DNA from: Flavobacteriales bacterium TMED96
GTDB taxonomy: Bacteria > Bacteroidota > Bacteroidia > Flavobacteriales > Flavobacteriaceae
NCBI GenBank assembly: GCA_002171475.2
Contig: NHEX02000027.1
Coordinates: 27,912-84,482, forward strand
DNA: 56,571 bases
Direction of reading: 5' to 3'
Notes under the pieces: model-generated
What the model was told of the DNA's origin: nothing
The model's input: only the letters and a program-made list of their open reading frames with translations
Databases searched by the model: none
Part shown: piece after piece, positions 1-56,571 of the stretch
Numbering within the stretch: position 1 is the stretch's first letter
Layout of the letters: each line of letters begins with the position of its first letter
Made by a program: the position numbers and the translations under genes

Positions 1-190
1 GATTAATTACACAAATAAGATAAAATCAGAAAATTCTACTCTTAAAAACAACCCAGAATTAGAAGATGTCAAAAAAGAGGTCATTGAACAAAAATCATCA
101 ATGCTTGATTCAGAAATTAAAGAAGTTTCTTCTTTCTCACTAGCAAGTGTGGAAAAAAAAAAAGACTTTCAAAGAAAGAAGAATAACTAA
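1..190 (+). CDS. dnaX: DNA polymerase III subunit gamma/tau, C-terminal part, upstream frame (5' end outside window; this frame stops at TAA 188-190)
   Basis: Frame starting at nt 2 reads INYTNKIKSENSTLKNNPELEDVKKEVIEQKSSMLDSEIKEVSSFSLASVEKKKDFQRKKNN*. The 'SSFSLASVEKKK' motif resembles the region preceding the C-terminal domain of flavobacterial DnaX. Confidence 0.7.
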   Translation, partial: INYTNKIKSENSTLKNNPELEDVKKEVIEQKSSMLDSEIKEVSSFSLASVEKKKDFQRKKNN

Positions 191-584
191 CGATTTATCA
201 AAATCAAAAACAACAAGTTATAAAAGTGATTTTACTCAAGAAGAGTTGGATAAGTGCTGGAATAATTACCACAATATTAAATTACAAAACAAAGAATTTA
301 ATATAGCCTCTTTATTAAAAATAAGTAAACCAAAAAAGTCAGGAAACAATATCGGATATAGTGTTTCTTCAGATATAAACAAAAAAGAATTGGAAGTTGA
401 ACTTCCAAAATTATTGGAGTATATTAAAATCTCCCTAAAAAATGATTCAATTGAGATAAAAGTTGATTCAAACATTTCAATTAAAAAAAATATCATCTAC
501 ACTCCAACAGAAAAGTTTGAAAAATTAGTTGAATTGAACCCATCGCTTGAAAACTTAAGAAAAAAACTGGATTTAGATTATTAA
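147..584 (+). CDS. dnaX: DNA polymerase III subunit gamma/tau, C-terminal domain, shifted frame relative to upstream part
   Basis: ORF contains 'FTQEELDKCWNNY...' and ends 'TPTEKFEKLVELNPSLENLRKKLDLDY', typical of the flavobacterial DnaX C-terminus. It joins the upstream frame at an A11 tract (153-163). Confidence 0.75.
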   Translation: MWKKKKTFKERRITNDLSKSKTTSYKSDFTQEELDKCWNNYHNIKLQNKEFNIASLLKISKPKKSGNNIGYSVSSDINKKELEVELPKLLEYIKISLKNDSIEIKVDSNISIKKNIIYTPTEKFEKLVELNPSLENLRKKLDLDY

Positions 585-735
585 AATTTTAAACCCGAAA
601 TTTACAATGAACCCCAGTTATGTTAATTAAACAATAAATACAAAAAAAAGTCTTTTCCAATTATGGTTACTTGGGACAAAAAAATGCAGGTTTTGCAGTA
701 TCATTTGTAAGTATTTTTTCAGAATTTATTTATTT

Positions 736-1623
736 TTAATTTCTTTTTTTATGTAAGAGTCTAATCATTCCGTCTGCTAAACCAACTTTAGGAACATAAA
801 TTTCTGTAGATCCTGACCATTCTAGTGTTCTTAAAAATATTTCTGCTGCTGGAATAATTACATCAGACCTATCTGGATTTAAATCCAAATTAATAATTCT
901 TTCTTCATAACTCATTTTTATTAAACTTTTATAAATAGAATTAAGCTTTATGAGAGTTAGTGGTCTTGAATCCAATATTCCAGCCATTTTGAAAATTTTA
1001 TTAATATTCCCTCCAGATCCAATCAGAGCAATTTTAGCGTTTTTACTAACATTAGATTTAATCCAAATCTGAATTTTATCCCAAACATCTTTACTAGTCA
1101 TTTTATTAATTATTCTTACAGTTCCAATTTTGAAAGATTTAGACTTTTTTCTTTTCCCATTCACTATAATTGAAAACTCAGTACTACCTCCACCAACATC
1201 AACGTAAATGAATGTTCTATTTTTATCAATGGATTCAAAAATATTGTTTAGTGATATTATTTTTGCTTCTTTCCTACCATCAATGATTTCGATTTTTAAT
1301 TTTGTTTTCTTTTTAACTTCTTGAATTACTTCTTTTGAATTATTTGCTTCTCTTAAAGCAGATGTAGCAAAGGCTAGTGAACTTTTAACCTCATTAACAC
1401 TAATGATATGTTTAAATGCCTTAATGGTTTTAACTATTTTTTTTATGTTTTTTGACGATATTTCACCAATTGTAAATGACTCCTCACCAAGCCTTATAGG
1501 GACTCTCACGATTGAGCTTTTGATAAATTTTGTTGGAAAACTTTTTTTAATTACAACATTTGCTATTAGAAGTCTTATTGCATTTGAACCTATATCAATT
1601 GCTGCAAATTTTTCAATTTTCAT
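736..1623 (-). CDS. ppx: Ppx/GppA family exopolyphosphatase
   Basis: 'AAIDIGSNAIRLLI', 'DVGGGSTEFS', 'GSGGNINKI' ASKHA/Ppx-GppA motifs; adjacent to ppk1. Confidence 0.92.
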   Translation of the reverse strand: MKIEKFAAIDIGSNAIRLLIANVVIKKSFPTKFIKSSIVRVPIRLGEESFTIGEISSKNIKKIVKTIKAFKHIISVNEVKSSLAFATSALREANNSKEVIQEVKKKTKLKIEIIDGRKEAKIISLNNIFESIDKNRTFIYVDVGGGSTEFSIIVNGKRKKSKSFKIGTVRIINKMTSKDVWDKIQIWIKSNVSKNAKIALIGSGGNINKIFKMAGILDSRPLTLIKLNSIYKSLIKMSYEERIINLDLNPDRSDVIIPAAEIFLRTLEWSGSTEIYVPKVGLADGMIRLLHKKRN

Positions 1624-1656
1624 TTATGAGTTAAATTTTTAAAATATTCATAGGTC

Positions 1657-3708
1657 TCAAATTGAGATCTTCTTTTTATAATATTTTTTTTTAGTCATAT
1701 TCTTTTCTTCAAAATCATTAACTAATCTGCTTTTTACATTGTCTATCCAGCTAATATTAAAAGTATCTAAAATTTGATTTTGGAGATCTGTATCATAAAT
1801 TGGACAACTAACCTCTATTCTATTTTCAAAATTTCTAGTCATCCAATCAGCAGATGATATGTATATTTTAGGTTGACCGGAATTTTCAAATATGTAAATC
1901 CTAGGGTGTTCCAAATATTTATCCACTACGCTGATAACTTTTATATTCTCACTCATATTTTTTATTCCGGGAATTAAACAACAAACACCTCTCACTATCA
2001 TTTCAATTTTGACACCTGCATTACTGGCTTCGTAAAGTTTTGATATTATCTTATAGTTTGTTATACTATTTAACTTTAGTCTAATTCTTGATTTTTTACC
2101 TAAAACTTTATTTTTTATTTCATTATCAATTAATTCTACCAATCGTTGATATGTGTAATGTGGAGAAACTATTAAATGTTTGTATCGTTTAAATTCATAA
2201 TTTACCTCTAAAAAGTTAAAGACCTTGGATACATCTTTTAAAAGTTTTTGGTTTGATGTGAATAGTGTATAGTCAGTATAAACTTTTGCAGTATGTTCAT
2301 TAAAATTACCCGTACTTACAAAACCATACTTTTTAATATCACCTTCTTCATTTCTTAAAACTAAACAAATCTTTGAATGAACTTTCAATCCTCTGACACC
2401 CATAATAATTTGAACTCCAGATTTTTCAAGTCTGTCAGCTATATTTATATTATTTTCTTCATCAAACCTTGCTTGTAATTCAATATATACAACAACTTTT
2501 TTTCCATTTTTCACAGCATTAATTAGAGAACTTACTACTTGGGAATATTTAGCCAATCTATAAAGAGTTATTTTAATCGTTTTAACATTTGGGTCAAGGG
2601 CAGCTTCCCTTAAAAACTTGATTAAATAAGAAAAACTGTGATAAGGGGTATAAATTAAATAATCTTTTTTAGAAACGGCTTGCATTATGTTTTTTTCCAA
2701 TCCAAGATTTTTAACAGGCAAAGGAATGTTTTTTTGATACATCAAGTCATTTCTACCTAGACTTGGAAATTTCATATAATCTGCACGTCGATGATGACGA
2801 CCTCCAGGGATTAGACTTTTTTGTGATTTTACTCCAAGTTTATCCATAACCTTTTGTAAAGTCATAGGGTCAATATTTTTGTCATGAACTAGTCTGACTG
2901 GATCTGCAAAAATTCGGTCTCTAACGCTATTCATTATTTTTTCCGCATAACTTTTACCAAAATTTTCTTCAATGTCCAATTCTCCATCACGTGTTATTTT
3001 GAACATATGACCTTGAATTTTTTTATAATCAAACATGCTGAAAATCAAATGAAAATGGAATCTTATGAGATCATCAAGCAACATTATAAATTGGTTGCCA
3101 TTTTCATCGATTGGCAAAACAATAAAACGTTCTAGCTGTTTGGGAAGTTCAATGAATGCGTAAATTTTATTTTGTTCTAAAGGATTTTTGAGTTTTGAAT
3201 TCAATTCCATTTTAATTGCTAAAAAAGTTTTATTGTCTGTAAAATCTTGATACTCTTCTTTTAAAATTACAGTTACTAAAGATGGGCTTACTTTTTCTAA
3301 AAAATAATCGGTCAGATATTGAATTTGATTTGGTTTAACTTGTTTTTCATTAATGAAGTAAATTCTTTCCTTCTTTAATTCATTTTCAATTTCATTTAAA
3401 ATTGAGTTACTTTTTTGTTGATGCTCTATTACCTTATTTGTAATTGATTTCAATAGCTCTTTAGCCTCTATGCCACCTAAAACTTTTTTGCCTGACTTAC
3501 TTGACTGAGCGATTCTTTTAACAGATGCAAATCTTACTTGAAAAAATTCATCTAAATTATTAGAAAAAATTCCTAGGAATCTAAGTCTCTCAATAAGGGG
3601 AACTGTTCTATCGGAAGCTTCTTCCAGAACTCTTTCATTAAAATTGAGCCAACTCAACTCTCTGTTGACAAAATCAAATTTTTTCTTTTTAGCTTTTTTT
3701 GGATTCAT
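1657..3708 (-). CDS. ppk1: Polyphosphate kinase 1
   Basis: 683 aa with 'NRELSWLNFNERVLEEA', 'SFSYLIKFLREAALDPNVKTIKITLYR', 'HSKICLV', 'FVSTGNFNEHTAKVYTDYTLFT'. Confidence 0.97.
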   Translation of the reverse strand: MNPKKAKKKKFDFVNRELSWLNFNERVLEEASDRTVPLIERLRFLGIFSNNLDEFFQVRFASVKRIAQSSKSGKKVLGGIEAKELLKSITNKVIEHQQKSNSILNEIENELKKERIYFINEKQVKPNQIQYLTDYFLEKVSPSLVTVILKEEYQDFTDNKTFLAIKMELNSKLKNPLEQNKIYAFIELPKQLERFIVLPIDENGNQFIMLLDDLIRFHFHLIFSMFDYKKIQGHMFKITRDGELDIEENFGKSYAEKIMNSVRDRIFADPVRLVHDKNIDPMTLQKVMDKLGVKSQKSLIPGGRHHRRADYMKFPSLGRNDLMYQKNIPLPVKNLGLEKNIMQAVSKKDYLIYTPYHSFSYLIKFLREAALDPNVKTIKITLYRLAKYSQVVSSLINAVKNGKKVVVYIELQARFDEENNINIADRLEKSGVQIIMGVRGLKVHSKICLVLRNEEGDIKKYGFVSTGNFNEHTAKVYTDYTLFTSNQKLLKDVSKVFNFLEVNYEFKRYKHLIVSPHYTYQRLVELIDNEIKNKVLGKKSRIRLKLNSITNYKIISKLYEASNAGVKIEMIVRGVCCLIPGIKNMSENIKVISVVDKYLEHPRIYIFENSGQPKIYISSADWMTRNFENRIEVSCPIYDTDLQNQILDTFNISWIDNVKSRLVNDFEEKNMTKKKYYKKKISI

Positions 3709-4165
3709 AAGTATAGCTTCCTAGATTAATCTTTGACCAATTGTTTTGCTTAAATTCTAGCATTATCCAATCAGATGTTTTTAATTCAGGGGGGGGTATT
3801 TCTGACAAGTGTTCAGCTGCTATTGAAAATGCTGGATTATGTCCAACTAAAACAACATTTGAATACTTATTATCTAATTCGTAAACATAATCGATTACAT
3901 TTTTATAGTTAAATGAATATAATTCTTCTATTACTCTTAAATTTTTATAAGTATTAAAAACATTTCGAGTTAATATAGTGGCAGTGTGAAAAGCTCTATT
4001 TGCAGGGCTTGTTAAGAAAATTTGAAATTTTTTGAAAAAATTAATATTTTTTAACGATATCCTGTTAATGTCACTGATGCCCTTTAATGACAATGGTCTG
4101 TCACTATCATCAACATGATAATCCCATGAAGATTTAGCATGACGCAAAAAAACTAATTTTTTCAT
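3689..4165 (-). CDS. sixA: SixA-like phosphohistidine phosphatase / histidine phosphatase family protein
   Basis: 'LVFLRHAKSSW...DRPLSLKG' and 'VVLVGHNPAF' motifs; overlaps ppk1 by 20 nt. Confidence 0.88.
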   Translation of the reverse strand: MKKLVFLRHAKSSWDYHVDDSDRPLSLKGISDINRISLKNINFFKKFQIFLTSPANRAFHTATILTRNVFNTYKNLRVIEELYSFNYKNVIDYVYELDNKYSNVVLVGHNPAFSIAAEHLSEIPPPELKTSDWIMLEFKQNNWSKINLGSYTYESKKS

Positions 4166-4167
4166 AA

Positions 4168-4830
4168 TTACGGTGACAATCTATGAGAAATCCAAATATT
4201 ACCATCTAGTTTAAATTCTAAACGATCATGTAATCTGTTTTTTCTACCCTGCCAGAATTCAAATAAATCGGGTTTAACTATATAACCTCCCCAATTTGCT
4301 GGTTTTTTTGGTTTAATTTTAGAGTAATAATTATTTAATTCATTAAATTTTCTTTCTAAAACATCCCTACTCTCAATAATTTCACTCTGATTGGATACAA
4401 TAGCTCCAATTTGGCTGCCAAGTGGTCTTGAATTAAAATAATCATTCGATTCATTTTCAGAAATTTTGCTAGCCTTACCTTTTATTATTATTTGTTTTTC
4501 TAAAGAAGCCCAATAAAAATTTAGACATACGTTATCGTTATTTACAATCGACCTACCTTTATCACTATTGTAATTTGTAAAAAAGGTGTATCCATCTAAA
4601 TCAAACTTTTTAAGTAAAACAACTCTGGACTTTGGTTGTTGCCTATTATTTATTGTTGACAAAATCATTGCGTTAGGTTCTAAAATTGTAGTATCTTTTA
4701 TTGCCTCTTCAAACCATTTTTTAAAAATAAAAAAGGGGCTGAAACTTTTAAATTCATCAGAAATCAAACCCTTTTCATAAGATTTTCTCAAATTACTTAA
4801 ATCTCCATTTTTATTCATATTCACTACCAA
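4168..4830 (-). CDS. pdxH: Pyridoxamine 5'-phosphate oxidase
   Basis: 'LKKFDLDGYTFFTNYNSDKGR', 'SRPLGSQIGAIVSNQS', 'WGGYIVKPDLFEFWQGRKNRLHDR...W...RLSP' C-terminus. Confidence 0.97.
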   Translation of the reverse strand: MVVNMNKNGDLSNLRKSYEKGLISDEFKSFSPFFIFKKWFEEAIKDTTILEPNAMILSTINNRQQPKSRVVLLKKFDLDGYTFFTNYNSDKGRSIVNNDNVCLNFYWASLEKQIIIKGKASKISENESNDYFNSRPLGSQIGAIVSNQSEIIESRDVLERKFNELNNYYSKIKPKKPANWGGYIVKPDLFEFWQGRKNRLHDRLEFKLDGNIWISHRLSP

Positions 4831-4862
4831 AATTAATAATTACATATAACTATCTATAAATT

Positions 4863-5768
4863 TTATATATCAAATTTTTTGCCTTCAATAGCAAGTTCAA
4901 CGTCTTCAAAATGAAATTTTGCTTCTTTTAAAAAATCATCTTGACTTCTATATCTGTTAGAAAAATGTCCCAAAATCAATTTACCAACATTAGCCGCACT
5001 TGCAATTTTTGCTGCATCAGAGGCTGTGCTGTGCTTAGTTTTTTTTGCTAAATCAGAATGAGAATCCAAAAAAGTAGATTCATGGTAAAGAAAATCAACT
5101 GATTTAATAAATTCAATAATTTTTTCATGGTATGCAGTGTCACTACAAAATGCAAATTTTTTAGATTTCTTTGATTTTTTAATAAATATTGCGTTTTCTG
5201 CCTTTTTTCCATTTTTAAGAATAATATCTTCACCTTTTTTTATCTTCTTGATGTCAATTATTTCTAATTTATATTCCTTAATTTTTGATTTATAAATATT
5301 TCTTTCATCAAATTTTTCTTCAAACAAAAAACCATTGGTGTATATTCTGTGATTTAGAGGTATCGTTTTAACTATAAAATCCTCGTTATTGAAAATGATT
5401 TTTTGTCTCTTACTCTTAAGAGTATGAAAAATGAGTTTATAATTTAACCAAGAACCTGACAACTTTAGTTGTAAATTAATTAATTCTTGCAAACCTTCTG
5501 GCGCATATATATTTAAATCATTTTCTCTTCCCAAAAGACGAAAAGTTGAAATTAGACCTATTAATCCAAAATAATGATCTCCATGTAAATGTGAAATAAA
5601 GATATGGCTAATCTTAGTAAAATTAACCTTAAATTTTCTTAATTGCATTTGTATTCCTTCTCCGCAATCAATCAAAATAAGATGATTTTTGATTTTTAAA
5701 AGTTGTGATGTAGTGTGTTTATTTAATTTCGGAGTTGATGCACTAGCGCCTAATATAGTTAATTTCAT
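4863..5768 (-). CDS. rnz: Ribonuclease Z
   Basis: 'LGASASTPKLNKHTTSQLL', 'DCGEGIQMQLR', 'FISHLHGDHYFGLIGL', 'FCSDTAYHEK', 'HSTASDAAKIA', 'LGHFSNRY'. Confidence 0.96.
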   Translation of the reverse strand: MKLTILGASASTPKLNKHTTSQLLKIKNHLILIDCGEGIQMQLRKFKVNFTKISHIFISHLHGDHYFGLIGLISTFRLLGRENDLNIYAPEGLQELINLQLKLSGSWLNYKLIFHTLKSKRQKIIFNNEDFIVKTIPLNHRIYTNGFLFEEKFDERNIYKSKIKEYKLEIIDIKKIKKGEDIILKNGKKAENAIFIKKSKKSKKFAFCSDTAYHEKIIEFIKSVDFLYHESTFLDSHSDLAKKTKHSTASDAAKIASAANVGKLILGHFSNRYRSQDDFLKEAKFHFEDVELAIEGKKFDI

Positions 5769-5827
5769 TATGAAAGTTCATTTTGAATTCTCTGATTTTA
5801 ATTTATACTAAGGTAGCCTTAACATAG

Positions 5828-6778
5828 TTAATTAAAATCAGTTAAATCTTTTCTCTTTGTGGCTAAAAGGTACAAAACTGCCATTCTTATTGCAACTCCA
5901 TTTTCAACTTGGTCGAGTACAATTGTTTTTTTATTATCCAATACCTCAGAGGTGATTTCAACACCTCTGTTAATAGGTCCTGGGTGTAATATCAGGATTT
6001 TTTTTCTCAATTTCTTTATTGAAGACATTTTGACTCCATATAAATTATGATATTCTCTCAAAGAGGGAAAATAAGTTTCATTCATTCTCTCATTTTGAAC
6101 TCTCAAAATATTTACTGCGTCACACCATGCGAGACCATTATCAAGGTTTGACTCGTAACTGACATCTAAATTATTAATGAATTTAGGAATCAAACTTTTT
6201 GGACCACAAACTTTTATTTTCGCACCTAAAATTTTTAGAGCAAAAATATTTGATAATGCGACTCGTGAATGTAAAATGTCTCCTAAAATAAGGATCCTTT
6301 TATTATCTACTGTGCCTAATTTTTCTGTGATGGAGTATGTGTCAAGTAAACCTTGAGTTGGGTGTTCATGTGTTCCATCCCCTGCATTGATAATGCATGA
6401 ATTTGTGTTCCTTGTCAAAAATTCAGCTACACCTGGGCTTGGATGTCTTATTATAATTATATCTACTTTCATAGCTAAAATGTTATTAACTGTGTCAATA
6501 AGTGTTTCGCCTTTTGAAATTGAAGATCCTGTTTTTGAGAAGTTTATTACATCTGCACTTAATCTTTTTTCTGCTAATTCAAAAGATAACTTTGTTCTAG
6601 TTGAATTTTCAAAGAATAGATTAGCAATTGTAATACCAGTGAGCGTAGGAACTTTTTTTATTTTCCTATTTAAAATTTCTTTAAAACTGTCAGCTGTATC
6701 AAAAATTAAATTAATATCGTCTTTCGATAGGTATTTTACTCCTAAAAGATTTTTAACTGAAATTCCTTTCATTATCAT
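5828..6778 (-). CDS. pyrB: Aspartate carbamoyltransferase catalytic subunit
   Basis: 'FFENSTRTKLSFELAEKRL', 'DIIIIRHPSPGV', 'GDGTHEHPTQGLLDTYSI', 'LHPGPINRGVEI'. The start may be the second Met (MKGISVKNLLG). Confidence 0.97.
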   Translation of the reverse strand: MIMKGISVKNLLGVKYLSKDDINLIFDTADSFKEILNRKIKKVPTLTGITIANLFFENSTRTKLSFELAEKRLSADVINFSKTGSSISKGETLIDTVNNILAMKVDIIIIRHPSPGVAEFLTRNTNSCIINAGDGTHEHPTQGLLDTYSITEKLGTVDNKRILILGDILHSRVALSNIFALKILGAKIKVCGPKSLIPKFINNLDVSYESNLDNGLAWCDAVNILRVQNERMNETYFPSLREYHNLYGVKMSSIKKLRKKILILHPGPINRGVEITSEVLDNKKTIVLDQVENGVAIRMAVLYLLATKRKDLTDFN

Positions 6779-7313
6779 CTTTTAATATGTAAACAGCTTC
6801 TTCTATATTTGATTCTTGTAAATTTACATTTACTCTATCGTTTTGTAGAGTATCTACGTTAAGACCAACATAATCTGGTTGAATAGGTAGATGTCTTGTG
6901 AATCTTCTGTTTATTAATGTCAATAATTCAATCTTTATAGGCCTTCCGTATGACTCAATTGCAATTAATGCTGCTCTTATACTTCTTCCTGTGTATAAAA
7001 CGTCATCAATTAAAACTACACATTTGCCCTCAATATCAAAATCAATATTAGAAAAACTGGCTCTAGGATAATCCTTCTTACTTCTAAAATCATCTCTAAA
7101 AAAAGTAGTGTCTAGTTTTCCAAACTTTAAGTTTGAAATTAAATATTTATTTTCTAGTCTTTCAACCAACTTATTGAGAACAAAAACACCTCTTGGTTGA
7201 AGTCCAATTAATATAGAGTTTTTAAAATCAAAATGATTTTCAATTAACTCACAACTTAATCTGTTTAACAATACATCTAATGTGGATTTATCAAGAAGTT
7301 TTTTTTGTTTCAC
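6753..7313 (-). CDS. pyrR: Bifunctional pyr operon regulator / uracil phosphoribosyltransferase
   Basis: 'LIGLQPRGVFV', PRPP motif 'VVLIDDVLYTGRSIRAAL'; overlaps pyrB. Confidence 0.95.
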   Translation of the reverse strand: MKQKKLLDKSTLDVLLNRLSCELIENHFDFKNSILIGLQPRGVFVLNKLVERLENKYLISNLKFGKLDTTFFRDDFRSKKDYPRASFSNIDFDIEGKCVVLIDDVLYTGRSIRAALIAIESYGRPIKIELLTLINRRFTRHLPIQPDYVGLNVDTLQNDRVNVNLQESNIEEAVYILKDDNERNFS

Positions 7314-7385
7314 GAATATATATTAAATATAATTTCGATAATTTAAGGCGTAAAGTTATTTAAATAACAAATACACATAAAAAAA

Positions 7386-9155
7386 TTACTTTTTATCCAT
7401 TTTTTCTTTCAGATCTGCTAGCGCATCTAAGTCACCAAGTGTAGCTTTTTCATTAGATTCCACCATAGATTGATTTTTTATTTTAGGTTTATTTCTTTTA
7501 TCATCATTTCTAAATGTAGAGGTATGGGAAGCGACTACTCTTTTAAAATCCTTATTAAATTCAATAATCTTAAATTTAACTTTTTCATTGAGCCCTAATC
7601 TACTTCCATCTTCTTTTTCCATATGTCTTGATGGTACAAAAGCGGTTATGTTTTCATTAAAATTTATAGTAGCGCCTTTTTCAACTATTTCTGTCAACTC
7701 TATATCATGGACGGTGCCCTCGGAAAACTCTTTTTCGTATTTATCCCATGGATTATCTTGTGTTTGTTTATGACCAAGACTTAACTTTCTCCCTTGAACA
7801 TCTAATTCCAAAACGATTACATCAATATTATCACCCACTGTCAAAATTTCAGACGGGTGTTTTACTTTTTTAGTCCATGATAAATCGGATATGTAAACCA
7901 ATCCATCAATTCCTTCTTCTAGTTCAATAAAAACACCAAAGTTTGTAAAGTTTCTAACTATGCCTTTATGTTTAGATCCTACAGGATATTTAGAAGTAAT
8001 ATCAGTCCAAGGATCTTGTGTCAATTGTTTAATTCCTAGTGACATTTTCCTTGATTCTCTATCCATGGTGAGAATTTGAGCTTCAACCGGGTCACCAATA
8101 TTTACAAAGTCTTGAGCAGATCTAAGGTGAGTTGACCATGACATTTCTGAAACATGAACAAGTCCTTCGACTCCATCTTCAATCTCTATGAAAGCACCAT
8201 AATCTGCAATCACAACCACTTTTCCCTTAACAGTTGAACCCTCTTTAACATCTTCACCTAACTTATCCCACGGATGATCACTGAGTTGTTTCAATCCAAG
8301 CTGAATCCTAGATTTATTGTCATCAAAATCTAAAATAACTACATTAAGCTTTTGATCTAATTCAAGAATTTCGCTAGGATGAATAATTCTACTCCAAGAT
8401 AAATCAGTTATGTGAATTAAACCGTCAACACCTCCAAGATCTATAAAAACTCCATATGATGTAATATTTTTGACAGTGCCCTCAAGAACTTGTCCCTTCT
8501 CTAACTGACCAATAATCTCTTTCTTTTGCTCTTCAATATCGGCTTCTATAAGGGCTTTGTGAGAAACAACTACATTTTTGAATTCATGATTAATTTTTAC
8601 CACTTTAAATTCCATAGTTTTATCAACAAATTGGTCATAATCTCTAATTGGTTTAACATCAATTTGAGAACCAGGTAGAAAAGCTTCTATTCCAAATACG
8701 TCAACAATCATTCCTCCTTTTGTTCTACATTTAACATAACCATTTACAATTTCTCCGCTATCGTGCGCATTGTTAACTCGTTCCCAAGCTTTTATAGTTC
8801 TAGCTTTTCTATGTGATAGAATCAATTGACCTGTTTTATCTTCTCTCATGTCAACAATAACTTCAACTTTATCACCTACTTTTAAATTTGGATTGTACCT
8901 GAATTCATTTAGGGAAATAACTCCTTCTGACTTAGCATTTATGTCAATAATAGCCTCTCTATCTGTCATATATACAACTGTACCTTCAATTACATCTTCA
9001 TCTGTTGTGTCTACAAAGTTTTTAGACACTAACTTTTCAAATTCTTCGATTTTTTTAGTATCGATTTCATCAAGACCTTCTTCGTAAAAATGCCAATCGA
9101 AAGATGCTAGGTCTTGATCAATTTTTTCTTTTACTTTCTTCGGTTTTTTTGAAGA
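7386..9155 (-). CDS. rpsA: 30S ribosomal protein S1, main body (reading frame continues upstream of the listed 9029 start to a UGA at 9156-9158)
   Basis: Repeated S1 domains ('GVFIDLGGVDGLIHITDLSW', 'GAFIEIEDGVEGLVHVSEMSW', 'GVFIELEEGIDGLVYISDLSW'). The upstream in-frame sequence SSKKPKKVKEKIDQDLASFDWHFYEEGLDEIDTKKIEEFEKLVSKNFVDTTDE is conserved S1-type sequence, so the listed start is too short. Confidence 0.93.
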   Translation of the reverse strand, partial: SSKKPKKVKEKIDQDLASFDWHFYEEGLDEIDTKKIEEFEKLVSKNFVDTTDEDVIEGTVVYMTDREAIIDINAKSEGVISLNEFRYNPNLKVGDKVEVIVDMREDKTGQLILSHRKARTIKAWERVNNAHDSGEIVNGYVKCRTKGGMIVDVFGIEAFLPGSQIDVKPIRDYDQFVDKTMEFKVVKINHEFKNVVVSHKALIEADIEEQKKEIIGQLEKGQVLEGTVKNITSYGVFIDLGGVDGLIHITDLSWSRIIHPSEILELDQKLNVVILDFDDNKSRIQLGLKQLSDHPWDKLGEDVKEGSTVKGKVVVIADYGAFIEIEDGVEGLVHVSEMSWSTHLRSAQDFVNIGDPVEAQILTMDRESRKMSLGIKQLTQDPWTDITSKYPVGSKHKGIVRNFTNFGVFIELEEGIDGLVYISDLSWTKKVKHPSEILTVGDNIDVIVLELDVQGRKLSLGHKQTQDNPWDKYEKEFSEGTVHDIELTEIVEKGATINFNENITAFVPSRHMEKEDGSRLGLNEKVKFKIIEFNKDFKRVVASHTSTFRNDDKRNKPKIKNQSMVESNEKATLGDLDALADLKEKMDKK

Positions 9156-9509
9156 TCACTTAATTTTTTCTGTTTTCTCTTTTGTATCACTTTTAATTTT
9201 TGCAGACTCTTTTTCTACCTTTGATTTAGATTCAGTCTTTTTGGGAGAGTTTGCTTTGGTAGACTTGTAATCTTCTACTTTTTTAGATATTGGCTCTTGA
9301 GACTTGGTTTTAGCTGATTCTTTTTTTTCTGAAACTGAATTAGCATTCTTAGGTTTAGTTTCTTTTTTTTGTGCTTTACTAACCTTTTTAGTTGAAGAAG
9401 TTTTTTGTGAAGTTTTTTTGGTAGTTAGTTTTTTTGTGGTTGATGCAACTTTTTTTTTGGTTTCATCTTTTTTAGGTTTTTCTTTCTTTTCTTTTTGTCC
9501 CTTAGCCAT
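9156..9509 (-). CDS. Lys/Glu/Ser/Thr-rich ORF, probable N-terminal extension of S1, same frame as rpsA and ended by UGA
   Basis: 117 aa MAKGQKEKKEKPKKDETKKK...KTEKIK; same minus-strand frame as rpsA; ends in TGA immediately upstream of S1-like sequence. Confidence 0.6.
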   Translation of the reverse strand: MAKGQKEKKEKPKKDETKKKVASTTKKLTTKKTSQKTSSTKKVSKAQKKETKPKNANSVSEKKESAKTKSQEPISKKVEDYKSTKANSPKKTESKSKVEKESAKIKSDTKEKTEKIK

Positions 9510-9540
9510 TATTTTAAAATTTGTATCCTGTTAATAATTT

Positions 9541-9590
9541 GTGAAGCTTTAATTGAAATTAACAGAAGGGTTATTATTACTCCGCTTCAC
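9541..9590 (-). promoter_or_regulatory. Candidate structured 5' leader of the rpsA transcript
   Basis: Perfect 7-nt inverted repeat GTGAAGC (9541-9547) / GCTTCAC (9584-9590) enclosing the hairpin TTAATT-GA-AATTAA (9549-9562), between the candidate promoter and the ATG at 9509. Confidence 0.4.
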
Positions 9591-9606
9591 TTAATCAAAG
9601 AGTGTG

Positions 9607-9636
9607 CAAATATATACTTAAATCGATTATTAACAA
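9607..9636 (-). promoter_or_regulatory. Bacteroidota-type promoter (TTG-N19-TATATTTG) for rpsA
   Basis: On the minus strand TTG (9636-9634), 19-nt spacer, TATATTTG (9614-9607) matches the Bacteroidota -33/-7 consensus (TTG...TAnnTTTG). Confidence 0.6.
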
Positions 9637-9755
9637 CGATAATTCTAAAATAATTCGATCAAATATTATTAAAAATTTGATTATTGAAATTAAAAAAGTG
9701 AACTTTTCTTCTACTCTTAATTGTTTTTTGTACATTAAAAAAATTTTTTAAAAAA

Positions 9756-10007
9756 TTGAAAAAAAATAATTCTAGCGATAACGAATATTGGAGATCTAAC
9801 TTAAAATTCGTTTCAATTCTGCTTGCAATCTGGTTTACTGTTTCTTTTGGGTTTGGGATACTCCTCGTTGAAAATTTAAATCAATTCCAAATTGGAGGTT
9901 TCCCTCTTGGGTTTTGGTTTTCACAACAAGGCTCTATATATATTTTTGTGATTTTAATTTTCATATACATCTATCTAATGAATAAGCTGGATAAAAAATT
10001 CAAATAA
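9756..10007 (+). CDS. DUF4212 family small subunit of sodium/substrate symporter
   Basis: 83 aa 'YWRSNLKFVSILLAIWFTVSFGFGILL...GFPLGFWFSQQGSIYIFVILIFIYIYLMNKLDKKF'; directly upstream of a sodium:solute symporter. Start TTG. Confidence 0.9.
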   Translation: MKKNNSSDNEYWRSNLKFVSILLAIWFTVSFGFGILLVENLNQFQIGGFPLGFWFSQQGSIYIFVILIFIYIYLMNKLDKKFK

Positions 10008-11669
10008 ATGGAACTTCAAATATGGATTTGGCTTTTAGTGGGATTATCATTTGCTATGTACATTGGGATTGCAATATGGTCTAGAGCTGGAAACACGAAA
10101 GAATTTTATATAGCCGGAAGAGGTGTTCCTCCAGTAGCAAATGGTATGGCTACTGCTGCTGATTGGATGTCAGCCGCTTCTTTCATTTCTATGGCGGGGA
10201 TTATATCATTTATAGGCTATGATGGGTCAGTTTATCTTATGGGGTGGACGGGTGGATATGTTTTGTTAGCATTGCTATTAGCTCCATATTTAAGAAAATT
10301 TGGAAAGTTTACTGTACCTGACTTTATCGGAGAAAGATACTATTCATCAACTGCAAGATTGGTCGCTGTTTTTTGTGCTTTAATAGTATCTTTTACCTAC
10401 GTAGCTGGTCAAATGAGAGGTGTGGGTGTCGTTTTTTCAAGATATCTTGAAGTTGATATTAACACCGGTGTATTTATCGGCATGGCTATAGTTTTATTTT
10501 ATGCTGTTTTAGGAGGAATGAAAGGTATTACCTATACCCAAGTCGCTCAATATTGTGTTTTAATTTTTGCTTTTCTGATTCCAGCAATTTTCATATCATT
10601 TCTAAGTACGGGTTGGGTTATCCCACAAATTGGATTTGGGTCTTCAGATCAAAATGGCATTTACCTTCTTGATAAATTAAATTCGTTACACAAAGATTTG
10701 GGTTTTAGTAATTATACGAGTGGAAATAAGTCAATGTTGGATATGCTTCTGATTACACTTGCCCTAATGGTAGGGACCGCTGGTTTACCTCACGTTATTG
10801 TTCGTTTCTTTACAGTAAAAAAGGTAAGTGACGCTAGAAAATCTGCCGGTTGGGCTCTTTTATTTATAGCTATATTGTACACTACTGCACCGGCTATTGC
10901 AGTGTTTGCAAGAATAAATCTTATTGAAACAACAAACAATAAGATATATTCAAATATGCCTACTTGGTTTAAAAAATGGGAAGAAACAGGTCTTATCGAG
11001 TTTACAGATAAAAACAATGACCAAATAATTCAGTACAGTGCTGATAATACCAAAAATGAATTAATTATTGACAGAGATATTATGGTTCTTGCAAATCCAG
11101 AAATCGCTCAATTACCAAACTGGGTGATTGCCCTACTTGCTGCGGGTGCACTTGCGGCTGCTTTGTCGACTGCTGCTGGTCTTTTGCTTGTTATTTCTTC
11201 GTCAATTTCTCATGACTTAATTAAAGGAATTATACATCCTAAAGTAAGTGAAAAACAAGAATTAGTCGCAGCTCGAATTTCTTCTTTTGTGGCTGTAATG
11301 TTAGCCGGGTATTTTGGTATTAATCCACCGGGTTTTGTTGCCGCTACTGTTGCACTTGCTTTTGGACTTGCCGCTGCATCTTTTTTCCCAGCGATTGTGA
11401 TGGGAATATTTAGTTTAAAAATGAACAAAGAAGGTGCCGTTTGTGGAATGATAACAGGAATGTCTTTGATGATTATATATATGCTAAAATTCAAATTCGG
11501 ATGGTTTGGAGGAGGAAATTCATCTCAATGGTGGTTTGGGATCTCACCCGAAGGATTTGGTAGTATATCTATGCTATTTAACTTTTTAATTTCTATTACT
11601 GTTTCAAAATTCACAAAAAAAATTCCAGAAGAAGTTCAGAGATTAGTTCTAGAGATAAGAAAACCTTAA
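10008..11669 (+). CDS. Sodium:solute symporter family protein (cation acetate/monocarboxylate symporter-like)
   Basis: 'FYIAGRGVPPVANGMATAADWMSAASFISMAG', 'GFVAATVALAFGLAAASFFPAIVMGIF'; multiple TM segments. Confidence 0.93.
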   Translation: MELQIWIWLLVGLSFAMYIGIAIWSRAGNTKEFYIAGRGVPPVANGMATAADWMSAASFISMAGIISFIGYDGSVYLMGWTGGYVLLALLLAPYLRKFGKFTVPDFIGERYYSSTARLVAVFCALIVSFTYVAGQMRGVGVVFSRYLEVDINTGVFIGMAIVLFYAVLGGMKGITYTQVAQYCVLIFAFLIPAIFISFLSTGWVIPQIGFGSSDQNGIYLLDKLNSLHKDLGFSNYTSGNKSMLDMLLITLALMVGTAGLPHVIVRFFTVKKVSDARKSAGWALLFIAILYTTAPAIAVFARINLIETTNNKIYSNMPTWFKKWEETGLIEFTDKNNDQIIQYSADNTKNELIIDRDIMVLANPEIAQLPNWVIALLAAGALAAALSTAAGLLLVISSSISHDLIKGIIHPKVSEKQELVAARISSFVAVMLAGYFGINPPGFVAATVALAFGLAAASFFPAIVMGIFSLKMNKEGAVCGMITGMSLMIIYMLKFKFGWFGGGNSSQWWFGISPEGFGSISMLFNFLISITVSKFTKKIPEEVQRLVLEIRKP

Positions 11670-11726
11670 TAAATAATATGCATTTCATATTTAAGATAAG
11701 TTATTAATTGAAAATTATTTTTATTT

Positions 11727-13556
11727 TTGCTGGTTATGTATAAAAACGTATTAAAATTTGACTTTTCAAACTTCAAAGGGGATTTTTTTGGAGGTATAAC
11801 TGCTGGTATAGTTGCTCTCCCACTTGCACTGGCGTTTGGGTTAAGTTCTGGGTTAGGTCCTAGCGCCGGTTTATATGGTGCTATTTTTATCAGTTTTTTC
11901 GCAGCTTTTTTCGGAGGTACTGCGACCCAGATATCAGGTCCTACTGCTCCTATGACGGCTGTAAGCATGGTCTTTATTGCAGATATTTTATCCAATTTTG
12001 ATGGATCTACAAGCAAGGCATTACCTATTATTCTTGCAGTATTTTTGCTATCCGGTCTTTTACAAATTTTATTGGGCTTTATTGGAGTTGGAAAATATAT
12101 AAGATATATACCCTACCCAGTTGTTTCAGGTTTCATGACAGCTATAGGTGTTATTATTCTAGTCACCCAAATCGCACCAACGGTGGGTTATTACGTAAAA
12201 GAAGATAATGAATTTGTTGAAAATTTTAAAGAAAAGGCAGAAAGTAACCTTCTTCAAAAATCTCTTAATGATGAAATAAGTAACGAGACGTTAGTTTTAG
12301 ATGATTTTGAGTCCGTAATAAAAAATTCTAACAAAATAACTCAGACTGATATAATGACAGAAGCTAAAACTTTGGCTAGCAAGGAAGCTTCTGGAGTCTT
12401 AGGAACTTTCAATGTTATGCCTAGAATTATAAAAAATATTGATATAACAGAACTCTTATTAGCTCTTTTTACAATAGCTATTATTTATGGATTTAAAAGA
12501 ATAACAACCGCTGTCCCCAGTACTCTTGTGGCTTTATTTGTAGTGTCTGGAGTTGCGTACGGATTTGGAATTAATTATAGGCCAATATCAGCCATACCCT
12601 CAGGGCTTCCAGAAATACAGTATGGTGTATTTAATGTCCTAGATATCACACTAGTTGCAAAATATATTTTTACTGCAATTACTCTCGCACTTTTAGGGGC
12701 AATTGATTCACTTCTAACCTCTATTGTAGCTGATAATATGACTAAAACTATTCATAAACCCAATAAAGAGCTTATTGGTCAAGGAATTGGTAATTCAATT
12801 GGAGCTCTCTTTGGAGGTATTCCTGGTGCAGGAGCTACCATTAGGACAGTAGTAAATATAAATTCAGGGGGGAAAACAAGACTATCCGGAATGATCGCCG
12901 GACTTTTACTTCTTTTTATTCTCTTGGCAGTAGGTCCTATTGCTTCTAAAATTCCTGCTGCGGTGCTTGCAGGTATTTTAATAACCGTAGGAATAGGCGT
13001 TATGGATTATAAAGGGCTAAAGGCCATTCCTTATATGCCAAGGCCTGAGGTTTTTATACTAATAATCGTGTTAGTTCTCTCGTCAGTTTGGAACTTGGTA
13101 TACGCTGTTGGTATAGGTTTAGTAATAGCTTCCCTTATTTTTATGAAAAAAGTCGGTGATTTAACAAGTGAAAGCTTTAACATTTTTCCTATAAAAAAAG
13201 GGGAATTCAAACTTCCTTCAAATCTAAAGGAAGAGATTTTTATAAAAGATATTGAAGGACCTCTTTTCTTTGGGAGTAGCTCTAATTTTAATCAAACGGC
13301 TAAACAAATTCCATCAACAGTATCAATCTTAATTATTAGACTCAAAAAGGTGCCTTACATTGATCAATCTGGGTTGTATGCACTAGAATCTATAATTAAT
13401 GATCTAATTTCAAAAGATAAAAGAGTACTTCTCGTTGGGCTTAATGATCAGCCAAAGGACTTAATGGAAAAGGCAAACATAATTCCTAATTTAATTCCAA
13501 TAGAACAAATTTTTAATGATTTTGAATCATCTTTACTTTCAATAAAAAATCTTTAA
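11727..13556 (+). CDS. SulP family inorganic anion transporter with C-terminal STAS domain
   Basis: 'GGITAGIVALPLALAFGLSSGLGPSAGLYGAIF', 'GPTAPMTAV', 'GIPGAGATIRTVVNINSGGKTRLSGM', STAS region 'IDQSGLYALESII'. Confidence 0.93.
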   Translation: MLVMYKNVLKFDFSNFKGDFFGGITAGIVALPLALAFGLSSGLGPSAGLYGAIFISFFAAFFGGTATQISGPTAPMTAVSMVFIADILSNFDGSTSKALPIILAVFLLSGLLQILLGFIGVGKYIRYIPYPVVSGFMTAIGVIILVTQIAPTVGYYVKEDNEFVENFKEKAESNLLQKSLNDEISNETLVLDDFESVIKNSNKITQTDIMTEAKTLASKEASGVLGTFNVMPRIIKNIDITELLLALFTIAIIYGFKRITTAVPSTLVALFVVSGVAYGFGINYRPISAIPSGLPEIQYGVFNVLDITLVAKYIFTAITLALLGAIDSLLTSIVADNMTKTIHKPNKELIGQGIGNSIGALFGGIPGAGATIRTVVNINSGGKTRLSGMIAGLLLLFILLAVGPIASKIPAAVLAGILITVGIGVMDYKGLKAIPYMPRPEVFILIIVLVLSSVWNLVYAVGIGLVIASLIFMKKVGDLTSESFNIFPIKKGEFKLPSNLKEEIFIKDIEGPLFFGSSSNFNQTAKQIPSTVSILIIRLKKVPYIDQSGLYALESIINDLISKDKRVLLVGLNDQPKDLMEKANIIPNLIPIEQIFNDFESSLLSIKNL

Positions 13557-13567
13557 AAGGATAAATT

Positions 13568-14260
13568 CTAAAATTCAAGATTTGAGTCTATATAATTTTT
13601 AGCAATATTAAATACTTCTAGCTCTGATTTTTTGGAAGTATCAATTTCAAAGGCATCATTAGGTTTTTTAAGTGGTGCTATTTTTCTTTCAGAATCTGTT
13701 TTATCCCTCTTAATTAGATTGTCCTCTACTTTCTTTGTGTCAAATGAGATATTATTTTCCTCTATTTGCGTGTTTCTCCTCCTGGTTCTTATATCTAAAT
13801 CTGCTCTTAAAAAAAATTTCACCTTAGCATCGGGAAATACAACAGTCCCAATATCTCTTCCTTCAACAACAATTGATTTTTGTAGTGCAAGATTTTTTTG
13901 CTGAGTAAATAAAAATTTTCTAACTGACTCCAGTTTTGCAACAGAACTAACAATATTGGATATCTCAAAACTATACATCTTTTCACCAAAAGTTTTCCCA
14001 TCAAATGACAAGGAATTATTTCCGTTTTTATCAATCACCCAATCGAAATTTAAATTATTAATTTTATTTATCAATTTAGATTCATTGATTTTATCTTTTA
14101 TTACACATCCATTATTTAACGCAAAATAGCTAATAATTCTATACATTAATCCAGAATTTAAATAATAGAAATTGTAGTGTTCAGCAAGTTTACTTGCGAG
14201 TGTGCTTTTACCTGTTGATGAAAATCCATCAACTGAAATTATATTTCTAGGCATAGACAA
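13568..14260 (-). CDS. cmk: Cytidylate kinase
   Basis: 'ISVDGFSSTGKSTLASKLA', 'YLNSGLMYR', 'VVEGRDIGTVVFPDAKVKFFL'. Confidence 0.95.
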   Translation of the reverse strand: MSMPRNIISVDGFSSTGKSTLASKLAEHYNFYYLNSGLMYRIISYFALNNGCVIKDKINESKLINKINNLNFDWVIDKNGNNSLSFDGKTFGEKMYSFEISNIVSSVAKLESVRKFLFTQQKNLALQKSIVVEGRDIGTVVFPDAKVKFFLRADLDIRTRRRNTQIEENNISFDTKKVEDNLIKRDKTDSERKIAPLKKPNDAFEIDTSKKSELEVFNIAKNYIDSNLEF

Positions 14261-14320
14261 TAAAATCCTTTCATTTTAAATTTAAATTATATCATAAAAA
14301 AATCACTGTAAATCAAAAAA

Positions 14321-16795
14321 TTAAATGTTTTTTGGATTTGAAACAGTTTCATCTGTAACAGACAATTTAATAACATCTCTCATTTCGCTAACGTAGTGTA
14401 AATTTAAATTTTGTAGATAATTCTTTGGGATTAATTCAACATCCTTTTTATTTTCTTCACTAAGAATAATCTCTTTAATCTTTGATCTTTTAGCAGCAAG
14501 AATTTTTTCCTTTATTCCGCCAACCGGAAGGACCTTGCCTCTCAATGTAATCTCACCGGTCATAGACAAATACTTTTTTACTTTTTTTTGACTGAAAAGA
14601 GAAACAAGTGAAGTTAACATTGTTATACCCGCGCTTGGCCCATCTTTTGGAGTAGCACCCTCAGGAATGTGGATATGAACATTGTATTTATCAAATTCTA
14701 TTTTGCTTAAATCAAATAAATCTGCATTTGACTTTATATATTCAAGAGCAATGGTTGCTGATTCTTTCATTATTTTTCCAAGATTGCCTGTGATTGAAAG
14801 TTGACCTTTACCAGATGATAAGGCCGATTCAATAAAAAGAATTTCTCCACCTGCAGAAGTCCAAGCAAGCCCAACAACAACTCCTGCTTTATTATTATTT
14901 TTGAAAACTTCTCTATTAATTAATTGAGGGCCAAGGATCTCTTTAATTTTTACCTTGGAGGGATTTAAAGAGTATTTTTCATCCATTGCAACTGATTTAG
15001 CAGCATATCTTACTGATTTAGCAATTTGCTTTTCTAAACCTCTTACACCTGATTCTCTGGTATACTTGTCAATTATAACCTCTATAATTGGTTTAGAAAG
15101 GATGAAATCTTTTTTATTTAAACCATGTTCTTTTAATTGTTTAGGAACTAAATATTTTTTTGCAATTATTGTTTTTTCTTCAAGAGTGTAACCACTTATG
15201 TTAATAAATTCCATTCTATCTCTAAGTGCCGGATTTATAGATAATATATTATTGGATGTTGCAATGAACATGACCTTTGATAAGTCATAACCCAACTCAA
15301 GGAAATTATCATAAAAATCACTATTTTGCTCTGGATCTAAAACTTCAAGAAGTGCGGAAGAGGGATCTCCTTGAGAACCAAAACCAACTTTATCAATTTC
15401 ATCTAAAACAAAAACAGGGTTTGAAGTTCCAGTTTTTTTTATATTTTGAATAATTCTACCAGGCATAGCTCCTATGTATGTTTTACGATGACCTCTAATC
15501 TCAGATTCATCTTTCAGACCTCCAAGTGAGACCCTCACATATTCTCTTCCAATTGCTTCTGCGATAGATTTACCCAATGATGTTTTACCTACTCCAGGTG
15601 GACCATGAAGACAAATAATTGGTGATTTCATGTCATTTCTTAGCTTTAGAACAGCTAGATATTCTATTATTCTCTTTTTTACCTCATCTAAACCAAAATG
15701 ATCCCTGTTTAAAACTTTCTCTGATCTTTTAAGATCAAAGTTGTCGGTCGAAAAGTGATTCCATGGAAGATCAAGTAGTAAATCAATATAGTTTCTTTGT
15801 ACAGAAAATTCAGCAACTTGGGGATTCATTCTTTGAAGTTTAGAAATTTCTTTTTCAAATGTACTTTGAACTTTATCACTCCATAGTTTTTTAGAAGCTC
15901 TTTTTCTTAATTCTTCAATTTCCTCTTCTTGTGTATGTCCACCGAGTTCCTCTTGAATCGTTTTCATCTGCTGGTGAAGATAGTATTCCCTTTGTTGTTG
16001 GTCTAAATCGTTCCTTACTCTAGATTGAATATCATTTTTCAATTCCAGCTCTTGGTATTCTAAATTGATATATTTTAAACACAACAGAGCCCTTTCACTA
16101 ATATTTTTTGAACTTAGAATTTTTTGTTTGTCATTTACAGTGAGATTCATATTTGAAGAAACAAAATTTATCAAAAATGAATCACTTTGAATATTTTTAA
16201 TTGCAAATGAAGCTTCACTTGGAATGTTTTGATTTTCGTTAATTATCTTAATTGCTGTTTCTTTAATGGATTCAACAGTTAGTTTAAATTCTGACTCCTT
16301 CTTTTGTTTTTTGTTTTCTAAAATAGAACTTATTTTAACCTTCAGATAAGGAAGGTTAGAAACCAAATTATCAATCTTAAATCTTTTTTTGCCTTGAATT
16401 ATAATTGTTGTACTCCCATCCGGCATTTTTAAAACTCTAAGAATTTGAGCTACCGTTCCCATTTGATAAAGGTCATTAATTGCAGGATCTTCTACTTTCT
16501 TATCTTTTTGAGCCACAACACCAATTGGATTTTTGGATTTGTTTGCATCCTTAATTAATTGTATGGATTTATCCCTACCAACTGTAATTGGAATAACAAC
16601 ACCTGGAAATAAAACAGTATTTTTTATTGGAAGTAAAGAAACAACTTCAGGTAATTCTTCTTTTTCAAGTGCCTCCTCATCTTCAGATGTCATAAGAGGT
16701 ATTAGTTCAGCTTCAGAACCAACACTGTCTAAAGAAAAATCGTTACTATCTGAAAAAATTGATTTTGTCATAACAAGTAAATGACATAATGTCAT
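14321..16795 (-). CDS. lon: ATP-dependent endopeptidase Lon (likely start ATG at 16771)
   Basis: 'GPPGVGKTSLGKSIAEAIGREYVRVSLGG', 'DEIDKVG', catalytic 'PKDGPSAGITMLTSL', 'MTGEITLRGKVLPVGGIKEK'. Confidence 0.98.
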   Translation of the reverse strand: MTLCHLLVMTKSIFSDSNDFSLDSVGSEAELIPLMTSEDEEALEKEELPEVVSLLPIKNTVLFPGVVIPITVGRDKSIQLIKDANKSKNPIGVVAQKDKKVEDPAINDLYQMGTVAQILRVLKMPDGSTTIIIQGKKRFKIDNLVSNLPYLKVKISSILENKKQKKESEFKLTVESIKETAIKIINENQNIPSEASFAIKNIQSDSFLINFVSSNMNLTVNDKQKILSSKNISERALLCLKYINLEYQELELKNDIQSRVRNDLDQQQREYYLHQQMKTIQEELGGHTQEEEIEELRKRASKKLWSDKVQSTFEKEISKLQRMNPQVAEFSVQRNYIDLLLDLPWNHFSTDNFDLKRSEKVLNRDHFGLDEVKKRIIEYLAVLKLRNDMKSPIICLHGPPGVGKTSLGKSIAEAIGREYVRVSLGGLKDESEIRGHRKTYIGAMPGRIIQNIKKTGTSNPVFVLDEIDKVGFGSQGDPSSALLEVLDPEQNSDFYDNFLELGYDLSKVMFIATSNNILSINPALRDRMEFINISGYTLEEKTIIAKKYLVPKQLKEHGLNKKDFILSKPIIEVIIDKYTRESGVRGLEKQIAKSVRYAAKSVAMDEKYSLNPSKVKIKEILGPQLINREVFKNNNKAGVVVGLAWTSAGGEILFIESALSSGKGQLSITGNLGKIMKESATIALEYIKSNADLFDLSKIEFDKYNVHIHIPEGATPKDGPSAGITMLTSLVSLFSQKKVKKYLSMTGEITLRGKVLPVGGIKEKILAAKRSKIKEIILSEENKKDVELIPKNYLQNLNLHYVSEMRDVIKLSVTDETVSNPKNI

Positions 16796-16796
16796 T
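16780..16796. promoter_or_regulatory. 17-bp palindrome AATGACAT-A-ATGTCATT just upstream of the probable lon start
   Basis: Perfect 8-nt arms around a 1-nt centre, ending 9 bp before the Met codon at 16771 (MTKSIFSDSND). Confidence 0.5.
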
Positions 16797-16869
16797 AAAA
16801 GAAAAATAAATAGTACTGATTATATATTTTTAAGGTACATTATCATTCTATTATATTTATGTCCAATAT

Positions 16870-18213
16870 CTATGCCATTTGTTTATTATTAAATTTCCCC
16901 TTTTTTTTATTAATACTCAAAATTAAGAAACCGCCAATTAAAAAAAATAGCATAAAGAATATTACTGATGATCTCATACTTCCAGTGATTTGATCAACCA
17001 TTCCGAAAAGTGTCATACCAAAAACAACAGCTATTTTTTCAGTGACTCCATAAAAACTAAAGTAAGAGGCAGTATCTTTTGTATTAGGCAAATACTTAGA
17101 ATAGGTGGCTCTAGAAGTTGATTGCAATCCACCCATAACCATTCCAACTAATCCAGCAACCAAATAAAACTGAAAAGGTGTTTGTATATAATAGGCGTAT
17201 ATACAGATAAGCCCCCAAAGGATATTAGCTACAAATAAAGTAGGTATATTTCCATATTTTAAAGATGCTCTTGCTGCAATTATTGCACCAAAAATGGCTA
17301 TTAGCTGTATTAGTAAGATACTAACAATTAGTCCTATTGTTTTTTCTTGATCTGAAGACCAAATTATTTCCTCTTCTCCAAAATAAGCAGCAACAAGCAT
17401 AATTGTTTGAAGTGCCAGAGAATAAACAAAAAATGCTAATAAAAAACGTTTTAACGAAAAGTCTATTTTTATTAAATCGTATACACTTCTAAGCTCCCTA
17501 TATCCATGAAAAATAATATTTTTTTTCTCAACAGATTTCTTTTCACCTTTAGGCAAGTAAAAAAATGATATTTGACTAAATAATAACCACCAAAAACCAA
17601 CACATACAAATGATATTTTCATTGCATAGAGTCTTGCTTGATCTGGATTTCCTGAAATACCGTAAAAGTCAGGTTGCATAATTAGTGATAAGTTGAACAA
17701 AAGTAAAATTACGCTTCCAATATAGCCTAATGAGTAACCTTTAGCACTTGCCCTGTCTTGTTGTTCAGGATAAGCTACATCTGGTAGGTAAGAATTATAG
17801 AAAATTAAACTGGCCCAGAATCCAATTAATGCTAAAAAATAGAGAAAAAGTCCAGTATAAATGTTATCAAGATTAAACCAAAATAGTCCAATACAAGAAA
17901 AAGAACCTAAAAAAACAAAAAGTTGCATAAAACGTTTTTTATTTCCTAAAAAATCTGCAATACCAGCTAAAATCGGTGAAATAAGTGAAATAATTACAAA
18001 CGCAAATGCTGTCAGAAAACTTATCATAGCTGTATTTTTAATTTGATAGCCCATAAATAAAATTTTATTGTTTTCCACAAATAAAGCTGCGTAATAAAGA
18101 GGAAAAATTGCAGTAGTTATTACCAGTGAATAGACTGAATTAGCCCAATCATAAAAAGCCCAAGCGTTAATAAGTTTTTTAGTACCTTTCTTAGGTTTTT
18201 TTTTTGAAAGCAT
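16870..18213 (-). CDS. MFS transporter, UMF1/Atg22-like family
   Basis: 'INAWAFYDWANSVYSLVITTAIFPLYY', 'FYNSYLPDVAYPEQQDRASAKGYSLGYIGS', 'GGLQSTSRATYSKYLP'. Confidence 0.92.
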   Translation of the reverse strand: MLSKKKPKKGTKKLINAWAFYDWANSVYSLVITTAIFPLYYAALFVENNKILFMGYQIKNTAMISFLTAFAFVIISLISPILAGIADFLGNKKRFMQLFVFLGSFSCIGLFWFNLDNIYTGLFLYFLALIGFWASLIFYNSYLPDVAYPEQQDRASAKGYSLGYIGSVILLLFNLSLIMQPDFYGISGNPDQARLYAMKISFVCVGFWWLLFSQISFFYLPKGEKKSVEKKNIIFHGYRELRSVYDLIKIDFSLKRFLLAFFVYSLALQTIMLVAAYFGEEEIIWSSDQEKTIGLIVSILLIQLIAIFGAIIAARASLKYGNIPTLFVANILWGLICIYAYYIQTPFQFYLVAGLVGMVMGGLQSTSRATYSKYLPNTKDTASYFSFYGVTEKIAVVFGMTLFGMVDQITGSMRSSVIFFMLFFLIGGFLILSINKKKGKFNNKQMA

Positions 18214-18313
18214 ATTTTAAAATTACGAAGTTTTTTTAAAATAGCTTTAAATTATGATATGTTGTGATGTTCTTATGTGTTAAATATCTATTTTAGATAA
18301 CAAAAAAGTAAAT

Positions 18314-18784
18314 TTGAATATGAAAATTTTATATCTTTTTTTAGCTATTTTTCCATTCTTTTTGTCCTGCCAGGATAAAATTGAACATAAAAAATATAAT
18401 GTTACTATGTCAGATTCAGAGTGGAAAAATATTTTACCCCAGTTGTCTTATAATGTTCTAAGAAAGTCTTATACTGAGCCCGCTTTTTCAAGCAGACTTA
18501 ACTTTAATGAAAAATCTGGTTACTATGCCTGTAGGGGATGTAAAAACCCACTTTACAACTCAGAAAACAAATATGACTCTGGTTCTGGTTGGCCTTCTTT
18601 CGACAAAGAAATTAAAAATAACATTGAATATGGTGAAGATTATAAAATTGGATATCCAAGAACCGAGCTAAAATGTTCAAATTGTGGTGGTCATTTAGGT
18701 CATATGTTTAACGACGGTCCGAGAGAAACCACTGGTAAAAGACACTGTATTAACGGAGCAGCATTAATTTTTATTGAAAATTAA
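18314..18784 (+). CDS. msrB: Peptide-methionine (R)-S-oxide reductase MsrB, predicted lipoprotein (likely start ATG 18320)
   Basis: Signal 'MKILYLFLAIFPFFLSCQDK'; Zn motifs CRGC / CSNC; 'GSGWPSFD', 'GHLGHMFNDGP', 'RHCINGAALIF'. Confidence 0.93.
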   Translation: MNMKILYLFLAIFPFFLSCQDKIEHKKYNVTMSDSEWKNILPQLSYNVLRKSYTEPAFSSRLNFNEKSGYYACRGCKNPLYNSENKYDSGSGWPSFDKEIKNNIEYGEDYKIGYPRTELKCSNCGGHLGHMFNDGPRETTGKRHCINGAALIFIEN

Positions 18785-19189
18785 TTGAATTCTAGAAAAG
18801 AAAATAAAACTGATGGATATTGGGAAAAAAAACTCTCAAAAAAGGAATTTGATATTTTAAGACAGGGTGGTACAGAATTACCTTACACAGGAAAATATAA
18901 TAATCATTTTGAAGATGGGGTTTATGTTTGCAAAGGTTGTGGTAATCCATTATATAAATCAAATTCTAAATTTGATAGTGGATGTGGATGGCCTTCATTT
19001 GATGAGTGCATCGAAAATTCAATAGAATACAAAAAAGACTATAAAATTGGGGTATTAAGAATTGAAATTTTGTGCTCAAAATGTGAAGGACACCAAGGGC
19101 ATGTATTTAACGATGGCCCAACTAAAACAAAACAAAGATATTGTGTAAATTCTGCTAGTATAGATTTTATTCCAAAGAAAAATGAATAA
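18785..19189 (+). CDS. msrB: Second MsrB (no signal peptide), TTG start directly abutting the TAA of the first
   Basis: 'GVYVCKGCGNPLY', 'SGCGWPSFDE', 'CSKCEGHQGHVFNDGP', 'RYCVNSASIDF'; same frame as upstream msrB. Confidence 0.92.
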   Translation: MNSRKENKTDGYWEKKLSKKEFDILRQGGTELPYTGKYNNHFEDGVYVCKGCGNPLYKSNSKFDSGCGWPSFDECIENSIEYKKDYKIGVLRIEILCSKCEGHQGHVFNDGPTKTKQRYCVNSASIDFIPKKNE

Positions 19190-19203
19190 ACGATTTCGTA
19201 AAT

Positions 19204-20607
19204 TTGAAAAAAAATACAATGGATAAATACGATGTAATTATAATTGGAAGTGGTCCAGGCGGTTATGTTTCTGCAATTAGGGCATCACAGCTTGGATTGA
19301 AAACAGCAATCATTGAAAAAGAAAGTTTAGGTGGAATATGCTTAAATTGGGGTTGTATTCCAACTAAAGCGCTTCTGAAATCAGCTCAAGTATTTGAATA
19401 TATAAAACACGCAAAAGATTATGGAATAAATGTTAAAAACTACGAAAAAGACTTTGATGCTGTTATTAACAGAAGTCGAGATGTTGCTCAAAATATGAAC
19501 AAAGGAGTAGACTTTCTTATGAAAAAAAACAAAATAGATGTCTATATAGGAGAGGGCTTAATTGGAAAAAGTAAGAGAGTAAAAATTATTAGTAGTAATC
19601 AAGAGAAAGAAATTGAGGGTAAACATATAATAATTGCTACTGGCGCCAGATCTAGGGATATAAAATCAATACCTATAGATGGAGAAAAAATAATCGGTTA
19701 TCGTGAAGCCATGACATTAAAAAAACAACCAAAAAAATTAAGCATCATAGGCTCCGGAGCAATAGGAATTGAATTTGCATACTTTTACAATACAATGGGA
19801 ACTGATGTTACTCTAATTGAATTTCAAGATAGAATAGCTCCATTAGAAGATGAAGATGTATCCTATCAACTAGAGAAATCATTCAAAAAAATTGGAATCA
19901 ATATAATGACAAACTCAGAGGTAATTGGAATAGACAACTCAGGTAAAAGTCCAATATTAAACATAAAAAATGGAGAAAAGGAAGTTGAATTAGATTCAGA
20001 AGTAGTCCTATCTGCAATTGGTGTTAAAAGCAACATTGAAAATTTGGGATTGGAAGAAGTTGGAGTAGCAATAGATAATGACAAAATTTTAGTAAATGAT
20101 TTTTATGAAACAAACATTCCTGGTTATTATGCGATTGGAGACATAACCAAAGGACAAGCCCTTGCTCATGTAGCTTCTGCAGAGGGTATACTTTGCGTTG
20201 AAAAAATTTCTGGTATGCACGTTGAAGCAATTAATTACAATAATATTCCAGGTTGTACCTATTGTCATCCCGAAATTGCCTCTGTTGGATTTACTGAGAG
20301 ACAGGCAATTGATGAAGGTTTTGAAATAAAGGTTGGTAAATTTCCATTTTCCGCTTCAGGCAAAGCGAAAGCTAGTGGTTCTTCCGATGGATTTGTAAAA
20401 GTAATATTCGATGCAAAATATGGTGAATGGCTAGGATGTCATATGATTGGTAACGGAGTAACAGAGATGATTACAGAGGCTGTTATAGGAAGAAAATTAG
20501 AAACAACAGGACACGAAATTCTTAAAACAGTTCACCCACATCCAACAATGAGCGAAGCGATAATGGAGGCTGTTGCAAATGCTTACGATGAAACAATTCA
20601 TTTATAA
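19204..20607 (+). CDS. lpdA: Dihydrolipoyl dehydrogenase
   Basis: 'IIGSGPGGYVSAIRASQLG', 'GGICLNWGCIPTKALL', 'GSGAIGIEFAYFYNTMGTDVTLIE', 'HPHPTMSEAIMEA'. Confidence 0.97.
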   Translation: MKKNTMDKYDVIIIGSGPGGYVSAIRASQLGLKTAIIEKESLGGICLNWGCIPTKALLKSAQVFEYIKHAKDYGINVKNYEKDFDAVINRSRDVAQNMNKGVDFLMKKNKIDVYIGEGLIGKSKRVKIISSNQEKEIEGKHIIIATGARSRDIKSIPIDGEKIIGYREAMTLKKQPKKLSIIGSGAIGIEFAYFYNTMGTDVTLIEFQDRIAPLEDEDVSYQLEKSFKKIGINIMTNSEVIGIDNSGKSPILNIKNGEKEVELDSEVVLSAIGVKSNIENLGLEEVGVAIDNDKILVNDFYETNIPGYYAIGDITKGQALAHVASAEGILCVEKISGMHVEAINYNNIPGCTYCHPEIASVGFTERQAIDEGFEIKVGKFPFSASGKAKASGSSDGFVKVIFDAKYGEWLGCHMIGNGVTEMITEAVIGRKLETTGHEILKTVHPHPTMSEAIMEAVANAYDETIHL

Positions 20608-21026
20608 TTATTAATAACAAAACTACTTACAGCTAAACAATAAGAATCAAGTCCAAAACCAGTTATAAGACCTTTTGCATGCGGAGTAATAAAGGAAGTA
20701 TGTCTGAAATCTTCTCTTGAGAAAGTATTTGAAATATGTACTTCAATAACTTTCGTTTTTATTGCTTTAACTGCATCACCTATTCCAACGGATGTATGAG
20801 TATATGCTGCAGCATTTAAAATTATACCGTCAGATTCAAAGCCTACTTGATGTAACCTATCTATTATTTCATCTTCAACATTTGATTGAAAATACTCAAA
20901 ATTAATTTTAGGAAATTTGTCTTTTAAGGTTTTTAGATAGTCCTTAAAATTAGAAAAACCATAAATATTTGTTTCTCTAACTCCTAATAGATTTAAATTT
21001 GGACCATTTATTATGCTAATATTCAT
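20598..21026 (-). CDS. aroQ: Type II 3-dehydroquinate dehydratase
   Basis: 'IINGPNLNLLGVRE', 'QSNVEDEIIDRLHQ', 'GIILNAAAYTHTSVGIGDA', 'EVHISNTFSREDFRHTSFI'. Confidence 0.97.
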   Translation of the reverse strand: MNISIINGPNLNLLGVRETNIYGFSNFKDYLKTLKDKFPKINFEYFQSNVEDEIIDRLHQVGFESDGIILNAAAYTHTSVGIGDAVKAIKTKVIEVHISNTFSREDFRHTSFITPHAKGLITGFGLDSYCLAVSSFVINNYK

Positions 21027-21089
21027 ATTATAAAATTACCTAAAATGATTCATAAATTATATTTTTAACAACTAAATACTTTTTATTAA

Positions 21090-22010
21090 ATGTTTTCTAA
21101 AAAAATTCTTTTAATATTTTTTTTGTTTACATGCTACAAAATACAGGCTCAAAATAATTCATCAAGTTTAGTAATTTTAGGTATTGCTCAAGATGGTGGT
21201 TCACCACAAATAGGATGTGATAAATCTTGTTGTAAATCACTATGGGAAAATAAAATATTTGAAAGTGTGACTTCCATTGGATTAATTGATAATATTGAAA
21301 ATAGATTTTTTTTGATTGATGCTTCACCAGATATTCGTAAGCAATATCAAATGCTAAAGTCTTTAGCCTCAGAGGCAAACTTAGGGGGAATTGCTATCAC
21401 GCATGCTCATATTGGACATTACGCTGGTCTTTTATTTTTTGGGAAAGAATCTTTAGGAGCAGAAAAAATTAATGTTTACAGCATGCCCAAAATGTCACTT
21501 TTTTTAAAAAATAACGGTCCTTGGTCGCAATTAATTCAGGATGAAAATATTAAAATAAATAAATTGAAAAATGATTCTATTCAGACTCTAAGCAAACATA
21601 TATCCATAAAACCAATAATTGTACCTCATAGAGACGAATTTTCAGAAACGGTAGGTTATTTGATTAAAGGTAAAGTGAAATCTGCTTTATTCCTTCCAGA
21701 TATTGATAAATGGGAAAAATGGGATAAAAAAATAGAGGATTTTATACGGAATGTAGATTATGCATTTGTTGACGGTACTTTTTATAATGGCAACGAAATA
21801 CCACACAGAAATATGGATGAAATTCCTCATCCATTTGTGGTTGAAACTATTGAAAGATTTAAAAATCTCAAGAAAAAGCACAAAAAAAAAGTTTATTTTA
21901 TTCATTTAAATCACACAAATCCTTTGCATAAACCAAATAATAAATTAACTAAAGAAATAATTGAAAGAGGATATAATATAGCAAGAACTGGAATGAAATT
22001 TAATTTATGA
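21090..22010 (+). CDS. PqqB-like MBL-fold metallohydrolase, predicted exported
   Basis: N-terminal signal peptide 'MFSKKILLIFFLFTCYKIQAQ'; 'ILGIAQDGGSPQIGC', 'ITHAHIGHYAGLLFFGKE', 'FIHLNHTNPLH'. Confidence 0.85.
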   Translation: MFSKKILLIFFLFTCYKIQAQNNSSSLVILGIAQDGGSPQIGCDKSCCKSLWENKIFESVTSIGLIDNIENRFFLIDASPDIRKQYQMLKSLASEANLGGIAITHAHIGHYAGLLFFGKESLGAEKINVYSMPKMSLFLKNNGPWSQLIQDENIKINKLKNDSIQTLSKHISIKPIIVPHRDEFSETVGYLIKGKVKSALFLPDIDKWEKWDKKIEDFIRNVDYAFVDGTFYNGNEIPHRNMDEIPHPFVVETIERFKNLKKKHKKKVYFIHLNHTNPLHKPNNKLTKEIIERGYNIARTGMKFNL

Positions 22011-22906
22011 GGACTTGGGAAAACTTATTAAAAGACTATCTAATTTATTTAAAAATTGAGAGAGGCCTTTCTGAAAACTCTATTAAAAGTTACTCATATG
22101 ATATTAAAAATCTCTTAAGCTATATTAACAAATACAACAGTAAATTGAGCTTAAAACAATGTGATAAACAATTTATGCAGGAATTTATTTACGAAATTTC
22201 AAAAAATATAAATTCAAGATCACAATCAAGACACCTGTCATCCCTAAAAAGTTTTTTTAATTATTTAGTATTTGAAGGGTATAACAACACATCACCAATG
22301 GAGTTAATTGAATCACCAAAAATTTTAACTAAACTGCCAGATGTATTATCAATTGAAGAAATTAAACTATTGATAAAGAATTCTGAACTAAATAATAATC
22401 ATGGTATTAGAAATTCAGCTATTTTAGAAACTCTTTATGGAAGCGGATTAAGAGTAAGTGAATTGATTAATTTAAAACTCTCAGATATTCATTATGATGA
22501 TAAACTGCTTTTAATTCAAGGGAAAGGGAATAAACAAAGATTGGTGCCATTGGGCTCAATTTGCGAGTCAAAAGTTAGCAACTATGTTAATAATTATAGA
22601 ATATTGAAAAAAGTTAAAAAAAACTCGAATGACATAGTTTTTTTGAATAGAAATGGAAAAAAACTCACTAGGGCAACGATTTTTAATATAGTTAAAGAAG
22701 CACAAAATAAATCAAATATTAAAAAAACTGTAAGCCCACATACTTTTAGACATTCATTCGCCACTCATTTACTCGAAAATGGCGCTGATTTGAGATCAAT
22801 ACAAATTATGATGGGGCATGAAAATATAACCACAACAGAAGTATATACTCACTTAGATACCAAACATTTGTCTAAAACTCTAAATAAATTTCACCCAAGA
22901 AAGTAA
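22007..22906 (+). CDS. xerD: Site-specific tyrosine recombinase XerD-like
   Basis: 'LETLYGSGLRVSELINLKLSDI', 'GKGNKQRLVPLG', 'SPHTFRHSFATHLLENGADLRSIQIMMGHENITTTEVYTH'; ATGA overlap with preceding gene. Confidence 0.94.
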   Translation: MRTWENLLKDYLIYLKIERGLSENSIKSYSYDIKNLLSYINKYNSKLSLKQCDKQFMQEFIYEISKNINSRSQSRHLSSLKSFFNYLVFEGYNNTSPMELIESPKILTKLPDVLSIEEIKLLIKNSELNNNHGIRNSAILETLYGSGLRVSELINLKLSDIHYDDKLLLIQGKGNKQRLVPLGSICESKVSNYVNNYRILKKVKKNSNDIVFLNRNGKKLTRATIFNIVKEAQNKSNIKKTVSPHTFRHSFATHLLENGADLRSIQIMMGHENITTTEVYTHLDTKHLSKTLNKFHPRK

Positions 22907-22910
22907 ATTA

Positions 22911-23606
22911 TTAGTTTACCACCATACGAAAACCCTTTCCATGAATATTTAAAATTTCAACCCTATCATCTTTTTTTAAATATTTTCTGAGTTTGGCAAT
23001 GTAAACATCCATTGATCTAGATGTAAAATAGTTATCATCTCTCCATATTTTACTTAGGGCTTGATCCCTCGGGAGTAGGTCATTAATATGAATAGCTAAA
23101 AGTCTAAGAAGTTGGTTTTCCTTTGGAGATAATTTAATTGGTTTTTGATCCAAGTAATTCAACAATCTAAGTTTTGTATTAAGACTAAAATTACCAATTT
23201 GAAATTGGGTTTCAACTGTATCAGTAACTTCTTTTATCATTCTTCTTCCTAAAATAGATTTAATTTTGGCAAGTAAAACCTCAGAATCAAATGGTTTCGT
23301 TAAATAATCATCTGCTCCCAATTTAAAACCTTTTAAAACATCCTCTTTTAGAGTTTTCGCAGTCAAGAAAATTAGTGGAACTAAGTCATCAACCTCTCTA
23401 ATCTCTTTTGCAAGCGTAAAACCGTCTTTGTAGGGCATCATGACGTCAAGTAGACATAATGAAAATTTTTCTTTTTTAAATTTTTCAAAACCTTCAATTC
23501 CATTCTTCGCTAGGGTGACTTGATAACCATTGATTTTTAAGTATTCTTTTAATATACTTCCAAAATTAGGGTCATCTTCAACTAATAAAATATTTTTCTT
23601 GTTCAT
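22911..23606 (-). CDS. OmpR/PhoB-family response regulator (RprY-like)
   Basis: Receiver 'ILLVEDDPNFGSILKEYL...LCLLDVMMPYKDGFTLA...KPF' plus winged-helix 'SPKENQLLRLLAIHINDLLPRDQALSKIWRDDNYFTSRSMDVYIAKLRKYL'. Confidence 0.95.
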   Translation of the reverse strand: MNKKNILLVEDDPNFGSILKEYLKINGYQVTLAKNGIEGFEKFKKEKFSLCLLDVMMPYKDGFTLAKEIREVDDLVPLIFLTAKTLKEDVLKGFKLGADDYLTKPFDSEVLLAKIKSILGRRMIKEVTDTVETQFQIGNFSLNTKLRLLNYLDQKPIKLSPKENQLLRLLAIHINDLLPRDQALSKIWRDDNYFTSRSMDVYIAKLRKYLKKDDRVEILNIHGKGFRMVVN

Positions 23607-23621
23607 ACTTATTACTATTAA

Positions 23622-25202
23622 TTAAATAAATAGAGGAAATTGGATTTTAAATTTAGTCCCCTGCCCTTCTGTACTCTCGACCGATATTTTGCCATTATGA
23701 AGAGAAACTATTTTCTTGACATAAGCTAAACCTAGACCATGGCCTTTAATATTATGAACATCCCCATTTTGTTCTCTAAAAAATTTTTCAAAAATCATTT
23801 TTAGGGTATCATCATTCATTCCTATTCCTTTATCCTCAATCTCTACATATGTGCTTTTATCATCATTTAATGTTTCTATTTTAATAATAGGATTTTCTTT
23901 TGAATATTTAATTGCATTGTCCAAAATATTCGTAAAAACATTAACTAAATGATTTCTATTACCAAAAATTTTTGTTTTTTTTGATTTAAATGAAGTCTTA
24001 ATTTCAACTCTTTTATTTTGTACCAATAGAGCAATGTGGCCAAGGGAATCCTTAATTATTTTGTGAAGGTCAATATCTGTTTTATCAATCAATGTATTAC
24101 TTTTATCAAGTTGAGAAATCGTCAATATTGTCTCTACTTGGTCGTGCATTCTTTTATTTTCTTCACGCATTATTTTAAGATATTGGTGTTTTTTTTTGCT
24201 ATCCTTAATTTCTAGCTGACTTTCAATAGCATCAATTGCCAAATTTATAGTAGCAATTGGTGTTTTAAATTCATGTGACATGTTATTTATAAAATCTGAT
24301 TTAATTTCAGATATTTTTTTCTGTTTTAGAATTTGAAACAAAGAAATAGCACAAAGAAGAATGATTAGAATAGTTAAAATAAAAGATAAACTAGCGACCC
24401 CTATCACTGAGGAAATAAGGTATTTTTCTTTTTTTGGGAAAGTTACTACCAAATTATATAAACTACTTCCTTGCTCATCAACAAAGATTGGAATTGAGTA
24501 TTTATGACCAGATAGAGAACCTTCATAATTTTTTGAAATTATTTTAGTTGCTAGCCCATTACTAAAAACACCAAATTCAAATTCAGTTTGAATATTTCTA
24601 GAATTGAACTCTCTTTGGAGTAATGAAGCTATTTCAAATGAATTAATTCTTTTATGAATGGGAAAAGAATTTGCCATTTTTGAGAATATCGATGAATAAG
24701 TAGCTTGATCGATGGCACTTATTCTTTCCATTTTTTGAAAGGTTGCACTTGAGATCTTTCTTTGGTTTTCTCTATCGAATGCTTGCTTAAAGATTCTAGT
24801 TGTTTCAAATCCTTTTATGTCATTTACATTAGAAACTTCAATTTCTCCTATTTCATCGTTAGGAATGGCTATATTAAATTTTTCTTCAACAAGCCCAAAT
24901 GTGAATAAAGAAGATAGATTTGACTCATCATCACTATCGTAAAAAAGAAAAAAATTTCTTAGTTGTACACTATCAGGTTTTCCAATAGAATCCTTCAATT
25001 TTTCAAAAGTTTGGATGTAGTGCCTTAATTCATTTTCTTGGACATCACTCGCAACTGAATTTAATGATTGTTTGACTGCAAGTGAAAATTCTTGATTTCT
25101 ATTTTGAATAGTAGTATTTATAAAATACCATTGTACTAGAATTATTCCAGTTACGCATAAAATCATAAAACAGACTAAAAAAAAGAAATAGCTCTTTTTC
25201 AT
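23622..25202 (-). CDS. Sensor histidine kinase (RprX-like)
   Basis: H-box 'NNMSHEFKTPIATINLAIDAI', N-box 'NILDNAIKYSKENP', 'EDKGIGMNDDTLKMIFEKFFRE', 'GHGLGLAYVKKIV'; two TM segments. Confidence 0.95.
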   Translation of the reverse strand: MKKSYFFFLVCFMILCVTGIILVQWYFINTTIQNRNQEFSLAVKQSLNSVASDVQENELRHYIQTFEKLKDSIGKPDSVQLRNFFLFYDSDDESNLSSLFTFGLVEEKFNIAIPNDEIGEIEVSNVNDIKGFETTRIFKQAFDRENQRKISSATFQKMERISAIDQATYSSIFSKMANSFPIHKRINSFEIASLLQREFNSRNIQTEFEFGVFSNGLATKIISKNYEGSLSGHKYSIPIFVDEQGSSLYNLVVTFPKKEKYLISSVIGVASLSFILTILIILLCAISLFQILKQKKISEIKSDFINNMSHEFKTPIATINLAIDAIESQLEIKDSKKKHQYLKIMREENKRMHDQVETILTISQLDKSNTLIDKTDIDLHKIIKDSLGHIALLVQNKRVEIKTSFKSKKTKIFGNRNHLVNVFTNILDNAIKYSKENPIIKIETLNDDKSTYVEIEDKGIGMNDDTLKMIFEKFFREQNGDVHNIKGHGLGLAYVKKIVSLHNGKISVESTEGQGTKFKIQFPLFI

Positions 25203-25278
25203 TTAAATTTTAAAATGTAAAGTTCATAATAATATTGAATTTTTTTTGCTAAAACAATGTTAATGATACAGTTCTAAT

Positions 25279-25866
25279 TCAAATAATCGAAAAGACTTTT
25301 ATAAGGGTCTCAACTTTTTTTACAGTATTTGATTTATTTAGATTTTCAATAAAATAATCACTATGGTGTAGTTTTTTTTTATCATCCCATTGATTTGAAA
25401 TTATTTTCTCAATTTTATTTTTTGAAATATTATCTCGTTTAATAATTCTCTCTATCCTAATTTTTAGTGGAGCTATTACTAATACAGATAAATCTACATC
25501 TATATCATAATTGTGTTCGAATAAAATGGCGGTTTCTTTTAGCACATATTTTGAACTTTGGAGTTCAACCCATTTTTTAAAATTAATTTTAACTTGATTG
25601 TGAACTAACTCATTTATTTTTTTTAATTTGATTAGAGAATTAAAAATTTCACTTCTTAAAAATTCTGAATTTAGCTTATTATTAACATAGGACTTAGGAC
25701 CCAATAGTGATATAATTTCATTCTTGACCAGATTATCACGATTCATAATTTTTTTTGCCTCAAAATCTGAGTAGAAGCATGGTATTCCACCTAACTTCCA
25801 AAAAATAGACGCAACATAGGTTTTTCCACTTCCTATACCTCCTGTTAAAGCAATCACTTTAGCCAT
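25279..25866 (-). CDS. coaE: Dephospho-CoA kinase
   Basis: 'VIALTGGIGSGKTYVASIFWKLGGIPCFYSDFEAK', 'KETAILFEHN'. Confidence 0.95.
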   Translation of the reverse strand: MAKVIALTGGIGSGKTYVASIFWKLGGIPCFYSDFEAKKIMNRDNLVKNEIISLLGPKSYVNNKLNSEFLRSEIFNSLIKLKKINELVHNQVKINFKKWVELQSSKYVLKETAILFEHNYDIDVDLSVLVIAPLKIRIERIIKRDNISKNKIEKIISNQWDDKKKLHHSDYFIENLNKSNTVKKVETLIKVFSII

Positions 25867-25867
25867 C

Positions 25868-26827
25868 TTATTTTCTAATTAAAAAAAAAACATTTTTGTT
25901 GTTCAATCTAATATTATTAGCAATAGGTGGTGCATTTAATAATTTAATTTCTGCTGTTTTATTTCCTTTATCAATGCTATCATAATTAAACCCAACTTCA
26001 AAATCTGATGACTTTATAGTTTTTAGGTTACTTATTGTTGATGAAAATACTAATTCAACTTCGGAGGGAAATAATTTTAGTACTTTATCTTTAGGAAAAT
26101 TGGAAACAGATATTGGAATAGTTAATTTTTTTTCTGAAAAAAGGTCAACAATCAACTCAACGCTAACTTCAGTAGTATTGTAATTTAAGTTTTTTCTTTT
26201 TTGTAATATTGGAACTTTTCGAATAAAATTTGACCTTATCGGTAATTCATTTTTATAATTTAAATCGATATGATTAAGATTGGCTAAAAGATTTTTTGGT
26301 CCTGTTACTTTTATACTATCAGGATTCAAATTAACATTTGTTATTGAGTAACCAACATCTAAATTGAATTTTGGACATATCACAGGTACAGTTTTAGAAA
26401 ATTCTGGTTGGTAAGTTATTTTTATTTGGCTTGGAAAAAAACTTAGAATTTGGGTGTCCCTTAATAATTGATCCTGTAGTGTGTTGAATTGGGAAGCTAT
26501 TTCTAAAAATCCAATGTTATTTCTGTAAGACGCTTTTTGAAAACTTATTTTAATTGAATTATTCAAAAAATAGTAGTAAAGAAATTGAAAACCAGTTGCT
26601 TTTACATTCAAATTAAGTTTCGAATCTGAAATTGAAGAAATGATATATGATTTTGGAACATCGATAATTTCGATTTTCATTTTAATTACCTCTTGGTATT
26701 CTTTTGAAAATTTTTTGAAGAACCAGATTATAAATGATATAAATAGAAATGAGATAAACATTTTAATTCTTCCTTTATTAGTAAGAGCCTTTTGTAAAGA
26801 ATTAAGATATGGTTGTTGTTGCAACAC
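25868..26827 (-). CDS. YbbR-like domain-containing membrane-anchored protein
   Basis: Single N-terminal TM, 'VICPKFNLDVGYSITNVNLNPDSIKVTGPKNLL' YbbR-repeat features; adjacent to coaE as usual in Flavobacteriia. Confidence 0.8.
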   Translation of the reverse strand: MLQQQPYLNSLQKALTNKGRIKMFISFLFISFIIWFFKKFSKEYQEVIKMKIEIIDVPKSYIISSISDSKLNLNVKATGFQFLYYYFLNNSIKISFQKASYRNNIGFLEIASQFNTLQDQLLRDTQILSFFPSQIKITYQPEFSKTVPVICPKFNLDVGYSITNVNLNPDSIKVTGPKNLLANLNHIDLNYKNELPIRSNFIRKVPILQKRKNLNYNTTEVSVELIVDLFSEKKLTIPISVSNFPKDKVLKLFPSEVELVFSSTISNLKTIKSSDFEVGFNYDSIDKGNKTAEIKLLNAPPIANNIRLNNKNVFFLIRK

Positions 26828-26832
26828 CTAAA

Positions 26833-27639
26833 TTATAAATCTTCAATTATCTCTTGACTAACTCCAGTTGTAGAGAATCCTCCGTCATGAAATAAGTTTT
26901 GCATGGTTACTTTTCTTGTATAATCAGAGAAAAGTGAAACTACATATTGAGCACAATCGGATGCTGATGCGTTACCAAGTGGGGATGTTTTTTCGGAAAA
27001 ATTTAAAAAATTCTCCAATCCCTCTACTCCCTGCCCAGCAGTTGTTCTAGTTGGAGACTGAGAAATTGTATTTACTCTTACTTTTTTATTTTTCCCAAAA
27101 AAATAACCAAAACTTCTTGCTATCGACTCAAGATAAGCTTTATTATCTGCCATATCATTATAGTTTGGAAAAGTTCTCTGGGCAGCAATATAGGTTAATG
27201 CAACAATACTACCCCACTTGTTTAATGCGTCTTTCTCATACAAAACCTGAAGTAACTTATGAAATGAAAGGGCTGAAATATCCCAACCTTTTTGGGTCCA
27301 GTCATGATTTTGGTTTGTATAATGTCTTTTTTTTCTTACATTGAGAGACATCCCTATTGAATGTAAAACAAAATCAAATTTACCTTTAAAATGTTCAAGG
27401 GCTTTTTTCGTTAGATTTTCCAATTCTAATATGTCTGTGGCATCTGCAGGGATTACAGGGGAATCTAATTCCTCCCCTAATTTATTTATTTGTCCCATCC
27501 TTAAAGCAACCGGAGCATTTGTTAATATTATTTCACCACCTTCTTCTCTTACAAGTTCAGCTACTTTCCATGCTATTGATTTTTTATCTAAAGCACCAAA
27601 GATTATACCTTTTTTATTTTTTAATAGATTATATGGCAT
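26833..27639 (-). CDS. fabI: Enoyl-[acyl-carrier-protein] reductase (NADH)
   Basis: 'GIIFGALDKKSIAWKVAELVREEGGEIILTNAP', 'FDFVLHSIGMSLNVRK', 'RVNTISQSPTRTTAGQGV'. Confidence 0.96.
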   Translation of the reverse strand: MPYNLLKNKKGIIFGALDKKSIAWKVAELVREEGGEIILTNAPVALRMGQINKLGEELDSPVIPADATDILELENLTKKALEHFKGKFDFVLHSIGMSLNVRKKRHYTNQNHDWTQKGWDISALSFHKLLQVLYEKDALNKWGSIVALTYIAAQRTFPNYNDMADNKAYLESIARSFGYFFGKNKKVRVNTISQSPTRTTAGQGVEGLENFLNFSEKTSPLGNASASDCAQYVVSLFSDYTRKVTMQNLFHDGGFSTTGVSQEIIEDL

Positions 27640-27661
27640 AAATTATTTTTACAAATATAAG

Positions 27662-29311
27662 CTAATTAAGTAATTCTTTAGCCAAGTCATAAGCACTCAC
27701 AGCAGATTCATCTCCAGAAAGCATTTCAGCAATTTCAGACACTCTTTCATTAATATTTAAATTTTTAAGTTCTGTAGACGTTTTTTCATTTCTTGTTATC
27801 TTAAAAACCTTCAAATGATTGTTTGCTTTTGCAGCAACCTGTGGTAAGTGTGTAATAGAAATAACCTGCATATTTATTGACATGCTTTTCATAATTCGTC
27901 CTATGCAGTTCGCTATTTCACCTGATACGCCTGTATCAATTTCGTCAAAAATAATTGTTGGAAGATTTTTATAATTTGACAAAATAGATTTTAGCGCAAG
28001 CATAATTCTTGACAACTCTCCGCTAGATGCGGTTTTACTTAAAGGACCAAGGAGTCCACCTTTATTTGCTGAGAAATTAAATAGTAACTTATCTCTTCCT
28101 TTATTTAAAAAAATATCAGAATCATATAGTTCAATTTTAAAGGAAGTGTTTACCATTCCCATGTCTTTAAGTAATTTTTTCATCTGGCTTTTTAAAACCG
28201 GTATGACTTTTTTTCTTTGTTGGCTGATTTTTTTTGATAATTCATTAAGTGATAATTCTAATTCAACTAACTTCTTTTTTTCTTCATTAATTATAGCATC
28301 AATATTTTCAGTTTCTGAAACCTTTTTTTCTAATTTCCGCTTAATTAAAATTAAGTCATCTAATTTATCTACTTGATGTTTTCTGAAAAGCGAATATATT
28401 TTTTCCAATTTTTCACTCAAAACCTCTCTCATTTCGGGATTGAATTCCATAATGTCATTCTCATTCCTCACATCTCTAACTATATCATCTAATTCAATAA
28501 TAATACTCTCAATTCTTTCAAATATTCTTTTGTATTCATTAGAAAAATTGGTAATGTTTTTTAATGAAACTCTAACTTCATTTAGTTTTATACTAATTCC
28601 ATTTTCTTCATTTTGTAAAATATTTGAAATTTGATTAAAGGTCTTATTTATTTCTTCCGAATTGCTTATTTTCTTTAATGCTTTCTCCATTGAATCTAAA
28701 GAATCACTAAAATCAATACTGTTTATTTCATTCAATAAATAGGTATTGTAGTCTTTTTCTTGATTCATATTAATTCTTGATGACTCTAGTTTATTTATTT
28801 TATTTTTAACTTCTTTGAAGTGGGAAAAGTTTAGAGTGTATTTCTCAATTAAATTTTTATTTTTTGCTAATAAGTCTAAAATATCCATTTGATACTCTTC
28901 TTTAATGATAAAATGGTTTTGAAATTGTGAGTGAATATCTATAAGTTCAAACGAAAGCTTTTGTAATATTTCTAAATTAACTGGAGTATCATTGACAAAA
29001 GCTCTTGACTTTCCAGAAGGTATAATTTCTCTTCTAATCGTTGTTAAGGTATCATAGTCAAGATCCAATGAATTAAATAGATTTTTTAATTCAAGATTTT
29101 TTAATGAGAATAGTAAATCAACAAAACATTTTTTTGTTTTGTCCTTAACTAAATTTAGCTCTGCTCTTTTCCCTAATGCAAGAGACAAACCTCCTAAAAT
29201 TATTGATTTTCCAGCACCAGTTTCACCAGTGATAGTAGTAAATCCTTTAGATAAATCAATCCTCAAATAATCAATTAAAGCATAGTTTGAAATAGTTATC
29301 TCTTTTAACAA
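27662..29311 (-). CDS. recN: DNA repair protein RecN
   Basis: 'FTTITGETGAGKSIILGGLSLALGKRAE', 'SSGELSRIMLALKSIL', 'IIFDEIDTGVSGEIANCIG', 'ITHLPQVAAKANNH'. Confidence 0.97.
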   Translation of the reverse strand: MLKEITISNYALIDYLRIDLSKGFTTITGETGAGKSIILGGLSLALGKRAELNLVKDKTKKCFVDLLFSLKNLELKNLFNSLDLDYDTLTTIRREIIPSGKSRAFVNDTPVNLEILQKLSFELIDIHSQFQNHFIIKEEYQMDILDLLAKNKNLIEKYTLNFSHFKEVKNKINKLESSRINMNQEKDYNTYLLNEINSIDFSDSLDSMEKALKKISNSEEINKTFNQISNILQNEENGISIKLNEVRVSLKNITNFSNEYKRIFERIESIIIELDDIVRDVRNENDIMEFNPEMREVLSEKLEKIYSLFRKHQVDKLDDLILIKRKLEKKVSETENIDAIINEEKKKLVELELSLNELSKKISQQRKKVIPVLKSQMKKLLKDMGMVNTSFKIELYDSDIFLNKGRDKLLFNFSANKGGLLGPLSKTASSGELSRIMLALKSILSNYKNLPTIIFDEIDTGVSGEIANCIGRIMKSMSINMQVISITHLPQVAAKANNHLKVFKITRNEKTSTELKNLNINERVSEIAEMLSGDESAVSAYDLAKELLN

Positions 29312-29378
29312 ATCACTTTTGTTTTTTTAAATATCGTTAAAAATAAAACAACGTTGACTATCACTTTTTAATTTTTTT

Positions 29379-30260
29379 TTATCTAATTTTTTTCCATTTG
29401 GGACCAAAGTATGGAGCAATCTTATTTAATGTTTTTAAAGTCTGTTTTATTTCAATCTGAGGGCCTTGAGAAAAAATATCAACAATTTCGTCCGATTTTG
29501 CGTCAAAAAAAGTTTGAATTAAAAAAGCGTTTGGCCTACGTCTATATAAGGGTAAGAATTTTTCTAAAGAAAAGAGAACTCCGTTTTTTGCCTTTTTTAA
29601 ATCAGTTGTCATAAAGTCCATACCTCTTCTATGATACTCGTATTGAACAGTTCGATATTCTCTAAAAGTATTTGATAATAGTGTATCGACCAACCAGAAT
29701 CTGTTTCTTGTTCCATCACTTTGATTCCAACCCTTAATGTTATTCTGTTGTGCGAGAGAAACAATTTTTTGGGCCTCTTTAAAAAAAATAGTACCGCTAT
29801 TAATCCTAAATGTATCTGCTTCTATTCCCATCGCTATATACACATAAAAACTTAGTATTGAAATTAAATTGGATTCAAAACTGATAGGATTATAAAATAA
29901 TGGCTGATATTCGTCGTACTGAAAAGAAATATCTTTGTCTAAAAAATTAAATATTGGAGTTAAATATGTTGATTCATAGACAGGTCTTTCAACTTGAACC
30001 TGCAATGTGCCATTAAAATTTGATCCAACATACGAATTTAGATTCAAAACTAAATTAAACTTTACTCTTTGATGTATTTCTAAAGATTTATCATTCCAAA
30101 GATTACTGTTTATGAATTCATTAATAGACTTTTCCAAAGTTGAAAAAACTTGTTGATTGGTTTGATCTACAAAGTCCGAATTGAGTACAAAATTACAATT
30201 AACAGTTTGACTGAATAGTTTCAAGTTAAAAATTAAAATAAGGAATAAATATTTTCTCAT
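29379..30260 (-). CDS. DUF4835 family protein (conserved exported protein)
   Basis: Signal peptide, 'NCNFVLNSDFVDQTNQQVFSTLEKSINEFIN...', 'DTFRINSGTIFFKEAQKIV'; recN-DUF4835-coaBC synteny. Confidence 0.85.
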   Translation of the reverse strand: MRKYLFLILIFNLKLFSQTVNCNFVLNSDFVDQTNQQVFSTLEKSINEFINSNLWNDKSLEIHQRVKFNLVLNLNSYVGSNFNGTLQVQVERPVYESTYLTPIFNFLDKDISFQYDEYQPLFYNPISFESNLISILSFYVYIAMGIEADTFRINSGTIFFKEAQKIVSLAQQNNIKGWNQSDGTRNRFWLVDTLLSNTFREYRTVQYEYHRRGMDFMTTDLKKAKNGVLFSLEKFLPLYRRRPNAFLIQTFFDAKSDEIVDIFSQGPQIEIKQTLKTLNKIAPYFGPKWKKIR

Positions 30261-31465
30261 AAATCAATAATTATTTGTTCAAATATCTTATAGGATAGAT
30301 CCAATTTTGTTGTTAATTCAAACGGTATTGATTTTTTTCTCGTTATGTACTTTCCTTGGTTATAATCTGAATTGAAAATATTTTGCTTATCATTTAAAAT
30401 ATTTAAAAAGATTGCATTTAAATTTTTATTAATTAATTTATCTAATGCATTTTGATAACCATCATTTGTCTCCAGAGCAAAACCTAATAAGTATTGATTT
30501 GTTTTGATTTTACCTAAATTATGAAGTATATCAATATTTTCCTTAAGTGAAATTTTATTTAACTTTTGACCTTTTTTAATTTTCGAATAATAAAAATCCT
30601 TTGGTATAAAGTCTGCAACAGCAGCAGCAGATATAAAAATATCTACACTAAAAAAAAACTTTAAAATTTCATTATACATTTCATGAGCTGAAACAACATT
30701 TATCAGATTAATAGAGCTGTTTAAAATTTTTAATGAAGATGGACCAGATATTAAAGTTACTTTAGCGCCAAGATTAGCTGCAGCTTCAGCTAACGAAAAG
30801 CCCATTTTCCCAGAAGAAAAATTACCAATAAACCTAACTGGGTCAATTTTTTCATATGTAGGACCAGCAGATATAAGTATGTTTTTCCCTTTGAGTGGGA
30901 ATTCGTTTTTTAAATTTTTAATTATGTATTTAATTATATTTGAGGGTTCCATCATCCGACCCTTTCCTATTAAACCACTGGCTAAATCTCCAGCTTCAGA
31001 TTCTAAAATTATATTTCCAAAACTTTTTAATTTAGACAAATTTTCCTGGTTACCTGGATGCTTGTACATGTCTAAGTCCATAGATGGAGCTACAAAAACA
31101 GGACATTTAGCTGACAAATAACAAGCTAGTAATAAGTTATCACATCTTGCAGATGCCATCGATGATATGGTATTTGAAGTTGCTGGAGCTATAACCATAA
31201 AATCTGCCCATGAAGCCAATTCCACATGATTATTCCATTCGGGATTATCCTCTTCATCTTTTATCTCCGTAAAAGATGAATTGACCGGATTCTTGGATAG
31301 CGCTGAAAGTGTGGTAGGAGTTACAAAATCTAATGCACTTGGGGTTAAGACGACTTTAACATCTGCTCCGTTTTTAATTAGTAACCTAACTAAAAAAGGA
31401 GATTTGTAAGCCGCAATACTTCCAGAAATACCAAGGAGTATTTTTTTACCTAGAAGTGCAAACAT
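30257..31465 (-). CDS. coaBC: Bifunctional phosphopantothenoylcysteine decarboxylase/phosphopantothenate--cysteine ligase
   Basis: 'KILLGISGSIAAYKSPFLVRLL', 'VAPSMDLDMY', 'ISAGPTYEKIDPVRFIGNFSSGKMGFSLAEAAANLGAKVTLISGP'. Confidence 0.97.
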   Translation of the reverse strand: MFALLGKKILLGISGSIAAYKSPFLVRLLIKNGADVKVVLTPSALDFVTPTTLSALSKNPVNSSFTEIKDEEDNPEWNNHVELASWADFMVIAPATSNTISSMASARCDNLLLACYLSAKCPVFVAPSMDLDMYKHPGNQENLSKLKSFGNIILESEAGDLASGLIGKGRMMEPSNIIKYIIKNLKNEFPLKGKNILISAGPTYEKIDPVRFIGNFSSGKMGFSLAEAAANLGAKVTLISGPSSLKILNSSINLINVVSAHEMYNEILKFFFSVDIFISAAAVADFIPKDFYYSKIKKGQKLNKISLKENIDILHNLGKIKTNQYLLGFALETNDGYQNALDKLINKNLNAIFLNILNDKQNIFNSDYNQGKYITRKKSIPFELTTKLDLSYKIFEQIIIDL

Positions 31466-31791
31466 TAAACTTCTTCATCGGTATTCCTGTGATAAATTTT
31501 ATTTTTAAACCATTCATCTATAGCTAAAGCATGGGGTTTAGGTAAACTCTCGTAAAATTTAGAAACTTCAATCTGCTCTTTATTTTCAAAAATTTCCTCT
31601 AAGCTGTCGTTGTTAGTAGCAAATTCATCCAATTTCTCATGTAATTCCTTTCTGATATCAATATTTATTTGAGCTGATCTTTTAGAGATAATTGAAATGG
31701 CTTCGTATATATTGTCTACTCCTTTTTCAATTTCACTTCTATTATAAGTTGATGTTGTTGCTGGGGCATTTGATTCTCTATATTTAGTCAT
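31465..31791 (-). CDS. rpoZ: DNA-directed RNA polymerase subunit omega (Bacteroidota RpoZ/Rpb6 type)
   Basis: 'NIYEAISIISKRSAQINIDIRKELHEKLDEFA'; operon position between coaBC and bamD. Confidence 0.88.
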   Translation of the reverse strand: MTKYRESNAPATTSTYNRSEIEKGVDNIYEAISIISKRSAQINIDIRKELHEKLDEFATNNDSLEEIFENKEQIEVSKFYESLPKPHALAIDEWFKNKIYHRNTDEEV

Positions 31792-31801
31792 TTTTTAAAG
31801 T

Positions 31802-32617
31802 TTATGTGTTAGTTTTATTAATTACTTCTATTTGTTTATTAATGTCTTCAATCTTTTCTATAATATCTTCCATGAAAAGTGTTTCAGGATAGTATCTTAA
31901 AATTGCAATATAAGTTTCTTTGGCTCCTTTCAATCTTACAAGCTTTTTATTTGGTACGCTGTTAATGGCTATTTCATACTGAGAAATGAATTTATAATAA
32001 AGTGCATTTTCTCTAAAAGGAGTTCCGGGAAAATTTGAAATAAAATTATCTAAAGAACTTATCGCTGCTTTATAATCTCGAATGGTATAATATTGTTTTG
32101 ATATTTCAAAGTCTTTTTTTTCAAGTTTAACCTGTAGTTCTCTTATAAAATTATTTGCTTCTGATAAATAAATTGATTTGGGATAATTATCAATAAAAAT
32201 TTGTAATTTTTCGATTGCTTGATTAGTATTTTCTTGATCTAGACTATAAATTGGTGAAAGCATATAATAACATTTTGCAATCATAAAATTTGCTTCATCT
32301 AATTTTTCACTTTTAGGAAATGATTTTACAAAACTCTCAAACTGATATGCAGCTAAATAGTAATTTCCTAGCTGATAGTGTGTATTAGCAAAAAAATAAA
32401 TTAATCTTTGAGCCTGAGGTTTTCCTCTGTAAGCAGGTATAATTTGTTCATATAAGCGGTTAGCTCTTCTGTATTCTCCATTATCATAATACTTTTGAGC
32501 AGCTTTTAATTTAGGGGTATTTTCTTTACTATTAAGCAACTTTTGATAACTGTTGCAGGAAAACAATAATAAACCTATCAAAAAAAAAATTATTCGATTA
32601 AAAAAATGCATGCACAA
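31802..32617 (-). CDS. bamD: Outer membrane protein assembly factor BamD
   Basis: Lipobox 'LLLFSCNSYQKLL', TPR-like 'KYYDNGEYRRANRLYEQIIPAYRGKPQAQRLIYFFANTHYQLGNYYLAAYQFESFVKSFPKSEK'. Confidence 0.93.
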   Translation of the reverse strand: MCMHFFNRIIFFLIGLLLFSCNSYQKLLNSKENTPKLKAAQKYYDNGEYRRANRLYEQIIPAYRGKPQAQRLIYFFANTHYQLGNYYLAAYQFESFVKSFPKSEKLDEANFMIAKCYYMLSPIYSLDQENTNQAIEKLQIFIDNYPKSIYLSEANNFIRELQVKLEKKDFEISKQYYTIRDYKAAISSLDNFISNFPGTPFRENALYYKFISQYEIAINSVPNKKLVRLKGAKETYIAILRYYPETLFMEDIIEKIEDINKQIEVINKTNT

Positions 32618-32668
32618 AGTTAACTAAATTACATAACAAATTAAAAAGGTTAATTTGTGTTTAAAAAC

Positions 32669-33559
32669 TTATAATATATTTTTATCAAATATATTAATGC
32701 TTTCTTTAATATCCTCGTATAAACCTTTATCAACTGGAGTTAAAGGTAGTCTCAGAATATTTTCACAAAAACCTCTAATTGAAATTAAAGCTTTAATTCC
32801 TGACGGGTTCCCATTTTTAAATAAAAGATTAATAATATTTTCCATCCTTTTAAACTGAACTTTTGCCTCTTGTTTTTTTCTTTTTTTTGCTAGTGTTATA
32901 ATTTTAGAAAATTCTCTAGGAAAAGCCCCTGCCGCAACACTTATTACTCCTGAACCTCCATTTAAAACTAATTCAAGTGCAGTAAAATCATCACCCGAAA
33001 TTACATTAAAACTTTTTGGGGTATTTTTGATTAAATCTATCCCTTTTTTTATGTCACCAGTTGCATCTTTTATTCCAATAATATTGTCACATTTTTCTAA
33101 TAATTTAAAAATAGTTTCATTGGAAATTGATACACCTGTCCTTGAAGGAACATCATATAAAATTAATGGAATAGGTGAAGCTTTTGAAATATGAAAAAAA
33201 TGCTCATATAAACCAACCTGAGAAGGTTTGTTATAATAAGGACATACAGACAAAACTGCACTGAAACTTTCCAATTCGAAATTTGAAAGTTCATTGACTA
33301 GTTTTTGAGTATCATTATTACCAAAACCAACAATAAGAGGTAATCTTCCTTTATTAAATTCAACAACGCTTTTAAGAATTTTATCTTTTTCTTCAAAAGA
33401 AATACTATGTGACTCTCCAGTCGTTCCAAGAATAACCAAATAATTTATTCCATTATTAATGTAAAAATCGATTAACAACTTGTACGCATTGAAATCTATT
33501 TCTCCATTCTTTTTAAATGGGGTTATTATTGCAACCCCTGTGCCTTTTAAAAAATCCAA
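32669..33559 (-). CDS. dapA: 4-hydroxy-tetrahydrodipicolinate synthase
   Basis: 'GTGVAIITPFKKNGEIDF', 'LVILGTTGESHSIS', 'PLILYDVPSRTGVSIS', 'IIGIKDATGD'. Confidence 0.97.
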   Translation of the reverse strand: MDFLKGTGVAIITPFKKNGEIDFNAYKLLIDFYINNGINYLVILGTTGESHSISFEEKDKILKSVVEFNKGRLPLIVGFGNNDTQKLVNELSNFELESFSAVLSVCPYYNKPSQVGLYEHFFHISKASPIPLILYDVPSRTGVSISNETIFKLLEKCDNIIGIKDATGDIKKGIDLIKNTPKSFNVISGDDFTALELVLNGGSGVISVAAGAFPREFSKIITLAKKRKKQEAKVQFKRMENIINLLFKNGNPSGIKALISIRGFCENILRLPLTPVDKGLYEDIKESINIFDKNIL

Positions 33560-33560
33560 G

Positions 33561-34070
33561 CTATATTGTTTTTAATACTCTAATATACTTTCTGAATTCA
33601 TTTTTGAAAGTATCTGTTTGAAGCGGAAGGAAATCAAAAATAACATCATTGATTCTAATATCAGTTTTCTTAAAACCAAAACTTAATTTATAATCTCCTT
33701 TAATTGCTATCCATTTTAAATATAAATTGTTATTGTCAAAAAAATTAATTTGTAAATCTACTTTTCTCTTACAAGCTTTTGAAAGTTTTTCTGTAAAGTT
33801 TCCAAAGAAATTGATATGATTCTTATCATAGCAATATTTTTCACCTAAAGTATTTTCAGTTGAATGAGAAAACTTAATGAAAGTGAATAAAATTTTTGAA
33901 TCTGTTATTTCACCTAAAAGATTTTTAAAAAAATTTTCGTCTACAGGAAGAGTTTTATCTAAAACAACTCTAACACTTTTGACTTTAAAATCAGATCTAG
34001 CAACACTTGTTGAGATTCTTCTATTAAAATCGTTTTTATATTTAATTAAATGAAATAATTTTCGAAACAC
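33561..34070 (-). CDS. Conserved flavobacterial protein (DUF6913-like)
   Basis: Short basic protein between dapA and ligA; position and 'RISTSVARSDFKVKSVRVVLDKT' fit a flavobacterial conserved hypothetical. Confidence 0.65.
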   Translation of the reverse strand: MFRKLFHLIKYKNDFNRRISTSVARSDFKVKSVRVVLDKTLPVDENFFKNLLGEITDSKILFTFIKFSHSTENTLGEKYCYDKNHINFFGNFTEKLSKACKRKVDLQINFFDNNNLYLKWIAIKGDYKLSFGFKKTDIRINDVIFDFLPLQTDTFKNEFRKYIRVLKTI

Positions 34071-34141
34071 TTATAAAATTCTTAAACAAAAATTCACATG
34101 TAAAGATAAAATATAAATCATATCAAAACTTACTTAGTATG

Positions 34142-36133
34142 TTACGTATTTAACATTTTTAAAAATTCTTTTTCACCAATAATTGGTACTTTGAGTAAAT
34201 ATGCCTTTTGTTTTTTTGTTGGTCCTATCGACTCTCCTCCTATTATTATTTTGGTCTTAGAATTAACAGCGGATGACAACTTTCCTCCATTTTCAAGAAC
34301 CAATTGTTTGATTTCTTCTCGTGATAAATTTTCGAAAGTTCCAGATATGACAAAAGTCTTTCCGTTTAAAATGTTTGATTTATTTTTATTATCATCAATC
34401 TTAAATTTGATACCTTCTTTCGAAAGTTTTTCTATAATCAATAAATTTTGAGGATTTTTAAAATAACGATTGATACTTTTAACAATTTTTTCTCCTATTT
34501 CTTCCACCGAAACTAAATCATGGTAACTTGAATTAATTAGGTTTTCAATTGACCCAAAGTGATTTGCAAGCTTTGACGCGACTGTTTCTCCAACGTGTCT
34601 AATTCCTATTGAAAAAAGAACTTTTTGGAAAGGTTGTTTTTTAGATTCTTTTATAGATTCAATTAAATTCAATGCTGACTTTTCAGCCATACCCTCTAAA
34701 TTTGTCAATTTTTCAACTTCAATTTTATATATATCAGCAATATTTTTAATTATACCTTTTTTAAATAATAAAATCACTCTTTCACTTCCAAGGCTTTCAA
34801 TATTCATTGCTTTTCGAGACACAAAGTGTTGAATTTTTCCTATTATTTGAGTTTTACAATTAATTTCATCTTTACAATAATGTTGTGCCTCACCCTCAAC
34901 TTTTTCTAGTTTTGAACCACACTCGGGGCAGTTTTCAATAAATTTTATAAGATTGTCTAAGGCACCCCTTCTATGTTTATCGATTCCAACTATTTTTGGA
35001 ATGATTTCTCCTCCTTTTTCAACATATACATAATCACCAATTCTAAGACCAAGTCTTTCAATCTGATCTGAGTTATGTAATGAAGCTCTTTTAACAATTG
35101 TACCCGAAAGATTAATAGGCTCAAAGTTAGCAACAGGAGTTACAGCCCCAGTCCTTCCAATTTGATAGTTAACCGATAACAATAAAGTGCTTTGTCTTTC
35201 TGCTTTATATTTATAAGAAATGGCCCATCTTGGAACTTTTGCGGTAAAACCTAATTCGTTTTGAACCTTAATTGAGTTAACTTTAACGACAATACCATCT
35301 ATTTCATAGGGTAATTCACTCTTTTTCTTACCCCAAAAATCAATAAAATGGAAAATTTCATTTATAGAATTTACTCTTTTCATACTTGCTGGTATAAAGA
35401 ATCCCCATTCTCTTGATTTTTCAAGCAAATCTGAATGGTATAGACTTGAATTTTCTCCAACTATTGAATAAAAAAAACATTTTAGTTTTCTTAATGCAAC
35501 TTCTTTACTGTGTTGAAGTTTTAACGATCCTGAAGCAGTATTTCTTGGGTTTCTAAATAGTGGAAGACCTTTATCTTTTCTTTCATTATTTAAAGTATTA
35601 AAGCTATGGATTGGTAAAATAACTTCCCCTCTAATCTCAAATTTTTCAGGATAGTTTCCATTTAAAACCAAAGGGATATTCTTGATTGTTTTAATATTTG
35701 ATGTAACATCATCGCCTTTAGTGCCATCTCCCCTGGTTAATGCCCTCTTCAATTTACCCTGTTCATAATACAAGTTAATAGAGGCTCCATCAAATTTTAA
35801 TTCGCAATTAAAGTCATTAATTTTATGACCCCATTTTTTTTCAATTCTTTTAATCCATTCTTTTATTTCATCTTTTGAATATGTGTTTGCTAGAGAATAC
35901 ATTGGGAAGTTATGATTGAAACTTTGAAATTTTTTAGTAACCTCTCCTCCTACTCTAACTGTGGGTGAATTGAAATCATAAAATTGAGGGTATTTTTTTT
36001 CTAATTCCTCTAGTTTTTTCAAAAGCATATCAAATTCAAAGTCAGAAACCAAACTAACATCATTGTTGTAATATGAGTTATTATATTTATGAAGTTTATT
36101 TCTTAAACCTTTAATCTCTTCCTCTGGGTTCAT
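34142..36133 (-). CDS. ligA: NAD-dependent DNA ligase
   Basis: 'CELKFDGASINLYYEQGKLKRALTRGDGTKGDDVTSNIKTIKNIP', 'CPECGSKLEKVEGEAQHYC', BRCT C-terminus. Confidence 0.98.
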   Translation of the reverse strand: MNPEEEIKGLRNKLHKYNNSYYNNDVSLVSDFEFDMLLKKLEELEKKYPQFYDFNSPTVRVGGEVTKKFQSFNHNFPMYSLANTYSKDEIKEWIKRIEKKWGHKINDFNCELKFDGASINLYYEQGKLKRALTRGDGTKGDDVTSNIKTIKNIPLVLNGNYPEKFEIRGEVILPIHSFNTLNNERKDKGLPLFRNPRNTASGSLKLQHSKEVALRKLKCFFYSIVGENSSLYHSDLLEKSREWGFFIPASMKRVNSINEIFHFIDFWGKKKSELPYEIDGIVVKVNSIKVQNELGFTAKVPRWAISYKYKAERQSTLLLSVNYQIGRTGAVTPVANFEPINLSGTIVKRASLHNSDQIERLGLRIGDYVYVEKGGEIIPKIVGIDKHRRGALDNLIKFIENCPECGSKLEKVEGEAQHYCKDEINCKTQIIGKIQHFVSRKAMNIESLGSERVILLFKKGIIKNIADIYKIEVEKLTNLEGMAEKSALNLIESIKESKKQPFQKVLFSIGIRHVGETVASKLANHFGSIENLINSSYHDLVSVEEIGEKIVKSINRYFKNPQNLLIIEKLSKEGIKFKIDDNKNKSNILNGKTFVISGTFENLSREEIKQLVLENGGKLSSAVNSKTKIIIGGESIGPTKKQKAYLLKVPIIGEKEFLKMLNT

Positions 36134-36969
36134 TTTTGAAATTTAAAATATCTATTTCTTCTAAAAATATCTTTTTTCAATTCATAAGTAGAAAAACTGT
36201 ATTTCTTAGATAGGGATATTAATGCGTTTTTAAATTTAGGATTTATTTCAAAATATAAAAGACCACCTTCTTTCAATTTTAATTTTGAAATATCAAATAT
36301 CCTCTTATAAAAAATCAAAGGGTTTTGATCTGACACAAAAATTGATTTTTCTGGTTCAAAATTTAAAACATTTACTTTCATATTTTTTTTTTGACTTTCA
36401 ACTACATATGGAGGATTTGATATTATAATATCAACTTCATCATAGTTGTTCCATGAAAAGATATCAGCATGTATATAATTAATTTCTACCGAGTGCCTAA
36501 ATGAATTACGCTTTGCCAAATCGATTGCTTTTTTGTCAATTTCTAAAGCAGAAATATTCCATTTTTTTCGTTTCATTTTCATAGTAATGGCAATGCAGCC
36601 ACTACCAGAGCAAAAATCAATAACGGTTGTTTTTGAATCCTTATTTTCCCTTAAAATCCAATCCACTAAACCTTCTGTCTCAATCCTAGGGATTAGGACA
36701 CTGTCGTTAACATAAAATTTGTAATTGTAAAATCTCGTTTCACCAATAACATATTGAAAAGGTTTACCCTTTTTTAATTCATTAGTAAACTTGTTAACCT
36801 TATCTAATTCAGTATTATTTAATATGTAATCTGGTTTTAAATAAAATTGAGTTGTATCAAAAGAAAGTAATTCTTCCAAAACAATTCTAAATAACGACGA
36901 AACTTCATCTACTGTGTATAGTTCAGTTAAATCGGAACGAAACTTAGAGTTAAAATCACTTATTTTCAT
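36130..36969 (-). CDS. prmC: Peptide chain release factor N(5)-glutamine methyltransferase
   Basis: 'YVIGETRFYNYKFYVNDSVLIPRIETEGLVDWIL', 'VIDFCSGSGCIAI', 'IISNPPYV'. Confidence 0.95.
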   Translation of the reverse strand: MKISDFNSKFRSDLTELYTVDEVSSLFRIVLEELLSFDTTQFYLKPDYILNNTELDKVNKFTNELKKGKPFQYVIGETRFYNYKFYVNDSVLIPRIETEGLVDWILRENKDSKTTVIDFCSGSGCIAITMKMKRKKWNISALEIDKKAIDLAKRNSFRHSVEINYIHADIFSWNNYDEVDIIISNPPYVVESQKKNMKVNVLNFEPEKSIFVSDQNPLIFYKRIFDISKLKLKEGGLLYFEINPKFKNALISLSKKYSFSTYELKKDIFRRNRYFKFQK

Positions 36970-37448
36970 TTTAGTTTCTTAATTAACCATACGTTGCATG
37001 AGGTATGACCAGTATTTCCAAGAGGACCATTAATGTAGTAAAATCCTTTTTTGAGATAAAGTTTTTGTGCTGCTTTCATGTATGGTAAGGTTTCAATATA
37101 GCAGTATTTAAATTTATTATATGATGCAAAATCCAGACACTTTTCAATCATTACATTACCTAATCCTATACCTCTTATTGAAGGAAGAAAATACATTTTC
37201 TGCAATTCACAAATATCATAATCAGCATGATTTAAATGTGCTATTCCAGCCCCACCATAAATTTTTCCACTATTCTCTACAACGTAATAAATTGATCTTT
37301 TCTTATTATAAGTTTCGAACATAAAATCAAGTTCAGGGTCAGAATAGGCTGTTCCCTTTTTTGGAACTCCAATTTCTGTTAAAACCGCACGTATTACATT
37401 GCTAAGATTTAAATTATCTTTCTTACAAACTTGTCTGATTTTAAACAT
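36966..37448 (-). CDS. GNAT family N-acetyltransferase
   Basis: 'ELQKMYFLPSIRGIGLGNVMIEKCLDFA', 'YIETLPYMKAAQKLYLKKGF'. Confidence 0.9.
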   Translation of the reverse strand: MFKIRQVCKKDNLNLSNVIRAVLTEIGVPKKGTAYSDPELDFMFETYNKKRSIYYVVENSGKIYGGAGIAHLNHADYDICELQKMYFLPSIRGIGLGNVMIEKCLDFASYNKFKYCYIETLPYMKAAQKLYLKKGFYYINGPLGNTGHTSCNVWLIKKLK

Positions 37449-37494
37449 TAAATGTTTTAATAATTTATCTTTGCTTTAAAGCTAAATATAAGGA

Positions 37495-38505
37495 TTGAAA
37501 AATCATAAAAAACATAAAAAATTTATGCAAAGGTGCTTTGATTTAGCTTTCAAAAGTCAAGGATACACTTATCCAAATCCTCTTGTTGGTTGCGTTATAG
37601 TAAGGGGTCAAAAAATAATTTCAGAAGGTTGGCACAAAAAGGCCGGCGAAGATCATGCTGAAGTAATTGCAATCAAAAAAGTCAAAGAAAAAAAAGAATT
37701 AAAAAAATCGACTCTTTACGTAAATCTTGAACCATGTTGTCACAAAGGCAAAACACCCCCTTGCACAGAACTAATTATTAAAAGTGGGATTCAAAATGTT
37801 GTTATTGGTTGTCTTGACCCAAATATTAATGTTAACGGAAAAGGTGTAAAAGAACTTATTAAAAATGGAATTAATGTTTTAGTAGGAGTCTGTATGGAAA
37901 AAGCCATGGAATTAAACAAAAGATTTTTTTGCTTTCATGAAAAAAAAAGACCATATATAATTTTAAAATGGGCAGAATCTAGAGATGGTTTTATAAGTCC
38001 AAAAAAAAATACTAAAAATAAGGGGAAAGTAAATTATTTAACCAAAATGAAAGATAGGGTTTTAGTTCACAAATGGAGAAGAGAAGAGGAATCTATTCTT
38101 ATTGGAGTGCAAACTTTAATAGATGACAATCCGAAGCTTACAAATCGATATTTTCAAGGCAGGAGTCCTGTCAAAATTATATTTGATCCAAACAACCGTG
38201 CAGATGAAAATTCTGACTTTTTTAAATCAAAAAACTATTTGCACATAACAAATAAAAAATTGAAAATTAAGAAAAATAGTAACAAAAATATTTTTTTAAA
38301 AGAAGCATTAAAATTTTTGTACAATAAAGAAATTTCTTCAATTTTAGTTGAAGGGGGAAGTTTTACAATTCAACAATTTATAGATCAAAAAGTTTTTGAT
38401 GAGATAAGAATCTTTAGAACTAACAAAAAATTAATTTCTGGTACTAGAGCTCCAATACTCAGAAAAATTAACGAAGAACAAAAAGTTAAAATTTATAATT
38501 CATAA
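37495..38505 (+). CDS. ribD: Bifunctional diaminohydroxyphosphoribosylaminopyrimidine deaminase/reductase (TTG start or ATG at 37525)
   Basis: 'YPNPLVGCVIV', 'GEDHAEVIAI', 'LYVNLEPCCHKGKTPPCTELII', 'LKWAESRDGFISP'. Confidence 0.96.
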   Translation: MKNHKKHKKFMQRCFDLAFKSQGYTYPNPLVGCVIVRGQKIISEGWHKKAGEDHAEVIAIKKVKEKKELKKSTLYVNLEPCCHKGKTPPCTELIIKSGIQNVVIGCLDPNINVNGKGVKELIKNGINVLVGVCMEKAMELNKRFFCFHEKKRPYIILKWAESRDGFISPKKNTKNKGKVNYLTKMKDRVLVHKWRREEESILIGVQTLIDDNPKLTNRYFQGRSPVKIIFDPNNRADENSDFFKSKNYLHITNKKLKIKKNSNKNIFLKEALKFLYNKEISSILVEGGSFTIQQFIDQKVFDEIRIFRTNKKLISGTRAPILRKINEEQKVKIYNS

Positions 38506-38909
38506 TTTTTTTTGAAGACAAAAATTAATTTATCAGGTGCTCTTACAGGTTTATTATTTATTGAATTTATAAATGCAAGATGAACTTTTCCAAGACAAAT
38601 TTTTTTGTTTTCAAAAGTTTCAATCTCATAGTTTAATTTTAATCTTGATACAGGTAACTCTTCTATTCCAACTTTGACAAAAAAAAGGTCATCGAATTTT
38701 AATGGAAATAGATATTTTATTTCTGAATAAATTACCGGGAATAAAATACCATTCTCTTCAATTTTTTTATAGGATATACCAAGTTTACTAAGCCAATCAA
38801 GCCTTGCCAATTCAAAATATTTTAAATAATTACTGTGGTGAACAAATCCCATTTGATCTGTTTCAGAATACCTAACTTTTAAAGATGATGTTTCAAATTG
38901 AAATTTCAA
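38493..38909 (-). CDS. Acyl-CoA thioesterase, 4HBT/YbgC family
   Basis: 'VRYSETDQMGFVHHSNYLKYFELARLDWL'. Confidence 0.92.
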   Translation of the reverse strand: MKFQFETSSLKVRYSETDQMGFVHHSNYLKYFELARLDWLSKLGISYKKIEENGILFPVIYSEIKYLFPLKFDDLFFVKVGIEELPVSRLKLNYEIETFENKKICLGKVHLAFINSINNKPVRAPDKLIFVFKKNYEL

Positions 38910-39061
38910 AATTGTAAAAATTGACAGATCTTTAATTTCTAAAAAAAATAATTTAAAATCAATACCAAAACTTGTTTTTTTTTATTTTTTTTTTCAGCAT
39001 ATTTGATTAACCTAATTTAAAAACCAAAACATTATTAAAAAAAAATTATATAGTAATTTAA

Positions 39062-40489
39062 ATGCTTAAAACTGCTGAATCTTCATGGAATAATTGCCTA
39101 TCTTTTATAAAAGACAACATTCAGCCACAAGCCTATAAAACATGGTTTGAACCAATCAAACCCCTAAAATTATGTGACAATGCTCTAAGTATTCAGGTTC
39201 CAAGTAAGTTTTTTTATGAGTGGCTAGAAGAACATTACATAAAACTTTTAAAAATTGCTTTGACAAAAGAATTGGGAGAATCGGCTCGTCTAGTTTATGT
39301 AATTAAAATGGAAAATACTTATGGAAATAAAAAACCGTTTACTGAGAGTATTCCAAGTAATCAACAGGTAAATTTTCAATCCCAACGAGTAGATGCACCT
39401 CTAAATAGTTTAAATGGTCAACTAAAAAATCCTTTTGTTATTCCTGGAATTAGGAATTTAAACATAGAATCACAATTAAACCCAAACTATAATTTTCAAA
39501 ATTTTTTAGAAGGTGATTCAAATAGATTGGCTAGATCTGCCGGAATTGCCGTTGCAAATAAGCCAGGTGGCACCTCATTCAATCCATTATTAATTTTTGG
39601 AAATGTTGGTTTAGGAAAAACTCACTTGGCCCATGCAATAGGTGTAAAAATCAAAGAAAAGTTTCCTGATAAAACTGTTCTTTACATTTCCGCTGAAAAG
39701 TTTACGCAACAATATATAGAATCTGTTAAAAAAAATACAAGGAACGACTTCATACACTTTTACCAAATTATTGACATATTAATTGTAGATGATGTTCAAT
39801 TTTTGTCTGGTAAGTCGGGAACACAGGATGTTTTTTTTCACATTTTTAATCATCTTCATCAGAATGGTAAGCAAGTGATTATTACATCTGACAAAGCTCC
39901 TGTAGATATGCAAGACGTAGAACAGAGACTTCTATCAAGATTTAAATGGGGATTGTCAGCCGAATTGCAGCAACCAAATTATGAGACAAGATTTTCAATT
40001 CTTAAAAATAAGTTGTACAGAGATGGTGTAGTTATAGAAGATGAAATTGTTGATTACATCGCAAAAAACATAAAAAGTAACATTCGAGAATTAGAAGGTG
40101 CCATTATTTCTCTAATAGCTCAATCTTCATTTAACAAACTTGAAGTGACAATTGAATTAGCAAAAGAGATTGTAGAAAAATTTGTTAAAAATACAAAAAG
40201 AGAGGTTAGTATTGATTACATTCAGAAAGTAGTTTCGGAATATTTCCAAATGGATGTGCAAACACTTCAGTCAAAAACGAGGAAGAGACACATTGTACAA
40301 GCAAGGCAACTAGCTATGTATTTTGCAAAAAAATTTACTAAAGCCTCTTTGGCAAGTATAGGGAGTCAAATCGGTAAAAGAGACCATGCTACTGTTCTAC
40401 ATGCTTGTAAAACGGTAGACAATTTATCTTTCACAGATAAGCAATTTAGAAAATATGTTGAAGATTTAAATAAGAAATTAACCCTTTGA
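39062..40489 (+). CDS. dnaA: Chromosomal replication initiator protein DnaA
   Basis: 'NPLLIFGNVGLGKTHLAHAIG', 'DILIVDDVQFLSGKSGTQDVFFHIFNHLH', 'RKRHIVQARQLAMYFAKKFTKASLASIGSQIGKRDHATVLHA'. Confidence 0.98.
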   Translation: MLKTAESSWNNCLSFIKDNIQPQAYKTWFEPIKPLKLCDNALSIQVPSKFFYEWLEEHYIKLLKIALTKELGESARLVYVIKMENTYGNKKPFTESIPSNQQVNFQSQRVDAPLNSLNGQLKNPFVIPGIRNLNIESQLNPNYNFQNFLEGDSNRLARSAGIAVANKPGGTSFNPLLIFGNVGLGKTHLAHAIGVKIKEKFPDKTVLYISAEKFTQQYIESVKKNTRNDFIHFYQIIDILIVDDVQFLSGKSGTQDVFFHIFNHLHQNGKQVIITSDKAPVDMQDVEQRLLSRFKWGLSAELQQPNYETRFSILKNKLYRDGVVIEDEIVDYIAKNIKSNIRELEGAIISLIAQSSFNKLEVTIELAKEIVEKFVKNTKREVSIDYIQKVVSEYFQMDVQTLQSKTRKRHIVQARQLAMYFAKKFTKASLASIGSQIGKRDHATVLHACKTVDNLSFTDKQFRKYVEDLNKKLTL

Positions 40490-40490
40490 C

Positions 40491-40934
40491 ATGCATAAAC
40501 CTGGAAATGTTCTTATGGTTTGTCTAGGGAATATTTGCCGGTCACCACTCGCTCAAGGTGTTTTTGAGAATATGTCTAAAAATTTTAAAATTAAAGTAGA
40601 TTCTGCTGGTGTGGCAAGTTATCACGCTGGTTACCCGCCTGATAAAAGAAGTGTTAATATCGCACAAAAAAATGGAATTGATATTAGCATGCAAAAAGCA
40701 AGGCAGATTAGAACAAAAGATTTCAATAATTTTGATTATATTTTTGTAATGGACAAAGAAAACTTTCATGATGTTAGAGAACTTTTCTCATATCATAAAG
40801 CGAATTCCATAATTCAACTTTTAAATGATCCATTTGAGATTGAGGATCCTTATTATGGTGATGATAAAGGGTTTGAGATAGTTTATGATAAAATCTATCA
40901 GGGTTGTAAAAGAGTATTAAATAATTGGAAATAA
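40491..40934 (+). CDS. Low-molecular-weight protein-tyrosine-phosphatase
   Basis: 'VLMVCLGNICRSPLAQGVF', 'FVMDKENFHDV', 'DPFEIEDPYYGDDKGFE'. Confidence 0.95.
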   Translation: MHKPGNVLMVCLGNICRSPLAQGVFENMSKNFKIKVDSAGVASYHAGYPPDKRSVNIAQKNGIDISMQKARQIRTKDFNNFDYIFVMDKENFHDVRELFSYHKANSIIQLLNDPFEIEDPYYGDDKGFEIVYDKIYQGCKRVLNNWK

Positions 40935-41641
40935 AAAAACCAACACTTTATATAATACCAAATTTTATTGGAAGTAATGATAGTTTAGAAAATATATCTA
41001 AATATAATCTTAGAATTATAGATGAATTAAATTACTTCATCGTAGAAAGTGAAAAAAAATCAAGAAGATTTATAAAAAAAATTTTACCAACAAAAAATCA
41101 AGATGATTTAATTTTTTTTCAAATAAAAAAAAATAAAAACGATATCAATAATGAAAAATATTTAAAACCATTAATAAAGGGGCAAAACATGGGGCTAATG
41201 TCAGATTCAGGAAATCCTGTTATAGCAGATCCTGGTGCATCTATTATAAACACAGCACATGTTTTAAAAATTAATGTCAAACCTTTAGTTGGTCCATCTT
41301 CAATTCTTTTAGCATTAATCTCGTCTGGAATGAAAGGGCAAAGATTTACTTTTAATGGTTATCTACCAATAAATTCAAAAGAAAGAATTAAAAAGTTAAA
41401 ACTTTTAGAGAAAAAATCTAAAAAAAATGATGAAACTCAAATTTTTATTGAAACACCTTACAGAAATAATCAACTGTTAGATTTAACAAAAAAAGTTCTA
41501 TCTCAGAATACTCAACTTTCAATAGCGTCATGCTTGAACTCCAAAGACGAAAAAATTATTAGCTTATCAATTGTTGAATGGAAAAAAGAGGAGATTAATT
41601 TAAATAAGAAACCAACAGTTTTTTTGATAGATGCTAAATAA
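40925..41641 (+). CDS. SAM-dependent methyltransferase, RsmI-like tetrapyrrole methylase fold
   Basis: 'LMSDSGNPVIADPGASIINTAH', 'LVGPSSILLALISSGMKGQRFTFNGYLP', 'IFIETPYRNNQLL'. TTG start overlapping the preceding gene. Confidence 0.9.
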   Translation: MEIKKPTLYIIPNFIGSNDSLENISKYNLRIIDELNYFIVESEKKSRRFIKKILPTKNQDDLIFFQIKKNKNDINNEKYLKPLIKGQNMGLMSDSGNPVIADPGASIINTAHVLKINVKPLVGPSSILLALISSGMKGQRFTFNGYLPINSKERIKKLKLLEKKSKKNDETQIFIETPYRNNQLLDLTKKVLSQNTQLSIASCLNSKDEKIISLSIVEWKKEEINLNKKPTVFLIDAK

Positions 41642-41654
41642 CAATATCACATTA

Positions 41655-42674
41655 TTATTTTTTTCTTAACCAATTTAAATATACTCTCCTGTGATTATTA
41701 TGATCTCTTAAACTTTTTGAAAAAGAATGGTACCCTGGCTTATTTGGATTCGCAACAAAAAATAAATAATCATGTTTGCTGTAATTTAAAACTGCATCTA
41801 TTGAAGAAATATCCGGCATACAAATCGGACCTGGTGGTAAACCAAAATATCTATATGTATTATATTTCGAATCTACATCCAGATCTTTAAAAAAAACTCT
41901 TTTAATAATCCTTTTAAAATTTTTATCTTTTTCCTTTATTGAATAAATTACAGAAGGGTCCGCTTGTAATTTAATTTTTTTATTAATTCGATTCATATAT
42001 ACTCCTGCAATAATTGGTCTTTCTTCTTTAATTGAGGACTCTTTATTAACTATTGAAGCTAAGACACTTACTTGTATTGGTGTTAAGCTGATTTCTTTAG
42101 CCCTAGAAAGTCTTTTCTTATTCCAAAATTTTAGGTATTCCATATACATTCTTCTTTGAAAATTTTCAGCACTTACATTCCAAAACAACTCATATGAGTT
42201 TGGAATGTACATTGAGAGGGCATTATTGGTATTGAAACCATTTTGCATCAGAAATTCCTTATTTAATAGTTGATTAATCAAATTTAAGCTGTCTATTTCT
42301 AACTGTTTTGATATAACTGATGCTAAATTTTCAATCCTCTCTAAGTTGTTAAAAGTAAGTTTAATTGGAATATTGTCAACTCTTAAATTGTTTATCAGTT
42401 GATTGTTATTCATTGATTTTTCAATTACATATCTTCCAGGTTTTATATTTTTATCAAATTTTTTGAACTTAGATGCTAGCTTAAAACTTAGTTTAGACTT
42501 AAGATAAGGGCTTATGTCTTCTAAAAATTGACTGAAAGAAGTGTTTTTTTTAATATAAAATTCTAATCTTTTATTTTCAACCGAAATATTGATTGAGAAA
42601 AAAAGCCAATAAAAAATAATAATTGCAGATATTGAAAAAAAAGCTAAAAAGACAAATTTTGTTTTATTACTCAT
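41655..42674 (-). CDS. mltG: Endolytic transglycosylase MltG
   Basis: 'LASIVNKESSIKEERPIIAGVYMNRINKKIKLQADPSVIYSI', 'YNTYRYFGLPPGPICMPDISSIDAVLN'. Confidence 0.95.
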   Translation of the reverse strand: MSNKTKFVFLAFFSISAIIIFYWLFFSINISVENKRLEFYIKKNTSFSQFLEDISPYLKSKLSFKLASKFKKFDKNIKPGRYVIEKSMNNNQLINNLRVDNIPIKLTFNNLERIENLASVISKQLEIDSLNLINQLLNKEFLMQNGFNTNNALSMYIPNSYELFWNVSAENFQRRMYMEYLKFWNKKRLSRAKEISLTPIQVSVLASIVNKESSIKEERPIIAGVYMNRINKKIKLQADPSVIYSIKEKDKNFKRIIKRVFFKDLDVDSKYNTYRYFGLPPGPICMPDISSIDAVLNYSKHDYLFFVANPNKPGYHSFSKSLRDHNNHRRVYLNWLRKK

Positions 42675-43185
42675 TGCTCAAAATCTTCTGAAATAATAAT
42701 TCATCTATGTATTGACCATTAACATAATTCCAATCCTTCTTCACTCCAATCTCTAAATAACCTAGTTTTTTAAACAAATTCAAACTACTTTTATTATCTA
42801 CTCCGACGCTCACATATAATTGATGAATTTGTAAATCTTTTTTTGAAATATCTTCAATTAATTTAACTGATTCTAAAGCATAACCTTTTTTTCTATGAGT
42901 ATTAATTATAACTATACCAATACCTGCACGGTGATTTATAGGATCAAAGTCAAATAAGTCTATCAATCCAATAGGATTGTTATTTTCAATACTTATAACA
43001 AAACGAAACTGTTTTTCTAAAAAAATATCAAGGTTCGATTCCATAATATATTTTTCAAGATAGTGTTTTGAAAATGGTAATATTGTAGATGATATTTTCT
43101 GAAACTTACTATCGTTCTCAATTTTAAACAAAAATTCTAGATCATCTAATTCAAGTGCTCGAAGATTAATTTTATTTATCCCCAC
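42667..43185 (-). CDS. GNAT family N-acetyltransferase
   Basis: 'GIGIVIINTHRKKGYALESVKLI', 'VGVDNKSSLNLFKKLGYLEIGVKKDW'. Confidence 0.92.
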   Translation of the reverse strand: MGINKINLRALELDDLEFLFKIENDSKFQKISSTILPFSKHYLEKYIMESNLDIFLEKQFRFVISIENNNPIGLIDLFDFDPINHRAGIGIVIINTHRKKGYALESVKLIEDISKKDLQIHQLYVSVGVDNKSSLNLFKKLGYLEIGVKKDWNYVNGQYIDELLFQKILSNE

Positions 43186-43964
43186 TAGTACTCACCTTTA
43201 AATACAAAATTTGTAGGTCCTTCCAGATAAATATTTTTGTACCCTACATCACTGGCTTCAAACGAAATAAATAATTCACCACCTTTAGTTCGAATAATTA
43301 TTTCATTTTGAGTTGTTAAACCCATCGCATGCGCAGCAATTGCAACAGCAGTAGCACCTGTTCCACATGAGAGGGTTTCGTCTTCAACCCCACGCTCATA
43401 GGTTCTGACTTCAAATTTTTTGTCACTTATTTTATTGAAAAAGTTAACATTAGTACCATTAGGAGAGTATCTACTTGAAAAACGAATTGAAGAGCCCATT
43501 TTGGTTACAGATATTTTATTTAAATCTTTTATCATTTCTACATGGTGTGGTGAACCAGAATCTAAATATGCCTTGTTGTTAAATAAAATAACATCATCAA
43601 TATTTTTCATTTTTAAAGACACCAAATTTCTATTTGAAATTGTTGCCGTGTAAATTCCTTCAGAGGTTTCAATTTTTGCAATTTTTTCAACAATGCCTAA
43701 ACTTAAAGAAAACGTAAAAAGACATCTAGTTCCATTGCCGCATAATGAACTAGGTTGGCCATCCGAATTAAAGTAAAACATTTTAATATCCGCAACTGAA
43801 GATTTTTTTAAAACAATTAAACCATCAGATCCAACTCCAAAATTTCTGTTACAGATTTTTTTTATTGTATTAGTAGTTAAATTATAAATATTTTTTCTAT
43901 CATCTATCAAGACAAAATCATTTCCTCCTGATTCATATTTTTCAAATCTTATTTTCTTTGACAT
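43185..43964 (-). CDS. dapF: Diaminopimelate epimerase
   Basis: 'KYESGGNDFVLIDDR', 'FNSDGQPSSLCGNGTRC', 'TYERGVEDETLSCGTGATAVA'. Confidence 0.97.
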   Translation of the reverse strand: MSKKIRFEKYESGGNDFVLIDDRKNIYNLTTNTIKKICNRNFGVGSDGLIVLKKSSVADIKMFYFNSDGQPSSLCGNGTRCLFTFSLSLGIVEKIAKIETSEGIYTATISNRNLVSLKMKNIDDVILFNNKAYLDSGSPHHVEMIKDLNKISVTKMGSSIRFSSRYSPNGTNVNFFNKISDKKFEVRTYERGVEDETLSCGTGATAVAIAAHAMGLTTQNEIIIRTKGGELFISFEASDVGYKNIYLEGPTNFVFKGEY

Positions 43965-43994
43965 TTAATATTTTTATTGTTAAAATGGAGTTAA

Positions 43995-45416
43995 ATGAAA
44001 AATTGTAAATTTAATACGAAGTTATTATTTATAAAATTTGTAAAAAAAAAAAAATTGATGAAAACTTGCTTAAAATTTTGGTTTATCCTTCTAGCTTTTT
44101 TTTCGTGTAAAAATGAAAAAAAAACAAACACTGTTTTAAATGAATTTAAACATCGTCCCGTTAATCTTATTTCACAACTAAATAAGGTATCTAACCAACC
44201 TGTTAATTTCGTTGAAGCTGCTGAAAAAAGTATAAATGCTGTTGTTCATGTAAAAAACACTTCAACTGTTTCAGATGATTTTTCTTATTTGGATTATTTT
44301 TATGGAAGAAACAAAAGCCCCCAAAATAGAATTGGGACTGGTTCTGGAGTAATTGTATCACCTGATGGTTTTATTATAACTAACAATCACGTTATTGAGG
44401 ATGCAACTAGAATTGAAGTTACAACTAATGAGAATATAAGATACCAAGCAAAACTTGTGGGTACCGATCCATATACAGACATTGCAGTACTAAAAATTGA
44501 AACAAAAAAGGTTCTTCCCTATCTTTATTTTGCAGATTCAGATAATACAAAAATTGGTGAATGGGTTCTTGCTATAGGAAATCCATTCAACTTAAATTCT
44601 ACAGTTACTGCTGGAATAATTAGCGCCAAATCTAGAGATTTAAATAAACTTGATAGAAGGAATCAGTCTTTTATTCAAACCGACGCAGCTGTAAACCAAG
44701 GTAATAGTGGCGGTGCATTGGTTAATTTAAATGGTGAACTAATCGGAATTAATACAGCAATTACAACCATTTCAGGAGGTTTTGAAGGTTACTCTTTTGC
44801 TGTACCAAGCAATATAGCAAGAAAAGTTTTCGAGGATATAATCGAGTTTGGAACAAATCAAAAAGGCATGTTGGGTGTCCAGGGATTTGCTATTTCCCCA
44901 GAATTTGAAAAATTCATAAAAGAAAATAAGATTAAACAATCAGAGGGCTTTTATATTAGCAAAGTATTAGAAAATATGGGAGCTTTTAATGCCGGAATTA
45001 AAGAAGGTGATATTTTAATTTCTGTAGATGATATCAAAATTAAAAAGTTTTCAGATTTGACAGGATATCTCGAAAGCAAAAGGCCTGGCGATAGAGTAAC
45101 ACTTGGGTTTTTTAGAAATGATATTAAAAAATATTTAAAAGTAAAATTAGAAAAAACAAAAACTGTAGAGTTTTTAAATATGACTCTTTCTAATTTAACA
45201 AATAAGGAAAAAGAAGATTTAAAAATTAAAAGTGGATTAAGAATTGTAGATTCAGGAGAATTTTTAGAAGGTCAAATTGAAAACAATTCAATTTTAATAG
45301 ATATTAATGGTAATGTAATTGATGCCGTTGATCAAATTTTACAAATTAACCCCAATAGTGTAAGATGGATTACATATATAAATCCTAATGGAGAAAAAAT
45401 TCGATTAAGATTTTAA
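43995..45416 (+). CDS. HtrA/DegQ-like serine protease, predicted lipoprotein (likely start ATG 44058)
   Basis: 'MKTCLKFWFILLAFFSCKNEKK' lipobox; 'GSGVIVSPDGFIITNNHVIEDA', 'TDIAVLKI', 'QTDAAVNQGNSGGALVNLNGELIGINTAI'; PDZ domain. Confidence 0.94.
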   Translation: MKNCKFNTKLLFIKFVKKKKLMKTCLKFWFILLAFFSCKNEKKTNTVLNEFKHRPVNLISQLNKVSNQPVNFVEAAEKSINAVVHVKNTSTVSDDFSYLDYFYGRNKSPQNRIGTGSGVIVSPDGFIITNNHVIEDATRIEVTTNENIRYQAKLVGTDPYTDIAVLKIETKKVLPYLYFADSDNTKIGEWVLAIGNPFNLNSTVTAGIISAKSRDLNKLDRRNQSFIQTDAAVNQGNSGGALVNLNGELIGINTAITTISGGFEGYSFAVPSNIARKVFEDIIEFGTNQKGMLGVQGFAISPEFEKFIKENKIKQSEGFYISKVLENMGAFNAGIKEGDILISVDDIKIKKFSDLTGYLESKRPGDRVTLGFFRNDIKKYLKVKLEKTKTVEFLNMTLSNLTNKEKEDLKIKSGLRIVDSGEFLEGQIENNSILIDINGNVIDAVDQILQINPNSVRWITYINPNGEKIRLRF

Positions 45417-45429
45417 TTTATACCTAATT

Positions 45430-46101
45430 ATGAGAATTGATATACTTTCACTATTCCCTGAGATAATTAAAAGCTCCCTAGAATATTCAATTATCAAAAA
45501 GGCTCTAATAAAAGACCTAATATCTATCAATTATCATAATATCAGAGACCATTCGAATAATAAACAAAAAAAAGTTGACGACTACCAATATGGGGGTGGA
45601 AGCGGAATGGTTCTTATGATACAACCAATTTATGATTGCATAAAAAAATTAAAAGAAGAGAGAAATTACACAAATATTATCTATTTAACGCCCGATGGTG
45701 AGAAACTCGAACAAAGTACAAGCAATAAATTTTCTTTGTCAGAAAACATAATATTAATTTGTGGGCATTACAAAGGTATTGATCAAAGAATAAGAGAACA
45801 TTTAGTTACAGATGAAATTTCTATTGGTGATTACGTGTTATCTGGAGGAGAGTTAGCAGCAGCTGTTTTTTGTGATTCAATTATAAGACTTATACCAGGA
45901 GTTTTAGGAGATGAGTCATCAGCATTAACAGACAGTTTTCAGGACAACAGATTATCTGAACCCATTTATACTCGTCCAGAAAATTATGAAGGATTAAAAG
46001 TTCCGAAAATTTTAGTATCTGGTAACATTAAAGAAATTGAAAGGTGGAGAGATAAAAAATCCTTGGAAAGGACAAAGAAATACCGCCCAGGAATGCTATA
46101 A
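45430..46101 (+). CDS. trmD: tRNA (guanosine(37)-N1)-methyltransferase
   Basis: 'MRIDILSLFPEII', 'DYQYGGGSGMVLMIQPIYD', 'CGHYKGIDQRI', 'DEISIGDYVLSGGELAA', 'RRPGML'-like end 'KYRPGML'. Confidence 0.98.
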   Translation: MRIDILSLFPEIIKSSLEYSIIKKALIKDLISINYHNIRDHSNNKQKKVDDYQYGGGSGMVLMIQPIYDCIKKLKEERNYTNIIYLTPDGEKLEQSTSNKFSLSENIILICGHYKGIDQRIREHLVTDEISIGDYVLSGGELAAAVFCDSIIRLIPGVLGDESSALTDSFQDNRLSEPIYTRPENYEGLKVPKILVSGNIKEIERWRDKKSLERTKKYRPGML

Positions 46102-46137
46102 AATAGAGTTTAATAAAGCTATATTGGTTGTATAATA

Positions 46138-46168
46138 TTGTTTTGACAAAAAAATAATTGTACTTTTG
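46138..46168 (+). promoter_or_regulatory. Bacteroidota-type promoter TTG-N20-TACTTTTG for rplS
   Basis: TTG (46138-46140), 20-nt spacer, TACTTTTG (46161-46168) matching TAnnTTTG, shortly upstream of the rplS ATG at 46187. Confidence 0.6.
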
Positions 46169-46186
46169 CAATGTTTATCATTTAAT

Positions 46187-46537
46187 ATGAATGCGATAAT
46201 AAAAAGCATACAAGAAGAGCTTGTTGAGAACAAAAATTTTCCCACATTCAATGCAGGTGACACAATAACTGCCTACTACGAAATACGTGAAGGGGAAAAG
46301 GTAAGGGTTCAGTTTTTTAAAGGTGTAGTAATTCAAGTTAAAGGTCAAGGCCTAAACAAAACATTCACTATTAGAAAAATGTCTGGAACCTATGGAGTTG
46401 AAAGGATATTTCCCTTAAATATGCCTACTCTTCAAAAGATTGAGGTTAATAAAAAAGGGAAAGTTAGAAAATCTAGAATTTTTTATTTTAGAAAATTAAG
46501 AGGAAAAAAAGCTAAGATTAAAGAACGTCAATTTTAA
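46187..46537 (+). CDS. rplS: 50S ribosomal protein L19 (ORF track start 46166 is upstream of the likely ATG)
   Basis: 'FPTFNAGDTITAYYEIREGEKVRVQFFKGVVIQVKGQG...TFTIRKMSGTYGVERIFPL'. Confidence 0.97.
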   Translation: MNAIIKSIQEELVENKNFPTFNAGDTITAYYEIREGEKVRVQFFKGVVIQVKGQGLNKTFTIRKMSGTYGVERIFPLNMPTLQKIEVNKKGKVRKSRIFYFRKLRGKKAKIKERQF

Positions 46538-46563
46538 AAAAAGTCGCTCAAGCGGCTTTTTTT
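46536..46563 (+). terminator. Intrinsic terminator after rplS
   Basis: AAAAAAAGTCGC-TCAA-GCGGCTTTTTTT: 12-bp stem (one G-T), tetraloop, T-tract. Confidence 0.85.
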
Positions 46564-46580
46564 AATATTTATATTAAAAA

Positions 46581-47825
46581 ATGGTTAAAAAAATCGGAGT
46601 CAAAAATCCTGTAGTAGAAATGGATGGAGATGAAATGACAAGAGTCATCTGGAAATTCATAAAAGAAAAATTAATTCTTCCTTACTTAGATATTGAAATA
46701 AAATATTTTGATTTAGGAATAAAAAATAGAGATTTTACTAATGATTTAGTAACGGTTAAGGCTGCGGAAGCAATCAAGAAATTTAATGTAGGTATAAAGT
46801 GTGCTACAATTACACCTGATGAACAAAGAGTTCAAGAATACACATTGAAAAAAATGTGGCGTTCTCCAAATGGAACAATTAGAAACATTGTAGGTGGAAC
46901 TGTCTTTAGGGAACCTATTATAATGAAAAATATACCAAAATATGTTCAAGGGTGGAATAAACCAATCTGCATAGGAAGACACGCATTTGGAGATCAATAC
47001 AAAGCTACTGATATTGTTACCCATGGTAAGGGAACTTTGACTATGACTTTCACACCTGAGAATGGAGAAGAACCATTAACATGGGAAGTATATAACTTTA
47101 AGGAAGATGGAGTTGCTATGGCTATGTACAATATTGATTCATCAATTTATGGTTTTGCAAGATCTTGTATGAATCAAGCCATTTCAAAAAAATGGCCATT
47201 GTACTTGTCAACAAAAAACACAATTTTAAAAGCATATGATGGTAGATTTAAGGATATTTTTCATGATGTCTACGAAAATGAATTTAAAGAAAAGTTTAGA
47301 AAAGTTGGGATTTTTTATGAACACAGACTCATTGACGACATGGTAGCAGCAGCAATGAAATGGGAAGGTGGTTTTGTTTGGGCCTGCAAAAACTACGATG
47401 GTGATGTTCAGTCAGATACTGTTGCGCAAGGATTTGGATCTTTAGGATTGATGACGTCAACACTAGTAACTCCTGATGGAAATACACTTGAAGCAGAGGC
47501 CGCTCATGGAACAGTTACTAGACACTACAGAGAACATCAAAAAGGAAATCCAACTTCAACTAATCCTATAGCTTCAATTTTTGCATGGTCCCGTGGACTT
47601 GCACATAGGGCAAAATTAGATAAGAATTCAAAACTTAAAAAGTTTTCTCTTTTGTTAGAAGAAGTTTGTGTAAGAGTTGTTGAAAAAGGTTTTATGACAA
47701 AGGATTTAGCCTTATTAGTCCATAGGGAAAATTTAAATTCAAATCATTATTTAAATACTCAAGATTTTTTAAACCTAGTTAAAGACGATTTGGATCAGAA
47801 GTTAGATTTTTTAAACAAAAAATAA
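46581..47825 (+). CDS. icd: NADP-dependent isocitrate dehydrogenase (eukaryote-like IDH family)
   Basis: '[16 protein letters not shown]', '[39 protein letters not shown]', '[34 protein letters not shown]'. Confidence 0.97.
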
Positions 47826-47845
47826 ACCTTAATCAATTAACAAAT

Positions 47846-48661
47846 ATGTCGATAATAAAAGTTACAGAACAAGATTCATTATATAATAATTTAGAAAATC
47901 TTTCTACAACCGAATTGATTAATTCAATTCATAGTGAAGACAAAAAAATTTGTTCTGCAATTCAAAAAGTTCTTCCTTTAATATCTAAACTTGTAGATGC
48001 ATTAGTTGAAAAACTTTCATCTGGTGGTAGATTGTTTTATCTTGGTGCAGGAACTAGCGGTAGGTTGGGTGTTTTAGATGCAACTGAATGCCCACCTACG
48101 TTCGGTACACCTAATTGGAAAGTTACTGGAGTAATAGCTGGGGGGACTAATGCTCTATTCCAAAGTGTCGAACATGCTGAAGATTCGACGACTCAGGCTT
48201 GGGAAGACCTTTGCAGTAGAAAAATAAATAAAAAAGATTTCGTAATTGGAATTGCTGCGTCTGGCACTACCCCGTATGTGGTTGAAGGGATAAAATCATG
48301 CTTTCATAAAGATATTATAACTGGGTCCATTTCTTGCAATCACAATACACCCTTATCAAAATTTTCAAAGTTTCCAATTGAGGTTGTAGTTGGCCCAGAA
48401 TTTATTACTGGTAGCACAAGAATGAAAGCTGGTACCGCTCAAAAAATGATTTTGAATATGATAACAACCTCAACAATGGTCAAACTAGGTCATATTAAAG
48501 GAAATAAAATGATTGATATGCAAACAAATAATAATAAACTTAAAGAAAGAGCAATAAGGATAATTAGTGAAACACTGAGTATATCAGATAATCAGGCTTT
48601 GGAATTATTTCAAAAGCATGGAAGTGTACGAAGTGTTGTAGAAAATCAAAGATTAAAATGA
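47846..48661 (+). CDS. murQ: N-acetylmuramic acid 6-phosphate etherase
   Basis: 'GGRLFYLGAGTSGRLGVLDATECPPTFG', 'GPEFITGSTRMKAGTAQKMILNMITT'. Confidence 0.97.
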   Translation: MSIIKVTEQDSLYNNLENLSTTELINSIHSEDKKICSAIQKVLPLISKLVDALVEKLSSGGRLFYLGAGTSGRLGVLDATECPPTFGTPNWKVTGVIAGGTNALFQSVEHAEDSTTQAWEDLCSRKINKKDFVIGIAASGTTPYVVEGIKSCFHKDIITGSISCNHNTPLSKFSKFPIEVVVGPEFITGSTRMKAGTAQKMILNMITTSTMVKLGHIKGNKMIDMQTNNNKLKERAIRIISETLSISDNQALELFQKHGSVRSVVENQRLK

Positions 48662-48885
48662 ATACTAATCTTTTCAAGAAGTCATTAAGGAAAATTTTTT
48701 ACTTTATGATTTTATGTTTTGTGTCTCCGGTCATAATTATGCAAGCTTTTAATAATCAGGAAAACGTTCTTTTTTTACCAGTTTTATTGTTTGGAATTTT
48801 CCTTTCATCAACCACTATCATAATTGGCTTTTTGGGTATAAACGAATTAGTAAAATCACTATTTGGAAAAATAAAGAAAGATTAA
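48658..48885 (+). CDS. Small membrane protein, DUF6095-like
   Basis: 75 aa, two TM segments; overlaps murQ (ATGA), the position seen for DUF6095 in Flavobacteriia. Confidence 0.7.
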   Translation: MNTNLFKKSLRKIFYFMILCFVSPVIIMQAFNNQENVLFLPVLLFGIFLSSTTIIIGFLGINELVKSLFGKIKKD

Positions 48886-48929
48886 TATATATTTACAAAT
48901 AAAAATTTTAAGTTAAAATTTTTAGAAAT

Positions 48930-50873
48930 ATGATTGAAATAATTCTAAAAGATGGTTCTACTAAACAGTACGAAAAAGGAATCTCTGCTTTTAATATCGC
49001 AAAAGATATCAGTGAAGGTTTAGCTAGAAACGTCTTGTCTGCAAACTTTAATGGCTCAATAATTGAATTATCAACTAAAATTTCTAAAAGTGGTAGATTA
49101 TACTTTTATACATGGAATGATGAGGAAGGAAAATCAGCATTTTGGCATTCTTCAGCTCATGTTCTAGCTCAAACTATATTGAGTCTTTATCCAAAGGCTA
49201 AACTTACTATCGGGCCTTCAATAGAAAGTGGTTTTTATTATGATTTTGATTTAGGCGACAAAAATATATCTGAAAATGATTTTCCAAGAATAGAAAAAAA
49301 ATTCATGTTTTTTGCTTCACAAAAAAGTGATTTTAAAATGAAAATTATATCAAAATTAGAGGCAACAAAATATTACAAAAAAGAGAAAAATCCATACAAA
49401 TTGGAATTAATTGAAAACCTAAATGATGGAAAAATTACATTTTGTGATCACTCAGACTTTAGTGACCTTTGTAAAGGTGGCCATATTCCTCATACTGGAT
49501 TAATAAAAGCTGTAAAATTAACAAATGTAGCTGGTGCATACTGGAAGGGAGACGAAAATAATAAGCAATTAACTAGAATTTACGGCATCTCATTTCCAAA
49601 GCAAAAACTTTTAAAAGAACATATTTCTTTAATTGAGGAAGCTAATAAGAGAGATCATAGAAAAATTGGTAAAGAATTAAATTTATTTACCTTTAGCACT
49701 AAGGTCGGTCTAGGTTTACCACTATGGCTTCCCAAAGGGGCTGATTTAAAAAACAGATTAGAGAATTTTTTAAAAAGGGCTCAAGATAAAGTTGGATATG
49801 AATTAGTCGAATCTCCCCACATAGGAAAAAAGGAATTATATGAAACTTCTGGGCACTACGAAAAATATGGTTTAGACAGCTTTCAACCAATTGAAACTCC
49901 CGGAAAAAAAGAAACTTTTCTTTTAAAGCCAATGAATTGTCCACATCACTGTGAAATTTATAATTCGCAAAGTTGGAGCTATAAAGATCTTCCAAAAAGA
50001 TATGCAGAATTTGGAACTGTTTATAGATATGAGCAAAGCGGGGAGCTGCACGGATTAACTAGAGTAAGAGGATTCACCCAAGATGATGCACATATTTTCT
50101 GTACCCCCGAGCAATTAAAAGAAGAATTTGTGAAAGTAATTGATTTAGTTGCTTTTGTATTTAAAGCTGTAAGTTTTAATGATTTTATAGTTCAAGTTTC
50201 TTTAAGAGATCCAAAGACACCAGATAAGTATATAGGTTCCGAAAGAAATTGGAATTTAGCGGAAAAAGCTATTTTAAAAGCTGCAGATTTAAAAAATTTA
50301 GATTACAAAATTGAATACGGAGAAGCAGCATTTTATGGACCTAAATTAGATTTTATGGTAAAAGATGCTTTAGGGAGAAAATGGCAACTTGGAACGATAC
50401 AGGTAGATTATAATTTACCCGAAAGATTTGACTTAAAGTATAAAACAAAAGATAACACTTTTTTACGCCCCGTTATGATTCATAGAGCACCATTTGGAAG
50501 TTTAGAAAGGTTTATTGCTATTTTGCTTGAACATACTAGTGGTAAGCTTCCATTATGGTTAGTCCCAAATCAATTAATCATTTTAACACTTTCCGAAAAG
50601 TATGAAAAATACGCTGAAAAAGTTTTAAATGAGATGAAAATTAACGAAATTCGCGCACTAATTGATAACAGAAATGAGACTATAGGGAAAAAAATTAGAG
50701 ACGCTCAGTTAAAAAAATACCCCTATATGTTGATAATTGGTGAAAAAGAAATGAAAGACGACGTAGTATCTGTGAGACACATAAGTGATGGAGATTTGGG
50801 ATCCTTAACAATTGAAACTTTTATTCAAAAGTTATCAATTGAGATAAAGAATAGTTATTCATTTGAAGTTTAA
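48930..50873 (+). CDS. thrS: Threonyl-tRNA synthetase
   Basis: TGS domain, 'FWHSSAHVLAQTI', 'LLKPMNCPHHCEIY', 'RVRGFTQDDAHIFCTPEQ', 'HRAPFGSLERFIAILLEHTSGKLPLWL'. Confidence 0.98.
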   Translation: MIEIILKDGSTKQYEKGISAFNIAKDISEGLARNVLSANFNGSIIELSTKISKSGRLYFYTWNDEEGKSAFWHSSAHVLAQTILSLYPKAKLTIGPSIESGFYYDFDLGDKNISENDFPRIEKKFMFFASQKSDFKMKIISKLEATKYYKKEKNPYKLELIENLNDGKITFCDHSDFSDLCKGGHIPHTGLIKAVKLTNVAGAYWKGDENNKQLTRIYGISFPKQKLLKEHISLIEEANKRDHRKIGKELNLFTFSTKVGLGLPLWLPKGADLKNRLENFLKRAQDKVGYELVESPHIGKKELYETSGHYEKYGLDSFQPIETPGKKETFLLKPMNCPHHCEIYNSQSWSYKDLPKRYAEFGTVYRYEQSGELHGLTRVRGFTQDDAHIFCTPEQLKEEFVKVIDLVAFVFKAVSFNDFIVQVSLRDPKTPDKYIGSERNWNLAEKAILKAADLKNLDYKIEYGEAAFYGPKLDFMVKDALGRKWQLGTIQVDYNLPERFDLKYKTKDNTFLRPVMIHRAPFGSLERFIAILLEHTSGKLPLWLVPNQLIILTLSEKYEKYAEKVLNEMKINEIRALIDNRNETIGKKIRDAQLKKYPYMLIIGEKEMKDDVVSVRHISDGDLGSLTIETFIQKLSIEIKNSYSFEV

Positions 50874-50888
50874 TTTAAATTATTTATC

Positions 50889-51443
50889 ATAGCAATTCGA
50901 AGAAGAAGATCAAATAGACCTGGTAGGATAATAAAAGAAAACCCGCATCTTATCAATGAAAAAATTCTGGCTAAAGAAGTTAGATTGGTTGGTGATAATA
51001 TTGAAACAGGTGTATACAGTAAACAAAAAGCACTTCAAATGGCGAGTAACTTAGATTTAGATTTAGTTGAAATTTCCGGAAAAGCTATTCCACCTGTATG
51101 TAAGATTTTGGAATATAAAAAATTTCTATACGAACAAAAAAAAAGAGATAAAGCTATGAAATCTAAAACAACGAAAGTTGTTATTAAAGAAATTAGATTT
51201 GGACCACAAACAGACGAACATGATTATTTGTTCAAAAAAAAGCATGCTGAAAAATTTTTAAAAGATGGTGCAAAACTAAAGGCTTTCGTTTTCTTTAAGG
51301 GGAGGTCAATTATTTTCAAAGAACAAGGACAAATTCTTTTATTACGATTAGCGCAAGACCTAGAAGAGTTTGGAAAAGTAGAGCAGTTGCCAAAATTGGA
51401 TGGTAAGAGAATGATTATGTTTATTAATCCAAAAAAAAATTAA
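50889..51443 (+). CDS. infC: Translation initiation factor IF-3 with a probable non-canonical ATA start
   Basis: In-frame sequence (ATA)[41 protein letters not shown]...[27 protein letters not shown]; '[40 protein letters not shown]'. The ORF-track TTG start (50985) cuts conserved N-terminal residues. Confidence 0.9.
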
Positions 51444-51462
51444 ACTATTTTAAATTAATGTT

Positions 51463-51660
51463 ATGCCAAAAATGAAAACCAAATCTAGTGCGAAGAAAAG
51501 ATTCAAATTAACTGGCACTGGTAAAATAAAAAGAAAACATGCATTTAAAAATCATATCTTGACAAAGAAGTCAAAAAAAAGGAAGCTGAAACTTACTCAT
51601 TCTAGCCTTGTTGACAAAAGTGACATGAAGAACATAGAAAAACAGTTAAGGTTAAAGTAA
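51463..51660 (+). CDS. rpmI: 50S ribosomal protein L35
   Basis: '[42 protein letters not shown]'. Confidence 0.98.
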
Positions 51661-51684
51661 TTTTTTTAATATAAATAATACAAA

Positions 51685-52029
51685 ATGCCAAGATCACAAA
51701 ATTCAGTTGCCTCTAGAAATAGAAGAAAAAAAATCCTTAAACAAGCTAAAGGCTTCTATGGTAGAAGAAAAAATGTTTGGAAAGTGGCTAAAAATGCTGT
51801 TGAAAAGGGACTTTTATATTCATACAGAGACAGGAAAAATAAAAAAAGAAATTTTAGACTATTATGGATAATTAGATTAAATGCTGCTGCAAGATTGCAT
51901 GGAATGACTTATGGTAATTTAATTTCGAATTTAAAGTCTAAAAAAGTTAGCCTAGATAGAAAAGTTTTAGCAGACATCGCTATGAATCATCCTGACACTT
52001 TTAGCAAAATTGTAAATAAAGTAAAATAA
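51685..52029 (+). CDS. rplT: 50S ribosomal protein L20
   Basis: '[70 protein letters not shown]'. Confidence 0.98.
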
Positions 52030-52034
52030 ATTGC

Positions 52035-53540
52035 TTAAAAAGGTGTTATTTCATCTTTGTCCTCATAACCTCCTTCTGCAGGGTCTCTTCTTTTTTTTAC
52101 CTGATTTATCTTTGAAAGATACTCAAATGATGAGTCTATGTCGCTTAAATTTTCAAATTTCCCTAGTTGAGGAGTAAATTTAAGCCTTATTGTGTCCAAT
52201 CCACCATTTCTGTGTTTTGCTACTATAAATTCTGCTTGTCCTTCAGATGATGATCTGTCGTCATCATCCCACTCATCAATACCATAATATTCTGGTCTAT
52301 AAATGAATGAAACAATATCTGCGTCTTGTTCAATGGCACCTGAATCCCTTAAATCTGAGAGTATTGGTCTTTTAGTACCTCCCCTAGTTTCTACAGCTCT
52401 AGATAGTTGAGAAAGAGCGATTACGGGAACATTTAGTTCTTTAGCTAAAGATTTTAAATTTCTTGAAATTGACGATATTTCCTGTTCTCTATTTCCTGTC
52501 TTGCTGGTTGTACCAGATGTCATTAGCTGCAAATAGTCTACAATAATTAATTGTATTCCATGTTTAGAAGACAGTCTTCTTGCTTTTGCCCTAAGATCAA
52601 AAATGGATAAGGAGGGGGTATCATCTATATAAAGCGGAGCCTTTTCTAAGTCACCAACTTTAACATTTAGTTGTTCCCATTCATGGCTTTCAAGCTTTCC
52701 AGTTCTTAATTTTTCAGATGTTAGTCCAGTTTCAGCAGAAATTAATCTTGTAATTAGTTGCACTGAGGACATTTCTAATGAAAAGAAGGCCACTGGGGTT
52801 TTTTTTAAAACAGCAATATTTCTTGCCATTGACAATGTTAGAGCAGTTTTACCCATTCCTGGTCTTGCGGCTATGACAATAAGATCACTTGGTTGCCAAC
52901 CCGAAGTAAGTAAATCAAGTTTATCAAACCCAGTTGCTACTCCACTCAATCCATCTTTATTTGAAATATCTTCAATTCGCTTTTTTGCCTGAATAACTAG
53001 ACTCTGAGCTGTTTCAGAAGATCTTTTAATATTTCCTTGTGTAATCTCATATAATTTAGATTCAGCCTCATCTAATAAATCAAAAACATCTACTGATTCA
53101 TTAAAAGAATTTTCTATTATTTCATTTGATATTCTAATTAAGGATCTTTGAATAAATTTTTGAAGTATAATTCTTGCATGAAATTCAATATTAGCGGAGG
53201 TAGAAACTTTTTTTGACAATTGAACTAAATAGAAGTCACCACCAACTTTTTCCAAAACGCCCATTTTTCTGAGTTTAGTTGAGACCGTGAGAAGATCAAC
53301 AGGCTCGGAAGATTGGAATAAACTATATATTGCTTCGAATATATTCTTGTGAGATTCTTTGTAAAATGCATCTTTTTGAAGTATGTCAATTACTTCATCT
53401 ACTCCTTTTTTATCGATTAGCATTGCACCAAGCACTGCTTCTTCTAAGTCTAAAGCCTGTGGAGGAATTCTTCCTGTATCTAAATTAAAAATTCTTTTAT
53501 TGAAGGTTTCAGATGATAAAATTTTTTCGCTTTTTTCCAC
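52035..53540 (-). CDS. dnaB: Replicative DNA helicase
   Basis: 'RIPPQALDLEEAVLGAMLIDKKGV', 'LIVIAARPGMGKTALTLSMARNIAV', 'LQLMTSGT...EISSISRNLKSLAKELNVPVIALSQLSRAVE'. Confidence 0.98.
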   Translation of the reverse strand: MEKSEKILSSETFNKRIFNLDTGRIPPQALDLEEAVLGAMLIDKKGVDEVIDILQKDAFYKESHKNIFEAIYSLFQSSEPVDLLTVSTKLRKMGVLEKVGGDFYLVQLSKKVSTSANIEFHARIILQKFIQRSLIRISNEIIENSFNESVDVFDLLDEAESKLYEITQGNIKRSSETAQSLVIQAKKRIEDISNKDGLSGVATGFDKLDLLTSGWQPSDLIVIAARPGMGKTALTLSMARNIAVLKKTPVAFFSLEMSSVQLITRLISAETGLTSEKLRTGKLESHEWEQLNVKVGDLEKAPLYIDDTPSLSIFDLRAKARRLSSKHGIQLIIVDYLQLMTSGTTSKTGNREQEISSISRNLKSLAKELNVPVIALSQLSRAVETRGGTKRPILSDLRDSGAIEQDADIVSFIYRPEYYGIDEWDDDDRSSSEGQAEFIVAKHRNGGLDTIRLKFTPQLGKFENLSDIDSSFEYLSKINQVKKRRDPAEGGYEDKDEITPF

Positions 53541-53659
53541 ACATAAATGTAAAAAAAAGAATGATTAATTTTTTATTTAAAATTTTAAAGTACTACAAAA
53601 GAGTGAACATTATGTGTTTATAATTACTCTAAAATTGTTAATACGTATAAATATATTTA

Positions 53660-54613
53660 TTAACTATTAAAAACCCCCATTTTTTCAAATTTGTTTCTCC
53701 TTGAATTTATCAAATCGGTTGTTGATAGCTTTTCAAGTTCCAAAAATGATTTGGTTATTTCATTTCCAACAATTTCAAATATTTTTTCTCTGTTTTGATG
53801 TGCTCCTCCAAGAGGCTCTTTGATTATCTTATCAATTAATTTAGATCTTTTCATATCCTGAGCAGTAAGTTTTAAAGATTCAGCTGCTTTTTCTTTGTAT
53901 TCCCAACTTCTCCACAATATAGATGAACATGATTCCGGGGATATAACAGAATACCAAGTATTTTCTAACATCAATATTCTGTCCCCAATTCCTATCCCTA
54001 GAGCACCTCCAGAAGCCCCCTCTCCAATAATTATTGTTATTATTGGAACTTTGATTGAAAGCATATTAAAAATATTTCTAGCTATTGCCTCTCCTTGACC
54101 TCTTTCCTCAGCCTCTTGTCCTGGGTAAGCTCCTGGTGTGTCAATTAAACAGACAATGGGAATATTAAACTTTTCTGCTGATTTCATTACTCTCAAAGCT
54201 TTCCTATATCCTTCTGGGTTAGCCATTCCAAAATTTCTATATTTTCTTGTAACAGTATTGTAACCTTTTTGAGTTCCGACAAACATAAAAGTTTGATATT
54301 TCACCTTTCCCAAACCAGCAATCATGGCTTTATCATCCTTGATATTTCTATCGCCATGAAGTTCCAAAAATGAATTTCCACAAATGGCCTTTATGTAATC
54401 TAAGGTGTATGGTCGTGCGGGGTGTCTTGATAATTGAACTCTTTGCCACGGTGTTAAATTTCCATATATTTTTTCTTTTGTTTTTTTTAACTTCAATTCC
54501 AATTTAGCACATGTGTCAGTAACATCAATTTCACTTTCACTTCCAATTACCTCACACTTCGATAATTGTTCTTGAATTTCTTTAATTGGTAATTCAAAAT
54601 CTAAATATTCCAT
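53660..54613 (-). CDS. accA: Acetyl-CoA carboxylase carboxyltransferase subunit alpha
   Basis: '[22 protein letters not shown]', '[32 protein letters not shown]', '[39 protein letters not shown]'. Confidence 0.98.
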
Positions 54614-54644
54614 TTCTAACTAAATAATTATAAAATTATAATTT

Positions 54645-55526
54645 TTAAGAGATTTTTTTAAACTTAAACATAATATTTCCAATAACGCTTAATAATATAA
54701 TTAAAGCTCCAATATAGAATTGAGTGTTCATATATTCTTTTTCTCCAAAAATAATCAATGAAAAAAAGATTCCATAAATTGGTTCAAGGTTTAATGATAT
54801 CATCATGGTATAAGGTGTTATAAATTTTAAAATTTTGGTAGAAGCAACAAAAGCATAAGCAGTACACAATGACCCTAAAATAAAAATATAAATCCAGTTT
54901 GAAAACTTAATTGATTTTAGTGATGGAAATTTAGTATCTGATAAATAAACAATTAATGAAATTACAAATAAACCAAAAACTATTTCGTAAAAAGAAATTT
55001 GTAAAGATGAGTGTTTCTTAATCAAATATCCATTAAGTAGAGAAAACAAAACTGATAATAAAGTGCAAACAAGTGAAATAAAAATTGCAAAATAATTATC
55101 TGATTGTATACCAAAAATAATTAAAAGGCCTACAATTGCAACTGAACCAAATAATAATTCATGAATCTTGAAAGGTCTTTTATAAAAAAGGGGCTCTAAA
55201 AATGAAGCCATTAAGGATGCTGTGGACAAAATTGATAGAGTTAATGAAATAGAAGAAATTTTTATTGAGTAAAAAAATAAATACCAGTGAATTGAAATTA
55301 GCAACCCTCCAAGTATAAAATTTAATAAACTTAAATTACCTAATTTCAGCGCTTCCTTATGAAAAATAAACAAAAAAATAAAGATTAAAATTGCTGCAAT
55401 TGATAATCTAAACCAAACAATTAAAAGAGGATTAAGATCGATTAGTGAACCAAAAATTGAGGTGAAACCCCACAAAAAAATTAAAAAATGTAAATGAATT
55501 AAGCTTTTGTAACTATCTTTTTGCAT
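54645..55526 (-). CDS. DMT superfamily transporter (EamA family)
   Basis: About ten TM helices with EamA duplication; 'HFLIFLWGFTSIFGSLIDLNPLLIVWFRLSIAAILI', 'LNLEPIYGIFFSLIIFGE'. Confidence 0.92.
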   Translation of the reverse strand: MQKDSYKSLIHLHFLIFLWGFTSIFGSLIDLNPLLIVWFRLSIAAILIFIFLFIFHKEALKLGNLSLLNFILGGLLISIHWYLFFYSIKISSISLTLSILSTASLMASFLEPLFYKRPFKIHELLFGSVAIVGLLIIFGIQSDNYFAIFISLVCTLLSVLFSLLNGYLIKKHSSLQISFYEIVFGLFVISLIVYLSDTKFPSLKSIKFSNWIYIFILGSLCTAYAFVASTKILKFITPYTMMISLNLEPIYGIFFSLIIFGEKEYMNTQFYIGALIILLSVIGNIMFKFKKIS

Positions 55527-56571
55527 GTCTCATAAGAAGGTATCCCAAGCCTCCAAAAAATATGAGAGGAGACCAAGCAGCAACTGCAGCTGAAAAGTTT
55601 GACTTATTAACCAAGACAACCAAAATTTTATCAAAAAATATGAATGAAAAACCCATTAAAATTCCAATTGCTAAATTTATACCCATACCTCCTCTTCTCC
55701 TCACAGATGATACAGATACTGATATTAGAGTAAGAACAAAAACAGACATTGGTAAGCTATACCTTTTGTGTCTAACTAATAAATGTTGATTAATTAATTT
55801 AGACCCCGATTTGATTTCAGAATCAATAAATTCATTCAAATCAAACAGTGTTAAGGTTTCAGCTTCGTATTTTAGAGGTGACAGATCTTCAATATTAAAA
55901 TTAAAAATAGTGTCCATTGATTTTTTTTTAATTAAAATTTCCTCGTCTTCATCAATAATTCTCTTATTGAAATTTAAAAGGCGAAACACTGAGTCAGACT
56001 CAATCCATCTGATTGATTGTGCCATGATTTTAAATTTTAATTTTTCATTATCAAAGTACTCAAGAGTAAAATCCATAGCTCTTTTTCTTGTTGGATTGTA
56101 GCTGCTTACATAAACAAATTCATTTTTAGAAATTTGTTTAAACACTCTCGATGTATTTCTAATCTGAGATTTTTTATTTAAATATTTATAATTAAACTCA
56201 TTAAATCCTTTACTCGCATTTGGAACGACAAACATTCCAATAAAAAAGGATACAATTGCAATTAATGATGCAGATATTAAATATGGTCTAAGAAATCTTG
56301 TAAAAGAAACTCCTGAGCTCAAAACAGAAATAATTTCAGTGTTGCTCGCTAGTTTCGATGTAAACCATATTATTGACAAAAACAATAAAATTGGGAAGAG
56401 TAAATTTCCAAAATACCACATAAAGTCAAAATAATAATCAATAATCTCTTTTAATGGTATCTCGTTTTCTTTAAACTTATCTATCCTTTCAGCAATATCA
56501 ACCATTATCCCTACTGGAATGAACAAAAAAAGAGCAAATAAAAAAGTTATTAAATATTTTTTTATTATATA
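55513..56571 (-). CDS. LptF/LptG family permease (runs off the right edge; frame stays open to 56571)
   Basis: Frame upstream of the listed start reads YIIKKYLITFLFALFLFIPVGIMVDIAERIDKF, typical of the LptF/G N-terminus; 'ISVLSSGVSFTRFLRPYLISA', 'FAVVALVNKSNFSAAVAAWSPLIFFGGLGYLLMRHAKR'-like end. Confidence 0.9.
   Translation of the reverse strand, partial: YIIKKYLITFLFALFLFIPVGIMVDIAERIDKFKENEIPLKEIIDYYFDFMWYFGNLLFPILLFLSIIWFTSKLASNTEIISVLSSGVSFTRFLRPYLISASLIAIVSFFIGMFVVPNASKGFNEFNYKYLNKKSQIRNTSRVFKQISKNEFVYVSSYNPTRKRAMDFTLEYFDNEKLKFKIMAQSIRWIESDSVFRLLNFNKRIIDEDEEILIKKKSMDTIFNFNIEDLSPLKYEAETLTLFDLNEFIDSEIKSGSKLINQHLLVRHKRYSLPMSVFVLTLISVSVSSVRRRGGMGINLAIGILMGFSFIFFDKILVVLVNKSNFSAAVAAWSPLIFFGGLGYLLMRHAKR

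Follow-up and report, generated by a model that had tools for sequence, protein, structure and literature searches.

The dnaX frame break

The window analysed here, a 56,571-nucleotide stretch of contig C14 in the assembly of Flavobacteriales bacterium TMED96 (G000), begins within a dnaX gene whose C-terminal frame splits at a homopolymer of eleven adenines (A11; positions 153-163, plus strand). This raises the question of whether A11 is a recoding site that divides the gene between the gamma and tau proteins, as a sequence-only reading had proposed, or an extra base with no such role. The relevant features are as follows (L001 is the label of the dnaX locus).

C14:27860-27869 (L001:4361-4370), 42-51 bp upstream of window base 1: conserved A10 tract of dnaX
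1-152, plus strand: fast-evolving linker leading from the conserved A10 tract, the putative slippage site, to A11
2-190, plus strand: terminal part of the upstream (zero) frame of dnaX; stop codon TAA at 188-190, gene start outside the window at C14:26815
153-163, plus strand: A11 run and frame break; A10 in G006 and G003, A9 in G004 and G005, all four in frame
164-584, plus strand: C-terminal (tau) portion of dnaX, read in the +1 frame; stop ends at 584

When extended with the flanking bases of C14, the upstream open reading frame encodes a 428-aa DnaX (L001:3316-4602). Both frames match the NCBIfam DnaX model NF011531 co-linearly: the upstream frame over positions 1-419 (E = 4.9e-141), so that the N-terminal clamp-loader region of DnaX is present, and the downstream frame over positions 477-612 of 614 (E = 6.2e-19), which is the tau C-terminal part. 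The upstream frame also matches TIGR02397 (9.3e-108, 360.6 bits against a cut-off of 250). The NCBIfam models carry the identification because a Pfam search with the two window pieces of dnaX returned no credible family; the Pfam gamma3 model had no match in the G000 genome. The sequence-only reading was thus right to call the gene dnaX, to place its split at A11 and to assign the out-of-frame part to the tau C-terminus. An RNase P RNA (RF00010, 185.8 bits) lies immediately upstream of dnaX on the minus strand (L001:2936-3227).

The A11 site in congeners

Seven genomes of the genus were sampled, five of which include this part of dnaX (G000 and G003-G006). In the four congeners dnaX is a single open frame of 570-598 aa that reads through the aligned site, and because the gene is intact in all four, the frame break in G000 is, on this comparison, more than chance. 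Since the congeners carry A9 or A10 there and stay in frame, A11 is interpreted as a one-base gain, seen only in the G000 assembly. Removing one A, as in the congeners, produces one continuous dnaX, in agreement with the earlier reading; the same reading had named beforehand an in-frame site in relatives as evidence against recoding at A11, and four congeners have one.

The closest comparison is between G000 and G006, whose DNA is 95.35% identical over 13.8 kb. Among the 18 runs of at least eight bases listed in this stretch, an indel is found only at the dnaX A11 and at a T9 in the 3' end of ppk, and G000 is one base longer at both. The ppk-like difference (T9 at 1684-1692, T8 in G006) alters the last residues only and was set aside as a gene-end difference. 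The downstream frame of the G000 dnaX contains no extra stop and no indel, so that no erosion is visible beyond A11. Its codon changes relative to G005 (36 synonymous and 39 nonsynonymous) are similar to those of G006 relative to G005 (34 and 36). Because of this lack of erosion and the G006-like divergence from G005, the dnaX frame is presumably either intact in truth, or broken very recently, or still in use.

Homopolymer runs across the contig

To place the break in context, the open reading frames of G003-G006 were compared with all of C14 (133 kb). Three breaks were found within conserved genes of G000, each with one base more than in relatives: the dnaX A11 and an A10 run in each of two genes outside the window, which we take to be clpC and shikimate kinase from our own reading of the intact G003 sequences, with no database match behind the names. 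An additional A in the A10 at C14:13368-13377 (L132) interrupts the clpC-like gene (848 aa in G003) near codon 85; the run is in frame in G003, G004 and G005, and one base shorter and in frame in G006, G002 and G001. In the shikimate-kinase-like gene (181 aa in G003) the extra base falls in a T10, which is A10 on the coding strand (C14:90411-90420, L134), and the run is one base shorter in G003, G005, G006 and G001. Over the covered sequence, 3 of 9 A/T runs of at least ten bases are broken in G000 vs 0 of 29 in the relatives (hypergeometric approximately 0.01, one-sided, by our own arithmetic).

Long A runs are themselves ordinary in this genome: its coding DNA has 24 runs of nine or more As, compared with 30.3 +/- 3.4 when synonymous codons are shuffled, and A9 and A10 runs are common and only mildly depleted. 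Because such runs are common in the coding DNA of an AT-rich genome, the A11 run itself is less remarkable than its frame break. Two further runs lie within the window. An A9 at 51431-51439, at the end of an IF-3-like gene, exceeds by one base the sequence aligned to it in G003 and G005 and was set aside as a gene-end difference. An A13 at 44042-44054 directly precedes a likely ATG in the first part of an open frame and is probably part of a gene leader. The contig also contains single Ns. They number 3-22 per 2 kb as far as the last base ahead of the window, are absent throughout the 56-kb window and are patchy behind it; this pattern suggests that the G000 assembly may be of mixed origin.

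The extra A of A11 is therefore most likely a homopolymer-length error of the G000 assembly, which the sequence-only reading had listed as the main alternative to slippage. Otherwise it would be a real and recent +1 length allele, a possibility to which we give clearly less weight. In clpC and shikimate kinase a substitution has also removed an interruption of each run, and for this reason real +1 alleles, or runs that are truly hypermutable, may be involved. Frame breaks at runs of ten or more As in this assembly should not be taken as biology without reads.

The conserved A10 tract upstream of the window

The A10 tract of the G000 dnaX lies just past clamp-loader domain III. It is read straight through, and stops in the other two frames follow 2 and 7 codons behind it. 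A survey covered 115 dnaX loci of Bacteroidota in which the C-terminus could be recognised. A run of A9-A13 was found shortly after domain III in 105 of them, and it was exactly A10 in 86; about one tenth of the loci have no such tract. In 99 of the 105 loci with the tract, each of the two frames not leading to tau meets a stop within 10 codons; for control codons, a single shifted frame was closed within ten codons in 54%. G000 is one of the six exceptions, and solely on account of A11, which puts the C-terminus in another frame. In a second sample, A9-A10 was present in 13 of 14 Bacteroidia and in approximately 11 of 26 genomes from other classes of the phylum. An alignment of relatives, which the sequence-only reading had proposed as a check for a conserved A-run and frame break, thus gave a divided answer: a conserved long A-run does exist, but it is the A10 that shortly precedes the window, and A11 shows no conserved frame break.

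The tract is also present in 20 loci at 45-67% GC, which have no other run of nine or more As in the gene. In most GC-rich loci it is written with AAA, even though lysine is more often encoded by AAG in the preceding part of that gene. Across the 105 genes, only 8 other runs of at least nine As occur in the approximately 1.6 kb around the tract.

The frame that leads from the tract to tau is variable. Among the 105 loci tau lies in the zero frame in 74, in the +1 (or -2) frame in 26 and in the -1 (or +2) frame in 5, the last group including G000. A tree built from 127 DnaX N-termini requires at least 25 changes of tau phase, against a mean of 33.5 and a minimum of 27 for shuffled labels; the phase is therefore inherited but drifting. 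Two Aquimarina species, a close pair, differ in tau phase at the dnaX A10: L055 reads straight through and L062 needs +1. A similar second break occurs in a Bacteroidales dnaX (L125), whose zero frame passes A10 and continues to 525 aa while the end of the C-terminus has to be read in a different frame.

Proposed gamma/tau switch and alternative explanations

On this evidence, the G000 dnaX is very probably an ordinary Bacteroidota dnaX with a gamma/tau switch at the upstream A10, and A11 is an unprogrammed extra A in a lysine run of the tau-only part. RNA polymerase would slip at A10 to give messages with differing numbers of As, of which one frame would continue to tau and the other two would stop within a few codons to give gamma. 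A11 would be a second run of lysine codons in the tau-only part, its extra A marking no programmed site. Slippage at A10 in Bacteroidota is inferred from the conservation of the tract and from the known Thermus mechanism. Slippage by RNA polymerase is favoured over a one-directional ribosomal shift because the run is conserved, the phase is free and the other frames are closed; Antonov et al. 2013 apply the same reasoning (PMC3711429).

Slippage is the mechanism relevant to the dnaX family, as had been suggested. The placing of the gamma/tau switch at A11 is not supported: the run sits 68 codons beyond the conserved A10, is in frame in G003-G006 and has no conserved break. The zero-frame product ending at A11, described as gamma-like, would be gamma plus the fast-evolving linker and not a gamma cut at the usual place. 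A route in which slippage at A10 would let ribosomes read the window's downstream frame was considered and ruled out, because a stop in that frame lies just 5' of A11 (the frame opens at 144).

If A10 slips, the window A11 should slip too, and a real +1 allele would still yield some tau. A11 could accordingly be genuine, with some messages returned to the tau frame by slippage of RNA polymerase (net -1 or +2 A). Precedent exists in Blochmannia vafer and B. floridanus, where a poly-A frameshift lies in the tau-only part of dnaX and rescue by slippage has been proposed (PMC3017870), and an A11 of C. rodentium slips at 20-25% (PMC4256274); the uneroded downstream frame of dnaX also fits. However, A11 is found in the G000 assembly only, the breaks are absent from the four sampled relatives, and three breaks per 133 kb would be a heavy load for a probably free-living bacterium, which makes the explanation unlikely. 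Its extension to the whole contig is similarly doubtful: the extra As in dnaX, clpC and shikimate kinase would all be real +1 frameshifts, tolerated via slippage, and the dnaX tracts, acting in series, would produce gamma, a middle form and tau. If true, slippage-borne +1 frameshifts would represent an endosymbiont-like tolerance in a probably free-living cell.

Ribosomal frameshifting of the E. coli type at the A runs is highly improbable. The codons are slippery and A-rich, and E. coli dnaX shifts by -1 on A_AAA_AAG (PMC3711429), but tau is found in each of the three phases, which a single directional shift would not serve. Furthermore, F. johnsoniae scarcely uses the anti-Shine-Dalgarno sequence (PMC8710568), one stimulator in E. 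coli dnaX. A search for downstream stimulatory RNA structure at A11 and the tested tracts gave energies no better than shuffles (z from -0.40 to +1.40). The least probable explanation is that A11 is a programmed second switch giving a middle-length DnaX beside gamma and tau: at least nine As are kept here in all five sampled species of the genus, but the site is in frame in the other four, E-K-K-K encoded in an AT-rich genome (AAA 2878, AAG 605) gives rise to such runs, and a run at this site was not found outside the genus in the surveyed genes.

The conserved upstream A10 matters more than A11. It suggests a long-standing RNA-polymerase slippage switch for the clamp loader in Bacteroidota, which would leave the annotated frame at liberty to drift with respect to tau. 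If the slippage switch is true, many annotated 'short' DnaX proteins of the phylum (approximately 360 aa) would be one product of a two-product gene.

Comparison with known systems

The G000 frame break resembles the dnaX of Blochmannia, in which a single-indel poly-A frameshift lies beyond the gamma-producing site, in the part of the gene that serves tau only, and leaves the remainder intact (PMC3017870). It differs in that the Blochmannia frameshift is common to two species; the one described here is found in one assembly and is possibly an error.

In Thermus thermophilus, transcriptional slippage at an A9 in dnaX has been shown experimentally (PMC1088944, PMC5009743), and tau and gamma are made from one gene. 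The Bacteroidota A10 has the same layout, a poly-A run after the clamp-loader part with nearby stops in both other frames. The two differ in that slippage is experimental in Thermus and inferred for Bacteroidota, where A10 is the usual length and the phase of tau varies. The window A11 has no Thermus-type role, as it lies 68 codons past the conserved tract and is in frame in four of four congeners.

A literature search for slippage in the dnaX of Flavobacterium or Bacteroidota found nothing beyond Antonov et al. 2013, whose supplementary species list fell outside the search. That paper reports 17 two-ORF dnaX genes, nine of them with 10 As, for which transcriptional realignment was inferred (PMC3711429). 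The likeness lies in a dnaX with A10 where tau requires a frame change; the difference is that here the tract is seen in the majority of the sampled Bacteroidota, and chiefly in uninterrupted genes, which a frameshift finder would miss. The A10 tract thus looks to be spread more widely in Bacteroidota than in the literature searched, uninterrupted genes included.
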